This document shows, piece by piece, positions 1 to 64,000 of a stretch of DNA of 64,000 bases. The stretch is taken from positions 62,001 to 126,000 of the forward strand of contig NZ_VFYP01000007.1 of assembly GCF_006443685.1 (NCBI RefSeq), written 5' to 3'. The position numbers were made by a program, and so were the translations under genes. Every line of letters starts with the position of its first letter. Position 1 is the stretch's first letter. Below the pieces are notes generated by a model. It worked only from the letters and a program-made list of their open reading frames with translations. It made no database searches and was not told the DNA's origin. This stretch comes from Rhizobium glycinendophyticum (GTDB lineage: Bacteria; Pseudomonadota; Alphaproteobacteria; Rhizobiales; Rhizobiaceae).

Positions 1-2
1 AC

Positions 3-440
3 GGTTACGCCGAACGCCTGCGCAATGACAAGGACTTTGCCATTGGCTTTATCGCCTCGTCGAAACCCGTCCTTGAGCGAACGCGGGAAGCGCTCACCCG
101 GCCCGGAGCCTGGCCCTGGTTCGACGATTTCGACTGCGGCGACAGGATCGCGCTTGCGCTGCTGCGCAGCCACTATGCCGGTGCCGACCTCGATGGTGAC
201 CGCTGGTTTACCCTGGAATCCCGCGAACTGTCCGGGCAACTTGGTATCTCGCACTCGCATCTGCGCAATGTCGTAAATGCCGCAGAAGTGGAGGGCTACC
301 TGCTCCAGGATCGCCAGTCGCACCGTGTGTCACTCACGCCACGAATGCTTGCGGATGTCCGCAGCTTCCACCTCGCCTTCTGGGGCTGGATCGCTGAAGC
401 CGTCGATCAGGTCGCGGCACGGACAAGGCACAGTGCCTGA
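3..440 (+). CDS. Partial winged-helix-like protein (C-terminal part)
   Basis: An open frame enters from the left edge with no start codon and ends in TGA, leaving about 145 residues. Around the middle is a helix-turn-helix-like stretch (RELSGQLGISHSHLRNVV) followed by an EGYLL-type wing, so the visible part looks like the DNA-binding end of a transcriptional regulator. The upstream part, which would show the family, lies outside the window. I cannot name its target or family. The thioesterase gene follows about 100 bases later on the same strand, but nothing in the sequence ties them together. Confidence 0.6.
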   Translation, partial: GYAERLRNDKDFAIGFIASSKPVLERTREALTRPGAWPWFDDFDCGDRIALALLRSHYAGADLDGDRWFTLESRELSGQLGISHSHLRNVVNAAEVEGYLLQDRQSHRVSLTPRMLADVRSFHLAFWGWIAEAVDQVAARTRHSA

Positions 441-536
441 ACTTGAAGCAAACTTTCACTGAGAGCGGGACTAGGCAGCGGCAACGCGCTCGCCTAGCCT
501 GTCGCAGAACACGTGACAGGGCAGGAAAGGCCGCCG

Positions 537-1034
537 ATGGACGAGACACATGACACGAGCCAGCTGGAAATGGTGGTGCTTATGACACCAGACATGGCAA
601 ATTTTTCCGGCAAGGTGCATGGGGGTGCCCTGCTCAATCTTCTCGACCGCGTCGCCTATTCCTGCGCCTCCCGCTACTCACAGCAATATGCCGTCACGCT
701 CTCGGTGGATCAGGTGGTGTTCCGCCAGCCGATCCATGTCGGCGAGCTCGTCACTTTCCGCGCCTCGATCAACCATGCCGGTCGAACGTCCATGGAGATC
801 GGCATCCGGGTGGAGGCGGAAAACATCCGAACCGGCGAGCGACGCCACACGAATTCCTGCTATTTCACCATGGTCGCAGTGGATGCAGAAGGGAGGCCCA
901 CCGCCGTTCCAGCTTATGAGGCGAAGACCGAAGTTCGCAAACGCCGCCAGCGCGCCGCCGAGATCCGCAGGGCGCTGAGGCTCGAATTCGAGGAGCGCTT
1001 CAGGGAGGCGGCAAGCTTGGCGCAAGAAGGCTGA
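537..1034 (+). CDS. Acyl-CoA thioesterase, hotdog fold (YciA/ACOT type)
   Basis: About 165 residues, the usual size of a single hotdog-domain acyl-CoA thioesterase, which hydrolyses acyl-CoA to free acid and CoA in the cytoplasm. The family signature is the N-terminal stretch NFSGKVHGGALLNLLDRVAY, with the HGG turn before the long hotdog helix, followed by a region matching VDQVVFRQPIHVGELV in the beta sheet. I chose the ATG because a good ribosome binding site (AGGAAAGG) lies about 7 bases upstream; an in-frame GTG 24 bases earlier lacks one. The C-terminal 40 residues are rich in Arg and Glu and probably form a helix. The gene converges on the flavin reductase with 43 bases between them. 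The physiological substrate is unknown. Confidence 0.85.
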   Translation: MDETHDTSQLEMVVLMTPDMANFSGKVHGGALLNLLDRVAYSCASRYSQQYAVTLSVDQVVFRQPIHVGELVTFRASINHAGRTSMEIGIRVEAENIRTGERRHTNSCYFTMVAVDAEGRPTAVPAYEAKTEVRKRRQRAAEIRRALRLEFEERFREAASLAQEG

Positions 1035-1077
1035 GGATCTCCAACTTTCGCCAGTAGCTTGATTTGTTGCGACGCTG

Positions 1078-1605
1078 TCAGCCCCTCACCGCCTGATAAC
1101 CCCGGCGGAAATAGACGAGGGCGGCGTCGCGCTGATTGGCGCGCACGTCCACCACTTCGCACATCAGGATGACATGCGTGCCAACTTCAACGGTCTCGGT
1201 GACCCGGCAATCGAAGGAGACGAGCGCGTCCTGCAAGAGGGGCGCACCGGTCATTCCGCGCGTCCAGCTGGCAGCTGCGAAGCGTTCGGCCATGGGCGTC
1301 TTGCCGCCGAAAAGCGAGGACACCGTCTCATGCCCCGGCGCCAGCGCGTTGACCGATACCACCTTGTTGGTGAGCACGGCCGGCGCTGCCGAACTCTGGC
1401 GGTTGAGGCAGACGAGCAGTGTCGGCGGATCGTCCGTCACGCTGGTAACGGCGGTCGCCGTGAAGCCAGCCGGACCTGCAGCGCCATCCGATGCAATCAC
1501 GTTCACGGCGGCGGCAAGTGACGCCATGCCTTCGCGGTAGATCTCCCGCGTGACGGGAGGAAGAGCCACGGACGGTTCAATGGGTTTTGCTTCTGTCGCT
1601 ATCAT
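1078..1605 (-). CDS. Flavin reductase (RutF/HpaC-like), partner of the adjacent monooxygenase
   Basis: 175 residues, the standard length of the flavin-reductase-like FMN-binding family. These enzymes use NAD(P)H to reduce free FMN, which then diffuses to a partner monooxygenase. Visible family features are AAAVNVIASDG near the N-terminus, GFTATAVTSVTDDPPTLLVCLN (flavin-binding loop) and a C-terminal ALVYFRRGYQAV end. It is the last gene of a minus-strand run with the LLM-class monooxygenase 48 bases upstream, which is the classic two-component pairing. Start ATG with GAGAGAG upstream. Assignment to the fold is secure; the pairing is an inference from position. Confidence 0.88.
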   Translation of the reverse strand: MIATEAKPIEPSVALPPVTREIYREGMASLAAAVNVIASDGAAGPAGFTATAVTSVTDDPPTLLVCLNRQSSAAPAVLTNKVVSVNALAPGHETVSSLFGGKTPMAERFAAASWTRGMTGAPLLQDALVSFDCRVTETVEVGTHVILMCEVVDVRANQRDAALVYFRRGYQAVRG

Positions 1606-1653
1606 GGCTCTCTCCTCGTCGTTTCGCCGGATCGGTTCGAGATCTGGTGTCCT

Positions 1654-2964
1654 TTAGAATTCCCGAAGGTTGTCGCGCAGCAGGTCGTGCGTATAGCGCG
1701 TGCGGGCAAGGCCCCGTTTCTGCAGCGCCGGGACCAGTCCGTCGGCCACCTCCATCAGATAACGGCGCGAGACGCGCAGCACCGGCGTCGTCACGAGGAA
1801 GCCGTCGCCGCCGACTTCGTCCATCACCTCGCCCATGCGCTCTGCCACCTGATCCGGCGTGCCGATCAATTCGACGGAGGAGACGAGACCGCCGCCGCCG
1901 GACACGACCAATTCCCGCAACGTCTTGCCGCTTCCCCATTGCTGGAACTTGTCGAGCGAGCCGGATTCGCCGTTGGTCACGAGCTTTTCCGGAAGGGGTT
2001 TGTCGAGGTCGAATTTCGAGAAGTCGATTTCTGTAATAGCCGAGATCGAGGCAAGTGTGTCGGTGATGAAATACTCCGACGACATCTGACGCTTGTATTT
2101 TTCCTGTGCCTCGAACTCGGTTTCTCCCAATGTCGGCGTGATGCAGAAGAGCACCTTGATCTCGTCCGGGTCACGGCCGATCTTGGCAGCCCTTTCCCGG
2201 ATATCGTCGCGGAAGGCTTTCATTTCAGCGGGGCCGGAAGCGACCGAGATGATGGAATCGGCAAAACGAGCGGCAAAGTCGCGGCCGCGCGGCGAGGCGC
2301 CCGCCTGGACATAGATCGGACGGTGTTGCGGCGACGGCACTGTGTTGAGGGGACCGCGGACCTGGTAATGCTTGCCGACGTGATCGATAGTCCGGACCTT
2401 GCTCGGGTCGACATAGACGCCGTTTTCGCGGTCGAGCACGACGGCGTCCTTGTCCCAGCTGTCGAAGAGCTTGTTGACGACTTCCATGTATTCTTCCGCC
2501 ATCTCATAGCGCGTCTCGCGCAGCGGCAGCTTGTCCATGTTGAAGTTCTTGGCCGCGAGATCCTCGGCGCTGGTGACGATGTTCCAGCCGAAGCGGCCGC
2601 GCGTCAGGCTGTCGATGGTCGAGCAAAGGCGGGCAAGCAGGAAGGGCGGATAGGCCATGGTCGACATGGTCGCGACGACCCCGAGCTTCGAGGTCACCAT
2701 GCCCATCGCGGTGGCGAGCGGTGCCGGGTCATGTTTCGGCACCATCATGGCGTTCTTCAGCGCAAAGTCGCGCGAACCGCCATAGGTTTGTGGCACCATC
2801 AGCTTGTCTTCGATCATGATGTAGTCGAAACAGGCGCGCTCCAGCGTCTGCGCCATTTCCATGTAGAAGCGACCATCCCAGGGATACCCGCCCTGGCCGA
2901 AGGGTTCGCGCCATTCGTCGGGCGTAAAATTCATGAACCAGGCGAGGTGCATCTTCTTGGGCAT
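1654..2964 (-). CDS. LLM-class flavin-dependent monooxygenase (NtaA/DmoA/SnaA group)
   Basis: 436 residues of the bacterial luciferase-like TIM-barrel family. The N-terminus (MPKKMHLAWF), the EDKLMVPQTYGGS segment and FGWNIVTSAE are typical of the NtaA/DmoA/DszA branch, which is larger than SsuD. These enzymes use reduced FMN and oxygen to cleave C-N or C-S bonds or hydroxylate their substrate. The ATG was preferred to an upstream in-frame extension because a purine-rich GAGGAAAA site lies just ahead and the extension overlaps the ABC ATPase gene. It sits between the ABC importer and the flavin reductase, so the substrate is probably what the importer brings in. That substrate cannot be read from the sequence; sulfonates, amines, chelators and flavin-like rings are all known for this branch. 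Confidence 0.88.
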   Translation of the reverse strand: MPKKMHLAWFMNFTPDEWREPFGQGGYPWDGRFYMEMAQTLERACFDYIMIEDKLMVPQTYGGSRDFALKNAMMVPKHDPAPLATAMGMVTSKLGVVATMSTMAYPPFLLARLCSTIDSLTRGRFGWNIVTSAEDLAAKNFNMDKLPLRETRYEMAEEYMEVVNKLFDSWDKDAVVLDRENGVYVDPSKVRTIDHVGKHYQVRGPLNTVPSPQHRPIYVQAGASPRGRDFAARFADSIISVASGPAEMKAFRDDIRERAAKIGRDPDEIKVLFCITPTLGETEFEAQEKYKRQMSSEYFITDTLASISAITEIDFSKFDLDKPLPEKLVTNGESGSLDKFQQWGSGKTLRELVVSGGGGLVSSVELIGTPDQVAERMGEVMDEVGGDGFLVTTPVLRVSRRYLMEVADGLVPALQKRGLARTRYTHDLLRDNLREF

Positions 2965-2978
2965 GGGGTTTTCCTCTT

Positions 2979-3767
2979 TCAACGGGCAGTTTGGAGTGGA
3001 ATGATCTTGGACCGGGAAAGCTCGAAGCGCGCGCTCTCGCGCACGATGCGCGGCTTGGCTTCGAAGTCTGACGTAATACCGGCGCCGTAGCGCTCGGGCG
3101 CCTGCGGGTCGCGGCGCAGCTTGTCGATGGCAATCACGCGGGTGCCAAGTTCGAAAGCCTCGCCCATGTCGTGGGTGACCATGACGATGGTCATCTGCCG
3201 CTCGGTCCACAATTCGCGGATCAGCACGTGCATGCTTTTGCGGGTGACCGGATCAAGCGCACCGAAGGGCTCATCGAGCAGAAGCACTTTCGGCTGCATG
3301 ATCAGCGCCTGGGCAATTGCCAATCGCTGCTGCATGCCGCCCGACAATTGCTGCGGATATTTGGAGGCTGCCTCTTTGAGGCCGACGCGCTCCAGAAGCG
3401 CCATGGCGCGGTCGCGCAGGGCTTTGCGCCTTGCGCCAAACAACGTGCCGAGAAAAGCGGAGCCGCGCCATTGCGGCCCCAGCATGACATTGCCGAGGAC
3501 TGTCTTGTGTGGGAATACCGAATAGCGCTGAAAGACGACGCCGCGGTCATCGGTCGGTTCACCGGCAATCGGTTGGCCGTCGAGCAGGATCCGACCGCGT
3601 GTCGGCACCTCCTGGCTCAGCAGCAGGCGCAAAAGCGTTGTCTTGCCGACGCCGCTCGGGCCAACGATCGACAGGAACTCGTGGTCCTTTAGCGTGAGGC
3701 TTACATTTTCGAGTATGATGGCGTCGCCATATTCCTTCCAGACCTTGTCGAATACGATCTCGACCAT
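2979..3767 (-). CDS. ABC transporter ATP-binding protein, NitT/TauT family
   Basis: 262-residue nucleotide-binding subunit of an importer. Walker A is GPSGVGKT at residues 36-43, the signature LSGGMQQR begins at residue 141, and Walker B VLLLDEP at residue 161 is followed by the usual D-loop GALDP and the switch histidine in VTHD. It is most like the SsuB/TauB group. The C-terminal 50 residues are specific to this subgroup and of no obvious function. The stop codon and the permease gene behind it are adjacent (1 base between them), pointing to one transcript: substrate-binding protein, permease, ATPase, monooxygenase, flavin reductase. Confidence 0.92.
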   Translation of the reverse strand: MVEIVFDKVWKEYGDAIILENVSLTLKDHEFLSIVGPSGVGKTTLLRLLLSQEVPTRGRILLDGQPIAGEPTDDRGVVFQRYSVFPHKTVLGNVMLGPQWRGSAFLGTLFGARRKALRDRAMALLERVGLKEAASKYPQQLSGGMQQRLAIAQALIMQPKVLLLDEPFGALDPVTRKSMHVLIRELWTERQMTIVMVTHDMGEAFELGTRVIAIDKLRRDPQAPERYGAGITSDFEAKPRIVRESARFELSRSKIIPLQTAR

Positions 3768-3768
3768 G

Positions 3769-4587
3769 TCAGCCCTCCTTCAACACGGACCAGGGGAAGA
3801 GAAAGGCCGACAGCTTGCGCAGTGCGAGGTCGACGAGGAAGGCGAGCAGCGTGATCCAGACGACGTAAGGCAGGATGATATCCATCGCGAGATAGCGGCG
3901 GACGAGGAAAATCCGGTAACCGAGGCCGCCTTCCGCCGTGATCGCTTCCGCCGCGATGACGAAGAGCCAGGTGGCGCCGAGCGACAGGCGCACGGCGTTG
4001 ATCAGGCCCGGCAGGATCTGCGGCAACACGACATGGATCAGCATGTGCCAGGATGAACCGCCGAGCGTCTGGGCCTTGATGATCTGCTCGCGCGGCAGCG
4101 CCTCAACCCGCAGCACCACATCGCGCATGAGGAAGGGCGCCACCCCAAAGACGATCAGGACGATCTTGGAAACTTCGCCGAGACCGAAGAGGATGAAGAG
4201 GATCGGCAGCATGGCAAGCGGCGGCACGAGCGAGATGGCGGCGAGCACCGGATCGAAGGCGGCTCGCAACTGCGGGATGAAGCCGATTGGCGCGCCGAGC
4301 ACGAGACCGAGCAGGGCCGATAGACCGAGGCCGACAAAAAGCCGCCAGAGGCTCAGATAGGTGTCAAACCAGAAGAGCAGCGCGCCGCTTGCCCGGTCCT
4401 GCTCGAACATCATCCGGTTCATGGCCGAAAGGAAGGAGGACAGTGCCGGCATCAGCTTGTCGGTCGGATTGACGGAGAGCCGCGCTTCCGACGCCAGCAC
4501 ATAGGCGAGCAGGATGAGAATGAAGGGCAGGACGCCGAGAAAGAGGCGTTGGCCGCGGGAGGGAGGGTAGTTGATGATACGTTTCAT
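3769..4587 (-). CDS. ABC transporter permease, NitT/TauT (SsuC/TauC-like)
   Basis: 272 residues with about six hydrophobic segments, starting with a membrane span at residues 16-33. The EAA loop that contacts the ATPase is visible around EQIIKAQTLGGSSWHMLIHV, close to the consensus EAARTLGAS--F-V-LP seen in sulfonate, taurine and nitrate importers, followed by LPQILPGLINAVR. The C-terminus has the family's typical IFLVRRYLAMDIILPYV segment. It lies between the binding protein and the ATPase genes in the same orientation. A GGAAGGGA site precedes the ATG. Confidence 0.9.
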   Translation of the reverse strand: MKRIINYPPSRGQRLFLGVLPFILILLAYVLASEARLSVNPTDKLMPALSSFLSAMNRMMFEQDRASGALLFWFDTYLSLWRLFVGLGLSALLGLVLGAPIGFIPQLRAAFDPVLAAISLVPPLAMLPILFILFGLGEVSKIVLIVFGVAPFLMRDVVLRVEALPREQIIKAQTLGGSSWHMLIHVVLPQILPGLINAVRLSLGATWLFVIAAEAITAEGGLGYRIFLVRRYLAMDIILPYVVWITLLAFLVDLALRKLSAFLFPWSVLKEG

Positions 4588-4617
4588 GAAACCGTGTCCC
4601 TTCCCTCGCCGTCCCGA

Positions 4618-5703
4618 TCAGAGCCCGCCGTCCGCGCCGAGCTTGGCGTAGGAGGCGTCGATGCGCAGTTTCACATTGGCGGGATCACCGAGCACAGTGC
4701 CATCGGCAAGCTCGATGCCGATGGCATCCACCGAGGTCGCCCCCTGGCCGAACAGGCCACGATCGAAGGAGAACTTACGGATGTCGTCCATTATCGTGCC
4801 GGTCTTGGCATCGCTGAGGAAGGTCGCGGCTTCTGCCGGGGTGTAGAAGAAGAAGGTCGTATCGATCTGGGTCTTCAGGCCCGCCTGGTCGGTGCCCAGC
4901 GCACTTGCCATGTAGTCGTTGACGGGCTTGGCTGTATCGCCTCCGGCCTTGATCGCGGCAAGCGCCTCATACCAGGCGCCGGTCAGCGCCTTGCCGAAGG
5001 CCGGATTGTCTTTCAGCACTTGTGTATTGCCGATGAAGACATCCATGATTTCGCCAGGGATTTCAGAGCTGTCAAACAGCACCTTGGTCTCCGGCGAGCC
5101 CGCAATCATGTCGGCCGTCATCGGCTTCCATGCGGCGGCATTCTGAATGTCGGCGTTGGAGAGATAGGCGGCGGCGATATCGGCATCAGAAATGTTGACG
5201 GTTTTCACCTCACCGACACCGCTCAGGCCATTCATGACAAGCGCGCGATTGAGGAGGTAGTGCGAGACGCTGTATTCGACGAGATAGACGTCCTTGCCCT
5301 TGAGGTCGGCAACAGACGTGGCCGACTTAGACATCAGCACATCATTGCCGTTGGAATAGTCGGTGATCAGGAAGATCGAAGTATCGACCCCGCCGGCAGC
5401 TGGCATGGTGAGTGCATCCATGCCGGCGACGCCGACGGCATCGAGATCGCCGGAAATGAACTGGTTGATCGAGCCGACATAGTCGTTGATCGGCATCATC
5501 TCGATCTCGATGCCGTATTTGTCGGCCCATTTCTTCAAGATGCCGCTTTCCTTCATGTAACCCATGGGCATGAAGCCGACATAGATGGAGTAGCCAACCT
5601 TGAAGGCAGTCTTCTGCGCAGCAGAAGCGCTTCCGGCCAAGGCCAGAGCGGCGCCAATTGCAATGATGAGGAACTGAGTTAAGGCACGCAAAGAGGTTTT
5701 CAT
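4618..5703 (-). CDS. ABC transporter substrate-binding protein, NitT/TauT type
   Basis: About 361 residues. It begins with a clear secretion signal (MKTSLRALTQF, a hydrophobic core, then ALAGSASAA) with likely cleavage after SAA-Q near residue 26. The mature part has the type II periplasmic-binding fold of the SsuA/TauA/ThiY group: FKVGYSIYVGFMPMGYMKE at the start, a DAVGVAGMDALTMPAA strand-loop, and a hinge around KDVYLVEYSVSHYLLNRAL. The ligand is unknown. I chose the second ATG rather than the upstream in-frame codon because it puts the signal peptide at the very N-terminus. It is the first gene of the importer transcript and diverges from the TetR gene across a 244-base gap. Confidence 0.88.
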   Translation of the reverse strand: MKTSLRALTQFLIIAIGAALALAGSASAAQKTAFKVGYSIYVGFMPMGYMKESGILKKWADKYGIEIEMMPINDYVGSINQFISGDLDAVGVAGMDALTMPAAGGVDTSIFLITDYSNGNDVLMSKSATSVADLKGKDVYLVEYSVSHYLLNRALVMNGLSGVGEVKTVNISDADIAAAYLSNADIQNAAAWKPMTADMIAGSPETKVLFDSSEIPGEIMDVFIGNTQVLKDNPAFGKALTGAWYEALAAIKAGGDTAKPVNDYMASALGTDQAGLKTQIDTTFFFYTPAEAATFLSDAKTGTIMDDIRKFSFDRGLFGQGATSVDAIGIELADGTVLGDPANVKLRIDASYAKLGADGGL

Positions 5704-5947
5704 GGGCTGGGCTCCCGACCTTGTCATGCTTGATATTGCACCTAACTAAGCAAGCGTTTAATAGCTTCGCAAGTGCAAAAATGACAAAGATCAAATTATG
5801 GGCAAGCTTGCGAGAGCCTTTGCGTAGAAGGCGTTTTTTTAAGCTGGGATAGATGCTGCACTGCACATTCACGCGCCACAAATTCACGCTGGTGAAGCTC
5901 TCGAAAGCGCTATAATCGAACAGGTCTGTCAGGGAAGGACGAGATAT

Positions 5948-6556
5948 TTGGCCAAGGCTGCACGACAGAGACTGGATCCGAACCAGCGGATCGAACTCAT
6001 CCTCGACGCGACGCTCGGACTTGTCGGCACCTCGCACTTCTCTGTTGTCACCATGCGCGACATAGCGCTTGCCTGCGACGTCAATGTCGCGCTGCTCTAC
6101 CACTACTTCAGCAGCAAGGATCACCTGGTCAGGCTCGTGCTCGCACGGGCGCTGGGTCAGGTGACAGATGACTATGAGGCCCGGCGTGGCGCCCACGGCC
6201 AAGATTTCCTCGGCGATATCAGTGCGTGGTTCTCCACCCATGCGGCGATGGCGCCGAGCATGATGTCGCGCATGGTGAAACTCATGTCTGATCAGGCGGC
6301 ACTTCCGGTGCGCGACCCGGAGCTTGATGCTCTCGTCATGGGCTTCTACCAGTTCGAAAGGGATCTGATCGTCCACACCCTGGAGCAAGGAATGGCCATC
6401 GGCCGCTACAAGAGAGTGGAAAGCGAAAAGCTTGCGCGTTTCGTCGGCCTGCATCTGGACGGCATTTTCCATGGCGCGGAAAGTCGCGGCCAGATCCGCA
6501 TCGCAGATGATATTGCCGATCTGCGCGAGATGCTGGAGGCGCAGTTGCGTCCGTGA
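5948..6556 (+). CDS. TetR-family transcriptional regulator
   Basis: 202 residues. The N-terminal 60 residues form a TetR helix-turn-helix: RIELILDATLGLVG, then TMRDIALACDVNVALLYHYF ending in the SSKDHL motif. The C-terminal ligand domain is variable and unassigned. The start is a TTG preceded by AGGGAAGGACG; no ATG fits before the DNA-binding domain. It is divergent from the ABC importer operon, so it probably represses or controls that operon and responds to its substrate, which is inference from position. It ends only 6 bases from the end of the convergent GntR gene. Confidence 0.88.
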   Translation: MAKAARQRLDPNQRIELILDATLGLVGTSHFSVVTMRDIALACDVNVALLYHYFSSKDHLVRLVLARALGQVTDDYEARRGAHGQDFLGDISAWFSTHAAMAPSMMSRMVKLMSDQAALPVRDPELDALVMGFYQFERDLIVHTLEQGMAIGRYKRVESEKLARFVGLHLDGIFHGAESRGQIRIADDIADLREMLEAQLRP

Positions 6557-6562
6557 GGAACC

Positions 6563-7219
6563 TCAGGTGGTGATGCGGGAAAAGGCGGCGAGCACGGTGC
6601 GCTCGGACTGGGCAAGATAGGCTTCGAGCGCTGTCGCCGCCTCCTTCGGATGGCCCGTTTCCAGTTTCTCAAGGATCGCGGCATTGAGCTCGACATAGGG
6701 TGCGTGCAGCAATTCGGGATCGTCCAGCAGGCCAAAGCTCAGGCGCAGTTCGGCGGCGATCTGGGCGTAGAAGGCACTCAGCCTGACGCTGTCGGCAAGC
6801 TCGACGATCGCCGAATGGAATTTCATGTTTTCGCTGCCAACCCTGCCCCAGTCGCCAGCCTGTCGCGCGAGCCGGGCCTCGTCAACAGCGGCCCGCATGC
6901 GGATAACAGCTGGGTGGTTCGGATAAGCATCGGCAAGCGCGCGACATTCGACAATGCGGCGGACGCGGTAGATGTCGATGATCGAGGCCATGCTGGGCGT
7001 AGCCACGAAGACCCCGCGATTGGGCTCATGACGAAGGAGACCTTCCTTGGTCAGTAGCCGGAAGGCTTCGCGGAGCGAATTGCGCGAGACATCGAGATCA
7101 GCACTGAGGGCAGCTTCCGACAGGCGCTGACCGGGCTTCAGTTCCCCGCTAATCAGCTTGTTGCGGATATCCTCCGCCAGTCGTGGCGCCAAGGCTGCCG
7201 CCGGATCCGTTTCTGCCAT
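6563..7219 (-). CDS. GntR-family regulator with FCD domain
   Basis: 218 residues. The N-terminal winged helix covers IRNKLISGELKPGQRLSEAAL, then a recognition segment DLDVSRNSLREAFRLLTKEGL and the RGVFVATPS wing. The C-terminal half is an all-helical FCD ligand-binding domain with VRRIVECRALADAYPNH and two conserved histidine regions (FHSAIVEL), which in this family usually bind a metal and a carboxylate ligand. The ATG with GGGGAGAC upstream was chosen over an in-frame extension of 49 residues that is Arg-rich and unlike the family. It diverges from the NRAMP/5-oxoprolinase operon and is its likely regulator. Confidence 0.87.
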   Translation of the reverse strand: MAETDPAAALAPRLAEDIRNKLISGELKPGQRLSEAALSADLDVSRNSLREAFRLLTKEGLLRHEPNRGVFVATPSMASIIDIYRVRRIVECRALADAYPNHPAVIRMRAAVDEARLARQAGDWGRVGSENMKFHSAIVELADSVRLSAFYAQIAAELRLSFGLLDDPELLHAPYVELNAAILEKLETGHPKEAATALEAYLAQSERTVLAAFSRITT

Positions 7220-7459
7220 GCTTGTCTCCCCTACCCCGACGATCGGTCGCCCCTTGCCGACCTCGGCCCTTACGGCGTCGACACGCTTTCTTCTCGCCAC
7301 TCGCGACCGTAACCGCCGTCTGTTCACCTGCGTCAGCCTTATTGTCCAAACCCCCGAAAACGGCAACTACGACCGGGACGTCGATTAGAAATTGTCCGAA
7401 AGCAGGTCAAACATCGACCAAATTCTGGATTTTTGCTCAACATTTCGGCACAATAGTAG

Positions 7460-7479
7460 AACGATCAAATAATATCGTT
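7460..7479. promoter_or_regulatory. Inverted repeat in the GntR/carrier divergent region
   Basis: AACGAT-N8-ATCGTT, a perfect 6-base-arm inverted repeat in the AT-rich part of the 357-base gap between the GntR gene and the carrier gene. A second weaker repeat (ACAAT-N9-ATTGT) follows at 7482-7500 and contains a TTGACA that could be a -35 element. An inverted repeat with an AT spacer is what FCD-type GntR proteins usually bind, so this is a candidate operator. The rest of the gap shows no gene. Confidence 0.35.
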
Positions 7480-7576
7480 GAACAATCTTGACAGAATTGT
7501 GAAACGCGGCGAGGCTGAGACCTGTCGATCATCAAGTCTGCCGGAACAACTGGCGCAGGATCACGGAGAGGGTAAC

Positions 7577-8833
7577 ATGGAACAGAATACGACAGTTCCG
7601 GCGAAAGCCGGGCCGGACGGCATGTCAAAAGCGAAACGCGGCGCCTTCGTCGCGGCGATATTTCTGATGGCGACCTCCGCCATCGGCCCAGGCTTCATCA
7701 CGCAGACCGCGACCTTTACCACTAAACTCGGCTCGGCATTCGCCTTTGCGATCCTTGCTTCGATCCTGATCGACTTCGTCGTCCAGCTGAACATCTGGCG
7801 GATCGTGACGCTGACGAAAATGCGCGCCTCCGACATCGCCAATGCTGCAATCCCCGGAACCGGCTATGTGCTGGCCGTGCTTGTCATCATCGGGGGATTG
7901 TTCTTCAACATCGGCAATATTGGTGGGTCGGGGCTCGGCCTCAACGCGATGATGGGAATAGATCCCAAATGGGGCGGCGCGATCAGCGCCTTAATCGCGA
8001 TCGGCATTTTCAGCTCCAAGCGGGCCGGTGTAGCGATCGACCGCCTGATCATTGTCGCTGGTATCGCCATGATCGTACTGACGCTTTACGTGGCGATCGT
8101 CTCGCAGCCGCCGGTCGGTGACGCGCTCTTCCAGACCTTCCTGCCGTCCACAATCGATTTCGCGACGATCACGACGATCGTCGGTGGTACGGTCGGTGGC
8201 TACATCACCTATTCCGGCGCCCATCGTCTGCTCGACAAGGGCACCGTCGGCATCGAGAACCTCGGCGCCGTCAACCGTGCCGCCTTGACCGGCATCGCAG
8301 TCACTGGACTGATGCGCTACGTGCTCTTCCTCGCCATCCTCGGCGTGGTCGCTTCCGGCGTGGTAATCGATATATCGGGCAAGGGCGCGAACCCCGCTGC
8401 CCAGGCCTTCCAGGCAGCCGCCGGCGACGTCGGCTACCGGATCTTTGGCGCCGTTCTCTGGTTTGCCGCCATCACTTCGGTCATCGGGGCTGCCTATACC
8501 TCGGTGTCCTTCATCACGGTGTTCAAGGCCGACATCAGCGAGCGCGCCCGCAACATCGCGACCGTGATCTTCATCGCTGTCTCCCTGTTCTTCTACGTCA
8601 TTATCACAACGCCGCCTGCACAGATGCTGGTCTTCGTCGGCGGTCTGAACGGCCTCATCCTGCCAATCGGGCTTTCGATCTTCGTCTATGCTGCCTGGGC
8701 ACGCTCCGACCTGATGGCGGGCTACCGTTATCCGCGCTGGCTGCTGGTGCTTGGCGCGCTCACTTGCGCCCTCACCTGGTACATGGGCTACAAGTCGATC
8801 GGCCCGATCTTCGCGCTGCTGACAGGCGCCTGA
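7577..8833 (+). CDS. NRAMP-family (YcsG-like) membrane transporter
   Basis: 418 residues with roughly eleven hydrophobic spans. The first spans contain ATSAIGPGFITQTATFT, resembling the DPGN-type unwound helix of NRAMP carriers but with IGPGF in place of the metal-coordinating DPGN. Loss of the Asp and Asn ligands argues against ordinary divalent metal transport. Close relatives (YcsG) sit beside 5-oxoprolinase genes in many bacteria, as here, so it may carry 5-oxoproline or a related acid; that is inference. The ATG was selected because GGAGAGGG precedes it. It is the first gene of the operon and pxpA follows after 33 bases. Confidence 0.82.
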   Translation: MEQNTTVPAKAGPDGMSKAKRGAFVAAIFLMATSAIGPGFITQTATFTTKLGSAFAFAILASILIDFVVQLNIWRIVTLTKMRASDIANAAIPGTGYVLAVLVIIGGLFFNIGNIGGSGLGLNAMMGIDPKWGGAISALIAIGIFSSKRAGVAIDRLIIVAGIAMIVLTLYVAIVSQPPVGDALFQTFLPSTIDFATITTIVGGTVGGYITYSGAHRLLDKGTVGIENLGAVNRAALTGIAVTGLMRYVLFLAILGVVASGVVIDISGKGANPAAQAFQAAAGDVGYRIFGAVLWFAAITSVIGAAYTSVSFITVFKADISERARNIATVIFIAVSLFFYVIITTPPAQMLVFVGGLNGLILPIGLSIFVYAAWARSDLMAGYRYPRWLLVLGALTCALTWYMGYKSIGPIFALLTGA

Positions 8834-8866
8834 TCACAAAACGCCTAACCGACACGGGAGGAAGAC

Positions 8867-9631
8867 ATGACTGCCATCGATCTCAACAGCGACCTCGGCG
8901 AAAGCTATGGCGCCTGGGCCATGGGCGACGACGAGGCCATGCTCTCGATCGTCTCCAGCGCCAATGTCGCCTGCGGTTTTCATGCAGGCGACCCGCTCGG
9001 CATCTGGAAGACCGTCAAGGCGGCGGCTGAAAAGGGTGTATCGATCGGTGCGCATGTCTCCTATCCCGATCGCGTCGGCTTCGGCCGGCGCGACATGGAT
9101 GTGACCTCGGCGGAACTGACCGCCGACGTCATCTACCAGATCGGCGCGATCAAGGGCGTGGCGGCGGCAGCCGGCGTCACCGTCGGCTACGTCAAGCCGC
9201 ATGGCGCGCTCTACAATCGCATCGCCCATGATCCAAAGCAGGGCCAGGCGGTGATCGACGGCATCAAGGCGATTGACCGAAGCCTGGTCTTGATGGGGCT
9301 TGCCGGCGCGCCGATCCTTGAACTCGCGCAGAAGTCCGGCCTCAAGACCGTTGCGGAAGCCTTTGCCGATCGGGCCTATACACCCGGCGGCGAGCTGGTC
9401 TCTCGCCGCGAAACCGGATCCGTGCTGCATGATACCGACCTCATTGCCCGCCGCATGCTTCAGCTCGCCCAGGAAGGTACGCTCGAGGCCATCGACGGCT
9501 CGACCATCAAGGTCGATGCGCAATCGATCTGCGTGCATGGCGATAGCCCAGGCGCTGTTGCCATTGCCCAAGAAATCCGCCGCGCCTTTGAGGCAGATGG
9601 CATCACCGTCCGCTCCTTCCTCAAAGCCTGA
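8867..9631 (+). CDS. pxpA: 5-oxoprolinase subunit A (LamB/YcsF family)
   Basis: 254 residues, the standard length of PxpA. The family hallmarks are [13 protein letters not shown] at the start, [11 protein letters not shown] and [15 protein letters not shown] in the first half, VKPHGALYN near residue 106, and [14 protein letters not shown] later. Together with PxpB and PxpC it hydrolyses 5-oxoproline to glutamate with ATP, in the cytoplasm. A GGAGGAAG site lies just upstream of the ATG. It is followed by the DUF1445 protein and the fused pxpBC. Confidence 0.93.
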
Positions 9632-9664
9632 CAAGATCGCCCGAACACCGTCTGGAGCACTGTC

Positions 9665-10471
9665 ATGATCGCACTCGACCACCTCCGTCATGTGGATGCA
9701 ACACCCGCTCGGCTTGCCCGCGAAAGCTACCGGGCCGGAGAGATTGCCCCAACCTCTGGTGTTGCGCCCGGTTTCACCCAGGCCAACATGATCGTTCTGC
9801 CGCGCGACTGGGCCTTCGACTTTTTGCTTTATGCCCAGCGCAACCCGAAGGCCTGCCCGGTGCTCGATGTGTCGGATCCCGGCTCGCATGCCACACATCT
9901 GGCGCCAGGTGCCGATCTTCGAAGAGACCTGCCGCTCTACCGGATCTGGCGCGACGGCAAGCTTGCCGAGGAAACACCGGATGCGACAAAAGCCTGGGCC
10001 GAGCATCCGGATCTGGTCAGCTTCCTGATCGGCTGCAGCTTCACCTTCGAAACCCCTATGCTGGACGCCGGCATCGAGATCCGTCACATCACCGACAAGT
10101 CCAATGTGCCAATGTATCTGACCAACCGGCCTTGCCGTCCCGCCGGCCGCCTGCATGGCAATATGGTCGTGTCGATGCGGCCGATCCCGGCCTCGCGCGT
10201 GGCGGATGCCGCGACCATTTCCGGCCGCTTCCCGGCGGTCCATGGCGCACCCGTTCATGTCGGCGCACCTGAAGAGATCGGCATCCACGATCTGGGAAAA
10301 CCGGAATTCGGCGATCCCGTTCGTATTGAGCCGGGCGAGATACCGGTCTTCTGGGCCTGCGGCGTCACACCCCAGGCGGCCGTCATGGCGTCTGGCGTCC
10401 CCTTTGCCATCACCCATGCGCCGGGTCATATGTTCATCACGGACATTCCCGACACTGCCTATCACGCCTGA
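9665..10471 (+). CDS. DUF1445 putative hydro-lyase / D-glutamate cyclase-like protein (YcsI)
   Basis: 268 residues of the YcsI family. Recognisable parts are [16 protein letters not shown] near residue 31, [23 protein letters not shown] at about residue 120, and [15 protein letters not shown] near the end with the closing [12 protein letters not shown] mitochondrial relative acts as D-glutamate cyclase, interconverting D-glutamate and 5-oxo-D-proline, which would fit a place between 5-oxoprolinase subunit genes. The bacterial members are still often labelled hydro-lyases. Here it could feed D-5-oxoproline or D-glutamate into the operon. pxpBC begins 7 bases after its stop. Confidence 0.85.
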
Positions 10472-10478
10472 GGTGCCC

Positions 10479-12077
10479 ATGCGTTTCTTGCCCGTCAGCC
10501 TGACCGTCCTGCTTGTCGAACTCACAGATCTCGACGAGACGTTGGCGCTGTTTGCCTCTCTCGAAGCCGATCCGGTCGAGGGCATTGAGGACATGGTGCC
10601 GGCGGCGCGCACGCTGATGATCCGCTTTCGCCCGGATCGGCTGTCGGCCGAAGGTCTCGCCGCAACGATCGCCGAGCGCGACCTGTCAGCCCGCATTGCA
10701 CCCTCGGACGTGCTGGTCGAAATCCCGGTGCAGTATGACGGCGAAGACTTGGACGACGTCGCGAGCCTGACGGGCCTTTCGGTCGAGGAGGTTATCCGCC
10801 GCCACACGGAAAGTACCTTCACCGTCGCATTTTGTGGTTTTGCTCCTGGCTTCGGTTATCTGGTTGGCGGTGATCCGGCCCTCCAGGTGCCCCGGCGACA
10901 AAGCCCGCGCACGAAAATCCCGGCAGGCTCAGTGGCGCTTGCAGGCGCTTTTTCGGGCGTCTATCCGCAAAACAGCCCCGGCGGTTGGCAGATCATCGGC
11001 ACGACACCTGTGAAGATGTGGGATCTGAGCCGCGATCCGCCGGCCTTGTTCCAGCCCGGCTACCGCGTTCGCTTCGTTGATCTCGCCCACCGGACCACCG
11101 CAGCGACCGTGACCCCCTCGGCGGCCAACACGCAACACGCAGCGAAAGAGATGGACGACGCCGTCTCGATCACCGTGCTGGCTGCCCCGATGCCCGCCCT
11201 CTTCCAGGATCTCGGTCGCTTCGGCCAGACCGGCCAGGGCGTGTCGGCATCCGGCGCGCTGGACCAGGGCGCCTTCAAGGCGGCGAACCGGGCCGTCGGC
11301 AATCCCGTCTCGACGCCGGCTCTCGAAATCGCGCTTGGTGGCTTCTCCTTTGAGGTGTCCGGCCGAGCCGTCATGGCCCTGACCGGCGCTCCCTGCCCGA
11401 TCACTATCCGCGACGCCAGGGGTCGCGAGATCAAAGCCGAAACCTATCGTCCGATCTCGCTCGAAGCCGGCGACGTGGTGACCCTCGGGTTTGCGCCGAA
11501 GGGTGCCCGCAGCTATCTCGCCTTCCGGGGCGGGCTTGAGGTCAAACCGGTACTAGGCAGCGCCTCCACCGATACGCTGGCGGTTGTTGGACCTGAGCCG
11601 GTCGCGATCGGCGCAAAGCTGCGCATTGCCGGGGGCCAGGGTCTCTCCCCGGTCTCGCTCGACGAGAGACCTGCCTTTGATTGTCCGAAGCCTAACGAAG
11701 TCGTTTCGCTCGACGTCATCATGGGACCGCGCAGCGACTGGTTCACGGACCTTGGTCTTGCGACGCTCAGTGCGCAGCTCTACACCGTGACACCGCAGTC
11801 GAACCGCGTCGGTATTCGGATCCAAGGACCCAAGCCGCTGGAGCGCAAGGACAAAGCGGAGCTGCCAAGCGAAGGCACGGCGACCGGCGCAATCCAGGTG
11901 CCGCATAGCGGCCAGCCCGTGCTTTTCCTCGCCGATCATCCCTTGACCGGCGGTTACCCGGTCATCGGCACGGTTGCTGAATACCATCTCGATCTTGCCG
12001 GGCAGATCCCGGTCAATGCCAAAATCCAGTTCCGGCCCGTGACGGCTTTTGCCGAGATCACGCCCGCCAAGGGATGA
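10479..12077 (+). CDS. pxpBC: Fused 5-oxoprolinase subunits B and C (KipI-KipA / AHS1-AHS2)
   Basis: 532 residues in one frame. Residues 1-215 are an AHS1/KipI domain with [32 protein letters not shown] and the [10 protein letters not shown] motif. After a linker (about 215-226) comes AHS2/KipA, with [25 protein letters not shown] and a C-terminal MGPRSDWF. In most bacteria these are separate genes. Both domains are homologous to the carboxyl-transferase part of urea carboxylase (urea amidolyase). The original start ATG lies directly after the DUF1445 gene; the same frame is open further upstream, but that stretch is in the shadow of DUF1445. It is followed by the fused biotin carboxylase. 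Confidence 0.92.
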
Positions 12078-12127
12078 TCCGCGACGGCGCGCACGAAGAA
12101 CCGTCAAATAACAGTGAGGAGACCCCG

Positions 12128-13855
12128 ATGAAGAAAGTGCTGATCGCCAACCGCGGCGAAATCGCCGTGCGCATCATTCGCGCGTGCCGCGACTACGGCC
12201 TGAAATCGGTCGCCGTCTATGCCGATCCGGATATGGACGCGCTCTTCGTGCAACTCGCAGACGAAGCCTATGGGCTGGGGGGCAGCCGCCCGGCCGAGAC
12301 CTACCTCGATATGGAGAAGCTGATTGCGGTTGCTAGAAGCTCGGGTGCTGACGCCGTCCATCCGGGTTACGGTTTCCTCTCCGAGCGCGCCGAATTCGCC
12401 CGCGCCGTGCAGGATGCTGGCCTCACCTGGATTGGTCCGGATCCGCATGTGATCGAAGCGCTTGGCGACAAGGTCGAGGCGCGACGGATCGCGACCAGCG
12501 TCGGCGCGCCGCTTGTGGCTGGCAGCGACGGCCCCGTCGAGACGGCGGCCGAAGTCATTGCTTTTGCCGAGCAGCACGGTCTCCCGGTTGCGATCAAGGC
12601 GGCCCATGGTGGCGGCGGGCGCGGGCTTAAGGTCGCCTGGAAGATCGAAGAGGTGGCCGAACTCTACGAATCCGCCGTCCGCGAGGCAAAAGCCGCTTTC
12701 GGCCGTGGCGAATGTTTCCTCGAACGTTTCCTCGATCGCCCGCGTCATATCGAGGCACAGGTGCTGGCCGACAGACATGGCAATGTGCTGGTCATCGGCA
12801 CCCGCGATTGCTCGCTGCAGCGGCGTAACCAGAAGCTCGTTGAAGAGGCGCCCGCCCCTTTCCTCACCGACAGCCAGCGCAAGTCAATTCATGATGCCGC
12901 CAAGCGCATTTGTGCGGCGGCTGGCTATTCAGGCGCCGGCACGGTCGAATTCCTGCTCGGCATCGACGGCACGATCTCATTCCTGGAAGTCAACACCCGC
13001 CTCCAGGTCGAGCATCCTGTCACCGAAGAAACCACCGGCATAGACCTCGTCGTCGAACAGTTCCGGATCGCCGAGGGTAGAGCACTGGAAGTGACCGAGA
13101 CCCCTCTACCGCGGGGTCATTCGATCGAATTCCGCATCAATGCAGAGGATCCGGGCCGTGGCTTCCTGCCGACGCCGGGTCAGATCACCCTGTTTGAAGC
13201 CCCTTCCGGGCCCGGTATCCGGCTCGACACCGGCGTCGTCTCGGGCTCGACAGTGCCCGGCACCTTCGATTCCCTGATGGCCAAGCTGATCGTGACGGGT
13301 GCAACGCGAGAACAGGCAATCGCGCGCGCACGCCGCGCCTTGCATGAGTTCCAGATCGAAGGTGTGGCCACGGTGCTCCCCTTCGACCGCGCCGTGATCG
13401 AGCATCCCGACTTTACCGGCACCGATGGGTTCAAGGTACACACCCGCTGGATCGAGACGGATTTCGCCGGCGCGCTGGAGGCGATGGCACGGCCGGAACC
13501 TGTGACTGGCAGCCAGCTGATCCGTACCCATATCGAGATCGACGGCAAGCGCCACGAAGTTGGCATTCCGGCGACCTTGCTTGCAGGACTTGGCGGGGTG
13601 TCCGGTGCCAACACCGGAACGCCTCCAATGAAAGCTGAGGATGAAAACAACATCACAGCTCCGATCGCCGGCACTTTGCAGGCCTTTAAAGTCGAAGACG
13701 GAGCGATGGTTGAGGCGGGAGAGCTTGTTGCCGTCATGGAAGCGATGAAGATGGAAACCCAGGTTACGGCGTTAAAGGCTGGACGCATCACCCTCAAGGC
13801 TGCCGCAGGTGACTATGTTCAGGCTGGAGAGGAAATCGCGCGTTACGAGGAATAA
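12128..13855 (+). CDS. Fused biotin carboxylase and biotin carboxyl carrier protein
   Basis: 575 residues. Residues 1-450 are a complete biotin carboxylase: [20 protein letters not shown] at the N-terminus, [14 protein letters not shown], the ATP-grasp glycine loop [11 protein letters not shown], and the catalytic [16 protein letters not shown]. Near the C-terminus is a biotinyl domain with EAMKM, the attachment lysine at about residue 541. It is shorter than pyruvate or acyl-CoA carboxylase alpha chains, and no carboxyl-transferase gene of the acetyl-CoA type follows. Its position directly behind pxpBC suggests that the AHS1-AHS2 protein is its carboxyl acceptor partner. A GTGAGGAGA site precedes the ATG. 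Confidence 0.92.
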
Positions 13856-13927
13856 CTCTGCTTCGTCGATCTACCGCGATGGTGCCGCCATCGAAGCTCA
13901 AGAAGCGGGATGGTACTTTCACCTCAG

Positions 13928-14356
13928 CTATTCCCTGACGTTCCAAGGATTGACGATCTTCAACCCGATATCTGCAAAATCCTTGGTATTGCGCGTTGCC
14001 AGAGCGAGATCGTGAGCAAGGGCCGTCGCGGCAATGAAACCATCCATGGAAGCCAGTCCGCCACCTTGTCGCTTGGCCAGTGCCATCAAACCACCCCAGG
14101 CGGCAGCGACTGGGCCATCCACGGTGAGGACCCGGCCATGGAAACGTTGCTGCAGGTCATGGTTCAGCCAATCCATGAGGGCGTCCCGCTTCTTCCCGCT
14201 GTCCATCAAGGCCACGCCACGGTGGATCTCCGCTATCGACATAATGCTGATGAATGTCCGGTCTTCATCGAGTGCATGAAGCCAATTCAAGACGCCCATG
14301 TCGGGACGCGGCTTCGTGACTTCCGATAAGACGTTCGTATCGAGGAGCAGCATCAC
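13928..14356 (-). CDS. PIN-domain ribonuclease toxin (VapC/FitB-like)
   Basis: 142 residues, typical for a PIN toxin. The acidic metal-binding residues are present: Asp in LLLDTNVLSE near residue 6, Glu in SIMSIAEIHRG, Asp in LASMDGFIAATAL and Asp in TKDFADIG. The FitB-like NTKDF end is intact. It would cleave RNA when freed from its antitoxin. Its ATG overlaps the stop of the antitoxin gene by 4 bases, giving translational coupling. It lies tail to tail with the biotin carboxylase gene, 72 bases apart. Confidence 0.88.
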   Translation of the reverse strand: MMLLLDTNVLSEVTKPRPDMGVLNWLHALDEDRTFISIMSIAEIHRGVALMDSGKKRDALMDWLNHDLQQRFHGRVLTVDGPVAAAWGGLMALAKRQGGGLASMDGFIAATALAHDLALATRNTKDFADIGLKIVNPWNVRE

Positions 14357-14619
14357 AGCGACAAGTCGCGCGGCTCATCTCTCGGTCGCTCGATTTCGAT
14401 ATCAGCGCTACGAAGGGGAGATTGTAGCAGGAAATCGGCCAGCGACCCCTTTCGTGCGATCTTCTGCTGCCACTCTTCTGCCGAGACGATAACCACGCTT
14501 GGTTTTCCGTTCTTGGTTATGGTCTGGGGTGCCAACTGTGCTTTTTCCATCACTTCTGACAATCGTGCCTTGGCATTGGCGACAGTCCAGTTCGCGTCTT
14601 CTTTTCGTGAGGCTGCCAT
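14353..14619 (-). CDS. Phd/YefM-type antitoxin
   Basis: 88 residues with the Phd N-terminal DNA-binding fold: WTVANAKARLSEVMEKAQ, then PQTITKNGKPSVVIVSAEEW, followed by a toxin-binding tail (LADFLLQSPLRSADIEIERP). The ATG has GGAGAGGG upstream; further in-frame starts exist but place the fold too far in. A PIN toxin with a Phd-type antitoxin is a common rhizobial mix of families. It presumably represses its own promoter through the repeats just upstream. Confidence 0.87.
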   Translation of the reverse strand: MAASRKEDANWTVANAKARLSEVMEKAQLAPQTITKNGKPSVVIVSAEEWQQKIARKGSLADFLLQSPLRSADIEIERPRDEPRDLSL

Positions 14620-14629
14620 GACCCTCTCC

Positions 14630-14656
14630 TTGACCATAATGACTATATTGACCATA
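14630..14656 (-). promoter_or_regulatory. Direct repeats upstream of the antitoxin gene (candidate operator)
   Basis: TTGACCATA occurs twice, starting at 14630 and 14648, so the two copies are 18 bases apart (under two helical turns). They lie 11 bases upstream of the antitoxin start. On the coding strand these read TATGGTCAA, with TATAGT between them that could be a -10 element. Repeats at this place are expected for the autoregulatory site of a Phd-type antitoxin. Confidence 0.45.
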
Positions 14657-14735
14657 CCGAAAGAATATGCGGAGGGCAAGGGCTCGGTTCATGGCGAGGC
14701 ACAAGCGGAGCTTCGGTTTTCGCTAATCGCGACAG

Positions 14736-14761
14736 CAAAAGGCCCGCACGATGGCGGGCCC
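14736..14761 (-). terminator. Intrinsic terminator of the csbD-like gene
   Basis: On the minus strand, GGCCCGC, a 6-base loop and GCGGGCC form a perfect 7-base stem followed by TTTTGC. It lies about 26 bases past the stop of the CsbD-like gene and points the right way. Confidence 0.75.
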
Positions 14762-14786
14762 GTTGTTCAGTCTATGCAAAAAGCCG

Positions 14787-14978
14787 TCAGACCTTGTCGA
14801 CGACGTTCTTCACGGCGTCTTTGGCCTCGCCTTTAGCCTGCTGGCCATGGCCCTTGGCTTCCTGGACGGCGCCCTTGGCTTCCATGCTGTGGTTGTCGGT
14901 GGCGTCACCGATGGCCTGCTTGGCCTTGCCCGTCAGCTCGTTTGCCTTGCCGGAAATCTTGTCAGCTGTAGAACCCAT
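14787..14978 (-). CDS. CsbD-family small stress protein
   Basis: 63 residues, highly charged and Ala/Lys/Gly-rich, with the CsbD pattern: MGSTADKISGKANELTGKAK, then GDATDNHSMEAKGAVQEAKG and repeated KGEAKDAV. Family members are abundant under general stress in many bacteria, but their biochemical role is not established. AGGAGAAC lies just upstream of the ATG and the intrinsic terminator just downstream, so it is a single-gene transcript. Confidence 0.85.
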   Translation of the reverse strand: MGSTADKISGKANELTGKAKQAIGDATDNHSMEAKGAVQEAKGHGQQAKGEAKDAVKNVVDKV

Positions 14979-15177
14979 AATCGTTCTCCTTTATCGACGG
15001 TAACGCGCTGCCCTCAAGTCGCTATCCGGTCAAACGCCGGGGAAGTCCGTCTTGGGCGGCTTGACGATCCGCTTGTCTTTACAATGCTTGCCGGGGCGAA
15101 ACGTTCCGCAGCTTTTGCGGGCAATCCAACGCGTCCTCCAAGGCATTTAAGAGAACGAACACGGTTACGGCCGTCCT

Positions 15178-16008
15178 TCAGCGCTTGTAGGCACCAAGGC
15201 CGGGGCGGAAGCTCTTGTCGTCGAGGAACTGCTTCAGACCCTCGGCACGGCCATTGCTCTTGTCGAGAAAGAGCATCTGTTCGAGCTTGGCATAGATGTA
15301 GTCGTCCGCCTGTTCGAAGGGCATATTGCGTACGCGCTTGAACGTGTCCTTGGCGGCTTTCAAGACCACCGGGTTCTTTTCCAGGAGGCTTGCGCAGATA
15401 GACCGCACGCGGGTCTCGAGATCGGCCAGCGGCACGGATTCGTTGACGAGGCCCATTTCGCGGGCCTTCTGACCGCCGAAATTCTCACCCGTCATGATGT
15501 AGTAAAGCGAGTCGCGGTGGTTCATCACCTCAGCGACGGCACGGGTGACATTGCCGCCGGGCAGAATACCCCAGTTGATTTCGGAAAGGCCAAAGGTTGC
15601 CTCGTCGGCCGCAACCGCCAGATCGCAGGCAACGAGCGGCGTAAACGCTCCACCGAAGCACCAGCCGTTGACCATCGCGATTGTCGGCTTTTCGAAATAC
15701 ATCAGGCGGTTCCACCAACCGCCGGACTGGCGCCGGCTCTTCAGGACGGCACCGCGCCCCTTTCCGTCATTTTCGCGGAAATACTCCTTCAAATCCATGC
15801 CCGCCGACCAGGACTGGCCGGCGCCACGCAAGACGAGCACGCCGCAGCGATCGTCGGCCTCCAACTCGTCGAGAACCTCCATCATGCGGATGTTGAGGGC
15901 CGGGTTCATCGCATTGCGCTTTTCCGGGCGGTTCAGCGTTACAAAGGCAATGCCGTTGTCGAATTCGACGAGCACGGGGCTCTGCGGTTTCTGGTCGGTC
16001 TCGGTCAT
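15178..16008 (-). CDS. ech: p-Hydroxycinnamoyl-CoA hydratase/lyase (enoyl-CoA hydratase family)
   Basis: 276 residues, the length of feruloyl/4-coumaroyl-CoA hydratase-lyases. These hydrate the side chain of p-coumaroyl- or feruloyl-CoA and cleave it to an aromatic aldehyde and acetyl-CoA. Visible features are the CoA-binding NRPEKRNAMNPALN, the oxyanion loops SWSAGMDLKEYF and NGWCFGGAFTPLVACDLAVA, GLSEINWGILPGGNVT and the aromatic-lined C-terminus. The E in GLSEINWG is the catalytic glutamate position of this branch. The gene lies 58 bases behind the CoA-ligase gene on the same strand. Start ATG with AAGGAG upstream. Confidence 0.92.
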   Translation of the reverse strand: MTETDQKPQSPVLVEFDNGIAFVTLNRPEKRNAMNPALNIRMMEVLDELEADDRCGVLVLRGAGQSWSAGMDLKEYFRENDGKGRGAVLKSRRQSGGWWNRLMYFEKPTIAMVNGWCFGGAFTPLVACDLAVAADEATFGLSEINWGILPGGNVTRAVAEVMNHRDSLYYIMTGENFGGQKAREMGLVNESVPLADLETRVRSICASLLEKNPVVLKAAKDTFKRVRNMPFEQADDYIYAKLEQMLFLDKSNGRAEGLKQFLDDKSFRPGLGAYKR

Positions 16009-16066
16009 GTCATGCTCCTTGGAATGGCTGGCTGCGGCAATCTTTGCCACTGTCGCCCGTGTAAGA

Positions 16067-17623
16067 TCAGGATGGCAGGTGGCTCTGGCGCAGGATGTGT
16101 TTCTGCGCCTTGCCAGAAGCTGTGCGAGGAATGGCATCAAGAAAGACGATGCGGGCGGGACGTTTGTAGGAGGCGAGGCGCTCAGCGCAGTGGGAAAGAA
16201 GCTCGTCCACGGTCGGGTGCTCGTCATGCGGCACGATGAACGCGATGCCGCATTCGCCCCATTTCGGATCGGCGATACCGATCACAGCGACGTCTCGCAC
16301 CTTATGGTGCGCGCCAATCACCGCCTCGACCTCGGCCGGAAAGACGTTTTCGCCGCCTGAGATATACATGTCCTTCAAACGATCCGGCACGTGGATGACA
16401 CCGCCGTCGCCCCGGCATCCAAGATCACCGGACCGATACCAGTCGCCGACGAAGGCTGCCGCCGTCTCTTCCGGCTTGTTCCAGTATCCGGGCGTCACCG
16501 AGGGGCCTCGCAGCCAGATTTCGCCAACCTCGCCGTCGGCCACGTCCTCACCCTTTGCGTCCACCAGCCGAACCTCCAGCAGGGGAGCGGCAAATCCGAC
16601 GCTACCAGGGTGGCGGGCAACAACGGCTCGGTCGAGCGGCATATGGACCGCCGTTCCCGCTTCACTCATGCCGTAGCCATTGACAAGAGGTATACCGTCT
16701 TCGAGGAAGGTCTCGATCAGGCTCGGCGAGAGCGGCGCGCCGCCGACAAAGATCGCTTGCAGAGCCTTGAGAGCCGAAGGGTCCCAGCCGGGAGCTGCGC
16801 GCAATGCTGCCGCCATCTGTGGTACGGCAAAGTAATGGGTGACCCCGAGCGCCGGATCGGCAAGCGTGGCGAGCGTGCGGTCGGGCATGAACCGGTCGGA
16901 GATCACCAGCCTGCCCCCCATCATCAGGGTGGTGCGTCCGATCGCAATCAGTCCGATCGTGTGGAAGAACGGCAGGTCGCACAGAGTGACGCTATTGGCC
17001 GTCACCTCTCCTACCACTGCAAAATTGATGGCCGAAGCAAAAGCGTTGCGGCGCGTGATGATGACGCCTTTCGGCATTCCCGTGGTGCCGGACGTGTAGA
17101 GCATGATGCAGGCTTGATCGGCATCGATGGCAAGAGCGGCAGCAGGGTCAAGCCGGGCTGCGTATGAAAGCAAGCCCTCCGCCCCCGCGACCGGCAGACC
17201 CGGCACATGAAGGTCGTTTATGGCGGAAAGCGTCGCGGCAAATTCTGCGTCATAGACAATGACAGAAGGCCGGCAGTCATCGATGATGCGCCCCAGTTCG
17301 GCTGGCCCCAGCCGCCAGTTGAGCGGCACGAACACCTGGCCCGCCCGTTGACAGGCAAGACAGACGCTGATCTGCGCTATGGAGTTTCGGCCTAAGAACG
17401 CGATGCGGGGAGCGGACTCCGCTGCGCCGAACTTTGAGATCAAAAAGGCTGCAATCCGGCCAACCAACAAGTTGAGTTCGCCGTAGCTGCAAGTTTCACC
17501 GGATGCCACCTCGAATACGGCTGGGCGGTCAGGACCGGTCTTCGCCCGATAGATCAACGGATCGTCAGTTTCCAACCCCACCGATCGCCTCCCCTTAAGG
17601 GGCGAGGCCAAGTCTTGCTGCAT
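16067..17623 (-). CDS. fcs: Hydroxycinnamate (feruloyl/p-coumaroyl)-CoA ligase
   Basis: 518 residues of the acyl-adenylate-forming family. The P-loop is MLYTSGTTGMPKGVI, the A5-type motif is VNGYGMSEAGTAVHMP, and the A7/A8 region contains WYRSGDLGCRGDGGVIHVPDRLKDMYISGGENVFPAEVE split over about 40 residues; the final catalytic lysine is in PRTASGKAQKHILR. It activates a hydroxycinnamate with ATP and CoA for the adjacent hydratase-lyase. GAGGAGGAAGAGC stands before the ATG. The substrate assignment depends on the neighbours; the sequence alone would only say acyl-CoA synthetase. Confidence 0.85.
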   Translation of the reverse strand: MQQDLASPLKGRRSVGLETDDPLIYRAKTGPDRPAVFEVASGETCSYGELNLLVGRIAAFLISKFGAAESAPRIAFLGRNSIAQISVCLACQRAGQVFVPLNWRLGPAELGRIIDDCRPSVIVYDAEFAATLSAINDLHVPGLPVAGAEGLLSYAARLDPAAALAIDADQACIMLYTSGTTGMPKGVIITRRNAFASAINFAVVGEVTANSVTLCDLPFFHTIGLIAIGRTTLMMGGRLVISDRFMPDRTLATLADPALGVTHYFAVPQMAAALRAAPGWDPSALKALQAIFVGGAPLSPSLIETFLEDGIPLVNGYGMSEAGTAVHMPLDRAVVARHPGSVGFAAPLLEVRLVDAKGEDVADGEVGEIWLRGPSVTPGYWNKPEETAAAFVGDWYRSGDLGCRGDGGVIHVPDRLKDMYISGGENVFPAEVEAVIGAHHKVRDVAVIGIADPKWGECGIAFIVPHDEHPTVDELLSHCAERLASYKRPARIVFLDAIPRTASGKAQKHILRQSHLPS

Positions 17624-17669
17624 GCTCTTCCTCCTCCATGCCACCTCAAATGAGGCCTCCCGGCATATT

Positions 17670-17680
17670 GTATGTTATAC
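17670..17680. promoter_or_regulatory. Candidate MarR operator
   Basis: GTAT-GTT-ATAC, a small perfect inverted repeat in an AT-rich stretch between the CoA-ligase gene and the divergent marR gene. Palindromes of this type bind MarR dimers, which for hydroxycinnamate regulators are released by the CoA thioester. Confidence 0.4.
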
Positions 17681-17774
17681 TTACTATTATCGCGTTTGTC
17701 TGGCAAGAGCAAATTGACTGTTGCATCCGAAAGTGGTCATGAATGGTCGTTCGCGTGACGGACAGAACAGCGGA

Positions 17775-18287
17775 ATGACAGCGATGACGACACCCAAGGA
17801 CCTGAAGCCCGCGAATGATGACGAAGGTTTCGAGCTGGGCGCCCCTTTAAGAACCGGCCGGCTCGACGACATTCTCGGCTTTCATTTGCGCATGGCCAAT
17901 GTCGCCATCTACCAGGACTATACAGCCGCCATGGGCGATCTTGGCCTGACGCAGAAACAGTTTGCGGTTCTTGAGTTGGTCGCAGCAAACCCCAAGGTCG
18001 GGCAGATCGACATCGCCAATCAACTCAGCATGGACCGTGCAACCATGATGGCGCTGGTCAATCGTCTGGAAGGCCGCAATCTGATCGCAAGACAACCGTC
18101 TTCCGTGGACAGGCGACGGCAGGAATTGATCCTCACGGGCGACGGCGCCAATATGCTGACCAAAGCACGCCAGATCCAGACCGAGCACGAGGCCCGCTTC
18201 ACGGCCCGTTTCTCGCCGCAAGAATTGCAGGACTTCATCGCAGCCCTCAAACGCATCTATCGTGACATCATGCCGGAGACAGACTGA
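17775..18287 (+). CDS. MarR-family regulator of hydroxycinnamate genes
   Basis: About 170 residues. The winged-helix core is LTQKQFAVLELVAANPKVGQ, then QIDIANQLSMDRATMMALVN (recognition helix) and the wing with SSVDRRRQELILT, the DRR-x-L/I-x-LT motif typical of MarR. It is divergent from the CoA ligase-hydratase pair and convergent with the aldehyde dehydrogenase gene, so it is the natural regulator of the pathway. Several in-frame starts are possible (TTG 17721, ATG 17739, 17775, 17784); none has a strong ribosome binding site and I chose 17775 by distance to the fold. Confidence 0.85.
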   Translation: MTAMTTPKDLKPANDDEGFELGAPLRTGRLDDILGFHLRMANVAIYQDYTAAMGDLGLTQKQFAVLELVAANPKVGQIDIANQLSMDRATMMALVNRLEGRNLIARQPSSVDRRRQELILTGDGANMLTKARQIQTEHEARFTARFSPQELQDFIAALKRIYRDIMPETD

Positions 18288-18369
18288 GAGCAGCCTGAAT
18301 ACCCGTCTTTCTGACGCCGCCGACAGGCATCCCCAGGCTTTCCCGGCCTTTACAGCCCCGGAACGTGAA

Positions 18370-18395
18370 ACGGCCGCCCCATGGGGGACGACCGT
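18370..18395 (-). terminator. Hairpin between vdh and marR
   Basis: On the minus strand, ACGGTCGTCCC, a CCAT loop and GGGGCGGCCGT pair over eleven positions if G-T pairs are allowed. It begins 19 bases after the stop of the aldehyde dehydrogenase gene. The following T-tract is weak (TTCACG), so it may not be a fully effective terminator. Confidence 0.45.
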
Positions 18396-18413
18396 CACTC
18401 TCGGGGGAGGGTC

Positions 18414-19865
18414 TCAGAACGGGTAATGCTGGTTCGGATCTTCGATGGTGATCCAGCGCAGTTCGGTGAATTCGGCAATCGCCGCCTTGCCACCGAAGCG
18501 ACCATAACCACTGCCCTTCACGCCACCGAACGGCATTTGCGGCTCGTCGAATACGGTCGGGCCATTGATGTGGCAGATACCGGATTCGATGCGGGCGGCG
18601 ACCGAAAGGGCGCGGCGGATGTCCCGGCTGAACACGGCCCCGGAAAGTCCGTATTCCGTATCGTTGGCGATGCGGATCGCCTCTTCCTCGCCATTGACAC
18701 GGATGATCGGCTTGACCGGTCCGAAGCTCTCCTCGGAATACATGCGCATCGAGGCGGTGACGCCATCGAGCAGGGTTGCCTCGACGACGCTACCCTCGCG
18801 CTTGCCGCCGGCCACGAGCTTGGCCCCCTTGGAGACTGCGTCGGCGATCAGGTCGTCCATCTTCTTGGCCGATTCCAGGCTGATCAACGAGCCGAGGACG
18901 ACATGGCCCTTGGGATCGCCGGCCGGCAGTTTGGACGCTTTGGCCGCTAGCTTCTCGACAAATTCGTCAGCGATCTTGGTGTCGACGATGATGCGCTCCG
19001 TCGACATGCAGATCTGGCCCATATTGGCGAAGGCACCGAAGGCGGCAGCATTGACGGCCGCATCGATATCGGCGTCGTCAAGGATGACGAGTGGCGCCTT
19101 GCCGCCGAGCTCCAGGATCGCCGGCTTCAGGTGACGACCGCAAAGCTCGCCGATGATCTTGCCAACCTTCGTCGAACCGGTGAAATTCACCCGCTTGACG
19201 GAGGAATGCGTGATCAGACCTTCGACGATCTTGGCAGCATCTTCCGGCGCATTGGTGATGACACCGATGGCGCCGGTCGGCAGGCCCGCTTCGACGAGGC
19301 ATTGCGCAATCAGGCGATGGGTGCCCGGGCATTGTTCGGAAGCCTTGAGGATCACCGTATTACCGCAGGCGAGCGGCATGGCAACCGCACGAGTGCCGAG
19401 AATAATCGGAGCATTCCACGGCGCGATGCCAAGGCAGACACCGACGGCTTGGCGCATGCCCATGGAAAGCGAACCCGGCTTGTTGGACGGAATGACTTCG
19501 CCCGAGATCTGGGTCGTCATCGAGGCAGCTTCGCGCAGCATGCTGGCGGCGACCATGACGTTAAAGGCACCCCAATGGCCTGTCGCACCCGTTTCGGCAA
19601 CGACGAGATCGCTGAACTCGGCCGTCTTCGATTCCATGATATCGGCTGCTTTGAGCAGGATCTTGCGCCGCTCCCCGGGGCCGGTCTTCGACCAGCCTGG
19701 GAAGGCTGCTGCTGCGGCCTCGACGGCGGCATTCGCATCTTCGAGGCTCGCGGCAGAGGCCGTGGTCGCCACTTCCTGCGTGAACGGATTGATGCGGTTG
19801 AAGGTCCGGCCGCCATGGGCTGCCTTTTCGGCACCGTTGATCAGCAATGAAATATGCATGTTCAT
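18414..19865 (-). CDS. vdh: Aromatic aldehyde dehydrogenase (vanillin / 4-hydroxybenzaldehyde dehydrogenase)
   Basis: 483 residues of the NAD(P)-dependent aldehyde dehydrogenase family. The N-terminal fold contains INPFTQEVATTASAA. IAPWNAPIILGTRA is the cofactor-binding loop, VNFTGSTKVGK the NAD clamp, ILELGGKAPLVIL holds the general-base glutamate, and GQICMSTER the catalytic cysteine. The CMSTER context and FDEPQMPFGGVKGSGYGRFG are typical of vanillin/benzaldehyde dehydrogenases. It would oxidise the aldehyde made by the hydratase-lyase. GGAGGAG lies 8 bases before the chosen ATG. Confidence 0.88.
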   Translation of the reverse strand: MNMHISLLINGAEKAAHGGRTFNRINPFTQEVATTASAASLEDANAAVEAAAAAFPGWSKTGPGERRKILLKAADIMESKTAEFSDLVVAETGATGHWGAFNVMVAASMLREAASMTTQISGEVIPSNKPGSLSMGMRQAVGVCLGIAPWNAPIILGTRAVAMPLACGNTVILKASEQCPGTHRLIAQCLVEAGLPTGAIGVITNAPEDAAKIVEGLITHSSVKRVNFTGSTKVGKIIGELCGRHLKPAILELGGKAPLVILDDADIDAAVNAAAFGAFANMGQICMSTERIIVDTKIADEFVEKLAAKASKLPAGDPKGHVVLGSLISLESAKKMDDLIADAVSKGAKLVAGGKREGSVVEATLLDGVTASMRMYSEESFGPVKPIIRVNGEEEAIRIANDTEYGLSGAVFSRDIRRALSVAARIESGICHINGPTVFDEPQMPFGGVKGSGYGRFGGKAAIAEFTELRWITIEDPNQHYPF

Positions 19866-20067
19866 GTGAATGTCTCCTCCGTGAGCGGTTGGGCAGCCGT
19901 TGACGGCTGCCTGTTGCAAGTCTCCGTTCGCCGCTATCGCCCAGGCATCTCCCCTGCCCTGCTGCGCCCGGTTGCCGGCCGGCCGCTGATGTCATAGCAA
20001 GCCTGGCGGTCATTCCGATCAATTAGTAAGTGTAGCGAACAATTGGCAATGCGCAAGTGGCCTCGAA

Positions 20068-21303
<1,236 letters not shown>

Positions 21304-21308
21304 TCACA

Positions 21309-22307
21309 ATGGACGAAAACAGCGTTCCATTGCACAAATCGAACATGACAGAACGCAATATCGACATGGCCGGCAGCATTCCCACCTATCAGCTCTACGG
21401 AGAGCATGAGAATTCGTCGGCGCAGTTTCGGTTGCACTGCGAAACAATTCCGTCGAGAAGCAGCCTACATCACTGGGAAATCGGCCAGCATCGGCACGAG
21501 CACTTCTTTCAGATCCTGCTGATTACCGGCGGCTCCGGAGATGCAGTTTACGGCAGCGAGATTGTGCGCTTCGAACCTGTCTCGGTGCTGACAATACCGC
21601 CATCGATTGGTCATGGTTTCCGCTTCTCGGCCGATATCGATGGCTTCGTGTTCACCATCCTGACGAGCCGCCTGCCCATTCGCCCCGGGGAGCCAGGCTC
21701 TGTCGGCGCCTTCCTGTCACGACCGCGCGTAACAAGGCTTCCCGAGAACAGGGGGCAGGCAAGTCCTGTTCGCAGCGCCTTGGAGAGCGTTGTCGAAGAA
21801 TGGACAGCCCGTCGCAGTGGACGTTCGGTGTTGATGGAAAACGGCCTTGCAACGGCTCTTGTTCTCACCGCGCGCATCGCCGCCGAAGGGGCAGACGAAA
21901 CCGAGACGAGTGATGACAATGATCGTCGTTTGGACGCCTTGCTGGCGCTCCTGCATCGCGAGGTCCGCCAACATCGGCCGGCGTCTTACTATGCCAGGGC
22001 CCTTGGCATCTCGACGACGCATCTTGCCCGGATCGTGAAGGCAAAAACGGGACTGAGCACCCAAAACCTCATCGCTCAACGCCTTCTCGAAGAAGCGCAG
22101 CGCGAACTGCTGTTCACGCCAGATAGCGTGCAGGGGGTGGCCTACAGGCTCGGCTTTGCCGATCCCGCCTATTTCTCCCGTTTCTTTACGCGCCAGACAG
22201 GGCTGACACCTCGCACCTGGAAACAACGCGAGCAGGCGCGGCTTGCACAGGATGAGGGGCCCGGAATTTATATCGACAAAGGGAGCGCTCCTGTCAGCGG
22301 TGGCTGA
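21309..22307 (+). CDS. pobR: AraC-family regulator of pobA
   Basis: About 332 residues. The N-terminal part is a cupin-type sensor (HRHEHFFQILLITGGSG); the C-terminal 100 residues are an AraC double helix-turn-helix with YYARALGISTTHLARIVKAK and the second helix pair VAYRLGFADPAYFSRFFTRQ followed by TGLTPRTWK. The divergent position beside pobA is that of PobR, the 4-hydroxybenzoate-responsive activator. The ATG at 21309 has GAGGAG 12 bases upstream, which is rather far; later in-frame ATGs at 21345 and 21366 are possible. Its end overlaps the convergent sulfatase-like gene by 14 bases. Confidence 0.88.
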   Translation: MDENSVPLHKSNMTERNIDMAGSIPTYQLYGEHENSSAQFRLHCETIPSRSSLHHWEIGQHRHEHFFQILLITGGSGDAVYGSEIVRFEPVSVLTIPPSIGHGFRFSADIDGFVFTILTSRLPIRPGEPGSVGAFLSRPRVTRLPENRGQASPVRSALESVVEEWTARRSGRSVLMENGLATALVLTARIAAEGADETETSDDNDRRLDALLALLHREVRQHRPASYYARALGISTTHLARIVKAKTGLSTQNLIAQRLLEEAQRELLFTPDSVQGVAYRLGFADPAYFSRFFTRQTGLTPRTWKQREQARLAQDEGPGIYIDKGSAPVSGG

Positions 22308-23943
22308 AACGATCGATCAGCACCTGGCGCATATCGTCCATCCCCCATTCACGTGCCGTCGCCGAAGGCAGCATCCCTGGGGAAAACCCTTCTGCCTTAA
22401 AGCCCGCGATCAGATCGCCGTCGCCGCTCACAATATGGACCGGCACGGCACGCGAGGCATTCGGGCCGGTCACGATGGTAGCAGGCTGGTGGTCGCCGAG
22501 AATGATGAAGACCGTGTTCTTGCCAAACCGGCCCATGTAGCTGCCAAGCGTCTCCAAGGAATAATTGATCGTGGCAATATACTGGTGCCGCACGCGCTCG
22601 GGATCCGACCAGACGACCGAGGGGGAATCGCCCGCAACGGCCTGTTCATTGAACACCGAACCGTCTCCGACATCATCCCAGTCGATCAGATGCGCGACAG
22701 GGGTCCAGGGTGCATGGCTGGAAATCAGGGCAATTTCCGCCATCACAGGCTGAGCGCCTTCTCGCTTTGGCCCGCGCACCAGGCGCTCGAAGGCAGAAAG
22801 CGTGTACTGGTCCGGCATGGTGATCCAGTTGAACGGCTTGCCGCGATAGCCGAGCCCTGCTGCCGGCAGGATCTGGCTGTATCCATAATAATCCGCATCC
22901 GGCCAATCCATGGTGATTGCCGGCATTACGGCTGCCGTCTGCCAGCCGGCCTCGGCAAAAAGCCGGTTGAGGCTAGGCTGGGTGCTGCGCATCAGGCGGT
23001 CATAGCGTGCCTGGCTATCGACCCAGAGACCCGATAAAAGTGTGCCATGGGCAAGCCAGCTCAAGCCGCCGACTGTGGGCGAGGTTACCCATGCGCTTGC
23101 AGATTGAAGGCCGGCGGCCTTGAGCGTTTCGTCGACGGATTGCAGGCGTGGACGGGTGACTGGAGCGTAACGGGCATCTTCGATGGCACTTCGGCCATAG
23201 GATTCCACAAAGATAAGGACCACATCCTTGTCCGTGATCGCCTCGAAGAGGCCGCGCCCTGAACGTGGGCCCGGCCCGTTTGCCAAATCGGTCTCAAAAT
23301 GCCGCATGTCATCGATCGAGCGCACGACCAGTGACAGTCGTGCGGAAAGATAGCGCGCCATATCGAGTTCGATCCCGGGCAGGCCGAGGAGATAAAGCAG
23401 ACTGCCGAGCGTCGATAGAGCGACGAACGTGGCGATGAGGAGGAAGCGGGAAGATGCACGGGCGAGCGTCATCCAGCGCATGGATCGAAGGAAAAGCAGC
23501 ATCAGCAGAATAAGAGCCGCAACTGCAACCGATGCAGTCAGCACAGCCAGAGGCGGCCCAAATGTGCCGGACACGAGGTTCCAGCCATCTCCGATCATCT
23601 TGACGTCAAGATAAGGATTGAAGGGTCTCTGGAAGGCGGCCTGCGTGCCGATGTCCGCGATTTTCAGAAAGAGAATGACGAAGACCGTTACTGCCACCAT
23701 CAGAGCAAACAGACGGCGCAGATGTCCCTGGCTCAACAACAACAAGAGTGCGATGAGTGGCCATTCGAGCGGCAGTCTGGCAAAAGTCGAGATGGAGAAG
23801 GCGTCCGGATGGTCGGGAAGCGTGAAGGCCAGAAAAGCGATCAGACTGAAGAGCACCGTGCCGAGGATGACACGCCAACGCGGCTGCGCTAACCCGACGA
23901 TAGAGCGGGTCTCGTAAATGTTTCCGGGCATCCTATGTCTCAT
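22294..23943 (-). CDS. Membrane-anchored sulfatase-fold phosphoglycerol/phosphoethanolamine transferase-like protein
   Basis: 549 residues. The first 200 contain about five hydrophobic spans and the rest is a periplasmic alkaline-phosphatase-superfamily domain like LtaS/OpgB. The metal site is visible as VVLIFVESYGRSAIED, the nucleophile region probably in AWVTSPTVGGLSWLAHG, then the family's FIILGDHQPATIV near the C-terminus with Asp and His ligands. Such enzymes move a phosphoglycerol or phosphoethanolamine from a phospholipid to a sugar or lipid outside the inner membrane. It is divergent from the next membrane gene with 92 bases between them. The acceptor is unknown; the neighbourhood suggests a lipid or glycan of the following cluster. 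Confidence 0.82.
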   Translation of the reverse strand: MRHRMPGNIYETRSIVGLAQPRWRVILGTVLFSLIAFLAFTLPDHPDAFSISTFARLPLEWPLIALLLLLSQGHLRRLFALMVAVTVFVILFLKIADIGTQAAFQRPFNPYLDVKMIGDGWNLVSGTFGPPLAVLTASVAVAALILLMLLFLRSMRWMTLARASSRFLLIATFVALSTLGSLLYLLGLPGIELDMARYLSARLSLVVRSIDDMRHFETDLANGPGPRSGRGLFEAITDKDVVLIFVESYGRSAIEDARYAPVTRPRLQSVDETLKAAGLQSASAWVTSPTVGGLSWLAHGTLLSGLWVDSQARYDRLMRSTQPSLNRLFAEAGWQTAAVMPAITMDWPDADYYGYSQILPAAGLGYRGKPFNWITMPDQYTLSAFERLVRGPKREGAQPVMAEIALISSHAPWTPVAHLIDWDDVGDGSVFNEQAVAGDSPSVVWSDPERVRHQYIATINYSLETLGSYMGRFGKNTVFIILGDHQPATIVTGPNASRAVPVHIVSGDGDLIAGFKAEGFSPGMLPSATAREWGMDDMRQVLIDRFSHR

Positions 23944-24035
23944 GCAGTCCGATTCCTACTTGCCCCGTCCCCAGTCGTAATCGCCCCATCAAAGGGCTGA
24001 CGCGGCGTCTGCCAAGCCCGGAGATTTCTCGCGCT

Positions 24036-24962
24036 GTGTCGTCTCGTATCAGGATCCTGCCGCCGCTCCTCGTTGCCATACTCTTCGCCATACTGTTGTG
24101 GCGGACCGACATGCACGCCGTGCATGATGCATTCCTGCAGATTTCTTATGGCCCAGTGCTCACTGCCCTTGCCATCGTCCAGCTCCAGGTCATCCTGTCG
24201 GCAATCCGGTGGCGATTTACGGCGCAGAGGCTCGGCCAGACAATAGGGCTCGCTGAAGCTATCCGGGAATATTATGTCGCAAGCCTTCTCAACCAGAGCC
24301 TGCCGGGCGGCATGGGAGGCGATGCGATCAGAGCCTGGCGAACACGCGTTGAAGGCAAGGGTGGCTGGAAGCTTCCGGCAAAGGGCATTCTTTATGAACG
24401 TCTGTCGGGCCAGGCGGCCTTTCTCGTGATCGTGATCATCGGCCTGCCCCTCTGGCCGGTCCTGATCTCCGGTTCTGCGCCAATCTCGCTCGGCTGGGGA
24501 GCGGTCGCACTTTGCGCCATCGGTCTTGCGGCGGGCGCCGGGCTTTGGTGGCTTGCTCACCACTCGACCAACCCGATCCTGCGGCAGATCCGCCAAGACG
24601 CCTCCGAGGTCTTCCTGCGCCGGCAGGCCTGGCTTGTGCAATTGGGCCTGAGCGTGGTTGTGGTTGCGGCCTATATTGCGGTCTTCATGATCTCTTCCCA
24701 GGCGATTGGTGCCGGTCTGCCAATTCAGGCAGCACTCACGATCATTCCGCTTTGCCTCCTGTCCATGCTGATCCCCGTCGGGCTGGGAGGCTGGGGAACG
24801 CGCGAGGCAGCTGCCATGGCGCTCTGGCCGCTCACAGGCTTCACGGCGGCAGACGGGTTCGCGGCGAGCCTGCTTTATGGTTTTCTTTCGCTTGTGGGAT
24901 CGGCACCCGGCCTCGTCATCCTGGGGCTCGAAGCCATAGGCGCCCGTCGACGTCCAGGCTAA
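24036..24962 (+). CDS. LPG-synthase-type transmembrane protein (UPF0104/flippase-like)
   Basis: 308 residues and about eight hydrophobic spans. Two features mark the lysylphosphatidylglycerol-synthase transmembrane family: SLLNQSLPGGMGGDAIRAWR in the first third and LSMLIPVGLGGWGTREAA in the last. Members lacking the soluble transferase domain, as here, are thought to move lipids or lipid-linked sugars across the membrane. The start is GTG with a GGAG ahead. It converges on the CDP-alcohol phosphotransferase gene with only 8 bases between stops. Part of the unusual cluster at 22.3-31.6 kb. Confidence 0.82.
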   Translation: MSSRIRILPPLLVAILFAILLWRTDMHAVHDAFLQISYGPVLTALAIVQLQVILSAIRWRFTAQRLGQTIGLAEAIREYYVASLLNQSLPGGMGGDAIRAWRTRVEGKGGWKLPAKGILYERLSGQAAFLVIVIIGLPLWPVLISGSAPISLGWGAVALCAIGLAAGAGLWWLAHHSTNPILRQIRQDASEVFLRRQAWLVQLGLSVVVVAAYIAVFMISSQAIGAGLPIQAALTIIPLCLLSMLIPVGLGGWGTREAAAMALWPLTGFTAADGFAASLLYGFLSLVGSAPGLVILGLEAIGARRRPG

Positions 24963-24970
24963 ATCTCGCC

Positions 24971-25759
24971 TCACCGCGTGGCCAGGGGTTTGCGCAGCAG
25001 GTAACGGAGGTCGACGGCAAAGGAATATGTAAGGAGGGCGAGCGCAGCAAAGGCTATCACCGTCGAGACCGGCGGAATAACGAAGGGCGCCAGCAACAGG
25101 CAAAGTGCCGAGATCTGTACAACACAGACAAGCTTTCGTCGGAAGGACGGGAATAGCTCGCCCTCCAGCCGCGGATCCACCCACGACGCAAGAACGAACG
25201 CATAGCGCATGAGGCCAATCAGCATGACCCATAGGCCGGCCTTGTCGAGAAGCGCTGCAGCGGAGGAAAGAACGAGAATCATCAGCGCATCGACTTCCAT
25301 GTCGAAACGCGCGCCGAAAGCTGACTCCTGATCAAACCGTCTGGCGAGATAGCCGTCGACGCCATCCAGCGCCAGCGTGAGGAGAACGATACCGATCATG
25401 ACGAGCAGGACGGGTTTTTCATGGACGAGACCCTCGAAGCAGAAGAGGGCAGCGCCTATCAGGCTCACAAGGCACGCCCGAAATGCGGTCACCAGATTTG
25501 CATAGCCGAACCGGTCGAAGGGGTGGTCGGACAGTGCACCCAGACACAAGCCAAAGATCAAAGCCGCCCCTGAGACCGAGAAGAGAACAAACTCCCAACC
25601 GAGTTCGGGGCGAAGGCTGAGGCAGAGACCGGCAAGAGCAGTCGCGGCAAGAAGAAGGGAGAAATCGAAAACGGTATCGCGCAGCAGATTATCGGGAACC
25701 GATAACCGCTCCACCCAATTTTGCCGCCACTCCCCCAGCCTGTCCGGCCCGCTCGCCAT
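24971..25759 (-). CDS. CDP-alcohol phosphatidyltransferase
   Basis: 262 residues and six to seven hydrophobic spans. The full signature DG-x2-AR-x8-G-x3-D-x3-D is present in DGYLARRFDQESAFG continuing to ARFDMEVD. These enzymes displace CMP from a CDP-activated alcohol onto another alcohol at the inner membrane. Proteins of this sub-branch are not the standard PgsA or PssA, so the substrate is open. AGGAG lies 7 bases before the ATG. It is followed in the other direction by the GTP cyclohydrolase II-like gene with 30 bases between, both minus strand, so these two are probably one transcript. Confidence 0.85.
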   Translation of the reverse strand: MASGPDRLGEWRQNWVERLSVPDNLLRDTVFDFSLLLAATALAGLCLSLRPELGWEFVLFSVSGAALIFGLCLGALSDHPFDRFGYANLVTAFRACLVSLIGAALFCFEGLVHEKPVLLVMIGIVLLTLALDGVDGYLARRFDQESAFGARFDMEVDALMILVLSSAAALLDKAGLWVMLIGLMRYAFVLASWVDPRLEGELFPSFRRKLVCVVQISALCLLLAPFVIPPVSTVIAFAALALLTYSFAVDLRYLLRKPLATR

Positions 25760-25789
25760 GTCCGTGCTCCTGCCTGACCGTTGCGCCAA

Positions 25790-26896
25790 TTACTCAGCTG
25801 CAACCAGACTTGCGAGATCCATCATGTGGCCGGCCCGCAACGTCTTCGTGCGCAGATAGTTCTCGTTTTCGGCCGTCACACGACCTGTAACAGCGGCGCG
25901 TGCCTCCACCTCGATCCCGCCCAGGCGCAGACCCTCGATCTTCGTCGGGTTGTTGGTATAGACGGCGACCCGGCCAATATTCAGATGCTGCAACATGGCG
26001 ACTGCGGCCTCATAACGACGATGATCATCGCGAAGACCGAGTTCCGCATCCGCGTCAATCGTGTCAAGGCCCAGATGCTGGTAGCCATAGGCGCGCATCT
26101 TGGCACCGATGCCCGTGCCACGTCCTTCCTGGTCGAGATAAAGCAGAACACCCCCGCCGGCATGCTTCAGCAGCGACAGGCCGTTGCGAAGCTGGTCACC
26201 GCAATCGCACTTCAGTGAACCGCAGAGATCCCCGGTGATGCATGAGGAGTGGATCCGGATCGGCACGGTCTTCGTCACGTCCGGCTTTCCAACGACAATG
26301 GCAACCTGGTCCTTTTGGGCAAGGCCACCCCGGAATACGACGAAATCGGCATCGCCCAGATCCTTCAAGGGCACTCTCGTCCGTACCACCTGATCGAAAC
26401 GCTGCCGCGCGACATCGGCACCCTTGAGGCCAGCGGATGAAAGCGTGCAGCAACCGGCAAACAGGTCTGCTGCATCGGAGACATCTGCAACCACCATGGC
26501 CGGCAAGAGCAGGGCAAGGCGCGCCAGTTCGGCCGAGAGAGACGCGAGATCGTCGGCTGCCTGCCAGGACCGCGGCGCCTCGGCGCCGAGCGAATAGGCG
26601 AGACGCGACGCCTGATCGAACGATACGCCCGTGAGAGGCGAAAGAACGTCACCGGTTGCGCGCAGCCCGAGCCTTGATGCGCGGGGCGCTGTCAGGAGCA
26701 GCGAGTGACGCGCGTCCGTGGCGGCAGCAAACTGGTCGTAGACGGAGGGGGCCACGCAATCCAAAGCGAGCGTGGCGAGCGTTCGGCTCCCCTCGGTCAA
26801 AAGCACGGGGCGTCCGTACCGCAGCTCAGATACGGCCCGTTCTACCGCGATTTCGGGCGTAGAGAACTGGAAGACGGCCTGGCTGGACTTCGACAT
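25790..26896 (-). CDS. GTP cyclohydrolase II domain protein with atypical N-terminal half
   Basis: 368 residues. The C-terminal ~200 residues match GTP cyclohydrolase II, which opens GTP to 2,5-diamino-6-ribosylamino-pyrimidinone 5'-phosphate. The zinc cysteines are C219, C230 and C232 (HSSCITGD, then SLKCDCGDQL), followed by LDQEGRGTGI, GLDTIDADAELG, the Arg in DDHRRYEAAV and the TNNPTKIEGL end. Residues 1-170 occupy the place of the DHBP synthase domain of RibBA, but I see none of its acidic metal-binding motifs, so this half is likely not active as RibB. It belongs to the pterin-like cluster rather than to a riboflavin operon. AAGGAGAG stands before the ATG. Confidence 0.85.
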   Translation of the reverse strand: MSKSSQAVFQFSTPEIAVERAVSELRYGRPVLLTEGSRTLATLALDCVAPSVYDQFAAATDARHSLLLTAPRASRLGLRATGDVLSPLTGVSFDQASRLAYSLGAEAPRSWQAADDLASLSAELARLALLLPAMVVADVSDAADLFAGCCTLSSAGLKGADVARQRFDQVVRTRVPLKDLGDADFVVFRGGLAQKDQVAIVVGKPDVTKTVPIRIHSSCITGDLCGSLKCDCGDQLRNGLSLLKHAGGGVLLYLDQEGRGTGIGAKMRAYGYQHLGLDTIDADAELGLRDDHRRYEAAVAMLQHLNIGRVAVYTNNPTKIEGLRLGGIEVEARAAVTGRVTAENENYLRTKTLRAGHMMDLASLVAAE

Positions 26897-26916
26897 GATG
26901 TTACTCTCCTTGAGAC

Positions 26917-26963
26917 GGTGGTTCCACTACGCCGCGCCGCCGCCGGCGGATTGCGGAACCGCC
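26917..26963 (-). promoter_or_regulatory. Stable hairpin in the 5' leader of the GTP cyclohydrolase gene
   Basis: Nine-base arms GGTGGTTCC (26917-26925) and GGAACCGCC (26955-26963) pair fully with one G-U pair, enclosing a CCGCC/GGCGG-type inner stem. It lies between an AT-rich promoter-like stretch (26964-26985) and the ribosome binding site, some 20 bases before the start codon. A role in controlling translation is possible. The conserved FMN riboswitch core is not visible. Confidence 0.4.
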
Positions 26964-27058
26964 ATAAAATAATATTGAACATCCTCAAGGAACCAAATGC
27001 GTGTTGAGATCATACGTTCCTCGTCCGTGGAACATAAATGGGCATTGAGGGGATTGAA

Positions 27059-28066
27059 GTGAAGAGCCACAGTGATGAACAGAGCGTCTCGCTAAGCCTC
27101 GAGGCGAAGGCCCTATGGATAGAAGCTGCAGGTCAGTGTGATATGCGCCGGGAGGTGCTGAAGCTGCCCGGCCCCGATGAGGTTCTGGTCCGCACGCTCT
27201 ACAGCGGTATCAGTCGCGGCACGGAATCGTTGATATTCGAGGGACGCGTGCCACCAAGTGAATACGAGCGCATGCGTGGACCGGGCATGGAGGGGGATTT
27301 CCCCTTTCCCGTGAAATACGGCTATGCTGCCGTGGGCGTGGTCGAGCAAGGGCCGCCAGAGCTTCTGGAACGCGAGGTCTTCTGCCTCCATCCGCATCAG
27401 GATTTCTTCGTTGTGCCGGCCGGACGCGTCACGATGCTGCCGCTCTCGCTCCCGCCGCGTCGCGCCATTCTCGCCGCCAATATGGAAACTGCTCTCAATG
27501 TTGTCTGGGATGCAGCCATTCAGCCGGGCGACCGTGTCGCCGTCTTCGGTGCAGGGGTTGTTGGGACATTGATCGCCTATCTCTCCTCAAGGATTGCCGG
27601 AACGGATACGATCCTGATCGACCGGGAGCCGCGCAGAGCTTCGCTCGCCGCTTCCCTCGGCCTTCACTTTACAACGCCCGAGGACATTGGCGAAGTCGCA
27701 GACTTGGACGTGGTCATCAATGCCACGGCATCACCACAGGCGCTCGCCGCAGCGATAGAGCTTGCAGGCCTTGAAGCCCGGATCGTCGAGGCAAGCTGGT
27801 ATGGCGATCGGTCCGTCGCGCTGCCGCTCGGCGGCGCCTTTCACGCGAGGCGTCTGTCGCTGGTCAGCTCGCAGGTTGGCAATCTGCCTGTATCCCACCG
27901 CGCGCGCTGGACCTTTGCGCGGCGCATTGCCAAGGCCCTCGATCTTCTTCTCGATGTCAGGCTCGACAGCCTGATCTCCGGCGAAACCCCCTTTGCTGAA
28001 CTGCCCGCCGCCTACGCACGTATCCTGTCGCGACCGGATACGCTGTGCCATCGCATTCGTTACTGA
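27059..28066 (+). CDS. Medium-chain dehydrogenase/reductase (BchC-like, probably zinc-free)
   Basis: About 335 residues of the medium-chain alcohol dehydrogenase superfamily. The Rossmann motif is VFGAGVVGTLIAYLSS around residue 163, followed by an acidic residue in LIDREP suggesting NAD. At the usual catalytic zinc cysteine the sequence reads YSGISRGTES, with Ser instead of Cys, and no structural four-cysteine loop is visible, so it looks zinc-independent. A GTG start was chosen because GAGGGG lies 6 bases upstream; an ATG 21 bases earlier is the alternative. It is the first of four plus-strand genes (dehydrogenase, PTPS-like, glycosyltransferase, methyltransferase) with tight spacing. Confidence 0.78.
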   Translation: MKSHSDEQSVSLSLEAKALWIEAAGQCDMRREVLKLPGPDEVLVRTLYSGISRGTESLIFEGRVPPSEYERMRGPGMEGDFPFPVKYGYAAVGVVEQGPPELLEREVFCLHPHQDFFVVPAGRVTMLPLSLPPRRAILAANMETALNVVWDAAIQPGDRVAVFGAGVVGTLIAYLSSRIAGTDTILIDREPRRASLAASLGLHFTTPEDIGEVADLDVVINATASPQALAAAIELAGLEARIVEASWYGDRSVALPLGGAFHARRLSLVSSQVGNLPVSHRARWTFARRIAKALDLLLDVRLDSLISGETPFAELPAAYARILSRPDTLCHRIRY

Positions 28067-28078
28067 GAAAGAGAGTCC

Positions 28079-28477
28079 ATGTTCGCTGTTGAAGTTCGAG
28101 ACCACATTATGATCGCCCACAGCCTGCCGCGCCCGGTCTTCGGGCCAGCGCAAGGTATGCATGGCGCAACCTTCGTCGTGGATGCAGCCTTCTTTACGAA
28201 GGACGTCGACGAGGACGGACTGGCCGTCGATATCGGGGCAGCAACCACGGTGCTGTCCGAAGTTTTGAAGCCGCTCAACTACCAGAACCTTGATGAGGTT
28301 GACGTCTTCAAGGGCAAGGTCAGCACGACCGAGGTGATTGCCAAGCACATCTTCGATGAACTCGCGGCCGCTGTCGCAGCCAAGCGCTTGGGCCCCGGAA
28401 GTGGTCGCATCTGCCATCTCAAGGTGACACTGCATGAATCCCATGCAGCGCGCGGATGGTACGAGGCAGATCTTTGA
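28079..28477 (+). CDS. 6-Pyruvoyl-tetrahydropterin synthase/QueD-fold protein lacking the catalytic residues
   Basis: 132 residues, the size of QueD/PTPS. The fold is clear: FAVEVRDHIMIAHSLPRP, GMHGATFVV, GLAVDIGAAT, STTEVIAKHIFDEL and the final VTLHES with the ligand-binding Glu. However, residues needed for the known reactions are missing. The catalytic Cys before the HGH motif is absent (GPAQGM), the second His of HGH is Ala30, and the catalytic Asp-His pair (usually LDHxxL) reads LNYQNL at 66-71. Only H14 and H28 remain of the three zinc ligands. It may catalyse another reaction or bind a pterin-like product. Tightly spaced between the dehydrogenase and glycosyltransferase genes. Confidence 0.82.
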   Translation: MFAVEVRDHIMIAHSLPRPVFGPAQGMHGATFVVDAAFFTKDVDEDGLAVDIGAATTVLSEVLKPLNYQNLDEVDVFKGKVSTTEVIAKHIFDELAAAVAAKRLGPGSGRICHLKVTLHESHAARGWYEADL

Positions 28478-29517
28478 GCCTCGACATCACCTTCGCCTAT
28501 CCTGGTGATCTCGCACTCAAGACCGGCGGTTATGGTTACGACCGCAAGCTGATCGAGGGTCTTGAGGCGCTTGGCTGGAAGGTCGAGCTTCTTTCGCTCG
28601 GCGACGGCTTTCCGTCACCATCGCCCGAGGTTCTCAAAGAGGCCGAGCGCAGTCTGTCTGCTCTGCCTGATGACGCTCTGTTGCTGATCGATGGGCTGGC
28701 CTTCGGCGTGCTCGACGCCTGGGCCAGCCGTGAGGCTTCACGCCTTCGGCTGGCCATCCTCGTCCATCACCCGCTGGCGCTCGAGACCGGTCTTTCACAG
28801 GAAGAGCGCCTCATCTTCACCGAGAGAGAGAGGCGCGCTCTGTCCCATGCCGCGCAGATCTTCGTAACATCTGCGATGACGGCACGCGAACTCGTGGCCG
28901 GCTATGATGTTGACCCTCAGAGGCTGACGATTGCCCTACCGGGGACCGATCGCCTGGGGCTGGCGCCGCGAAGGGGGGATCCGCCGATGATCCTCTCGGT
29001 CGGAACGCTCACCCGCCGCAAGGGCCATGACGTGCTCGTGCGTGCGCTCAAACAGATCGAAAGCCTGCCCTGGCAGGCCTGTATCGTCGGGGCGGGTACA
29101 CTCGACCCACGAACTGCCGATGCGCTCGAAAACCTGATTTTGTCTGAGGGGCTTTCCAACAGGATCAAGCTTGCAGGCGAGGTCGAAGACACTCGTTTGG
29201 AAATGCTCAACGCCGATATATTTGCTCTGGCCAGCCGTTATGAAGGTTACGGAATGGTCTTTGCGGAAGCTCTGTCGCATGGCCTGCCCATCGTCGGCTG
29301 CGCCACCGGCGCCGTACCGGATGTCGTGCCTGAAGAGGCGGGCATTCTGGTTCCCGTCGACGATGTAGACGCTTTCACCGATGCGCTACGCCGGCTCTTG
29401 GCCGATCCACACCTGCGGGACGAAAAGGCGCAAGGATCGGCGTTGGCCGGAGAGCAACTTCCGACCTGGGCCCACACGGCCGCCATCTTCTCCAGCCGAT
29501 TGCAGGACCTGACATGA
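28474..29517 (+). CDS. Glycosyltransferase family 4 protein
   Basis: About 347 residues, retaining GT-B glycosyltransferase. The donor domain shows LSVGTLTRRKGHDVLVRAL, the middle AGEVEDTRLEMLNADIFALA, and the EX7E motif in RYEGYGMVFAEALSHG with its two glutamates, followed by GAVPDVVPEEAGILVP. The acceptor side begins AYPGDLALKTGGYGYDRKLI. The likely start is a TTG overlapping the stop of the preceding gene (TTGA) with GAGG upstream; an ATG 18 bases earlier has no ribosome binding site. Sugar donor and acceptor cannot be read, but position suggests that it decorates the product of the pterin-like cluster. Confidence 0.85.
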   Translation: MSLDITFAYPGDLALKTGGYGYDRKLIEGLEALGWKVELLSLGDGFPSPSPEVLKEAERSLSALPDDALLLIDGLAFGVLDAWASREASRLRLAILVHHPLALETGLSQEERLIFTERERRALSHAAQIFVTSAMTARELVAGYDVDPQRLTIALPGTDRLGLAPRRGDPPMILSVGTLTRRKGHDVLVRALKQIESLPWQACIVGAGTLDPRTADALENLILSEGLSNRIKLAGEVEDTRLEMLNADIFALASRYEGYGMVFAEALSHGLPIVGCATGAVPDVVPEEAGILVPVDDVDAFTDALRRLLADPHLRDEKAQGSALAGEQLPTWAHTAAIFSSRLQDLT

Positions 29518-30314
29518 GTGGTTTCGATAAAAATTGGCTGGCGCTGCGTGAACCGGCAGATCGCCTCGCCCGGTCCCGCCCGTTGATCGGTACGCTCTGT
29601 CGCCATCTGGCAGAGGCCCGGCAAGCGCCCTTACTGCTCGATATCGGCTGTGGGACGGGCTCGACCTATAGAACCCTTTCACCGCTTCTCCCGGCGCAAA
29701 CACGCTGGCTTTTGTTGGATTATGATCCGCAACTGCTGCTGGAAGCGGAAAGGCAGATCACGTCTTCCGACGGGATCTCCTTCCGCCAACATGACCTCAA
29801 CGACCTTGCTGATCTGCCCCTCGACGGGGTCTCCATGGTCACGGCCTCGGCGCTTTTCGATCTGTGCTCGGCGTCGTTCACCGACCGTTTTGTCGAACGC
29901 CTTTCCTACCAAAAGACGGGCCTCTACGCCGCGCTGAACTATGACGGCGTCATGGAATGGGGCACGAGCCATCCGCTCGACACGCAGGTCGTCGATAGCT
30001 TCAATCGCCACCAGGGTTTGGACAAGGGGTTTGGGCCGGCGCTCGGACCGAACGCCACGCACCATCTCGGCCAGTCGCTGAGATCTAAGGGATACAGGGT
30101 CGAGATCGGGCACAGCCCCTGGCGCCTTGGCCCCAATCAGCATGCACTGCAGGCGGAACTTCTGCGTGGCATCCAAGCCGCTGTCGCAGAAATCGGGGCT
30201 ATCGCTCCTGCCGAACTCGAAGACTGGGTCGCTTACCGCCTTGATGTGCTTGCGGACGAGCAGAGCCTATGCGTGATCGGCCACGCGGATCTTCTCGCCA
30301 TCCACGATCGATGA
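29514..30314 (+). CDS. Class I SAM-dependent methyltransferase
   Basis: 266 residues. The SAM-binding motif I is LLDIGCGTGSTYRTLSPLLP near residue 43, and motif II ends in LLLDYDPQLLLEAER. The C-terminal part has no recognised substrate motif. The ATG overlaps the glycosyltransferase stop by 4 bases (ATGA), so the two are translationally coupled. Its last 48 bases overlap the convergent RibD-like gene. Within this cluster it may N- or O-methylate the GTP-derived ring, which is inference. Confidence 0.83.
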   Translation: MSGFDKNWLALREPADRLARSRPLIGTLCRHLAEARQAPLLLDIGCGTGSTYRTLSPLLPAQTRWLLLDYDPQLLLEAERQITSSDGISFRQHDLNDLADLPLDGVSMVTASALFDLCSASFTDRFVERLSYQKTGLYAALNYDGVMEWGTSHPLDTQVVDSFNRHQGLDKGFGPALGPNATHHLGQSLRSKGYRVEIGHSPWRLGPNQHALQAELLRGIQAAVAEIGAIAPAELEDWVAYRLDVLADEQSLCVIGHADLLAIHDR

Positions 30315-31079
30315 CGCGACAGATGCCTGCAATTCGCAGTCGAAGAGAATGTCGCTGCCGAGACTGTAGATCTTGGCAGGCGGGCGATGGGCGCTGGTCA
30401 GATTTTCAATCGGCGGCAAGCTGATGCCGGCCGGCCCAGAGCCGATGATCAGGGGGGCGATCGCCACATGCAGCCGGTCGACCAGACCGGCATCGATGAA
30501 ACGGGCGATCGTGCGCGCGCCACCTTCGACCAGAATTCGCTGGAGACCCCTCTCTCTGAGCCGCGCCAATATCTCCTGAGGATCAAGCCCAGTTTGGCCC
30601 TGGCTTACGCGCAGGACCTCCGCGCGGTATCGTTTGTGGGGTACACGTTCGCTCTGGATCAACAGAATGGGAGCGCCGCCATCGCCAAACATACATTCGT
30701 TGCCGCTGAGTTCACCGCGGCAATCGATGACCACGCGGACAGGATTGGGACCCTTCACCGCGCGCACAGAGAGCCGGGGATTATCGGCCTTGACCGTGCC
30801 GATACCAACGATCACGGCTTCCACCAGCGCTCGGCAACGATGCAGGTGAGCGATCCCGTCAGGTCCCGAGATATCACGCGCGTCACCGCTTGGGGTCGCA
30901 ACGCGTCCATCGAGAGACTGTCCAACTTGCGCCAGAACGAAGCCCGCGCGTGCTGAGGCGATGGGGCCATAAAGAGCGAGCGCCGGATCCGTCTCTTCTC
31001 CAGGTCCAGCGCGATGCCGACCACCCCGCATGGCGAGAAGCCTTGCCCAGAGCTGGTCGTTCATCTCGATCTTGCGCAT
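30267..31079 (-). CDS. RibD C-terminal (reductase) domain protein
   Basis: About 270 residues. Only the reductase domain of RibD is present, as in yeast Rib7: FVLAQVGQSLDGRVATPSGD, AVIVGIGTVKADNPRLSVR, then the NADPH-site ILVEGGARTIARFIDAGLVDRL with IIGSGPAGI. The deaminase domain is missing. Such enzymes reduce the ribosyl side chain of the product of GTP cyclohydrolase II, so it matches the cyclohydrolase in the same cluster. Two starts are possible (31079 and 31064), both with weak ribosome binding sites. The cytochrome b561 gene lies 17 bases upstream on the same strand. Confidence 0.85.
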   Translation of the reverse strand: MRKIEMNDQLWARLLAMRGGRHRAGPGEETDPALALYGPIASARAGFVLAQVGQSLDGRVATPSGDARDISGPDGIAHLHRCRALVEAVIVGIGTVKADNPRLSVRAVKGPNPVRVVIDCRGELSGNECMFGDGGAPILLIQSERVPHKRYRAEVLRVSQGQTGLDPQEILARLRERGLQRILVEGGARTIARFIDAGLVDRLHVAIAPLIIGSGPAGISLPPIENLTSAHRPPAKIYSLGSDILFDCELQASVASSIVDGEKIRVADHA

Positions 31080-31096
31080 CAGGCGTGGCCCCGGCT

Positions 31097-31633
31097 TCAG
31101 AGGATACGGTAAAGGGTTTCGTCGCGGCGCACGACATGGTGAAACAATGCGGCGCCAATATGCAACGCAACCAACGTCAAAAGGATCCAGGCGCTCCACT
31201 CGTGGATGGAGGAAAGTGTCCAGGCAATATCGGGCGACTTGCCGATCGGGCTCCAGATCGTCACGAGGCCGAACCATTTCAGCGGGAAGCCATGGGCGTT
31301 TGTGGCGAGGAAGCCGGAGACCGGCATCAGCACCAGAAAGAGATAGAGCAGACCATGGACGCTGCCTGCAGCCAATCTCTCGATCGGGGGTGCGGGGCGC
31401 GAAGGAGCGGGTTTCGTCAATCGAAAGCCGACACGAAGCAGCATGATCCAGAGCACCAGAAATCCGAGGCTTTCATGCACGAGATAGAAGTCGAGCTTCA
31501 CCTCGTCTTTGGCGAACCCTATCATCAGGCCGAGGGGCCAGGTTAGAAAGACCAGAGCGGCAACAATCCAGTGCAGGATCCTGAGGGCCGGCCGGTAGCG
31601 CCCGCTGCTTTCCGCGTTATCGATAAGCTCCAT
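31097..31633 (-). CDS. Cytochrome b561-type membrane protein
   Basis: 178 residues with four hydrophobic spans and histidines placed to bind two haems: ALRILHWIVAALVFLTW, FYLVHESLGFLVLWIM, AAGSVHGLLYLFLVLMPVSG and SSIHEWSAWILLTLVALHIGAALFHHVV. It would pass electrons from the quinone pool to a periplasmic acceptor or the reverse. Immediately upstream of the RibD-like gene, so it may serve the same pathway as a redox component. The ATG chosen follows GGAG and removes a 58-residue upstream stretch with no family similarity. The 268 bases before it, up to the type I secretion genes, show no gene. Confidence 0.85.
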   Translation of the reverse strand: MELIDNAESSGRYRPALRILHWIVAALVFLTWPLGLMIGFAKDEVKLDFYLVHESLGFLVLWIMLLRVGFRLTKPAPSRPAPPIERLAAGSVHGLLYLFLVLMPVSGFLATNAHGFPLKWFGLVTIWSPIGKSPDIAWTLSSIHEWSAWILLTLVALHIGAALFHHVVRRDETLYRIL

Positions 31634-31901
31634 CCTCTCGCACTCCCATGCGGCGGCCTGAAAAGGTCTAGCTCCCATTCCCTCTGACGAGGTCGAATGT
31701 GGCGCATGTCCGCAAAGTAGATCGGCAAGCCTCAGGTCAAATTGCAAGTCACACAGTGGTGATCTGAAGGCGAAGGAGAGAAACGGGCCTTCGCATGGCT
31801 GCCGCAACCGCAGACGGACGGCTCTTGGTGCCGGCCGTGCAAGAGAAGCAAAAAGCTGCCGCTCGGCGCAATCCTTTTGTCTTTGCGACCCGCTTATCCT
31901 C

Positions 31902-33194
31902 TCAGCGCTCCGTCAGAGCGGCAGAACGCGCCTTGTTGATGGGTTTCATCAGATAACTCAAAACCGTTTTTCTGCCTGTCAAGATATCGACAGACGCAAC
32001 CATCCCCGGAATAATGGGATAGGAGACGCCGTCCTTGACCAGGGATGACTGATCAGTCTTGACCTGAACCAGGTAAAAGGTTTCTCCATTTTCCTTCTCC
32101 ACCAGGCTGTCGGCCGATATGTTGGTGACTTGTCCCTCAAGCCCGCCGAACACCGAGAAGTCGTAAGCCGTGACTTTCACGACAGCTTTTTGCCCTCGCT
32201 GGATGAAGGCGATATCGCGGGGGGAAATCCGGGCTTCAACGAGAAGCGTATCGGCCGTTGGCACAATTGCGGCTATGACAGATCCCGGATCGACATAGGC
32301 TCCGATCGTATTGACCTCGAGCGTATTGACGATGCCATCCACCGGTGAGCGGATATCGGTCCTTTCGACCCGGTCTGAGGCCCCTCGAATAGTCTCATCA
32401 ATCACTGATAGCTCGGCTAGAACTTGGGCTTTTTCTGTCACTGCTTGCTGTTGCAATTCTATCGGGAGCTCCTCGACCTGAAGCCGCGCTTCATCCACGG
32501 CGCCGCGCAGGCGATCAAGGCTTGCGGTATAAACCTCCACCTGTCCCCTTTGCTCCGAAAGCTCGCGCTCCACGGTGATGGACTGCATATGGGCCATCAA
32601 GCCCTTGTCTGCCAAAGAATTCATCAGGGCAAACTGCCGGCTCGACACCTCGATGTTCTGCCTCAGGCGCGCGATGTTGACCTGCGCCTCCTTGAGCTCG
32701 TTTTCTCGCTGTAAAAGCCGTTCCTGCAGCACGCGGAGCTTGTTTTTAAATCTGGCCTTGTTGGCTGCAAAGAGGTTCTCCTCATTGGCGCAAACCTTGG
32801 CCGCAACGGCCCTGACATCCTGCGGGCAGACGAATGCAGCGTCGTAGTCGCCAGCTTCCTCAAGCGCTAGACGGGCAACCTTTGCGCCAAGTGCGCGAGC
32901 CTTGGCGCGCGCCTCGCCTAATGACGATTCGGTCGTGATGTTGTTCAACTGGACAATGAGTTCCCCCTTCCGAACGATCTGACCAAGCTGCACGGCGATC
33001 GTCTGGACAATCCCGGCCTCAGACGACTGCACGATCTGTGTCTTCGAGACGGGAATGACCTTACCTTCTCCTCTTGCAAGTTCGTCGATCTGGGTAAATG
33101 CCGCCCAGGCGAGGAAGCTCATGAGCAAGAGTACCACGAGCCACAAAAGCATGCGGGCAATGAAGGGAGGTCTATCGACTATGGCTCGGTTCAT
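31902..33194 (-). CDS. Type I secretion periplasmic adaptor (HlyD family)
   Basis: 430 residues. A single membrane span lies at about residues 14-32 (LLWLVVLLLMSFLAWAAF), then the lipoyl/barrel part EGKVIPVSKTQIVQSSEAG, a long coiled-coil from about residue 130 to 270, and the second lipoyl half TDIRSPVDGIVNTLEVNT. It bridges the inner-membrane ABC exporter and an outer-membrane TolC-type channel. Its ATG overlaps the exporter's stop (ATGA). No TolC-like gene is present in the window. It resembles LapC-type adaptors. Confidence 0.92.
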   Translation of the reverse strand: MNRAIVDRPPFIARMLLWLVVLLLMSFLAWAAFTQIDELARGEGKVIPVSKTQIVQSSEAGIVQTIAVQLGQIVRKGELIVQLNNITTESSLGEARAKARALGAKVARLALEEAGDYDAAFVCPQDVRAVAAKVCANEENLFAANKARFKNKLRVLQERLLQRENELKEAQVNIARLRQNIEVSSRQFALMNSLADKGLMAHMQSITVERELSEQRGQVEVYTASLDRLRGAVDEARLQVEELPIELQQQAVTEKAQVLAELSVIDETIRGASDRVERTDIRSPVDGIVNTLEVNTIGAYVDPGSVIAAIVPTADTLLVEARISPRDIAFIQRGQKAVVKVTAYDFSVFGGLEGQVTNISADSLVEKENGETFYLVQVKTDQSSLVKDGVSYPIIPGMVASVDILTGRKTVLSYLMKPINKARSAALTER

Positions 33195-35371
33195 AGCCGC
33201 GCCATCGCTTTCTGCTGCAAATTCTCCAGCACATTCGCCTTTGGTCCGTCGGCGACCACCTTGCCCTGGTCGATGACGACGAGGCGATCGACAAGTTCAA
33301 GCATGCTCATTCGGTGCGTGGCAAGTATCACCGTCGTCTGAGCCTCGAACGTCGCTGAAAGCCGACTGATCAGGTTACGTTCACTTGCAAGATCCATGGC
33401 ACCCGATGGCTCGTCCAGGAATACGATCTTGGGCTTCGTCAACAGCAGGCGCGCAATTGCCAATGCCTGTTTCTGGCCGCCGGAGAGATTATTGCCTCGC
33501 TCTCCGACGGGCATGTCAAAACCACGCGGATGACGGGCCACGAATTCCTCGACACCGGTGATGCGGGCAACTTCGAGAAGTTCTTCGTCGGTTGCGTCAG
33601 CCCGACCTATCATCAGGTTCTCCTTCACCGTTCCTGAGAAAAGATCGGAGGATTGACCAGCAACACTGACTGCAGAGCGGACTTCAGAGACATGGTATTG
33701 TCTGATGTCAACACCATCAATGAGAATACGGCCTTCGGTTGGGATGAAAAGACCGTCCAACAGGCGCCCAACTGTCGTCTTTCCCGAGCCGATCCTTCCA
33801 ATGATGCCAACCTTTTCACCAGCTGTTACATTGAGGTTGAATTCGCGAAGAACGGGATAGTCGGTTCCGGGATAGCTAAAGGACACGTTCTGAAAGGCAA
33901 ACCTGCCTTTCGTGATTCTGCGATTGACGAAGCCCACATTGGACGGTCGGTCTTCAGGCTGCTCCATTACCTTGTTCAATATTCGAAGTGACAAGGTCGC
34001 CTGGCGAAGGCGCGCAAGCGTCATTGCGATTTGACCAAGCGGCGCACCAGCCCGGCCAGCGAGCATGACTGTGGCAACGATCGCACCCATCGCAAGCTTA
34101 CCCTCGGAAAACTCGTAGGTGCCAGCGATGATGATCAAAACGCCGACGACCTGCTGGATGAAAGTGGTCAGGTTCATCGCAGTGCTGGAGATGTGCTTGA
34201 TCGCTTCCTGCGTTCGGCTCGACTGCTTCATCAGTTCTTGCCAGCGGCGCAGCATAGTGGCTTCCGCACTCAAGCTTTTGACCGTTTCGATGGTGGAAAT
34301 CGTCTCCACCAGAAGCGACTGACGTTTGGAAGCTTCATTGTTGGCAGTTGCCATTCGACTGCCGATCTGCGCCTGAGCACGCAGGCCAACGGCGACCGTC
34401 AGCACTAGAGCCACTGCCGGGATGACCGCAAGCCAACCTGAAATGAAATAGATGGCGATGAGGAAGATGAAGACGAATGCCGTATCAACGACAAGACCTA
34501 TGGTGTTTGAGGTGAAGAACTCTCGAACGAATTCATACTGCATCACGCGGCTTGCGTATTCACCGGTCGACAAGGGTCGCGACGACAGGCTGGTGTTCAA
34601 CACCTTGTCGAAAATCATCTGAGACAGCTTGAGGTCCGCTTTTCGACCTGCATGGTCAATCAAGGCGGCCCTGGCGGTCTTCAAGAGGAAGTCGAACAGG
34701 TAAGCGATGAGGATCCCGAGCGACAGGACCCAGAGCGTCGGGATGGCCCGATTGGGCAGCACCCGGTCATAGACATTCATCGTAAACAGCGGCGAGCCGA
34801 GTGCGATCAAATTGATGAACAGGGCGGCGATGATGACCTGGGTGTAGCTGCGCCAATATGGCGCCAGCGTACGAACCAGCCAGTTCCCGCGCTCGATCTC
34901 ACTTCCCGCCCCGACCTGCGCTTCATCGCCATCGTTCTTGTAAAACAGTGTGAATACAAAGGCAGACTGGACATCGAGTGAACGCAGCTGGCCGAGGCTG
35001 AGCTTCTGTCTCAACGAGCCGCCATCCTTGTCGTCGACCAGGTAATCGCCGGCTTCGGTCGCCTCCAGAAGCGGCACAGTGCCGCCGTCCTTCAAAACCA
35101 CGATCGCTGGACAGTCGAAGTCTCCGGCGCGAACAGCCCGTGCATCCACTGCAACGACCTGAAGACCGATGCGCTCGCCGACATGTTCGACATCATCAAG
35201 CTCCAGCGACTCGACGATTTCGTCGGGAAGTCCAGAGAAAAGAACGGTATCGGAAGTCGGACGACCATAATAGCGGGCCACGGCCGCCAGGGACAGTTTG
35301 AACCTTCGCGAAACTGCATTCGAAGCAGCATTGTCAGGGCTGTCTGCCATCTTGATCGATTGACCGAACAT
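33191..35371 (-). CDS. Type I secretion ABC exporter (LapB/HlyB-like)
   Basis: About 726 residues. The N-terminal 130 residues are a C39-peptidase-like domain without the catalytic cysteine (SLAAVARYYGRPTSDTVL), as in HlyB and LapB, used to hold the substrate rather than cleave it. About six membrane spans follow, then the ATPase: Walker A IGRIGSGKTTVGRLLDG, signature LSGGQKQALAIARLL, Walker B KIVFLDEPSGAMD and the ATHR switch. It exports proteins with C-terminal RTX-type signals. ATG at 35371 was chosen; MADSP at 35347 is possible and neither has a good ribosome binding site. The cognate secreted protein is not nearby. Confidence 0.92.
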   Translation of the reverse strand: MFGQSIKMADSPDNAASNAVSRRFKLSLAAVARYYGRPTSDTVLFSGLPDEIVESLELDDVEHVGERIGLQVVAVDARAVRAGDFDCPAIVVLKDGGTVPLLEATEAGDYLVDDKDGGSLRQKLSLGQLRSLDVQSAFVFTLFYKNDGDEAQVGAGSEIERGNWLVRTLAPYWRSYTQVIIAALFINLIALGSPLFTMNVYDRVLPNRAIPTLWVLSLGILIAYLFDFLLKTARAALIDHAGRKADLKLSQMIFDKVLNTSLSSRPLSTGEYASRVMQYEFVREFFTSNTIGLVVDTAFVFIFLIAIYFISGWLAVIPAVALVLTVAVGLRAQAQIGSRMATANNEASKRQSLLVETISTIETVKSLSAEATMLRRWQELMKQSSRTQEAIKHISSTAMNLTTFIQQVVGVLIIIAGTYEFSEGKLAMGAIVATVMLAGRAGAPLGQIAMTLARLRQATLSLRILNKVMEQPEDRPSNVGFVNRRITKGRFAFQNVSFSYPGTDYPVLREFNLNVTAGEKVGIIGRIGSGKTTVGRLLDGLFIPTEGRILIDGVDIRQYHVSEVRSAVSVAGQSSDLFSGTVKENLMIGRADATDEELLEVARITGVEEFVARHPRGFDMPVGERGNNLSGGQKQALAIARLLLTKPKIVFLDEPSGAMDLASERNLISRLSATFEAQTTVILATHRMSMLELVDRLVVIDQGKVVADGPKANVLENLQQKAMARL

Positions 35372-35580
35372 CAAAGAGAGGTCACGGCCAAAAGGCCGAT
35401 CTACTGATCAACACTTTGACGCGAGAGGGATGAAAAAAGCATGAGCAGCTGTCATGCTGACGCGATTTTTCAGCATCCGGATCAAAGCCGCAGCTCTCTC
35501 GTGGCCAGCGAGCCTGGCATCGGCACCCAGGCGCTTCAGATTTGGCGCGGCCCGAAGCTTTAACTACAGACGCGACCTGT

Positions 35581-35862
35581 TCAGGGGCCGACCTTCACGC
35601 CCTTCCAGAAGGCCACCCGACCGGCGATCTCTTTTGCGGCAGACTTCGGCTGCGCATAGGACCAGGCGGCGTCCACATTGGGCTCACCGTCGACCTCCAG
35701 CGTGTAATAGCTTGCCTGCCCCTTCCAGGGACATTCGGATTTGCGGTCACTGGGGCGCAGATAAACCTGGTTGACCGAGGTGAAGGGAAAATAATGGTTG
35801 CCTTCAACAATCACCGTATCATCGCTTTCAGCAATGACGGCTCCGTTCCAAGTTGCCTTCAT
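35581..35862 (-). CDS. DUF427 family protein
   Basis: 93 residues, the usual length. Typical features are MKATWNGAVIAESDDTVIVEGNHYFP, the CPWKGQASYYTLEVDG segment with the family's Cys-Pro-Trp-Lys-Gly, and AWSYAQPKSAAKEIAGRVAFW. Its biochemical role is unknown; the fold is a small beta barrel. No operon partners: the nearest genes lie more than 200 bases away on both sides. Confidence 0.85.
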   Translation of the reverse strand: MKATWNGAVIAESDDTVIVEGNHYFPFTSVNQVYLRPSDRKSECPWKGQASYYTLEVDGEPNVDAAWSYAQPKSAAKEIAGRVAFWKGVKVGP

Positions 35863-36392
35863 GGTCCAGTCTCCCCTGTCTGAGTTCTAGTAAGCCCGTC
35901 ATGCCGAGCGACGTCGCGCCGTCGAACCAAGGGCGGTATCTTGAGGATTCCCAATTGATGAGAAAGATAAGGCTCCGTCGATGATTGGCCATATCACGAA
36001 GCGACGAAACTTTATTCTCGACCCCCAATAGAGATAGATCAGGCTCGGTTCTTTTGGTTTCATGCAGGTGTCTGCCTTCGAATAACGGCAGCAGAGCGGT
36101 CGTCTTTTGACGGGACGACCGGCACCTGGTCTGATCGGCGAACATGGCACGTCGATTGTTTCAAAGTATAGCAGACAAGCCAAATACAGGCTTTTGAGAA
36201 TGGGCAGATCGGTGTGAGATCTGCGCCCTCTGGAGGCGGGATCCGGCCTGATGTGCGGACGGTAATGTCGCCTGTGATAAAGGCGCCGGAGAAGCTCCGT
36301 CATAAACGCGACAAGGATCCCGGTCATCAAGAAGATCCAACCGGCGGATCCCTTTCAGTCGGACCGCAGGCCTCGCCTTCGCCTGTCAACGC
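35863..36392. other. 530-base stretch without a convincing gene
   Basis: Between the DUF427 gene and uronate dehydrogenase. Two small inverted repeats stand out: GGTCGTC/GACGACC at 36098-36120 and GCAGATC/GATCTGC at 36204-36224. A minus-strand frame starting near 36330 (MTGILVAFMTELLRRLYHR) looks hydrophobic at first but continues as low-complexity Arg-rich sequence without family likeness. I see no promoter that I would defend. Confidence 0.5.
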
Positions 36393-37193
36393 CTATTCAT
36401 CTTCTGCAAAGATTGGATCGCGGACGAAGGGACCGCCCTGATAGATGGCGATTGGGTCGTCTGGCGCTGGTTTCGCCACCGTGGCTTCGATCTCGGCCCG
36501 AAAACGTTCTGCATTGTCGCGCGGATGCCAGCCGAGATAGGAGACATGGGAATTGTCCCACCAGCGCGTATCATTGTTGGAGCAGCCCCAGATCACCGGA
36601 CAACCGAGGCGCGGCACACGGAAAATGCATTCGATCATGCTGAGGAAGTCATCATAGCTCATCCAGGTCGACAGCATGCGGTGGTTTTTCGGCTTCTCCA
36701 TGCAGCTCCCGATCCTGACCAGCGCCGTTTCCTGTCCGAATTTGTCGAAATACATCCGAGCCAGTGCTTCTCCGAAACATTTGGAGACGCCGTAGAGCCC
36801 GTCGGGTCTCAGCGGCGCGTTATGGTCGAGATATTCGTCCTGGCGATAGAAGCCGATCGTATGGTTGGAACTGGCAAAGAGGATACGCGGCATGCCGTTT
36901 GCTCGCGAGGCTTCATAGAGATTATGAAGGCCCAGCAAGTTGGCGTTGAGAATCTTGGAGAATTTGTCTTCGACCGAGATGCCGCCGAGATGAATGATCC
37001 CGTCGCAGCCTTCGACGAGTTTATCCACGGCAGCGCGATCGCCCAGATCACAGATGACACCCTCTTCATGCGGGGCCAAGCCCCCCAAATCGGCGATGTC
37101 CGATACGCGCAGGATATCCGCCATGTCCTTGAGCCGTCCACGCATGGCGCTTCCCAGCCCGCCGGCCGCCCCCGTCAGCAATAGTCGTTTCAC
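36393..37193 (-). CDS. udh: Uronate dehydrogenase
   Basis: 266 residues, matching the 265-residue Agrobacterium enzyme. A short-chain/extended dehydrogenase with NAD motif LLLTGAAGGLGSAMR at the N-terminus, LGGISVEDKF, and the catalytic Tyr-Lys in GLYGVSKCFGEALARMYF. It oxidises galacturonate or glucuronate to the corresponding aldaro-lactone, the first step of this pathway. The start is GTG with a strong GGAGG 7 bases upstream. It diverges from the FadR-type regulator, which probably controls both this gene and the plus-strand operon. The C-terminus (YQGGPFVRDPIFAEDE) is intact. Confidence 0.92.
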   Translation of the reverse strand: MKRLLLTGAAGGLGSAMRGRLKDMADILRVSDIADLGGLAPHEEGVICDLGDRAAVDKLVEGCDGIIHLGGISVEDKFSKILNANLLGLHNLYEASRANGMPRILFASSNHTIGFYRQDEYLDHNAPLRPDGLYGVSKCFGEALARMYFDKFGQETALVRIGSCMEKPKNHRMLSTWMSYDDFLSMIECIFRVPRLGCPVIWGCSNNDTRWWDNSHVSYLGWHPRDNAERFRAEIEATVAKPAPDDPIAIYQGGPFVRDPIFAEDE

Positions 37194-37220
37194 TGCACAT
37201 CCTCCGCACAATTGATTTAC

Positions 37221-37235
37221 ACTTATCATACAGGT
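37221..37235. promoter_or_regulatory. Candidate GntR/FadR-type operator at udh
   Basis: ACTTATCATACAGGT, a 15-base imperfect palindrome (arms ACTT/AGGT) directly upstream of udh in the divergent region. Its core GTATGA-type sequence (read on the minus strand as GTATGATAAGT) recurs before kdgD, which suggests a shared regulator. Confidence 0.4.
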
Positions 37236-37337
37236 ACGGTGAAACCGGTCAACATCACCACAGTCGCTCCGTGTTCTCCTTGCAAATTCGACATACGAGT
37301 TTATGCATGGGCCGAGGGCAAGACAGCGGGGGCAGGC

Positions 37338-38081
37338 ATGGCATTTCAGTCGAAACAGGATGCGGGATCGGGAACGCTGGTACAAAAACTGGGCGATACG
37401 CTGCGCAAGGCGATCGGGTCGGGGCAGTATCTCCCAGGCGCCAAACTTCCGAGCGAGGCCCAATTGTCGGAGGCCCACGGGGTGTCGCGCACTGTGGTGC
37501 GGGAAGCGATCGCTTCCCTCAGGGCCGACCGCCTTGTCGAAGCGCGCCAAGGGGCCGGCGTCTTTGTGTTGAAGCCCGCTGATCCTGCTCCCGTACCCCT
37601 TCTCATCGGCACCGTTGATCCGGCCCGCGTCTCCTCCACCATTGAACTTCTGGAGCTTCGCACCGCCGTCGAAGTCGAGGCAGCGGGCCTTGCTGCTCTT
37701 CGTCGATCACCCGCCCAGGAAGAAGTGATCATCGAGCGACATTATGCCATCCGCACCTGTCTTGAGGCCGGCCAGTCGACAACGGATGCAGATTTCGCAC
37801 TTCATCTGGCCATCGCCGAGGCGACCAATAATCCGCGCTTTCGAGAATTCCTGGCGATGATCGGCAAGAACGTCATCCCGCGCGCAGCCCTCAGGGACGA
37901 AGACAATGAGCAGGATCAGGCCGCCTATCTGCGGCTGATCGACGGCGAACATGCCGAAATCGTGGAAGCAATCTCGGCCGGCGATGAAGATCGCGCCCGC
38001 GAGGCGATGCGCCGGCATCTGCGTGGCAGTCAGGCCCGGTACCGGGCTCTGTTGAGGGAGCAACGCCAACCTGTACGATAA
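37338..38081 (+). CDS. FadR-type GntR regulator of the uronate genes
   Basis: 247 residues. Winged helix: GDTLRKAIGSGQYLPGAKLPSEAQL, then GVSRTVVREAIASLRADRLV and the wing ARQGAGVFVL. The FCD effector domain follows with the metal-binding pattern ELRTAVEVEAAGLAALR, DFALHLAIAEATNNPRF and HAEIVEAISAGD. Placed between udh and the kdgD-gci-gli operon, it resembles the galacturonate/galactarate regulators known from rhizobia. The effector is probably an aldarate or pathway lactone (inference). ATG chosen by its position ahead of the fold; the ribosome binding site is only GGGGGC. Confidence 0.87.
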   Translation: MAFQSKQDAGSGTLVQKLGDTLRKAIGSGQYLPGAKLPSEAQLSEAHGVSRTVVREAIASLRADRLVEARQGAGVFVLKPADPAPVPLLIGTVDPARVSSTIELLELRTAVEVEAAGLAALRRSPAQEEVIIERHYAIRTCLEAGQSTTDADFALHLAIAEATNNPRFREFLAMIGKNVIPRAALRDEDNEQDQAAYLRLIDGEHAEIVEAISAGDEDRAREAMRRHLRGSQARYRALLREQRQPVR

Positions 38082-40197
<2,116 letters not shown>

Positions 40198-40201
<4 letters not shown>

Positions 40202-41076
40202 CCCTCGTTCGCCCGCTTACCGGCAAAAAGCCGAAGATCACACTGCCGGAAGGCACGATCGATACCCAGATGCATGCCTATCTGCCGGGCTTCCCGTCGG
40301 TCCAGGGCGGACCGGAACTTCCCGCAGGCGATCTCCCGACACCCGATCAATACCGTCAGTTCATGGATTGGATCGGCATTGACCGGGTGATCGTGACCCA
40401 GGGCAATGCGCACCAGTTCGACAATTCGAACCTCATTGCCTGCCTTCATGCCTTCGGGGAGATCGCCCACGGGATCGCCAGCGTCGATGCCCGCACCACC
40501 GAGACGGAACTGGATGCTCTCTCGGACGCGCGCGTGGTCGGGTTGAGGGTCATGGACCTGCCCGGTGGCGCCGCCGGTCTCGAAAAGCTCGAGGAGATCG
40601 ACGCGATCGCGAAATCTCGTGGCTGGATGGTAGCCGTCCAGTTTGATGGCAGCAACATTCTCGACCACGAGGCCAAGCTGTCGAAGATCCGGTCGCGATG
40701 GGTCCTTGATCATCACGGCAAATTCTTCTGCGGCGTGGCGCCTGATAGCCCGCAGGTTTCGGCCGTCAGGCGGTTGATCGACGGCGGTCGCTGCTGGTTC
40801 AAGTTTGCCGGAGCTTACGAATCGTCAAAAAGCGGTGCTCCGGAGTTTGCCGATGTCGGCGCGGTCGCGAAATCCATCGCCGTTCATGCGCCTGAACGGA
40901 TCGTCTGGGGCTCGAACTGGCCCCACAACCTGGCCCGCGCCCAAAGCGATTATCCCGATGACGCGCAACTGACAGACACTGTTCTCGGCTGGCTGGCCGA
41001 TGACGCGGCTCGCAAACGCGTGCTTGTCGACAATCCGCAAGAACTTTTTGGCCTCACGTCGCTCAAAGCGACATAG
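40198..41076 (+). CDS. gli: Galactaro delta-lactone isomerase-like amidohydrolase-superfamily protein
   Basis: 292 residues of the amidohydrolase superfamily, cog3618 group. The usual first metal motif HxH reads Q24-M25-H26 (TIDTQMHAY), so one ligand is missing, as described for the metal-independent galactaro delta-lactone isomerase of Agrobacterium. DHHGKFF and WGSNWPHN are the later family motifs. It would convert the 1,5-lactone made by uronate dehydrogenase to the 1,4-lactone used by gci. The same neighbours are known in Agrobacterium, which supports the call; lactonase activity is the alternative. Confidence 0.85.
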
Positions 41077-41139
41077 GCCGAAGAAGACGACCCGTCGAAG
41101 CGGGAGGTTTCGACGGACCATCAAAGAGGAGGAAGACCA

Positions 41140-42114
41140 ATGAAGACTGCAGCAATGCTCAGCCTCGCCATGGGGCTCACGCTCGGCGCCAGCGCCGTAT
41201 ATTCTCAGGAAATCACGCTCCGCTCGGCCGACATCCATCCAGACGGCTATCCGACCGTCGATGCCGTCAAGTTCATGGGCGAGCTGGTCTCCCAGAAGAC
41301 CAATGGCCGCATCAAGATCGAGGTGATGAACAATGGCGCACTTGGCGCCGAGAAAGACACGATCGAGCAGACCCGCTTCGGCGTCATTGATATGAACCGG
41401 GTCAACAGCGCGCCATTCAACAATCTCGTTCCAGAGACCGTCGTGCTTGGCCTGCCTTTCCTCTTTCGCGACACCGAGCATATGCACAAGGTGGTCGATG
41501 GCGAGATCGGCGACGAGGTTCTGGCCGCCTTCGAGCCGCATGGTCTGATTGGCCTTGCCTTTTATGACAGCGGTGCCCGCTCCTTCTATTCCACCAAGAA
41601 GCCGATCGAGAAGCTCGCCGATCTCCAGGGCATGAAGGTGCGTGTCCAGCAGTCCGATCTCTGGATCGCGATGATGGAGGCCTTCGGTGCCAACCCGACA
41701 CCGATGCCTTTTGGCGAAGTCTATTCTTCACTTGAGACGGGGGTGGTCGATGCGGCCGAGAACAACTGGCCGTCCTACGAATCTTCGCGCCACTTCGAAG
41801 TCGCCAAGAACTACACGTTGACCGAGCACTCGCTAACCCCGGAAATCCTCGTGATCTCCAAGATGACTTGGGACAAGCTGTCACCGGAAGACCAGACGGT
41901 GGTGCGTGAAGCCGCCAAGGAGTCCGTCGGCAAGATGCGTGAGCTCTGGCAGGCCCGGGAAAAGGCCTCGGAAGAGAAGATCCGGGCCGCTGGCGTCAAC
42001 GTGATCAAGGTGGACAAGACGGAATTTGCCGCTGCCATGCAGCCTGTGTACGACAAGTTCATCACCGATCCGAAGATGAAGGAACTGGTCGAACGCGTGC
42101 GCGCGGTCAAGTGA
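41140..42114 (+). CDS. TRAP transporter substrate-binding protein (DctP family)
   Basis: 324 residues with a signal peptide (MKTAAMLSLAMGLTLGASAVYSQ) cleaved around residue 22-23. The mature part has the DctP fold: ITLRSADIHPDGYPTVDAVKF, VQQSDLWIAMMEAFGANPTPM with the conserved Arg in GMKVRVQ that binds the ligand carboxylate, and FGEVYSSLETGVVDAAENN. Genes for both membrane subunits follow. The ligand is probably galacturonate, glucuronate or an aldarate, by its place behind the catabolic genes. GAGGAGGAAG precedes the ATG. Confidence 0.92.
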   Translation: MKTAAMLSLAMGLTLGASAVYSQEITLRSADIHPDGYPTVDAVKFMGELVSQKTNGRIKIEVMNNGALGAEKDTIEQTRFGVIDMNRVNSAPFNNLVPETVVLGLPFLFRDTEHMHKVVDGEIGDEVLAAFEPHGLIGLAFYDSGARSFYSTKKPIEKLADLQGMKVRVQQSDLWIAMMEAFGANPTPMPFGEVYSSLETGVVDAAENNWPSYESSRHFEVAKNYTLTEHSLTPEILVISKMTWDKLSPEDQTVVREAAKESVGKMRELWQAREKASEEKIRAAGVNVIKVDKTEFAAAMQPVYDKFITDPKMKELVERVRAVK

Positions 42115-42188
42115 CCTTATGGACATGCCGGCCGCAGGATCGACCTGCGGTCGGCAAATGGTTCATCGCCGGGTTTCGGAGGATTCCC

Positions 42189-42710
42189 ATGTATCGCTTC
42201 ATGCGGGCCATTCGGCCCGGGCTCGCAAGGCTGAGCCTTGCCTGTCTCTATCTCGCAGGCCTGGGCGTTGTCGCCATGACGCTGATTATCGGCTGGCAGG
42301 TTTTCGCCCGCTACGTGCTCAACAACTCACCCAGCTGGTCCGAGCCGCTTTCCCTGCAACTGATGTCCTGGTTCATTCTTTTGGGGGCCGCCGTCGGTGT
42401 TCGCGAAAGCGTCCATCTGGGGCTGGACTTCGTTCGACATGCCATGCCTCCTTCGATCCAGCGACTGATGGATCTGATCAGCCTTGGCCTGATCACCGTT
42501 TTCGGTGTCGCCATGAGCTATTACGGCCTTGTCCTTGCCCGCGGCACCTGGACCGCCACCATTCCGGTCCTCGGCTGGCCGGGCGGGGTCGATTTCTTTC
42601 CCCTCGTCGTGGGCGGCATCATGATCGCGATCTTCGCACTCGAACGCTTCATCGACACGCTGGTCGGCAGCCAAGCGGTTGGCGAACCCAGCCTATTCGA
42701 GGTCGTCTGA
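42189..42710 (+). CDS. TRAP transporter small membrane subunit (DctQ family)
   Basis: 173 residues with four hydrophobic spans. The DctQ pattern is seen in FARYVLNNSPSWSEPLSLQLMSW and the second-loop VRESVHLGLDFV. The ATG follows CGGAGGATTCCC. Its stop overlaps the start of the large subunit by one base (TGATG), pointing to coupled translation. A second frame also stays open under this gene, which I regard as accidental. Confidence 0.9.
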   Translation: MYRFMRAIRPGLARLSLACLYLAGLGVVAMTLIIGWQVFARYVLNNSPSWSEPLSLQLMSWFILLGAAVGVRESVHLGLDFVRHAMPPSIQRLMDLISLGLITVFGVAMSYYGLVLARGTWTATIPVLGWPGGVDFFPLVVGGIMIAIFALERFIDTLVGSQAVGEPSLFEVV

Positions 42711-43990
42711 TGGCATACACAATCCTCTTCGGCACCTTTGCCATCCTGATGATGATCGGCACTCCGATCGCCTTTTGCCTCGGCTTTGCGTCCCTAGCGA
42801 CGGTCCTTTACCTCGGCCTTCCGCCGATCGTGGTTTTTCAGCAGATCAATTCGGGCATGAACGTCTTTGCCATGATGTCGATCCCGTTCTTCATCTTTGC
42901 CGGCGACCTGATGGTGCGCGGAGGCATCGCGACCCGTCTCATTCGCTTTGCCGCCGGCCTCGTCGGCCACTTGAGGGGTGGGCTTGGCCAGGTGAACATC
43001 ATAGCCTCCACGCTTTTCGGCGGCATTTCCGGCTCGGCTGTCGCCGATGCCTCTGCCGTCGGCGGCCTGATGGTCCCGCAGATGGCAGCCCGGGGCTATG
43101 ACCGCGGCTACGCCGTCAACGTGACGGTAAGCTCCTCGATCATCGCGCTTTTGATCCCGCCATCGCACAACATGATCCTTTATTCGATCTCGGCCGGCGG
43201 TACGGTCTCCGTTGCAGACCTCTTCACGGCCGGCGTCATACCGGGCCTTCTCCTGACGCTTACACTGATGGTCACCGCCTATATCGTGGCACGGCGCCGC
43301 GGTTATCCATCCGAGCCCTTCCCGGGCTTTGCCAAGCTCGGTTACTTTCTTCTGTCGGCGCTGCCGGGCCTGCTCCTCATCGCCATCATCTTCGGCGGTG
43401 TGCGCTCCGGCATCTTCACGGCCACGGAAAGTTCTTGCATTGCCGTTCTCTACGCCTTCCTGGTGGCACTTCTGGTCTATCGGGAGCTGGACTGGCACGG
43501 CTTTATCGAGGCGGTACTGGGGGCGGTGCGGACAACATCGCTGGTGCTTCTTGTCATCGGGACCGCGGCATCCTTCGCCTGGCTGATGTCCTTCCTGCAG
43601 GTCCAGACGACACTGATCCAGGTGGTGCGTTCGGTCTCGGACAATCCGCTCATCGTCCTGCTCTTGATTAACATCACGCTCCTCGTCCTTGGCACCTTCA
43701 TGGACATGGCACCTCTGGTCATCATCTCGACGCCGGTTCTTCTTCCGATCGTCAAGGCGTTCGGTGTCGACCCTGTGCATTTCGGAGTGATCATGATCCT
43801 CAATGCCGGGATAGGTCTGATCACGCCGCCGGTGGGTACGGTTCTCTTCGTCGGCTGTGCGGTCGGTAAAATCACGATCCGCGAAGCGATGCGCACGATC
43901 TGGCCCTTCTTTACAGCAATGCTTGCCGTCTTGATGGCGGTGACCTACGTGCCCGCGCTATCGCTTTGGCTGCCAGGCCTGTTCAGGTGA
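42710..43990 (+). CDS. TRAP transporter large membrane subunit (DctM family)
   Basis: 426 residues and about twelve hydrophobic segments. The family motifs are FFIFAGDLMVRGGIATRLI, GGLGQVNIIASTLFGGISGSA, IPPSHNMILYSISAGGTVSVADLF and GLITPPVGTVLFVGCAV. It completes the secondary TRAP uptake system driven by a sodium gradient. It is followed by an intrinsic terminator, which marks the end of the uronate operon. Confidence 0.92.
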   Translation: MAYTILFGTFAILMMIGTPIAFCLGFASLATVLYLGLPPIVVFQQINSGMNVFAMMSIPFFIFAGDLMVRGGIATRLIRFAAGLVGHLRGGLGQVNIIASTLFGGISGSAVADASAVGGLMVPQMAARGYDRGYAVNVTVSSSIIALLIPPSHNMILYSISAGGTVSVADLFTAGVIPGLLLTLTLMVTAYIVARRRGYPSEPFPGFAKLGYFLLSALPGLLLIAIIFGGVRSGIFTATESSCIAVLYAFLVALLVYRELDWHGFIEAVLGAVRTTSLVLLVIGTAASFAWLMSFLQVQTTLIQVVRSVSDNPLIVLLLINITLLVLGTFMDMAPLVIISTPVLLPIVKAFGVDPVHFGVIMILNAGIGLITPPVGTVLFVGCAVGKITIREAMRTIWPFFTAMLAVLMAVTYVPALSLWLPGLFR

Positions 43991-44026
43991 TCCACTCTTT
44001 GCTTTCTCTCCAAAAGATGCGTTCAG

Positions 44027-44052
44027 CGGGAGCTTCGGCTCCCGTTTCTTTT
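44027..44052 (+). terminator. Intrinsic terminator of the uronate/TRAP operon
   Basis: CGGGAGC, a TTCG tetraloop and GCTCCCG form a perfect 7-base stem, followed by TTTCTTTT. It lies 36 bases after the large TRAP subunit stop. Confidence 0.85.
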
Positions 44053-44192
44053 CGAACATGCAGCTGACAGTTTGCCACATACCGCCAACCTTTCTGTAAA
44101 AAGCTCCGATCAAACCGACAGATTTTCGCCATTACGTTCAATCCCGATTGTTCCTAGATTGCTGATGTGTGAACTCTTGCGCCCGGTGATGC

Positions 44193-45245
44193 ATGACAGC
44201 CCCTGCCCCTTCGGAAAAAGCCTTCGTCCCCTTCGTCAGCGTCGAAAACATGATGCACCTGGTGCATCACATCGGGATCGAGCGGGTGCTGACGGAGTTG
44301 ACAGATGTCATCGAAGCCGACTTCCGGCGCTGGCCGCTGTTCGACAAGACGCCGCGGGTCGCGTCTCACTCGCGCGAGGGCGTGATCGAGCTGATGCCAA
44401 CTTCCGATGGCGCGATCTACTCATTCAAATATGTCAACGGCCACCCGAAAAACATGGCGCAGGGTCTGCAGACGGTGACAGCCTTTGGCCTGCTTGCGGA
44501 AGTCGAAACGGGTTATCCCGTTCTTCTCACCGAGATGACGCTGCTGACCGCGCTCAGAACCGCCGCCACCTCGGCTATGGCCGCACGTCATCTGGCACCG
44601 AAGGGCGCCACCACCATGGCGATGATTGGAAACGGCGCCCAGGCGGAGTTCCAGGCGCTGGCGATGAAGGCAGTGCTGGGGATCACCCACCTGCGCCTCT
44701 TCGACATCGACCGCCGGGCCACCGACAAGACAATGCGCAATCTTGCGAAATCGGGGCTTCATCTTGCAGCCTGCGACACTGCCCAATCTGCCATCGAGGG
44801 TGCGCAGATCATCACCACCTGCACCGCCGACAAGCAGAACGCCACCATTTTGTCCGACAACATGGTTGGTGCCGGCGTGCACATCAATGCGATCGGTGGC
44901 GATTGCCCCGGCAAGACCGAACTGCATCGCGACATCCTCAAACGCGCCGAGACCTTCGTGGAATTTCCGCCGCAGACCCGCATCGAAGGCGAAATCCAGC
45001 AGATGCCGGCCGACTACCCCGTCACGGAGCTGTGGCAGGTCCTCACAGGCGATGCCCCGGGTCGGCGCGATGCAGGACAGATCACGCTTTTCGACAGCGT
45101 CGGCTTCGCGATCGAGGATTTTTCCGCCCTGCGCTATGTCAGAGAGAAGGTCCGCGGGACCCCCTTCTTTCAACCTGTCGACCTGATCGCCGATCCCGAC
45201 GACCCTCGCGATCTCTTCGGCATGCTGCAGCGGGCGAAAGACTGA
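44193..45245 (+). CDS. ocd: Ornithine cyclodeaminase
   Basis: 350 residues, very like the Agrobacterium Ti-plasmid and chromosomal enzymes (VPFVSVENMMHL, FKYVNGHPKN with the substrate-binding lysine, GVIELMPTSDG). The NAD-binding segment is MAMIGNGAQAEFQALAM, then LRLFDID, and GVHINAIGGDCPGKTELH carries the catalytic Asp. It converts L-ornithine to L-proline and ammonia. No arginase gene is adjacent. The ATG lies in GTGATGCATGACA with no clear ribosome binding site; an earlier GTG is conceivable. The molybdopterin oxidoreductase gene follows after 91 bases. Confidence 0.92.
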   Translation: MTAPAPSEKAFVPFVSVENMMHLVHHIGIERVLTELTDVIEADFRRWPLFDKTPRVASHSREGVIELMPTSDGAIYSFKYVNGHPKNMAQGLQTVTAFGLLAEVETGYPVLLTEMTLLTALRTAATSAMAARHLAPKGATTMAMIGNGAQAEFQALAMKAVLGITHLRLFDIDRRATDKTMRNLAKSGLHLAACDTAQSAIEGAQIITTCTADKQNATILSDNMVGAGVHINAIGGDCPGKTELHRDILKRAETFVEFPPQTRIEGEIQQMPADYPVTELWQVLTGDAPGRRDAGQITLFDSVGFAIEDFSALRYVREKVRGTPFFQPVDLIADPDDPRDLFGMLQRAKD

Positions 45246-45336
45246 TCCTCAAAGCCTAGGCAGCATCCGGCAGGGCGAAACTATTCCGCCTCCCGCAAGT
45301 TCCCCTTCAAACAACGCAGATCGAAGGGAGCGGGTG

Positions 45337-47616
45337 ATGGCGAAGGACGATACGACGATCAAGTATGATGGCCCGGCCGGTGGCTGGGGTTCGCTTCGTG
45401 GCATCGCCCGCATTGCCGGTCAGGAAGGGATAACGCCCGGCGCGATCGCGACGCTTCTCGAGCAGAACAAGCCGGGTGGTTTTGCCTGTGTCTCCTGCGC
45501 CTGGACGAAGCCCGCCGAGCATCATCCCGTTGAATTCTGCGAAAACGGCGCCAAGGCGACGCTTTGGGAGCTCACCGGTCGCAAAGCCGGCAGGGAAGTC
45601 TTTGCCCGGCACAGCGTGACGGAGCTCAGATCCTTCAGCGATTACCAGCTCGAACAACTCGGGCGCCTCACACAGCCTATGCGCTATCACAGGGCAAGCG
45701 ACCGCTACGTGCCCTGCTCCTGGGACGAGGCTTTTGGCGAGATAGGCCGGGAGCTTCGCAAAATGGATCCGAAGAAGACGGTCTTTTATACATCCGGCCG
45801 CGCGAGCCTAGAAACGGCTTACCTATGGGCGCTCTTTGCCCGGGCCTATGGGCATAACAACCTGCCAGACAGCTCGAACATGTGTCATGAGACGACGTCG
45901 GTCACGCTGAAGAAGGTGATCGGCTCGCCCGTTGGCACGATCGTTCTCGATGACTTCAAGCACTGCGACGCAATCTTCTTCTTCGGCCAGAATACTGGGT
46001 CGAACAGTCCCCGCTTTCTGCATGTGCTGCAAGCGGCCGTCCGGCGCGGCTGTCGGATCGTGACCTTCAACCCTGTGCGTGAGCGCGGGCTTGAAAGCAT
46101 GATCAACCCGCAAGAGCCGACGGCCATGGTGAGCGGCCACGAGACCGCTCTCTCTTGCCAATACCACCAGGTAAAGCCGGGTGGCGACATCGCGGTTCTG
46201 CTCGGGCTTTGCAAACATGTGCTGGCCGCCGACGATGTGGCGCGGACTGACGGGAGAAGCGTCGTCGATCGCGCCTTCATCGCCGAACACACAACCGGCT
46301 TTGCGGAATTTGAAGTACATGTCAGAGGGCTCGACTGGGCTGAGATCGAGACAGTATCAGGGCTCAGCCGCGCTGCCATCGAGGCGGCAGGCAGCGTCTA
46401 TGTCGAGGCGAACAGCACCATCGGCATCTACGGCATGGGTCTCACCCAGCATGTCCACGGCTTCGAGAATATCGCGACCTATATGAACCTGCTTCTGATG
46501 AAGGGCAACATCGGCCGCAAGGGAGCGGGCATGTCACCGGTGCGGGGACATTCGAATGTCCAAGGACAGCGGACGGTCGGCATTGCGGAGAAGCCGGAAC
46601 TAGTTCCCCTTGATCGACTGGCTGAGCTTTATGAATTCGAGCCACCACGGGACAAGGGGATGAACACGGTAGAGACCTGCGAAGCGATCCTCAAAGGCGA
46701 TGTTGGGGCCTTCATCGGCCTCGGTGGCAATTTTCTGCGGGCAATTCCCGAACAGAAGGCCATGGAAGAAGCATGGCCGCGCATGCGAATGACCGTGCAG
46801 ATCGCAACCAAGCTTAATCGAAGCCATCTGGTAAACGGCGAGATCGCCTATCTCCTGCCTTGTCTTGGCCGAAGCGAAATGGACACGCTGACGGCCAAGC
46901 CGCAGGTCGTGTCCATGGAAGATAGCCTCAGCTGCGTGCATGGCTCGGTCGGCAAGCGCAAGCCGGCCTCCAGGCAGCTCAAATCGGAACTCGAGATCGT
47001 CAGCCGGATCGCCCAAGCCACCTTGCCTGCCAATCCGAAGATGGCGTGGGGCGCGTGGGCGCGCGATACAGCCCTGGTGCGCAATCTCATCGAACGCACC
47101 TATCCCGACCAGTTTCGTGACTTCAATGCCCGGATCTTCACGCCCGGCGGTTTCTACCGGGGCAATGCAGCGCGAGAACGCCAGTGGAAGACACAAAGCG
47201 GCAAGGCTGAATTCGTCACTCCCAAAATGCTGTCTGCCACGGGTTTCGAGAGCGCGCCGGGCCGTGTGAGCCTGATCACCATGCGCAGCAATGACCAGTT
47301 CAACACGACAATCTATGGCTATAGCGACCGCCTGCGCGGCATTGAGGGGAAAAGAAATATCTTGCTGATCAGCCCCCGGGAGATCGAGCGTCACGGATTG
47401 ACGGTCGGCGAGACGGTGACACTGGTGAGCGATGCCGGTGACGGGATCGACCGCAGGGTGAGTGGGCTCGAGGTTCTGCCCTTCGATCTTCCGGATGATT
47501 GTGTCGGGGGCTATTACCCCGAACTCAATCCGCTGGTCCCGCTCTCGCACCACGATCGGCAGTCGAAGACCCCGGCTTATAAGTCTGTGCCTGTGCGGAT
47601 CGAACGCCAAAGCTGA
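45337..47616 (+). CDS. Molybdopterin oxidoreductase, FdhF/YdeP family
   Basis: 759 residues. The N-terminal region contains GGFACVSCAWTKP (part of an iron-sulfur cluster site) and, later, PFVM-like molybdopterin contacts such as FYTSGRASLETAYLWALFAR, SNMCHETTSVTLKKVIGSPV, GQNTGSNSPRFLHVL, MKGNIGRKGAGMSPVRGHSN and LIGLGGNF-type loops. YdeP-type proteins are cytoplasmic and have been linked to acid resistance, but their reaction is not known. No fdhD gene is nearby, although many family members have one. AAGGGAG lies 6 bases before the ATG. Confidence 0.88.
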   Translation: MAKDDTTIKYDGPAGGWGSLRGIARIAGQEGITPGAIATLLEQNKPGGFACVSCAWTKPAEHHPVEFCENGAKATLWELTGRKAGREVFARHSVTELRSFSDYQLEQLGRLTQPMRYHRASDRYVPCSWDEAFGEIGRELRKMDPKKTVFYTSGRASLETAYLWALFARAYGHNNLPDSSNMCHETTSVTLKKVIGSPVGTIVLDDFKHCDAIFFFGQNTGSNSPRFLHVLQAAVRRGCRIVTFNPVRERGLESMINPQEPTAMVSGHETALSCQYHQVKPGGDIAVLLGLCKHVLAADDVARTDGRSVVDRAFIAEHTTGFAEFEVHVRGLDWAEIETVSGLSRAAIEAAGSVYVEANSTIGIYGMGLTQHVHGFENIATYMNLLLMKGNIGRKGAGMSPVRGHSNVQGQRTVGIAEKPELVPLDRLAELYEFEPPRDKGMNTVETCEAILKGDVGAFIGLGGNFLRAIPEQKAMEEAWPRMRMTVQIATKLNRSHLVNGEIAYLLPCLGRSEMDTLTAKPQVVSMEDSLSCVHGSVGKRKPASRQLKSELEIVSRIAQATLPANPKMAWGAWARDTALVRNLIERTYPDQFRDFNARIFTPGGFYRGNAARERQWKTQSGKAEFVTPKMLSATGFESAPGRVSLITMRSNDQFNTTIYGYSDRLRGIEGKRNILLISPREIERHGLTVGETVTLVSDAGDGIDRRVSGLEVLPFDLPDDCVGGYYPELNPLVPLSHHDRQSKTPAYKSVPVRIERQS

Positions 47617-47682
47617 CGAAGCGTGCCCATCGCTTTAGCGGCGCAGCGAGGATGGAGCGACTTGGCGACCACTGCTGCTCAT

Positions 47683-48420
47683 CTATCCAGAGCAGCCATT
47701 GCCATAATTGACCTGGACCTCCCCGTTCTGCCTCTCGGAGAACTTGGCGATATAGCCCTGCTTGCCGTTGAGACGCGTCACACACCAAGGGCCGGTATCA
47801 TCATCATCGAAGCAGGCCCATATGGGCAAGCAGGTGCCCGCGGGAATGACAAAGTGAACAGGCTGATCAAAGCCGATCTTTGCCCTGAAGTTCAAACCGC
47901 TGAAGACGGTAACATTGGCCGCCTTGGTGTAGCTGGTCGAATTGCGCGGCAGACCCTTCGGCAGACCCAGATCCTGCTTGGACGCACACGCATCGCCCGC
48001 ACCCCGCTTGACGCAGCCAATACCGACAACGAAGGGTTCGGTCTTTCCAACAGTTGCCCCGCCGCTTGCAAGTGGCACTTCACTCCCCTGCGGAATGGGT
48101 GTGGTTCTCTTGAAAGCAATCCGGCTGCCATCGGCGAGACGAACTGTGAGCTTTCCTTGTGAAAGCGAAAGAGTGGCAACTGACTTGTTGAGAATGGTGT
48201 AAAGCTCGACGCCCTTGGCCGTTGGTCGCCAGCCACTTACGAAAGCCCAGTCGCCGGAGCAAAAATTGGTCTCGGCGGCATACTGACCGAGCGCATTTGG
48301 ACCCTTCAGGTGAAGCGTGCACCCGCTATAGGTCCAGCTCCCGATGTAGAAGTTGTTGGCCAGAGCGCCTGTCGCAAGAGACATTCCAGCCATAAAGAGA
48401 ATAATCCAGACCCTTCGCAT
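47683..48420 (-). CDS. Secreted protein with Inh-like and SH3-like parts
   Basis: 245 residues with a signal peptide (MRRVWIILFMAGMSLATGALA) cleaved near residue 21. The mature N-terminal half shows an IGSWTYSGCTLHLKG pattern with paired cysteines, reminiscent of the AprI/Inh inhibitor barrel. The C-terminal half (AANVTVFSGLNFRAKIGF, WCVTRLNGKQGYIAKF) looks like a bacterial SH3 domain. Both suggest a periplasmic or envelope protein. Its function is unknown. It stands alone, convergent with the oxidoreductase gene (66-base gap). Confidence 0.72.
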   Translation of the reverse strand: MRRVWIILFMAGMSLATGALANNFYIGSWTYSGCTLHLKGPNALGQYAAETNFCSGDWAFVSGWRPTAKGVELYTILNKSVATLSLSQGKLTVRLADGSRIAFKRTTPIPQGSEVPLASGGATVGKTEPFVVGIGCVKRGAGDACASKQDLGLPKGLPRNSTSYTKAANVTVFSGLNFRAKIGFDQPVHFVIPAGTCLPIWACFDDDDTGPWCVTRLNGKQGYIAKFSERQNGEVQVNYGNGCSG

Positions 48421-48499
48421 ATGATCCTCCCCAAACCCTCTCCAATCTGGCCATGAGGGGAGTAAAACGTCAACGTCATCGCGATCACAGAGGAAGACC

Positions 48500-49120
48500 T
48501 CAAATCGGCCGAAGAAGCATTTCCTCTGCTTCGTCCCGGTCCATTTCGATTACCCGTTTGGCAAGCTCGAAACCGAACCCTTGCCTGGCAAAGGAGGCGA
48601 TCTCCTTGCCCCATCTCTTGTCGTCGGCGTCGACATCGGGGCGCCGAAAGGGGCCAAACGCCTTCTTTCGCGCATAGACGACGGCTGCCCTCAATTCGTC
48701 CATCTCTGCGAGGGCTTCCTCTATGATGGCGCGCTCGATCCCCTTTTCGGCGAGCTTGCGCGCAACCGCCCTTACCGATTTTCCGCTTCGCGCGGCCGAC
48801 GCCGAGCGCAGCTGAGCATAATTCTCGTCGTCGAGCGCTTTCATGCTGCGGCCAAAGGCGACCGCGTTTGCCGCCAGCGCCGCCAATTGTGCCTGCGTGA
48901 TACCTTCGAACTTCGATTTGGCTTTTCGGGTGATGGCATCGGCCAATTCGCGCTCGCTCATCATCCGCCTTGCCAAGCGATAAGCGGCCGAGTTCTTCGA
49001 CCAGGCGAGCATTCTTGCCGTGGGAGACGATGCTTCGGAAAGATCCGTGGCATCGTCTCCCGGTTCTGCCGTCGCTCGTTTCTCGAAGCCGTCGCGGTTG
49101 ACCATCTTTGCCTTGCTCAT
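48500..49120 (-). CDS. recX: Recombination regulator RecX
   Basis: 206 residues. Helical repeats typical of RecX: NSAAYRLARRMMSERELADA, then ITQAQLAALAANAVAF and SVRAVARKLAEKGIERAIIEEAL, and the closing KRWGKEIASFARQGFGFELAKRVI. RecX binds RecA filaments and lowers recombinase activity. It overlaps the repC stop by 4 bases (ATGA), so it is co-translated with replication initiator RepC rather than with recA, which is not in the window. Assignment rests on pattern, moderately to well supported. Confidence 0.82.
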   Translation of the reverse strand: MSKAKMVNRDGFEKRATAEPGDDATDLSEASSPTARMLAWSKNSAAYRLARRMMSERELADAITRKAKSKFEGITQAQLAALAANAVAFGRSMKALDDENYAQLRSASAARSGKSVRAVARKLAEKGIERAIIEEALAEMDELRAAVVYARKKAFGPFRRPDVDADDKRWGKEIASFARQGFGFELAKRVIEMDRDEAEEMLLRPI

Positions 49121-50358
49121 TCGCTTTGTCGCTCGAGTGCCTGCAGCATGGGATAGATGCTGAACGCGGATCGCTCGGCCTTGCGCGTCAGATCGCGAAG
49201 ATACCCACCGGGCGAGCGGATTTCGTCAACTCTTTCCAGCATGACTGCAATCACGACCGCCGCCGCCTGTTCGCCCATAGCTTTTCGGGCTTTTGCCCAG
49301 GCATCTGGAGATACACCGAGCATTGACCGGACCAGATCTGCCGCCCGTATCAGGTCCTGCCAGTTCTTCAGTCCGCCTTGCGCGTAATCGCCGATCTGCG
49401 GGCAGACCTTTCGCATCCGGTCAAGGCTGACTGCAACCCGTCTTTCCGGCGACGTCTCCGCCGCCACCTTGGTCTCGCCGCCGCCGCTCCCCGGCTCCGC
49501 CCCTTCTAATTCTCTTTTGCCGTTTAATTCAAATGATAGGTCTGTGTTTGAATTCTGAATATGGCGCTCGTTTTGAACGTCATTGCCGCTCATTTCTTCT
49601 TCGGAGAGGCTTGATAGATATGCATTTTCCACCTCAGCCCTGAAAGCTACCAGGCGCGTGCGCAGGCCCGACAACATGGTTGCATCAGGGCGGCGCGGCA
49701 GGCTGCCGAAAGACATTTGCTGAAACTCCGCGACCAGCCTGTCCCAGTCTCCCGCACGCGCTTCCTCGATCGCTGCCGTGATGATCTTCGAGATGTCACG
49801 CAGATGCAGCGTCACCTCGGTCTTGAGCATTCGCAGCGCCTTTGCCTCGCTGCGCACCGCTTCGGCGCAAGCGTGGATCTCGGCAGCTTTCAGAGCAAGC
49901 GGCGCAAGATCAAAGCCGAATGCCTCATCGACCAGTCCGTGGTCGTCACGCACGCAGTATCGCTTGCCGTTGGCACTGTCGCGGCGGAAGATCAGTCCGG
50001 CGTCGATAAGAGCTGCCAGGTGCCGGCGAATGGTCGCGGGCGCCATGCCACGGGCACGGATGGATAATTCCCGGTTGGACGGAAAGACGATGATCGGTTT
50101 CGATCCATCAAGAATGCGTTCAGTGGTAAAACTGACGAGCGCCTCCAGGAGGCCGATCGCCCGGTCACTCAGTCCGAACTGCGCCCGCGCTTCCGTCAGC
50201 GCCCGCAACAGCTGCCATTTGTCGCCGCCGCCTGTGTCGTTACCGCCTTCGCCAGCGCGCAGTTTTCCCTGCCTCTCGGAGACGGAAGCCTGGCGGGCAA
50301 AAAGCCGCGCAGACATCCTGCCGCCGCCGAAAGGCGTCGTCGCAAGTCTGTCCATCAT
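49117..50358 (-). CDS. repC: Replication initiator RepC
   Basis: About 413 residues, the usual length for RepC of repABC replicons. The N-terminal half has a winged-helix DNA-binding part: LSDRAIGLLEALVSFTTERI, then IVFPSNRELSIRARGMAPATIRRHLAALIDAGLI and RRDSANGKRYCVRD. A low-complexity linker (residues 265-315) and a C-terminal domain LKNWQDLIRAADLVRSMLGVSPDAWAKA complete the family pattern. It initiates replication at an origin inside its own gene. Two ATGs in a row (50358, 50355) follow AGAGG. It lies behind repB with a 297-base gap that holds the countertranscribed RNA. Confidence 0.95.
   Translation of the reverse strand: MMDRLATTPFGGGRMSARLFARQASVSERQGKLRAGEGGNDTGGGDKWQLLRALTEARAQFGLSDRAIGLLEALVSFTTERILDGSKPIIVFPSNRELSIRARGMAPATIRRHLAALIDAGLIFRRDSANGKRYCVRDDHGLVDEAFGFDLAPLALKAAEIHACAEAVRSEAKALRMLKTEVTLHLRDISKIITAAIEEARAGDWDRLVAEFQQMSFGSLPRRPDATMLSGLRTRLVAFRAEVENAYLSSLSEEEMSGNDVQNERHIQNSNTDLSFELNGKRELEGAEPGSGGGETKVAAETSPERRVAVSLDRMRKVCPQIGDYAQGGLKNWQDLIRAADLVRSMLGVSPDAWAKARKAMGEQAAAVVIAVMLERVDEIRSPGGYLRDLTRKAERSAFSIYPMLQALERQSE
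49500..49640. other. Probable origin of replication inside repC
   Basis: An AT-rich stretch in otherwise GC-rich DNA, coding for the low-complexity linker of RepC. Known repABC origins lie in the AT-rich middle of repC, and this is the only such place in the gene. The limits are approximate and the call rests on family knowledge. Confidence 0.5.
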
Positions 50359-50484
50359 GATCCGGTCCTCTTCGAAGAGGCAAGTCAGGCCCTTTGGACG
50401 ATGCGTCAGGCACAGCAAGACAGGCTCGGATACGACAATGATGCCGCCGACTCTTGACTTTGTCTGCTGGAAGTGATTCTCTCA

Positions 50485-50538
50485 GATTGCTACATACGAG
50501 AGGGCTTCCGAAACGGTCACGTTTTGGGGGCCTTTTTT
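50485..50538 (+). ncRNA. Countertranscribed antisense RNA of the repABC operon (incA-type)
   Basis: In the repB-repC gap, opposite to the operon. A -35-like TTGACT lies at 50454-50459, with a poor -10 some 16 bases on. The end is well marked: GGCTTCCGAAAC (50503-50514) pairs over all twelve positions, using G-U pairs, with GTTTTGGGGGCC (50521-50532), followed by TTTTTT. A transcript of about 50 bases fits known ctRNAs that block repC expression. The 5' end is uncertain. A perfect 12-base palindrome CAGTTCGAACTG at 50609-50620 lies in the same gap. Confidence 0.65.
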
Positions 50539-50655
50539 CTTGTCTCCGCGCTTCCTTTCCTGGGTTCGCGTATGTCTTCCCGAACAGCCGGACTTCAATC
50601 GCCCGAATCAGTTCGAACTGTCACCGGAACGGCACGCGCCATGGCGCCGCCGCCC

Positions 50656-51765
50656 CTATTTGTTAGCCTTCAGATGCGCCGCATAGGCTTCTCTCACATG
50701 CTCTGAAAGAGCATCGAGGAAAGCCTCGTCGACATCCTTTGAAAATTCGATCCGCACAACACGCCCCTGACGCTTGTAACCCGCAAAGGCACGGCCACCG
50801 GGCGCCAGGAGCTCCGACGGCTGCACCTTTGCAGCCGATGTCTCCGTGGGCCGGGCAAGGCGGGCCAACAAGAGCTCGAAACGCCTGTCGGTATCCGCTG
50901 CCCGAAACGTCGCCCGACCGATCTCGTCAGATGAGAGATCGACAGCGCTCTTTGTGCCGAAAAGCTCGACCAACTTCATCCATCGTTCACGACCGGCCTT
51001 GGGTGCCGGACCGATTGCGCGGATGACAGCTTCAGGTATCCCGTCTGCAACCTGAAGGAGCCTCGACAATTCCGACTTTTGTACCGCAAGCGCATCGCCG
51101 ATCAGCCGGCGATCAAAGCCGCGGGTAACGAGTGTCCGGGCAAAAACAGCGCGCTCGATAAAGGAGAGATTACGCCGCTCTGCATTTTCCTTGCCCTGAG
51201 CCAGAACGAGCTGATCATCGGTCAGGTTGCGAACGAGAGCCTTGACTTCAATACCGAGGGCCGTCGCTGCGCGCAGGCGCCGGTGGCCGTAAGCAACCTG
51301 GAAACGGCCGTCTTCGCTCGGGTGCGGGCGAACAAGGATCGGTACTTGTTGCCCGCTTTCACGCATGCTCTCGACAAGCTCGGCAAATTGCGGATCGTCC
51401 ACTTCGCCGGCCGTCAGACGATCCGAGACAAAGGAAGCCTCGATGCGGCTCGTCGGAAGAGACAGGACCCTTTCGCCTTCTTCAAGCGCCTGGCGAAGAT
51501 GCCGCGCTTCTTCCGCTTCCCGGGCGATCGTGTTGAGAGACAGGCCCATGGCCTTGACGGCGCCTGAGGCAGCACGAAGGGGAGATGCGGCTCCATCCGA
51601 GGGTGCGGATGCAGCAGGCGTGGAAGGCTTTAGCGGGAGCGGCTGAACGTCCGCGGACTTGACGTCGGGAACCTGCGATGCAGGCGCGGGAGGCGAAGCC
51701 GGCGTCGGCGCAATGGCGTCGCCGAACAGCGCCTTGATCGAATTTTTTCGGTCGCGCCCGGTCAT
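50656..51765 (-). CDS. repB: Partition protein RepB (ParB family)
   Basis: 369 residues. The start MTGRDRKNSIKALFGD is typical of RepB. The ParB/Srx-like domain contains GQQVPILVRPHPS and VAYGHRRLRAATALG (the GHRR CTP-binding region), then QLVLAQGKENAERRNLSFIERAVFA, and the helix-turn-helix LIGDALAVQKSELSRLLQVA. It binds centromere sites and works with RepA. Its ATG overlaps the repA stop (ATGA), an arrangement that keeps the two in ratio. An upstream in-frame start within repA is less likely. Confidence 0.95.
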   Translation of the reverse strand: MTGRDRKNSIKALFGDAIAPTPASPPAPASQVPDVKSADVQPLPLKPSTPAASAPSDGAASPLRAASGAVKAMGLSLNTIAREAEEARHLRQALEEGERVLSLPTSRIEASFVSDRLTAGEVDDPQFAELVESMRESGQQVPILVRPHPSEDGRFQVAYGHRRLRAATALGIEVKALVRNLTDDQLVLAQGKENAERRNLSFIERAVFARTLVTRGFDRRLIGDALAVQKSELSRLLQVADGIPEAVIRAIGPAPKAGRERWMKLVELFGTKSAVDLSSDEIGRATFRAADTDRRFELLLARLARPTETSAAKVQPSELLAPGGRAFAGYKRQGRVVRIEFSKDVDEAFLDALSEHVREAYAAHLKANK

Positions 51766-53018
51766 GTGGTGCGTCCCCATGCCGTGTGAACCAGTGCCTC
51801 GATTTCGCTGTTGACGGCATCAAGCGCTTCCATGGCGCGGTCATAGGTGCCGCGCGAGAAGTTCTCGCGACCCACCTCGTAAAGCGTCTGCTTGGTCAGG
51901 CCCGCATCCGATACTGCCGTCGACTTGAGCATGGGTGCCGTCAGGACCCGCTCCCCGAACAACGAACGCAAAAAGCCGACGATCTGGGTCTGGGGTCCGT
52001 CATGCGGCTCGAAGCGGGTGACGAGATAACGCAGGAAGTCGAAATTGAGCTGGCCACCGGCCTCGCGGACGACCGAAAGCAAATCCGACGTCATGAAGAG
52101 GAACTGGCTCATTGACGCGACGTCCAGCATCTGCGGATGGACCGTGACCACGACTGACGTCGAGGCACAGAGCGCCGACAGCGTCAGGTAGCCGAGCTGC
52201 GGCGGGCAATCGATAACCACCACGTCATAATTGTCGGCAACGCTCGCCAGTGCTGCCTGCACCCGGGTAAAGAATAGGGCCTGGGTGTCGCCCGGACGGC
52301 GATCCGCCAGGGCCCGCGGCGTTACATGCTCGAATTCCTGCAGCTCGAGATTGCCAGGCACGAGATCAAGCCCGTCAAAATAGGTGGGCCTGATGATCTC
52401 GCTCAGCGGCCGCGCTTCGCCATCATAGCGGATCGCGCCAAAAATTGTGTCGTTGCCAACCAGGTCAAGCTCCGGCTGATAGCCGAACATGGCCGACAGT
52501 GACGCCTGCGGGTCGAGGTCGACGGCCAGGACGCGATGGCCAGATAGCGCCAGGTGCTGTGCCAAATGAACCGAGGAGGTGGTCTTCCCGGATCCGCCTT
52601 TGAAATTGGTGACGGAAATGACCTGCAGATGTTCGCCGCGTGCGGGATCGCGCCACTTCAAGTAGGAACGTGCCTTGGCTTCATTGCCCTTGGCTCGCGC
52701 CTGATCTGCCAGATAGTGGCGAAGGGCATTGATGTCCTTCAGAGAATAGAAGCGTCGGCCACCGCTGCCCACGACCGGCTGGGGGCCTTCGCCGGCCAGC
52801 GACAGCTGGCGCAGATAGCCATCGGAAACCCCGATCAGCCGAGCTGCCTCGCCGGAGGTGAAGCTGCGCAAGGTTTTTTGCGAGGTCGGCGCAAAGAGCC
52901 GGTCGCGCATGGCCTGCAACTGGGCCGAGAGCGCCTGGGCATCTTCCGCGATGGTCTCGTCGGCGGGGCGCAATGACATGGTCTCTTCCACAATAGCATT
53001 GATCGATGGCTGACCCAT
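51762..53018 (-). CDS. repA: Partition ATPase RepA (ParA family)
   Basis: 418 residues. A MerR-like helix-turn-helix at about residues 50-105 (TSGEAARLIGVSDGYLRQL) is followed by the deviant Walker A KGGSGKTT beginning at residue 140, VDLDPQASLSAMFG, and IDCPPQLGYLTLSAL. It drives segregation with RepB and represses the operon. ATG with CAGGAGAG upstream; an internal in-frame ATG at residue 14 is possible. The operon runs repA-repB-repC-recX on the minus strand. Confidence 0.96.
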   Translation of the reverse strand: MGQPSINAIVEETMSLRPADETIAEDAQALSAQLQAMRDRLFAPTSQKTLRSFTSGEAARLIGVSDGYLRQLSLAGEGPQPVVGSGGRRFYSLKDINALRHYLADQARAKGNEAKARSYLKWRDPARGEHLQVISVTNFKGGSGKTTSSVHLAQHLALSGHRVLAVDLDPQASLSAMFGYQPELDLVGNDTIFGAIRYDGEARPLSEIIRPTYFDGLDLVPGNLELQEFEHVTPRALADRRPGDTQALFFTRVQAALASVADNYDVVVIDCPPQLGYLTLSALCASTSVVVTVHPQMLDVASMSQFLFMTSDLLSVVREAGGQLNFDFLRYLVTRFEPHDGPQTQIVGFLRSLFGERVLTAPMLKSTAVSDAGLTKQTLYEVGRENFSRGTYDRAMEALDAVNSEIEALVHTAWGRTT

Positions 53019-53204
53019 CGCTCTCTCCTGTTTGATACCACCTCAATGCCGCGATGCCGCCGTCATGGCGCAGGGCGGTAGGGTGATAAGACTTTCCCAG
53101 ACATCTGCGATTCTTGTCGTGTTGGAAATACGCAAATACGACCAGCTAACAGAAAGCAATCTCAGTTACGGCACATCGGTCATTCGGCGCGCCTATCCGT
53201 AGAA

Positions 53205-53232
53205 ATCTTAAGCACCAAGTGAGTCGCGTCAA
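53205..53232 (-). promoter_or_regulatory. Candidate promoter of the repABC operon
   Basis: On the minus strand TTGACG, a 16-base spacer and TAAGAT, about 190 bases before the repA start. A direct repeat CGTATTTGCGTATTT lies between promoter and gene at about 53132-53146 and might take part in RepA autoregulation. Confidence 0.4.
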
Positions 53233-53781
53233 CGGCTTTTTGGTTAAGAAAATACAAAGACTGTATGAAGTACGAGGAGCTGGAGGGTATGTGAGGCGCG
53301 TGAGAAGACGGACAGAATTGTCACCCTCCGCCCGATCGCAGCCGGTCAGAGCTGTCCGGCAAAGGCGGTCAAATACGTTCAACGAATCCGGACAAAGAAA
53401 TAAAACTATGAGCCTAACGGGTGTGAGGAATGCTTGGCATCCTCCGAGGTGCGGCCTCCAGTTCCTAAGACCGCGCAGGTCGTGCACTGGCAAAAATGGC
53501 TGGGCTGCCATGACCTCGCAACACTCGATGCGCTTTCCTTGCGCGCGATGGTAAATGGGAAAACCGGCTATCGTCTGCCGGGCAATTGGCCCCCTGGCGA
53601 CACGGATCCGAACTCGCAACCTGGCTAACATTCTTCGGCCGCTGACCCGGTCGAATACCAGACCACGCAAAGCAGATTGGGTCCTTAGGGAAAACTCAAG
53701 GGAAGGAGCGACCTCACAAAATGCGGGGCCGTCTGCTGAGTACCGCGTGAGCTTAAGGCCCCGCCATCGATTTTCTGCTAC
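53233..53781. other. Intergenic stretch between repA promoter and LuxR gene
   Basis: About 550 bases with no gene I can defend. A plus-strand frame from 53404 to 53628 ends in a protein-like passage (VVHWQKWLGCHDLATLDALS and on to YRLPGNWPPGDTDP) but has no normal start or ribosome binding site. It could be the remnant of a lost gene or chance. Confidence 0.4.
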
Positions 53782-54423
53782 TCACGCGACGAGCCCGCGA
53801 CGAATGGTCTTTGCCACAAAGCTTAGCCTGTTTGTGGCGCCCATCTTTCGCATTCCGGAGCGAATGTATTCATTGATCGTGTGCTCGGACAGGCCGAGGA
53901 TCACTCCGGCTTCCTGCGAGGTCTTTCCCTCAGAAATCCATCGCGCCACCTCAAGTTCTCGCGGACTTAACATGACTGTATGGACCTCTGCTAAAGGACT
54001 GATCAACCCGAGGATGGCATCAAATTCCATCGAGCAATCCGCCGCCTGACGGGTATCGATTGGCAGCGCGGCGATCAGGAGCATTGGTGGGGTTGATGGC
54101 GCATCGACCACGTAGTGAAGCTGAACGAGTTCCTTGTTGACATGGAACGTGGGTCCTTCAAACGTATGGGACCTCCCACTGTGCAATCTGAACCATTGGG
54201 ACCGCAAGATGACCGTGTCATCGGCACCAGGTCTTTGCGGTCGTTGACCGTCTCTGATTGCCGCACAGTAAAGGACATCACCAGCGTCGACCTTTCCACT
54301 TAAAGCAGAGATCTGGTAGACGGCGAAACTGCTCGCTTCGCAAGCCCGTGCCGCGGCCGCGAGCTTTAAGTACAGATCCTCGAGTGGACCAGATTGTCTC
54401 TTCAACTCCTCTCTTCCAGGCAT
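53782..54423 (-). CDS. LuxR-type helix-turn-helix regulator
   Basis: 213 residues. The C-terminal 65 residues are a LuxR helix-turn-helix: LSPRELEVARWISEGKTSQE, AGVILGLSEHTINEYIRSGM and RKMGATNRLSFVAKTIRRGL. The N-terminal 140 residues resemble no sensor domain I can name; the invariant Trp/Tyr pattern of acyl-homoserine-lactone receptors is not evident. AGGAG lies 10 bases before the ATG. It is placed behind repA's promoter region in the same direction as repABC. Control of the replicon's copy number, as TraR does in Ti plasmids, is possible but not shown. Confidence 0.8.
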   Translation of the reverse strand: MPGREELKRQSGPLEDLYLKLAAAARACEASSFAVYQISALSGKVDAGDVLYCAAIRDGQRPQRPGADDTVILRSQWFRLHSGRSHTFEGPTFHVNKELVQLHYVVDAPSTPPMLLIAALPIDTRQAADCSMEFDAILGLISPLAEVHTVMLSPRELEVARWISEGKTSQEAGVILGLSEHTINEYIRSGMRKMGATNRLSFVAKTIRRGLVA

Positions 54424-54503
54424 CGGCTGCACTCCTGACTGGAGGGCCTGACCCTCAGAACTTGTAGATTGCGAAGGGGAAGAAAGCTGTCACTATGAGG
54501 GGC

Positions 54504-54575
54504 ACTGAGGGGACAGGGTTTTCCGTTGGGGTAAAATCCTTGGAAAACAGTGCGGCGGCGGTCTGTCCCCTCAGT
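54504..54575. repeat. Long nested inverted repeat
   Basis: ACTGAGGGGACAG (54504-54516) and CTGTCCCCTCAGT (54563-54575) are perfect 13-base arms. A second stem GTTTTCC (54518-54524) with GGAAAAC (54542-54548) sits inside. The 481-base gap between the LuxR gene and the small gene at 54905 contains no other feature except the repeat at 54682-54701. Could be a structured RNA, a transposon remnant or a protein-binding site. Confidence 0.6.
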
Positions 54576-54681
54576 CCTCCTTCTCGAGGAGCCCCGCAAT
54601 TTTGTGCCAATGGTTCTGAAAAGTGTGGGCTGACACACAAAAAGAACCTGCTTCGGCCTTCGAACCGTGGAGGCGGACACA

Positions 54682-54701
54682 GTGTCAACTTCATTTGACA
54701 C
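54682..54701. promoter_or_regulatory. Inverted repeat GTGTCAA-N6-TTGACAC
   Basis: Perfect 7-base arms with a CTTCAT spacer, in the AT-rich part of the gap. On the plus strand it contains TTGACA. A likely operator or tight hairpin; no T-tract follows. Confidence 0.45.
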
Positions 54702-54904
54702 ATAATCCACTAACTAGAAGTTCGCAGCCAATTTAATCTTAGAAACCAATTAAACGTATTTTTCTGATTATTTGTGAAGGAATATCCCCGCTTAAGAAGC
54801 AAGTATGCCGGACGCAGACAAACGTCTTCGCAAACCTAGTCATTCAATGGACTACCACTGATTGCATTCCATAAGCGGGCCTGATGACAAGCCAGAAGGA
54901 ACCT

Positions 54905-55138
54905 ATGCCTAGATTTTACATCAAGGTCCTAGACGGATTTCAGCGCGTGCTTGGAGAAGAAGAAATCACTGAACGTGATCTCGCTGGGGCCTGTCGCGCC
55001 GTCACGCTTGCTGCAGCCCTATTTTGTCTTGGCAGCGGCGGCTATCCGGGTGGGGAGATTGTCATCGAGGATGAGCAAAGGCTACAGGCTATTTCGATCA
55101 GCTTGAATGGCATCGGGTCAACCGTGGATGACTTTTGA
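54905..55138 (+). CDS. Small DUF6894-like protein
   Basis: 77 residues. It starts MPRFYIKVLDGFQRVLGEEE and continues DLAGACRAVTLAAALF, which resembles the small rhizobial proteins of about 80 residues that begin MPRYxFxVxDG and are grouped as DUF6894. Their role is unknown. AAGGA lies 5 bases before the ATG. It stands alone between two long non-coding stretches; 186 bases follow before the end of the chemoreceptor gene, with no other gene. Confidence 0.7.
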   Translation: MPRFYIKVLDGFQRVLGEEEITERDLAGACRAVTLAAALFCLGSGGYPGGEIVIEDEQRLQAISISLNGIGSTVDDF

Positions 55139-55324
55139 CCTCCCCTGCCAATTGTAGTCTTCTAGAGGTAACGCAGTCGCTGCTCGAACTTTGCTCACTA
55201 TATCACGTTTACATCCAAATGACGTTTGTGAGCGGAATGACGGCGAAGCCAGGAAGGTATGTCTTGGATGGCCGGAGCCGAAACAGCCTATACCGCCACT
55301 CCCCAGGACATTTAACAGCGCAGC

Positions 55325-57768
<2,444 letters not shown>

Positions 57769-59259
57769 ATGACATATATTCTGATCATTGCCACTTTTCT
57801 GTTCGCAGTCATTCTTCCCGGAACGCTGGTCCTCATCCGCGAGACCGTAAAACATCATCGCCAGGAGATCATCCGCGACCTTGCAGCGGTCTTCCAGGCA
57901 CAGGAAGGCGGCAGTGGCCAGCGGCTCATTCCGTCGTTCGAATTCGTAAAGTTCAAATACTTCCTTCCGTCGTTGAACGAAGAGCCGAACAGACAGCCGC
58001 AGGATTTCAAAAGCTCGGCGTGGGCACTGGCAATGATCCCATTTGTGATGATCACTGGCCTACTCTGCTGGTTTGCCTTTACAGTCCTCATGACCGGTCA
58101 TCTGCCATCCCAGCTTTGTCATCTGGAACTGTCGAACCCGTGCAAGCCTGATCTTCAAGCCGGGGGCAAGGTAATCCCACTTTGGGCCTACGGGGCAATA
58201 AGCGCTTTTTTTGGCAGCTATATTCTCGAGATCAGGAACCTTTACAAGGCGATCAACAATTTCGATCTCACACCGGCGACTTTCGTGGATTGTGCGATCA
58301 CGATCGCCATGGGCACCTCCATCGCCGTCTTGATTGTCTTGGTGTTCAAGGTTCTGCCCGACATCGTTCCTCCAGAAACGACGGACACCGACAACCTCGT
58401 CATCCTTTTCTGCTTCGCCGCCGGCTATCTACCGCAGGTGACGCTGCGCTGGCTGATGACACAAAGCCGGCTGAAGAACTTCAAGCGGGAGAATCAGGAG
58501 ATCTACAAGGTCTTGGAGGCTACCCCGATCGAGTTGATCGACGGCATCGAAACCGAGATACGCGATCGGCTGGCGGACTTTCACATTTCATCCACACAGA
58601 ACCTCGCGGCTGCAAACCCTCTCATGCTGTTCGTAGAAACACCCTACGGCGTTTACCAGATCATGGACTGGGTCGCGCAGGCTCAGCTGTGCGCATCCGT
58701 CGGCCCCAAAGCGGTGACGGAGCTTTGGAAGGTCGGTGTCAGGACCCTGTTCGATCTAGAACGTGCCGCTTCCTATCCGCTTTGCAACAACACCAATATG
58801 CTCGAGATCATCGGCGCAGCGATGTTTGCAGATCTACAGCCCACCGGCTCGTCGAACACGACCAATTCATCGCGCGCGCCATATGACGAGGCCTTCGTCA
58901 AAGCCAATATTGAAATGCGGCTTGACGACCCGCACGTACACCGGCTGCGCCAGATTTACATGCAGGTCGGCGAGCGGATTGGCCAGCGCCATGCCCGCTT
59001 CCTGGCACGTGGCGGTATCGCGCCAGCCACCTTGGCGTCCTCCGCGATATGCTTTCTCCAGCCGGACACGATCCGGCTTGAAACGGGCGGCCTTGGGCTC
59101 TTCCGTGTGGGTGACACTTTACGCATTAGCGGCGGTACAAACGACAACAAGGTGGGCTTGGTGACGTCTGTGAGCGATACCCTGCTCAAACTCGACGGCG
59201 CGGGTTTGGCCGACAGCAATGGGGAACCCGGCATCACTCTACTCAAGATCAATCCCTAA
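57769..59259 (+). CDS. Membrane protein with C-terminal helix-hairpin-helix-like region (unknown)
   Basis: 496 residues, not recognised as a named family. A hydrophobic N-terminal segment (residues 3-23) is followed by about four more spans between 80 and 240 (WALAMIPFVMITGLLCWFAF, IPLWAYGAISAFFGSYILEI, then two more). Residues 255-350 are soluble and look like tandem helix-hairpin-helix units (DGIETEIRDRLADFHISST, LCASVGPKAVTELWKVGVR). The last 100 residues look beta-rich (FRVGDTLRISGGTNDN). The gene is followed after 10 bases by a peptidoglycan hydrolase with a strong ribosome binding site, so the two are likely one transcript. Confidence 0.7.
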   Translation: MTYILIIATFLFAVILPGTLVLIRETVKHHRQEIIRDLAAVFQAQEGGSGQRLIPSFEFVKFKYFLPSLNEEPNRQPQDFKSSAWALAMIPFVMITGLLCWFAFTVLMTGHLPSQLCHLELSNPCKPDLQAGGKVIPLWAYGAISAFFGSYILEIRNLYKAINNFDLTPATFVDCAITIAMGTSIAVLIVLVFKVLPDIVPPETTDTDNLVILFCFAAGYLPQVTLRWLMTQSRLKNFKRENQEIYKVLEATPIELIDGIETEIRDRLADFHISSTQNLAAANPLMLFVETPYGVYQIMDWVAQAQLCASVGPKAVTELWKVGVRTLFDLERAASYPLCNNTNMLEIIGAAMFADLQPTGSSNTTNSSRAPYDEAFVKANIEMRLDDPHVHRLRQIYMQVGERIGQRHARFLARGGIAPATLASSAICFLQPDTIRLETGGLGLFRVGDTLRISGGTNDNKVGLVTSVSDTLLKLDGAGLADSNGEPGITLLKINP

Positions 59260-59269
59260 GGAGGCACGC

Positions 59270-60718
59270 ATGGATCGCTTTGCAGAAATCATGATGACTG
59301 TGCTCGAATGTGAGGGCGGCTACGTCGACAATCCGTTTGACAATGGTGGCCCCACAAACTTCGGGATCACCCATAAGGATCTCGCAGCCTGGCGCGGATC
59401 GGCCAGCGTGACGCCCGCTGAGGTCAAGGCAATGACGAAATCCGAAGCCGTAGAGATATATCGCAAGCGATACTGGGGCAGGATCTGCGGGGACCGCCTC
59501 CCTATGCCGGTGGATTTCGTCGTTATGGACGGCGCGGTCAACCACGGCGTGGCAGGCATGCTTCGAATGCTGGAGACCGCGGCAGAGCTCTCATTGTCGG
59601 ATACGCTTTCGGAGACCGATCTCGCAGCCATTGCAGCCCGCGCACACAATGACAAGACGGCGGTCGAACTTGCCGTCGCACTCGCTGAAGCTCGCAAGAA
59701 ACGCTATCTTGGCCATGAAGATGCTGCGCATTTTATCAAGGGATGGCGCAACAGGCTGAACGCGGTGATGGCAGCTGCTTTGAAGCCCTACGCAGTCACC
59801 TGGACCTTTGATGGCGGTCTATTGGGAAACGCAGAACCCGGCGCGTCCAAGCCCCTCGAAGAAACGCCAGTTACCAGCCTGATGCAATCGACAATCAGCG
59901 ACGAAGATCTCCAGCGCGCTTTGCAGACAGCTGGTCTCTACGGTGCGGGAATTGACGGAATGTTTGGCGAGAAGTCGGTCGCCGGCATGAATGCATGGCT
60001 TTCCAAGCGATCCGAAGAAGTGTCCACCGGCTGGCAGTCTTGGTCTGTCGCACGCCGCAAGACCGCGCTTGGCCAGTTGCTGTGTAAGGACCTCGGCATT
60101 GATACGGGTCGTGTCGACGGACTTTACGGACAACAGACACGTGCGGCATTCGAGGCCTTCAATCTTTTGAAGGCTGGGCATCCTCTGGAAACGTGGCGCG
60201 ATGAGATCAATGACGCCGCCGCAAAGGCGCCACCTGCGCCTGCCGTCAACACCGTCTGGCCACGCCAATCGGAGGTTCCCAACTTCTTCGGCTCCCCATG
60301 CCAGCCCTCGATGAAGCGCCTTGAGCTTCCATACAAGATGCGCATTGCCTGGGACCTGAAGAAGGAGATTGCCGGCTTTATGATCCATGAAAAAGTGCAT
60401 GACAGTGCGGCCCGCGTCTTTGACAAGATCTGGAAACATTACGGCGAGGCGGGGGTTCGCGAGATCGGCGTGGATCTTTTCGGCGGCTGCTATAATTGCA
60501 GAAAAATGAAGGGCGGCTCTTCATGGTCCATGCACTCATGGGCGATCGCGATCGATTTTGATCCGGCACGCAATCAACTGAAGTGGAGCCACCTTCACGC
60601 TCGCCTTGCCAAGCCCGATGCCACAAAATTCTGGGAGTTCTGGGAGGAAGAGGGCTGGCTGAGCCTTGGGCGCGCCCGCGATTTCGACTGGATGCATGTC
60701 CAGGCCGCAAGGCTTTGA
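59270..60718 (+). CDS. Bifunctional peptidoglycan hydrolase: GH108 lysozyme plus M15-type peptidase
   Basis: 482 residues. Residues 1-170 are a GH108 N-acetylmuramidase with the catalytic Glu in ECEGGYVDNPFDNGGPTNFG (E15) and its PG_binding_3-like tail. Two peptidoglycan-binding repeats follow (GLYGAGIDGMFGEKSV about 225; GRVDGLYGQQTRAAF about 285). The end is an M15 VanY-like carboxypeptidase: SMHSWAIAID (H422, D429) and WMH (H476) are the zinc ligands; the usual Gly of SxHxxGxAxD is Ala425. No signal peptide is present, as in phage endolysins. AAGGAGG stands ahead of the ATG. Neighbours show no phage structural genes. Confidence 0.85.
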   Translation: MDRFAEIMMTVLECEGGYVDNPFDNGGPTNFGITHKDLAAWRGSASVTPAEVKAMTKSEAVEIYRKRYWGRICGDRLPMPVDFVVMDGAVNHGVAGMLRMLETAAELSLSDTLSETDLAAIAARAHNDKTAVELAVALAEARKKRYLGHEDAAHFIKGWRNRLNAVMAAALKPYAVTWTFDGGLLGNAEPGASKPLEETPVTSLMQSTISDEDLQRALQTAGLYGAGIDGMFGEKSVAGMNAWLSKRSEEVSTGWQSWSVARRKTALGQLLCKDLGIDTGRVDGLYGQQTRAAFEAFNLLKAGHPLETWRDEINDAAAKAPPAPAVNTVWPRQSEVPNFFGSPCQPSMKRLELPYKMRIAWDLKKEIAGFMIHEKVHDSAARVFDKIWKHYGEAGVREIGVDLFGGCYNCRKMKGGSSWSMHSWAIAIDFDPARNQLKWSHLHARLAKPDATKFWEFWEEEGWLSLGRARDFDWMHVQAARL

Positions 60719-61136
60719 GGGTTTAGCCCACTCCCGTTACCATGGCGCAAGCCGGTCCGAAGGTCAAACCACGAGACAAATCCTCGTGGCAGTGACGGCT
60801 ACTTGAGGTGAGAGCCAGGACCGGCTGCTCCCAGCCAAGTTTCAGGAAGGTGTCAAGAAGATCGAAGCTGATCGCGAGAAACGAACAGGCTTGAAGAGTG
60901 ATGTGGGCGCAAGGCTAACGCTCTTCAGCGTGCCACTTCACACGATGGTTGCAACTGGAGATCGCCCGCGCTTGCCCAAGGCTGATACTGACGCGGCCGC
61001 TTGATCGGAGTGAGCCGCTCTTGCAGAGGATCCCACCCAGAGGAGACAGAGGGATCCCTTTGCGAAAAGCAGCATCGCTTTTCCAGCAGAATCTTAAGGA
61101 TCGAATGCTGAAATAGCCCGAAAGGGAGACTGCAGC
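60719..61136. other. Hairpin-rich intergenic region
   Basis: 418 bases without a gene but with several inverted repeats: AGCCGGTCC/GGACCGGCT (60750-60758 and 60818-60826) enclosing CCACGAG/CTCGTGG (60769-60789), GGATCCC/GGGATCC (61028-61057) and GAAAAGC/GCTTTTC (61064-61083). A ribosome binding site for the FecR gene ends the region. Confidence 0.6.
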
Positions 61137-61796
61137 ATGCGCTTTATGATTTTGACGATCCTCTGTCTCGTTATGACGACCTTCGCCAATCAGCTCTCTG
61201 CAACAGACTATTCGTGGGTGGCGGCCAAGGCGACCAGACAAGTAGCCTACACCACCGACAACGAGAACTGGATCCCGCTTCGTACTGGCATGGCAGTGCC
61301 CGACAAGGCCTGGATTTCAACGGGGCCCCGGGGAAGACTTGAACTGAAGCGTGGCGTGGAGCGCATCATCTACCAGCCAAATACGCTTGCTGCGATCCAC
61401 ACTCAAGGGGATGATCACGCCCGAAAGACCGAGATTATTCAGCAGATCGGCGAACTGAACCTCGAGATCGAGAGGCGGGCACGTCCTCATACGACTGTAC
61501 AGACACCCTTTTTGGCGGCGGTAGTGAAGGGTACGCAGTTCAAGGTGACGGTCGGGACGTCAGATTCAGCCGTCAGTGTCGACAGAGGGCTCGTGCAGGT
61601 CACGAGTTTCAGCAGCGGCGAGCGCAGCAATCTTGGTGCCGGCCAAGGCGCACGCGTTGGAGCATCCGGAATGAAGGTCGACGGCGCCTTCAATAAACCG
61701 ACAATCACCCATGTCTCGCCATCGAAAGCGCTGGTTCCAGCTGTCGACGCAATGGTCGGCGCCCCATCGATCCCACCAGGTGCCACGCCGCCATGA
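61137..61796 (+). CDS. Secreted FecR-domain protein
   Basis: 219 residues. A signal peptide (MRFMILTILCLVMTTFANQL) precedes a FecR-type periplasmic domain: VPDKAWISTGPRGRLELKRG, FLAAVVKGTQFKVTVG and SVDRGLVQVTSF are its characteristic beta-strand motifs. The gene lacks the membrane anchor of FecR anti-sigma factors and no sigma factor is near. In rhizobia such proteins often lie beside CHASE2-domain cyclases, but none is found here. The last residues (APSIPPGATPP) run into the broken glycosyltransferase frame, so the C-terminus may be altered. GGGAG precedes the ATG. Confidence 0.82.
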   Translation: MRFMILTILCLVMTTFANQLSATDYSWVAAKATRQVAYTTDNENWIPLRTGMAVPDKAWISTGPRGRLELKRGVERIIYQPNTLAAIHTQGDDHARKTEIIQQIGELNLEIERRARPHTTVQTPFLAAVVKGTQFKVTVGTSDSAVSVDRGLVQVTSFSSGERSNLGAGQGARVGASGMKVDGAFNKPTITHVSPSKALVPAVDAMVGAPSIPPGATPP

Positions 61797-61998
61797 CAAT
61801 GCACGGCGCGCAGAAGAGACCGGAGTCGGCAAGAAGCTCAACCGTTACGACTGGTCAGACGAAGAACTGGAAAGGGTGATCGCTGATCTGCTCGAAGACA
61901 CAGTCATGAAGAGCCGGCTGATAGAGAACGCGAAAAAAATGCAAGCATTTGCCGGCGCGAAACGCGCGGCGGAAGCCATACTCAAAGTGGCCGGGTGA
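61786..61998 (+). pseudogene. C-terminal remnant of a UDP-sugar glycosyltransferase (UGT/MGT type)
   Basis: About 70 codons that read like the end of a macrolide/UDP-glycosyltransferase: HDNARRAEETGVGKKLNRY, then SDEELERVIADLLEDTVM and AKKMQAFAGAKRAAEAILKV. In whole enzymes this follows the donor-binding part with a DQ-N-A-R motif; here everything before it is missing and replaced by the FecR gene in another frame. No start codon of its own makes sense. The remnant indicates a recombination or deletion junction near 61790. Confidence 0.7.
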
Positions 61999-62042
61999 AC
62001 ACACGGGGCAAATTCGCCCAGAGGCAAAAAAGCGGGGGACCG

Positions 62043-63533
62043 ATGAAACAGAACCTCTTCATTGACGGACAGTGGCAGGCACCGGTTCGGGGCGGCACTT
62101 TCGATGTGGTCGACCCGGCAACCGAACTCGTCATACATCAGGCACCTGCGGGGACGACTGAAGACATCGAAAAGGCGGTCAAAGCCGCCCGCCACGCGTT
62201 TGACACCGGCCCCTGGCCGCGCATGAGCGGGCGTGAACGGGCGAGCTATCTGCGCGCAATCTCCCAGATCATTCTCGCCCGGAAACAGGAACTCGGTCGC
62301 CTCGAAGTCCTCGACAACGGCAAGCCGCTGCCCGAAGCCGTCTGGGACATGGAAGATGCCGCCGGCTGCTTTGCCTATTATGCGGGGCTTGCGGAAGAAA
62401 TGGACGCAAAGCCGGAGGAGACCGTTCCGCTCAGTGATGCCCGCTTTTCCAGCAAGGTGGTGCGCGAACCGATCGGTGTCGCCGGCGCCATCATTCCTTG
62501 GAACTACCCGCTGCTGATGGCGAGCTGGAAAGTGGCGCCGGCGCTTGCCGCCGGCTGCACCATGGTCTTGAAACCGTCAGAGCTCACGCCACTTACGGCC
62601 CTTGAACTCGCAGGCATTGCGGAAGAAGTCGGTTTGCCGGCTGGCGTGCTCAACGTCGTGACCGGCATGGGGCCTGACGCAGGAAAGCCGCTCTCGGAAC
62701 ATCCTCAAATCGACAAGCTCGCCTTTACCGGTTCGGTCCCAACGGGCTCACGGATCATGGCGGCGGCCGCCCGCGACATCAAGAATGTCAGTCTGGAGCT
62801 TGGCGGCAAGTCGCCCTTCGTCGTCTTTGCAGACAGCGATATCGAAAAAGCTGTCGAGTGGATTATGTTCGGCATCTTCTGGAACCAGGGTCAGGTCTGC
62901 TCGGCGACCTCCCGCGTTCTGGTCGAGGAAAGTTTTTACCCTGCCCTTCTCGAACGCCTCGTCGGAGAGACCGCAAAAATCCGCATCGGCAACGGTCTTG
63001 TCGACGGCACCCTGCTCGGGCCTCTCGTCTCAAAGGGTCAGTATGACAAGGTGCTCGCCATGATCGAGCGCGCTCGAAGCGAGGGTGCGACCATCGCCTA
63101 TGGGGGTAAGCGACCGGTTGGCATGGAAACCGGCTTTTTTCTGGAGCCGACGATCCTGACAGACATGGCGGAGGACAGTTTCATCTGGCGCGAGGAGATC
63201 TTTGCGCCCGTCGTCTGCATCAAGCCCTTCAAGAACGAGGACGATGCCATCCGCATGGCCAATGACAGCCGCTTTGGCCTGGCGGCCGCAGTCATGTCGA
63301 AAGATAGGAAGCGCTGCGAACGCGTCGCGCGTGCATTTCGCGCTGGCATTGTCTGGATCAACTGCTCCCAGCCCACATTCACAGAAGCCCCCTGGGGCGG
63401 CTACAAGCAGTCAGGCATTGGCAGAGAGCTTGGGATCTGGGGGCTCAACAACTACCTGGAGGTCAAGCAGATCACCTCATTTGACAGTGAGGACGCCTGG
63501 GGCTGGTATCTGAAGCCGGATGATCGGCCCTAG
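62043..63533 (+). CDS. Aldehyde dehydrogenase (BetB-like)
   Basis: 496 residues. All motifs are intact: IPWNYPLLMASWKVAPALAA, FTGSVPTGSRIM, LELGGKSPFVVFADSDI with the general-base Glu, GQVCSATSR with the catalytic Cys and EEIFAPVVCIKPF. It is closest in look to betaine-aldehyde and plant aminoaldehyde dehydrogenases (WKVAPALAAGCTMVLKPSELTPL), but no betA or betC is next to it. ATG with GGGGG upstream, 44 bases after the glycosyltransferase remnant; it may once have been in one operon with the intact glycosyltransferase. Substrate unknown. Confidence 0.88.
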   Translation: MKQNLFIDGQWQAPVRGGTFDVVDPATELVIHQAPAGTTEDIEKAVKAARHAFDTGPWPRMSGRERASYLRAISQIILARKQELGRLEVLDNGKPLPEAVWDMEDAAGCFAYYAGLAEEMDAKPEETVPLSDARFSSKVVREPIGVAGAIIPWNYPLLMASWKVAPALAAGCTMVLKPSELTPLTALELAGIAEEVGLPAGVLNVVTGMGPDAGKPLSEHPQIDKLAFTGSVPTGSRIMAAAARDIKNVSLELGGKSPFVVFADSDIEKAVEWIMFGIFWNQGQVCSATSRVLVEESFYPALLERLVGETAKIRIGNGLVDGTLLGPLVSKGQYDKVLAMIERARSEGATIAYGGKRPVGMETGFFLEPTILTDMAEDSFIWREEIFAPVVCIKPFKNEDDAIRMANDSRFGLAAAVMSKDRKRCERVARAFRAGIVWINCSQPTFTEAPWGGYKQSGIGRELGIWGLNNYLEVKQITSFDSEDAWGWYLKPDDRP

Positions 63534-63601
63534 GTCGATCCAAGGTCAAAATCAACGCCCCCAGGCCGGGTGAGTGTTCGTAATGCCGCAAGGATTGGCG
63601 A

Positions 63602-63766
63602 TCAGCGATCATCCCCAACTGCGTCATCAAAGCGCCCCATCCTCGGCCGACGCGAAACTGTGCCGGCCACGTGTTCAGGGTCCTCCCGCTGATAAGGCTG
63701 GCGTTCCGGCTCGATGATGCGCCACTCACGTTCGAGCCGTGCAAAAAAGCTGTTCGATAACCTCAT
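63602..63766 (-). CDS. Small protein, possibly real
   Basis: 54 residues (MRLSNSFFARLEREWRIIEP, then many Arg and Glu). GGAGGG lies 5 bases before the ATG, which is the main support. No family recognised; the C-terminus is Arg-rich and could be chance. The flanking sequence from 63767 to the right edge shows no gene. Confidence 0.4.
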   Translation of the reverse strand: MRLSNSFFARLEREWRIIEPERQPYQREDPEHVAGTVSRRPRMGRFDDAVGDDR

Positions 63767-64000
63767 GAGAGACCCTCCAAGTTTTCCAAGTCCCGCTTCA
63801 GGTAACAACACATGACCTAATCAAACTTTAACCGGCGATAACATTCGACTGGTATGACTTTGCGAACAGGATGCGCCAAGTTTTTGTTGAGACCATTTCT
63901 GGGGTCAAAATGTCGCCGGGCCCGACCGAGAATAGGTCAAATTCTCTCGAATGCAGGCGGGACGACTTGGCCCATAAGGAGCAGACTGGCCCACGATCTA

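Follow-up and report, generated by a model that had tools for sequence, protein, structure and literature searches.

Pathways of the toxoflavin and pseudoiodinine type use enzymes of the GTP cyclohydrolase II (GCHII), RibD and methyltransferase classes, and archaeal-type reductases of 2,5-diamino-6-ribosylamino-4(3H)-pyrimidinone 5'-phosphate (DARPP) serve riboflavin. In Streptomyces coelicolor, SCO6655 is said by Spoonamore and Bandarian to be a GCHII paralogue giving the formamide intermediate, and we know of no product of the SCO6650/SCO6655 system. For the whole cluster studied here, no description was found in the open-access literature and, to our knowledge, no product has been described. 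The accessible part of the AGeNNT paper (PMC5445326) places PF00925 and PF01872 in the neighbourhood of the PTPS-IV subfamily of COG0720 and labels PF00925 as GTP cyclohydrolase I/FolE2. Its PTPS-IV description, in that part, names no glycosyltransferase, methyltransferase, dehydrogenase, CDP-alcohol phosphotransferase (CDP-OH-P), LPG_synthase_TM or sulfatase-fold partners and no product. The FGPAQ signature and the PF00925 and PF01872 neighbours are common to that description and to our cluster; as far as the accessible text goes, only PTPS-IV beside GCHII and RibD_C was already known.

In the present study, we analysed a 64-kb stretch of Rhizobium glycinendophyticum DNA (the window), in which the initial annotation had claimed a ten-gene cluster at 22294-31633. 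The cluster was confirmed and every family was identified with Pfam and NCBIfam profiles, the sulfatase-fold protein and the dehydrogenase lying below cut-off (Table 1); the same profile HMMs gave no match to the cluster families in the rest of the window. The sulfatase-fold protein reached 23.9 bits with Pfam Sulfatase, slightly under the 25-bit cut-off, and its fold is backed by a confident model. The LPG_synthase_TM gene is flanked by the oppositely oriented sulfatase-fold and CDP-OH-P genes. A minus-strand ORF at 23940-25232, considered for this gene, had no Pfam match and was replaced by the plus-strand frame 24036-24962.

Table 1. Genes of the cluster, with positions in the window
Gene product	Position	Strand	Match or remark
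Sulfatase-fold membrane protein with N-terminal membrane helices	22294..23943	-	LtaS/GacH/EptA-like phospho-group transferase or hydrolase
LPG_synthase_TM family membrane protein	24036..24962	+	PF03706 124.8 bits
CDP-alcohol phosphotransferase (CDP-OH-P)	24971..25789	-	61.7 bits; PgsA-like fold, extra N-terminal helices
GTP cyclohydrolase II (GCHII)	25790..26896	-	Pfam 154.8 bits; NF006456 469.3 bits, cut-off 464
MDR-type dehydrogenase, BchC-like	27038..28066	+	sub-cut-off matches only; best TIGR01202 71 bits, cut-off 291
PTPS-fold protein, subtype IV	28079..28477	+	PF01242 74.1 bits
GT4 glycosyltransferase	28456..29517	+	PF13692 107.6 bits
Class I SAM methyltransferase	29514..30314	+	PF13649 34.3 bits
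RibD_C reductase	30267..31079	-	PF01872 143.7 bits; start set at internal ATG 31079
Cytochrome b561 family membrane protein	31097..31633	-	PF01292 106.5 bits; start set at internal ATG

Recurrence of the gene set in distant bacteria

The 80 named and 13 class-sampled loci were found by the dehydrogenase, and the 21 actinomycete and 16 phylum-sampled loci by the PTPS profile; hence the dehydrogenase or the PTPS is present by construction in the respective loci. The 13 class-sampled loci are all additional to the window, the 16 phylum-sampled loci were all new to the collection, and the actinomycete set took in 21 of 37 PTPS-positive genomes, besides one (L077, G201) that is counted as a named locus. 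The counts exclude the small loci L001-L016 and L110-L114; one side is short in 19 of the 80 named loci, and the 130 loci hold 129 distinct dehydrogenases (L089 and L140 are identical in sequence). Family counts rest on profile HMMs and not on ORF maps, which include some spurious frames in GC-rich DNA.

At least four of the five core genes are present in 76 of the 80 named loci, which were all found via the dehydrogenase, and the full ten families in 27. As controls, 20 stretches of 20 kb from 16 cluster-bearing genomes were searched with the same profile HMMs; none showed more than one family (no family in 18, and one in two, at 28 and 84 bits). The dehydrogenase lies immediately upstream of the PTPS on the same strand in 126 of the 129 loci holding both, and PTPS-IV, dehydrogenase and GT4 form the conserved core across loci. 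Rearranged sets were found in Actinomycetes, Gammaproteobacteria, Gemmatimonadota and Fidelibacterota (the last two in MAGs) as well as on plasmids. Because a similar set recurs together in distant bacteria, the cluster looks like one real, if unexplained, pathway and not like a chance grouping. The initial annotation had named a lack of joint conservation as grounds for giving up its reading; the core genes instead stay grouped in different phyla as well as on plasmids.

In the window's genus, 36 of 60 sampled genomes have the dehydrogenase; in its class, 14 of 142 do (the window's own included; one of the 14 without the cluster). The PTPS was found in 37 of 246 sampled genomes from the class to which a Micrococcales genome belongs. 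RibD_C occurs in just 7 of the 21 actinomycete loci, GCHII is absent from 33 of the 80 named loci (eight of these short), and L104 has the dehydrogenase alone. Replacement of GCHII by a GTP cyclohydrolase I was considered and rejected, there being no gene-sized gap between the CDP-OH-P and dehydrogenase genes in four GCHII-less loci (L034, L040, L053 and L054). Nine of 20 plasmid matches were inspected; seven carry the cluster or core, and two, on Streptomyces plasmids, are solo PTPS-IV copies. A dehydrogenase tree (56 rows, no bootstrap, 22 of 53 forks weak) groups Coralloluteibacterium with Aurantimonas (93) and two Micrococcales MAGs with Paracoccaceae (95), which suggests transfer, though binning error may contribute. 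The mirror-tree correlations (0.80-0.96 for all 45 gene pairs) were given no weight, because common ancestry alone could produce them.

Active sites and the GCHII-creatininase trade-off

Aligned to E. coli GCHII (2bz0), the cluster GCHII, which is the sole zinc-type GCHII found in the genome, keeps the zinc Cys (HSSC...CDCG) and the Tyr (KMRAY); we take the three zinc Cys and the catalytic Tyr to be the functional residues. Its N-terminal ~165 residues gave no Pfam match. The acidic motif of RibB, DDxxRExEGD, which lies in the N-terminal half of RibBA, is absent from this region and present in the second PF00925 copy of the genome. In the actinomycete loci examined, GCHII consists of a single domain, and a creatininase-family gene is often present. 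The latter occurs in 14 of the 14 actinomycete loci whose GCHII lacks the Tyr and in none of the four whose GCHII has it (Fisher p 3e-4, a value that ignores relatedness). Over all readable loci, the Tyr is found in 57/57 without creatininase and is missing in 14/19 with it; the exceptions are five loci with both Tyr-GCHII and creatininase, and L106, which has creatininase and no GCHII. A creatininase-family formamidase yielding DARPP has precedent in the accessible part of PMC9478397. The entry chemistry at the GCHII step is the best-supported part of the pathway.

The PTPS alignment comprised the window's sequence and those from 91 of L017-L109, 92 in all. FGPA was found in all 92 and the following Q in 90, in agreement with the subtype IV signature FGPAQ in the accessible part of PMC5445326, and HGA replaces HGH in 92/92 (FGPAQ...HGAT in the window). 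Compared with the motifs in the accessible part of PMC5041015, Ala stands at the Cys position of CxxxHGH (PTPS-I/QueD) in all 92 sequences, and Gly and Gln/Arg stand at the Cys and Glu positions of CxxxxxHGH or ExxHGH (PTPS-II/III). QueD, a 6-carboxytetrahydropterin synthase, thus has the PTPS fold in common with the cluster protein, whereas the latter is without CxxxHGH. The best solved relative is 3d7j, SCO6650 of S. coelicolor (E 3.9e-35), which we take to be devoid of the zinc site and catalytic triad.

In the cluster RibD protein, Pfam detected RibD_C only, and neither Pfam nor NCBIfam showed a deaminase domain; of the NCBIfam models, TIGR00326 (bacterial deaminase-reductase), at 114, scored slightly higher than TIGR01508 (archaeal DARPP reductase), at 109, both below cut-off. 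Its best solved relative is 6p8c, named DARPP reductase, followed by 2azn, deposited as a putative 5-amino-6-(5-phosphoribosylamino)uracil reductase. Archaeal-type DARPP reductases such as 6p8c are RibD_C proteins without deaminase, as here; they serve riboflavin, whereas the cluster gene sits with PTPS-IV. The dehydrogenase has SRGTE...KYGY at what are presumably the usual places of the zinc Cys and His-Glu, and is therefore not of zinc type; in two columns elsewhere, 77 and 111 of the 131 sequences have Cys. Both Glu of the E-x7-E motif of GT4 are conserved over 126 sequences, and DxGxGxG of the methyltransferase over 114.

Proposed pathway and the place of the membrane genes

Building on the observed gene content, co-conservation, fusions, retention or loss of active sites and covariation, we favour, with somewhat more confidence than doubt, one horizontally mobile biosynthetic system that would start from GTP. 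The case is fairly strong that GCHII would convert GTP to DARPP, a creatininase-family formamidase completing this formation in lineages whose GCHII would stop at the formamide intermediate. With moderate confidence, the RibD_C reductase would turn the ribosyl into a ribityl chain with no deamination beforehand, and, at the same strength, GT4 and then the methyltransferase would act on the remodelled product. Only tentatively as to substrates, the pyrimidine remodelling may be assigned jointly to the zinc-less dehydrogenase and to PTPS-IV, in which the classical zinc/catalytic motif is gone but a site of strong conservation is retained; the remodelling would most plausibly be side-chain oxidation and closure of a pterin-like ring, and the ring could also remain a diaminopyrimidine. 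Equally tentative as to substrates, the PgsA-like CDP-OH-P enzyme would provide a phosphodiester head group, the LtaS-like extracytoplasmic enzyme would transfer or trim it, and the LPG_synthase_TM protein, possibly flippase/transferase-like, would be their membrane partner. In Pseudomonadota, cytochrome b561 may connect the system with the quinone pool. Weighing against this reading are the loci without GCHII or RibD_C, the exceptions to the Tyr-creatininase pattern, the lone PTPS-IV and dehydrogenase copies, the slightly higher RibD_C score with TIGR00326, the lack of fusions across the two halves and the loci without membrane genes.

The motif DxxDGxxAR(x)8GxxxDxxxD of CDP-OH-P is invariant in 22/22 sequences, and the predicted structure of this protein resembles PgsA. 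The predicted structure of the sulfatase-fold protein resembles LtaS/GacH, with the fold and metal ligands of LtaS type, the ligands being those that we presume from mapping to LtaS; no PDB match was found by sequence. In the model, the fold and metal/nucleophile-type residues are common to it and the LtaS/LtaP/GacH phosphoglycerol transferases at just 12-16% identity. From the glycosylated, methylated, possibly lipid-linked pterin-like product of the initial annotation, the GCHII/RibD, glycosylation and methylation enzyme classes stand, while the pterin and a covalent lipid are putative. We regard lipid attachment as probable; if true, it would be, as far as we know, a cofactor or envelope lipid of a type without precedent. 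Doubtful, and offered as speculation, is the idea of a novel membrane-anchored redox cofactor: a pteridine with sugar and methyl groups that would be built from GTP via GCHII, RibD_C and PTPS-IV, carried on a head group of phospholipid type at the membrane's outer face, wired by b561 to the quinone pool and spread by plasmids between phyla. The tight family set, the fusions and the GCHII/creatininase trade-off make the pathway testable gene by gene.

Whether the halves are one system or two neighbours had been left undecided, and both halves stay together in many loci, but a number of loci have no membrane genes. One or more of the CDP-OH-P, LPG_synthase_TM and sulfatase-fold genes occurred in 61/80 named and 20/21 actinomycete loci and in just 6/13 class-sampled and 7/16 phylum-sampled loci; short contigs account for at most 10 of the 36 loci without them (nine named, one class-sampled), and the lipid genes are absent in many sampled Pseudomonadota. 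Two partner modules, in which a soluble glycosylated, methylated pterin from GCHII, RibD_C, PTPS, the dehydrogenase, GT4 and the methyltransferase is accompanied by a separate, often co-inherited lipid head-group modification that does not act on it, would fit the absence of membrane genes from 7/13 class-sampled and 9/16 phylum-sampled loci (with a short contig in just one of these 16 cases) and from a Palleronia and a Methylosinus plasmid cassette. It would also fit the one-frame fusions, which all stay inside one half (GT4-methyltransferase in four loci, three from a single genus; CDP-OH-P-sulfatase in three; CDP-OH-P-FkbM in one), with none bridging the halves in the loci surveyed. Against it, membrane genes are within 20/21 actinomycete loci, the set stays together despite rearranged gene orders, and plasmid cassettes of Rhizobium sp. 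SL42, Thiodictyon, Streptomyces fungicidicus and a 59-kb Microbacterium plasmid carry genes of both halves. We consider two modules unlikely, if well worth keeping in mind, and prefer the single system.

Riboflavin, azapteridine and deazaflavin readings

A supply of riboflavin, in which the cluster GCHII and RibD_C fill in for a housekeeping RibBA of the genus that lost the GCHII zinc Cys, would agree with the two PF00925 genes of the genome, the non-cluster copy, in which the RibB motif is intact and the GCHII Cys missing, being the mirror image of the cluster GCHII. The cluster dehydrogenase is, however, missing from 24 of the 60 sampled genus genomes, of which 21 show only PF00925 copies without the zinc Cys (one copy read in G170), G156 has a zinc-type GCHII, and G148 and G190 have no PF00925 match; completeness among the 24 includes values of 66% (G145) and 88% (G170). 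Clusterless genomes without zinc-type GCHII therefore presumably make riboflavin otherwise. An undiscovered cyclohydrolase together with the formamidase BrbF is proposed in the accessible part of PMC9478397, and this genome has two genes of the creatininase family. Since this reading also leaves the other eight cluster genes unexplained, we hold it to be very unlikely. The initial annotation had argued against riboflavin synthesis from the absence of ribE and ribH; this argument falls, because RibH (C1:1519076) and two further RibD_C genes (C1:1517501 and C1:493718) sit elsewhere in the genome.

An azapteridine or pyrazolotriazine antibiotic of toxoflavin or pseudoiodinine type would share the GCHII, RibD and methyltransferase classes. 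The comparison with toxoflavin drawn earlier is nevertheless loose, because the RibD protein is a reductase domain in which no deaminase was detected; furthermore, the conserved core here is PTPS-IV, dehydrogenase and GT4, and conservation across phyla would be unlike a typical antibiotic cluster, which makes this reading highly improbable. A branch of F420 (deazaflavin) synthesis, suggested by FGPAQ and by a PTPS-IV role in F420 that the accessible part of PMC5041015 gives as unpublished work on archaea, is scarcely credible and is already contradicted for the window's organism, whose genome (99.65% complete) gave no match to CofH or to CofD (each 0/1).

The signature genes are common, yet we found no product described for them. 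NCBI names the cluster PTPS as QueD, a queuosine enzyme; this name was rejected, the protein lacking CxxxHGH and scoring 34.6 bits where the QueD model requires 89.25.

Layout and co-conservation of the ten genes

All ten genes claimed by the initial annotation were confirmed in the window, where they are arranged in short divergent units (table below). Both flanks (AraC-type regulator and FAD monooxygenase on the left, HlyD and ABC exporter on the right) are conserved solely among close relatives, and therefore the ten genes were taken as the unit. HlyD was found beside the cluster in 14 sources, the window and its close relatives, and the Rhizobium sp. SL42 gene matching the monooxygenase in position is annotated as pobA. 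Rfam and tRNA scans of the window gave no matches.

Transcription units of the cluster and its flanking genes
Feature	Window position	Strand	Arrangement
GCHII-CDP-OH-P		minus	one unit
DH-PTPS-GT4-MT		plus	genes overlapping or nearly so
b561-RibD_C		minus	one unit
LPG		plus	unit by itself
sulfatase-fold gene		minus	unit by itself
FAD-binding monooxygenase	20068-21273		adjoins AraC-type regulator, left of cluster
HlyD + ABC exporter genes (type I secretion)	31902-35374		directly right of cluster

The named loci were retrieved with the dehydrogenase (DH), and families were counted by profile HMM. In the best 80 of 162 candidates (the named loci), the counts were DH 80, PTPS 80, GT4 79, MT 72, RibD_C 63, CDP-OH-P 60, sulfatase-fold 52, b561 49, GCHII 47 and LPG 42, with all ten together in 27. 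At least four of DH, PTPS, GT4, MT and RibD_C were present in 76 of these 80, and also in 11/13 genomes from the class search, 20/21 Actinomycetes and 16/16 additional Pseudomonadota. Gene order varied widely between loci, yet the set was kept together. As a control, 16 genomes that carry the cluster were sampled at fixed positions, giving 20 stretches of 20 kb; 18 had none of the families and two had one weak family each. Hence the genes, whose joint conservation had been left to be checked, do co-occur across loci, and the ten genes are probably one system. No published description of the whole set was found in the open-access literature.

Fusions in a single open frame connect steps inside each half: GT4-MT in four loci (L146 and, all within a single genus, L147, L149 and L150), CDP-OH-P-sulfatase in L126, L128 and L132, and CDP-OH-P-FkbM in L109. 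No fusion bridging the two halves was seen among the loci scanned by profile HMM. Cassettes with genes from both halves are carried on plasmids of Rhizobium, Thiodictyon (flanked by transposase genes) and Streptomyces fungicidicus, and on a 59-kb mobilizable Microbacterium plasmid. CDP-OH-P, LPG and sulfatase-fold genes were not found in the stretches examined of the plasmid cassettes of Palleronia (adjoining repABC), Methylosinus and Rhodobacteraceae SC52.

The cyclohydrolase and riboflavin supply

In the cluster GCHII, the zinc Cys and Tyr are both retained. The genome has one other PF00925 gene, a RibBA with the reverse pattern: its RibB motif (absent from the cluster enzyme) is intact and its GCHII half is without Cys. 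The cluster GCHII is thus the sole zinc-type GCHII found in this genome. The cluster dehydrogenase is absent from 24 of 60 sampled genus members; one of these has a zinc-type GCHII, 21 have Cys-less copies only (one second copy excluded), and G148 and G190 gave no PF00925 match. Since no zinc-type GCHII was found in most members without the dehydrogenase, riboflavin synthesis in the genus is presumably independent of the cluster enzyme. The zinc Cys is missing from the GCHII half of this genus's housekeeping RibBA in every copy examined (G000:C1:980914-981363, which is L002 of the window's genome, and L191-L216), and the RibB motif is intact in all except one partial copy. Thus, the riboflavin precursor presumably comes from another, undiscovered cyclohydrolase. 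Riboflavin production without the cluster enzyme is consistent with PMC9478397, which proposes an undiscovered cyclohydrolase and the formamidase BrbF.

In other lineages, a creatininase-family gene is added to the cluster. Counting the window, GCHII occurs in 78 loci, and the Tyr position was readable in 76 of them. The Tyr was present in 57/57 readable loci without creatininase, and the residue in those with it was Met (11), His (2), Leu (1) or Tyr (5). With the Met form of S. coelicolor GCHII, the reaction reportedly halts at a formamide intermediate. The removal of that formyl group by a creatininase-family enzyme is described in PMC9478397. This trade-off argues that DARPP, the GCHII product, is what the pathway needs. 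It is not strict, because five loci have both Tyr and creatininase, none from the sampled Actinomycetes.

Middle steps and accessory genes

Among solved structures, RibD_C is closest to DARPP reductase, and NCBIfam models did not clearly separate the two reductase types for it. The PTPS belongs to subtype IV, with FGPA in 92/92 and HGA in place of HGH in 92/92, and its best solved relative is SCO6650. In public records (L156-L164) it is called 6-carboxytetrahydropterin synthase, in most cases together with a queuosine term; the motif test did not support that name. L156 and L164 are solo PTPS-IV genes outside any cluster on Streptomyces plasmids; genes for sigma factors and BTAD regulators lie close by. 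The dehydrogenase has no Cys at the usual zinc place. Ring closure on the ribityl side chain, giving a pterin-like ring, may be the joint task of PTPS-IV and the dehydrogenase.

PTPS-IV next to PF00925 and RibD_C was already reported in PMC5445326, and PMC5041015 gives PTPS-IV an archaeal F420 role, as unpublished work. Neither CofH nor CofD had a match in the window's genome.

Accessory genes in the best 80 of 162 candidates included an FkbM methyltransferase (42/80; none in the window) and an inositol-monophosphatase-like gene (5/80). A PfkB/ribokinase-type kinase accompanies some loci outside the window; it adjoins the cluster on two Rhodobacterales plasmids (L161 10997-11887 and L162 6834-7754), where it could possibly serve an extra step or ribose salvage.
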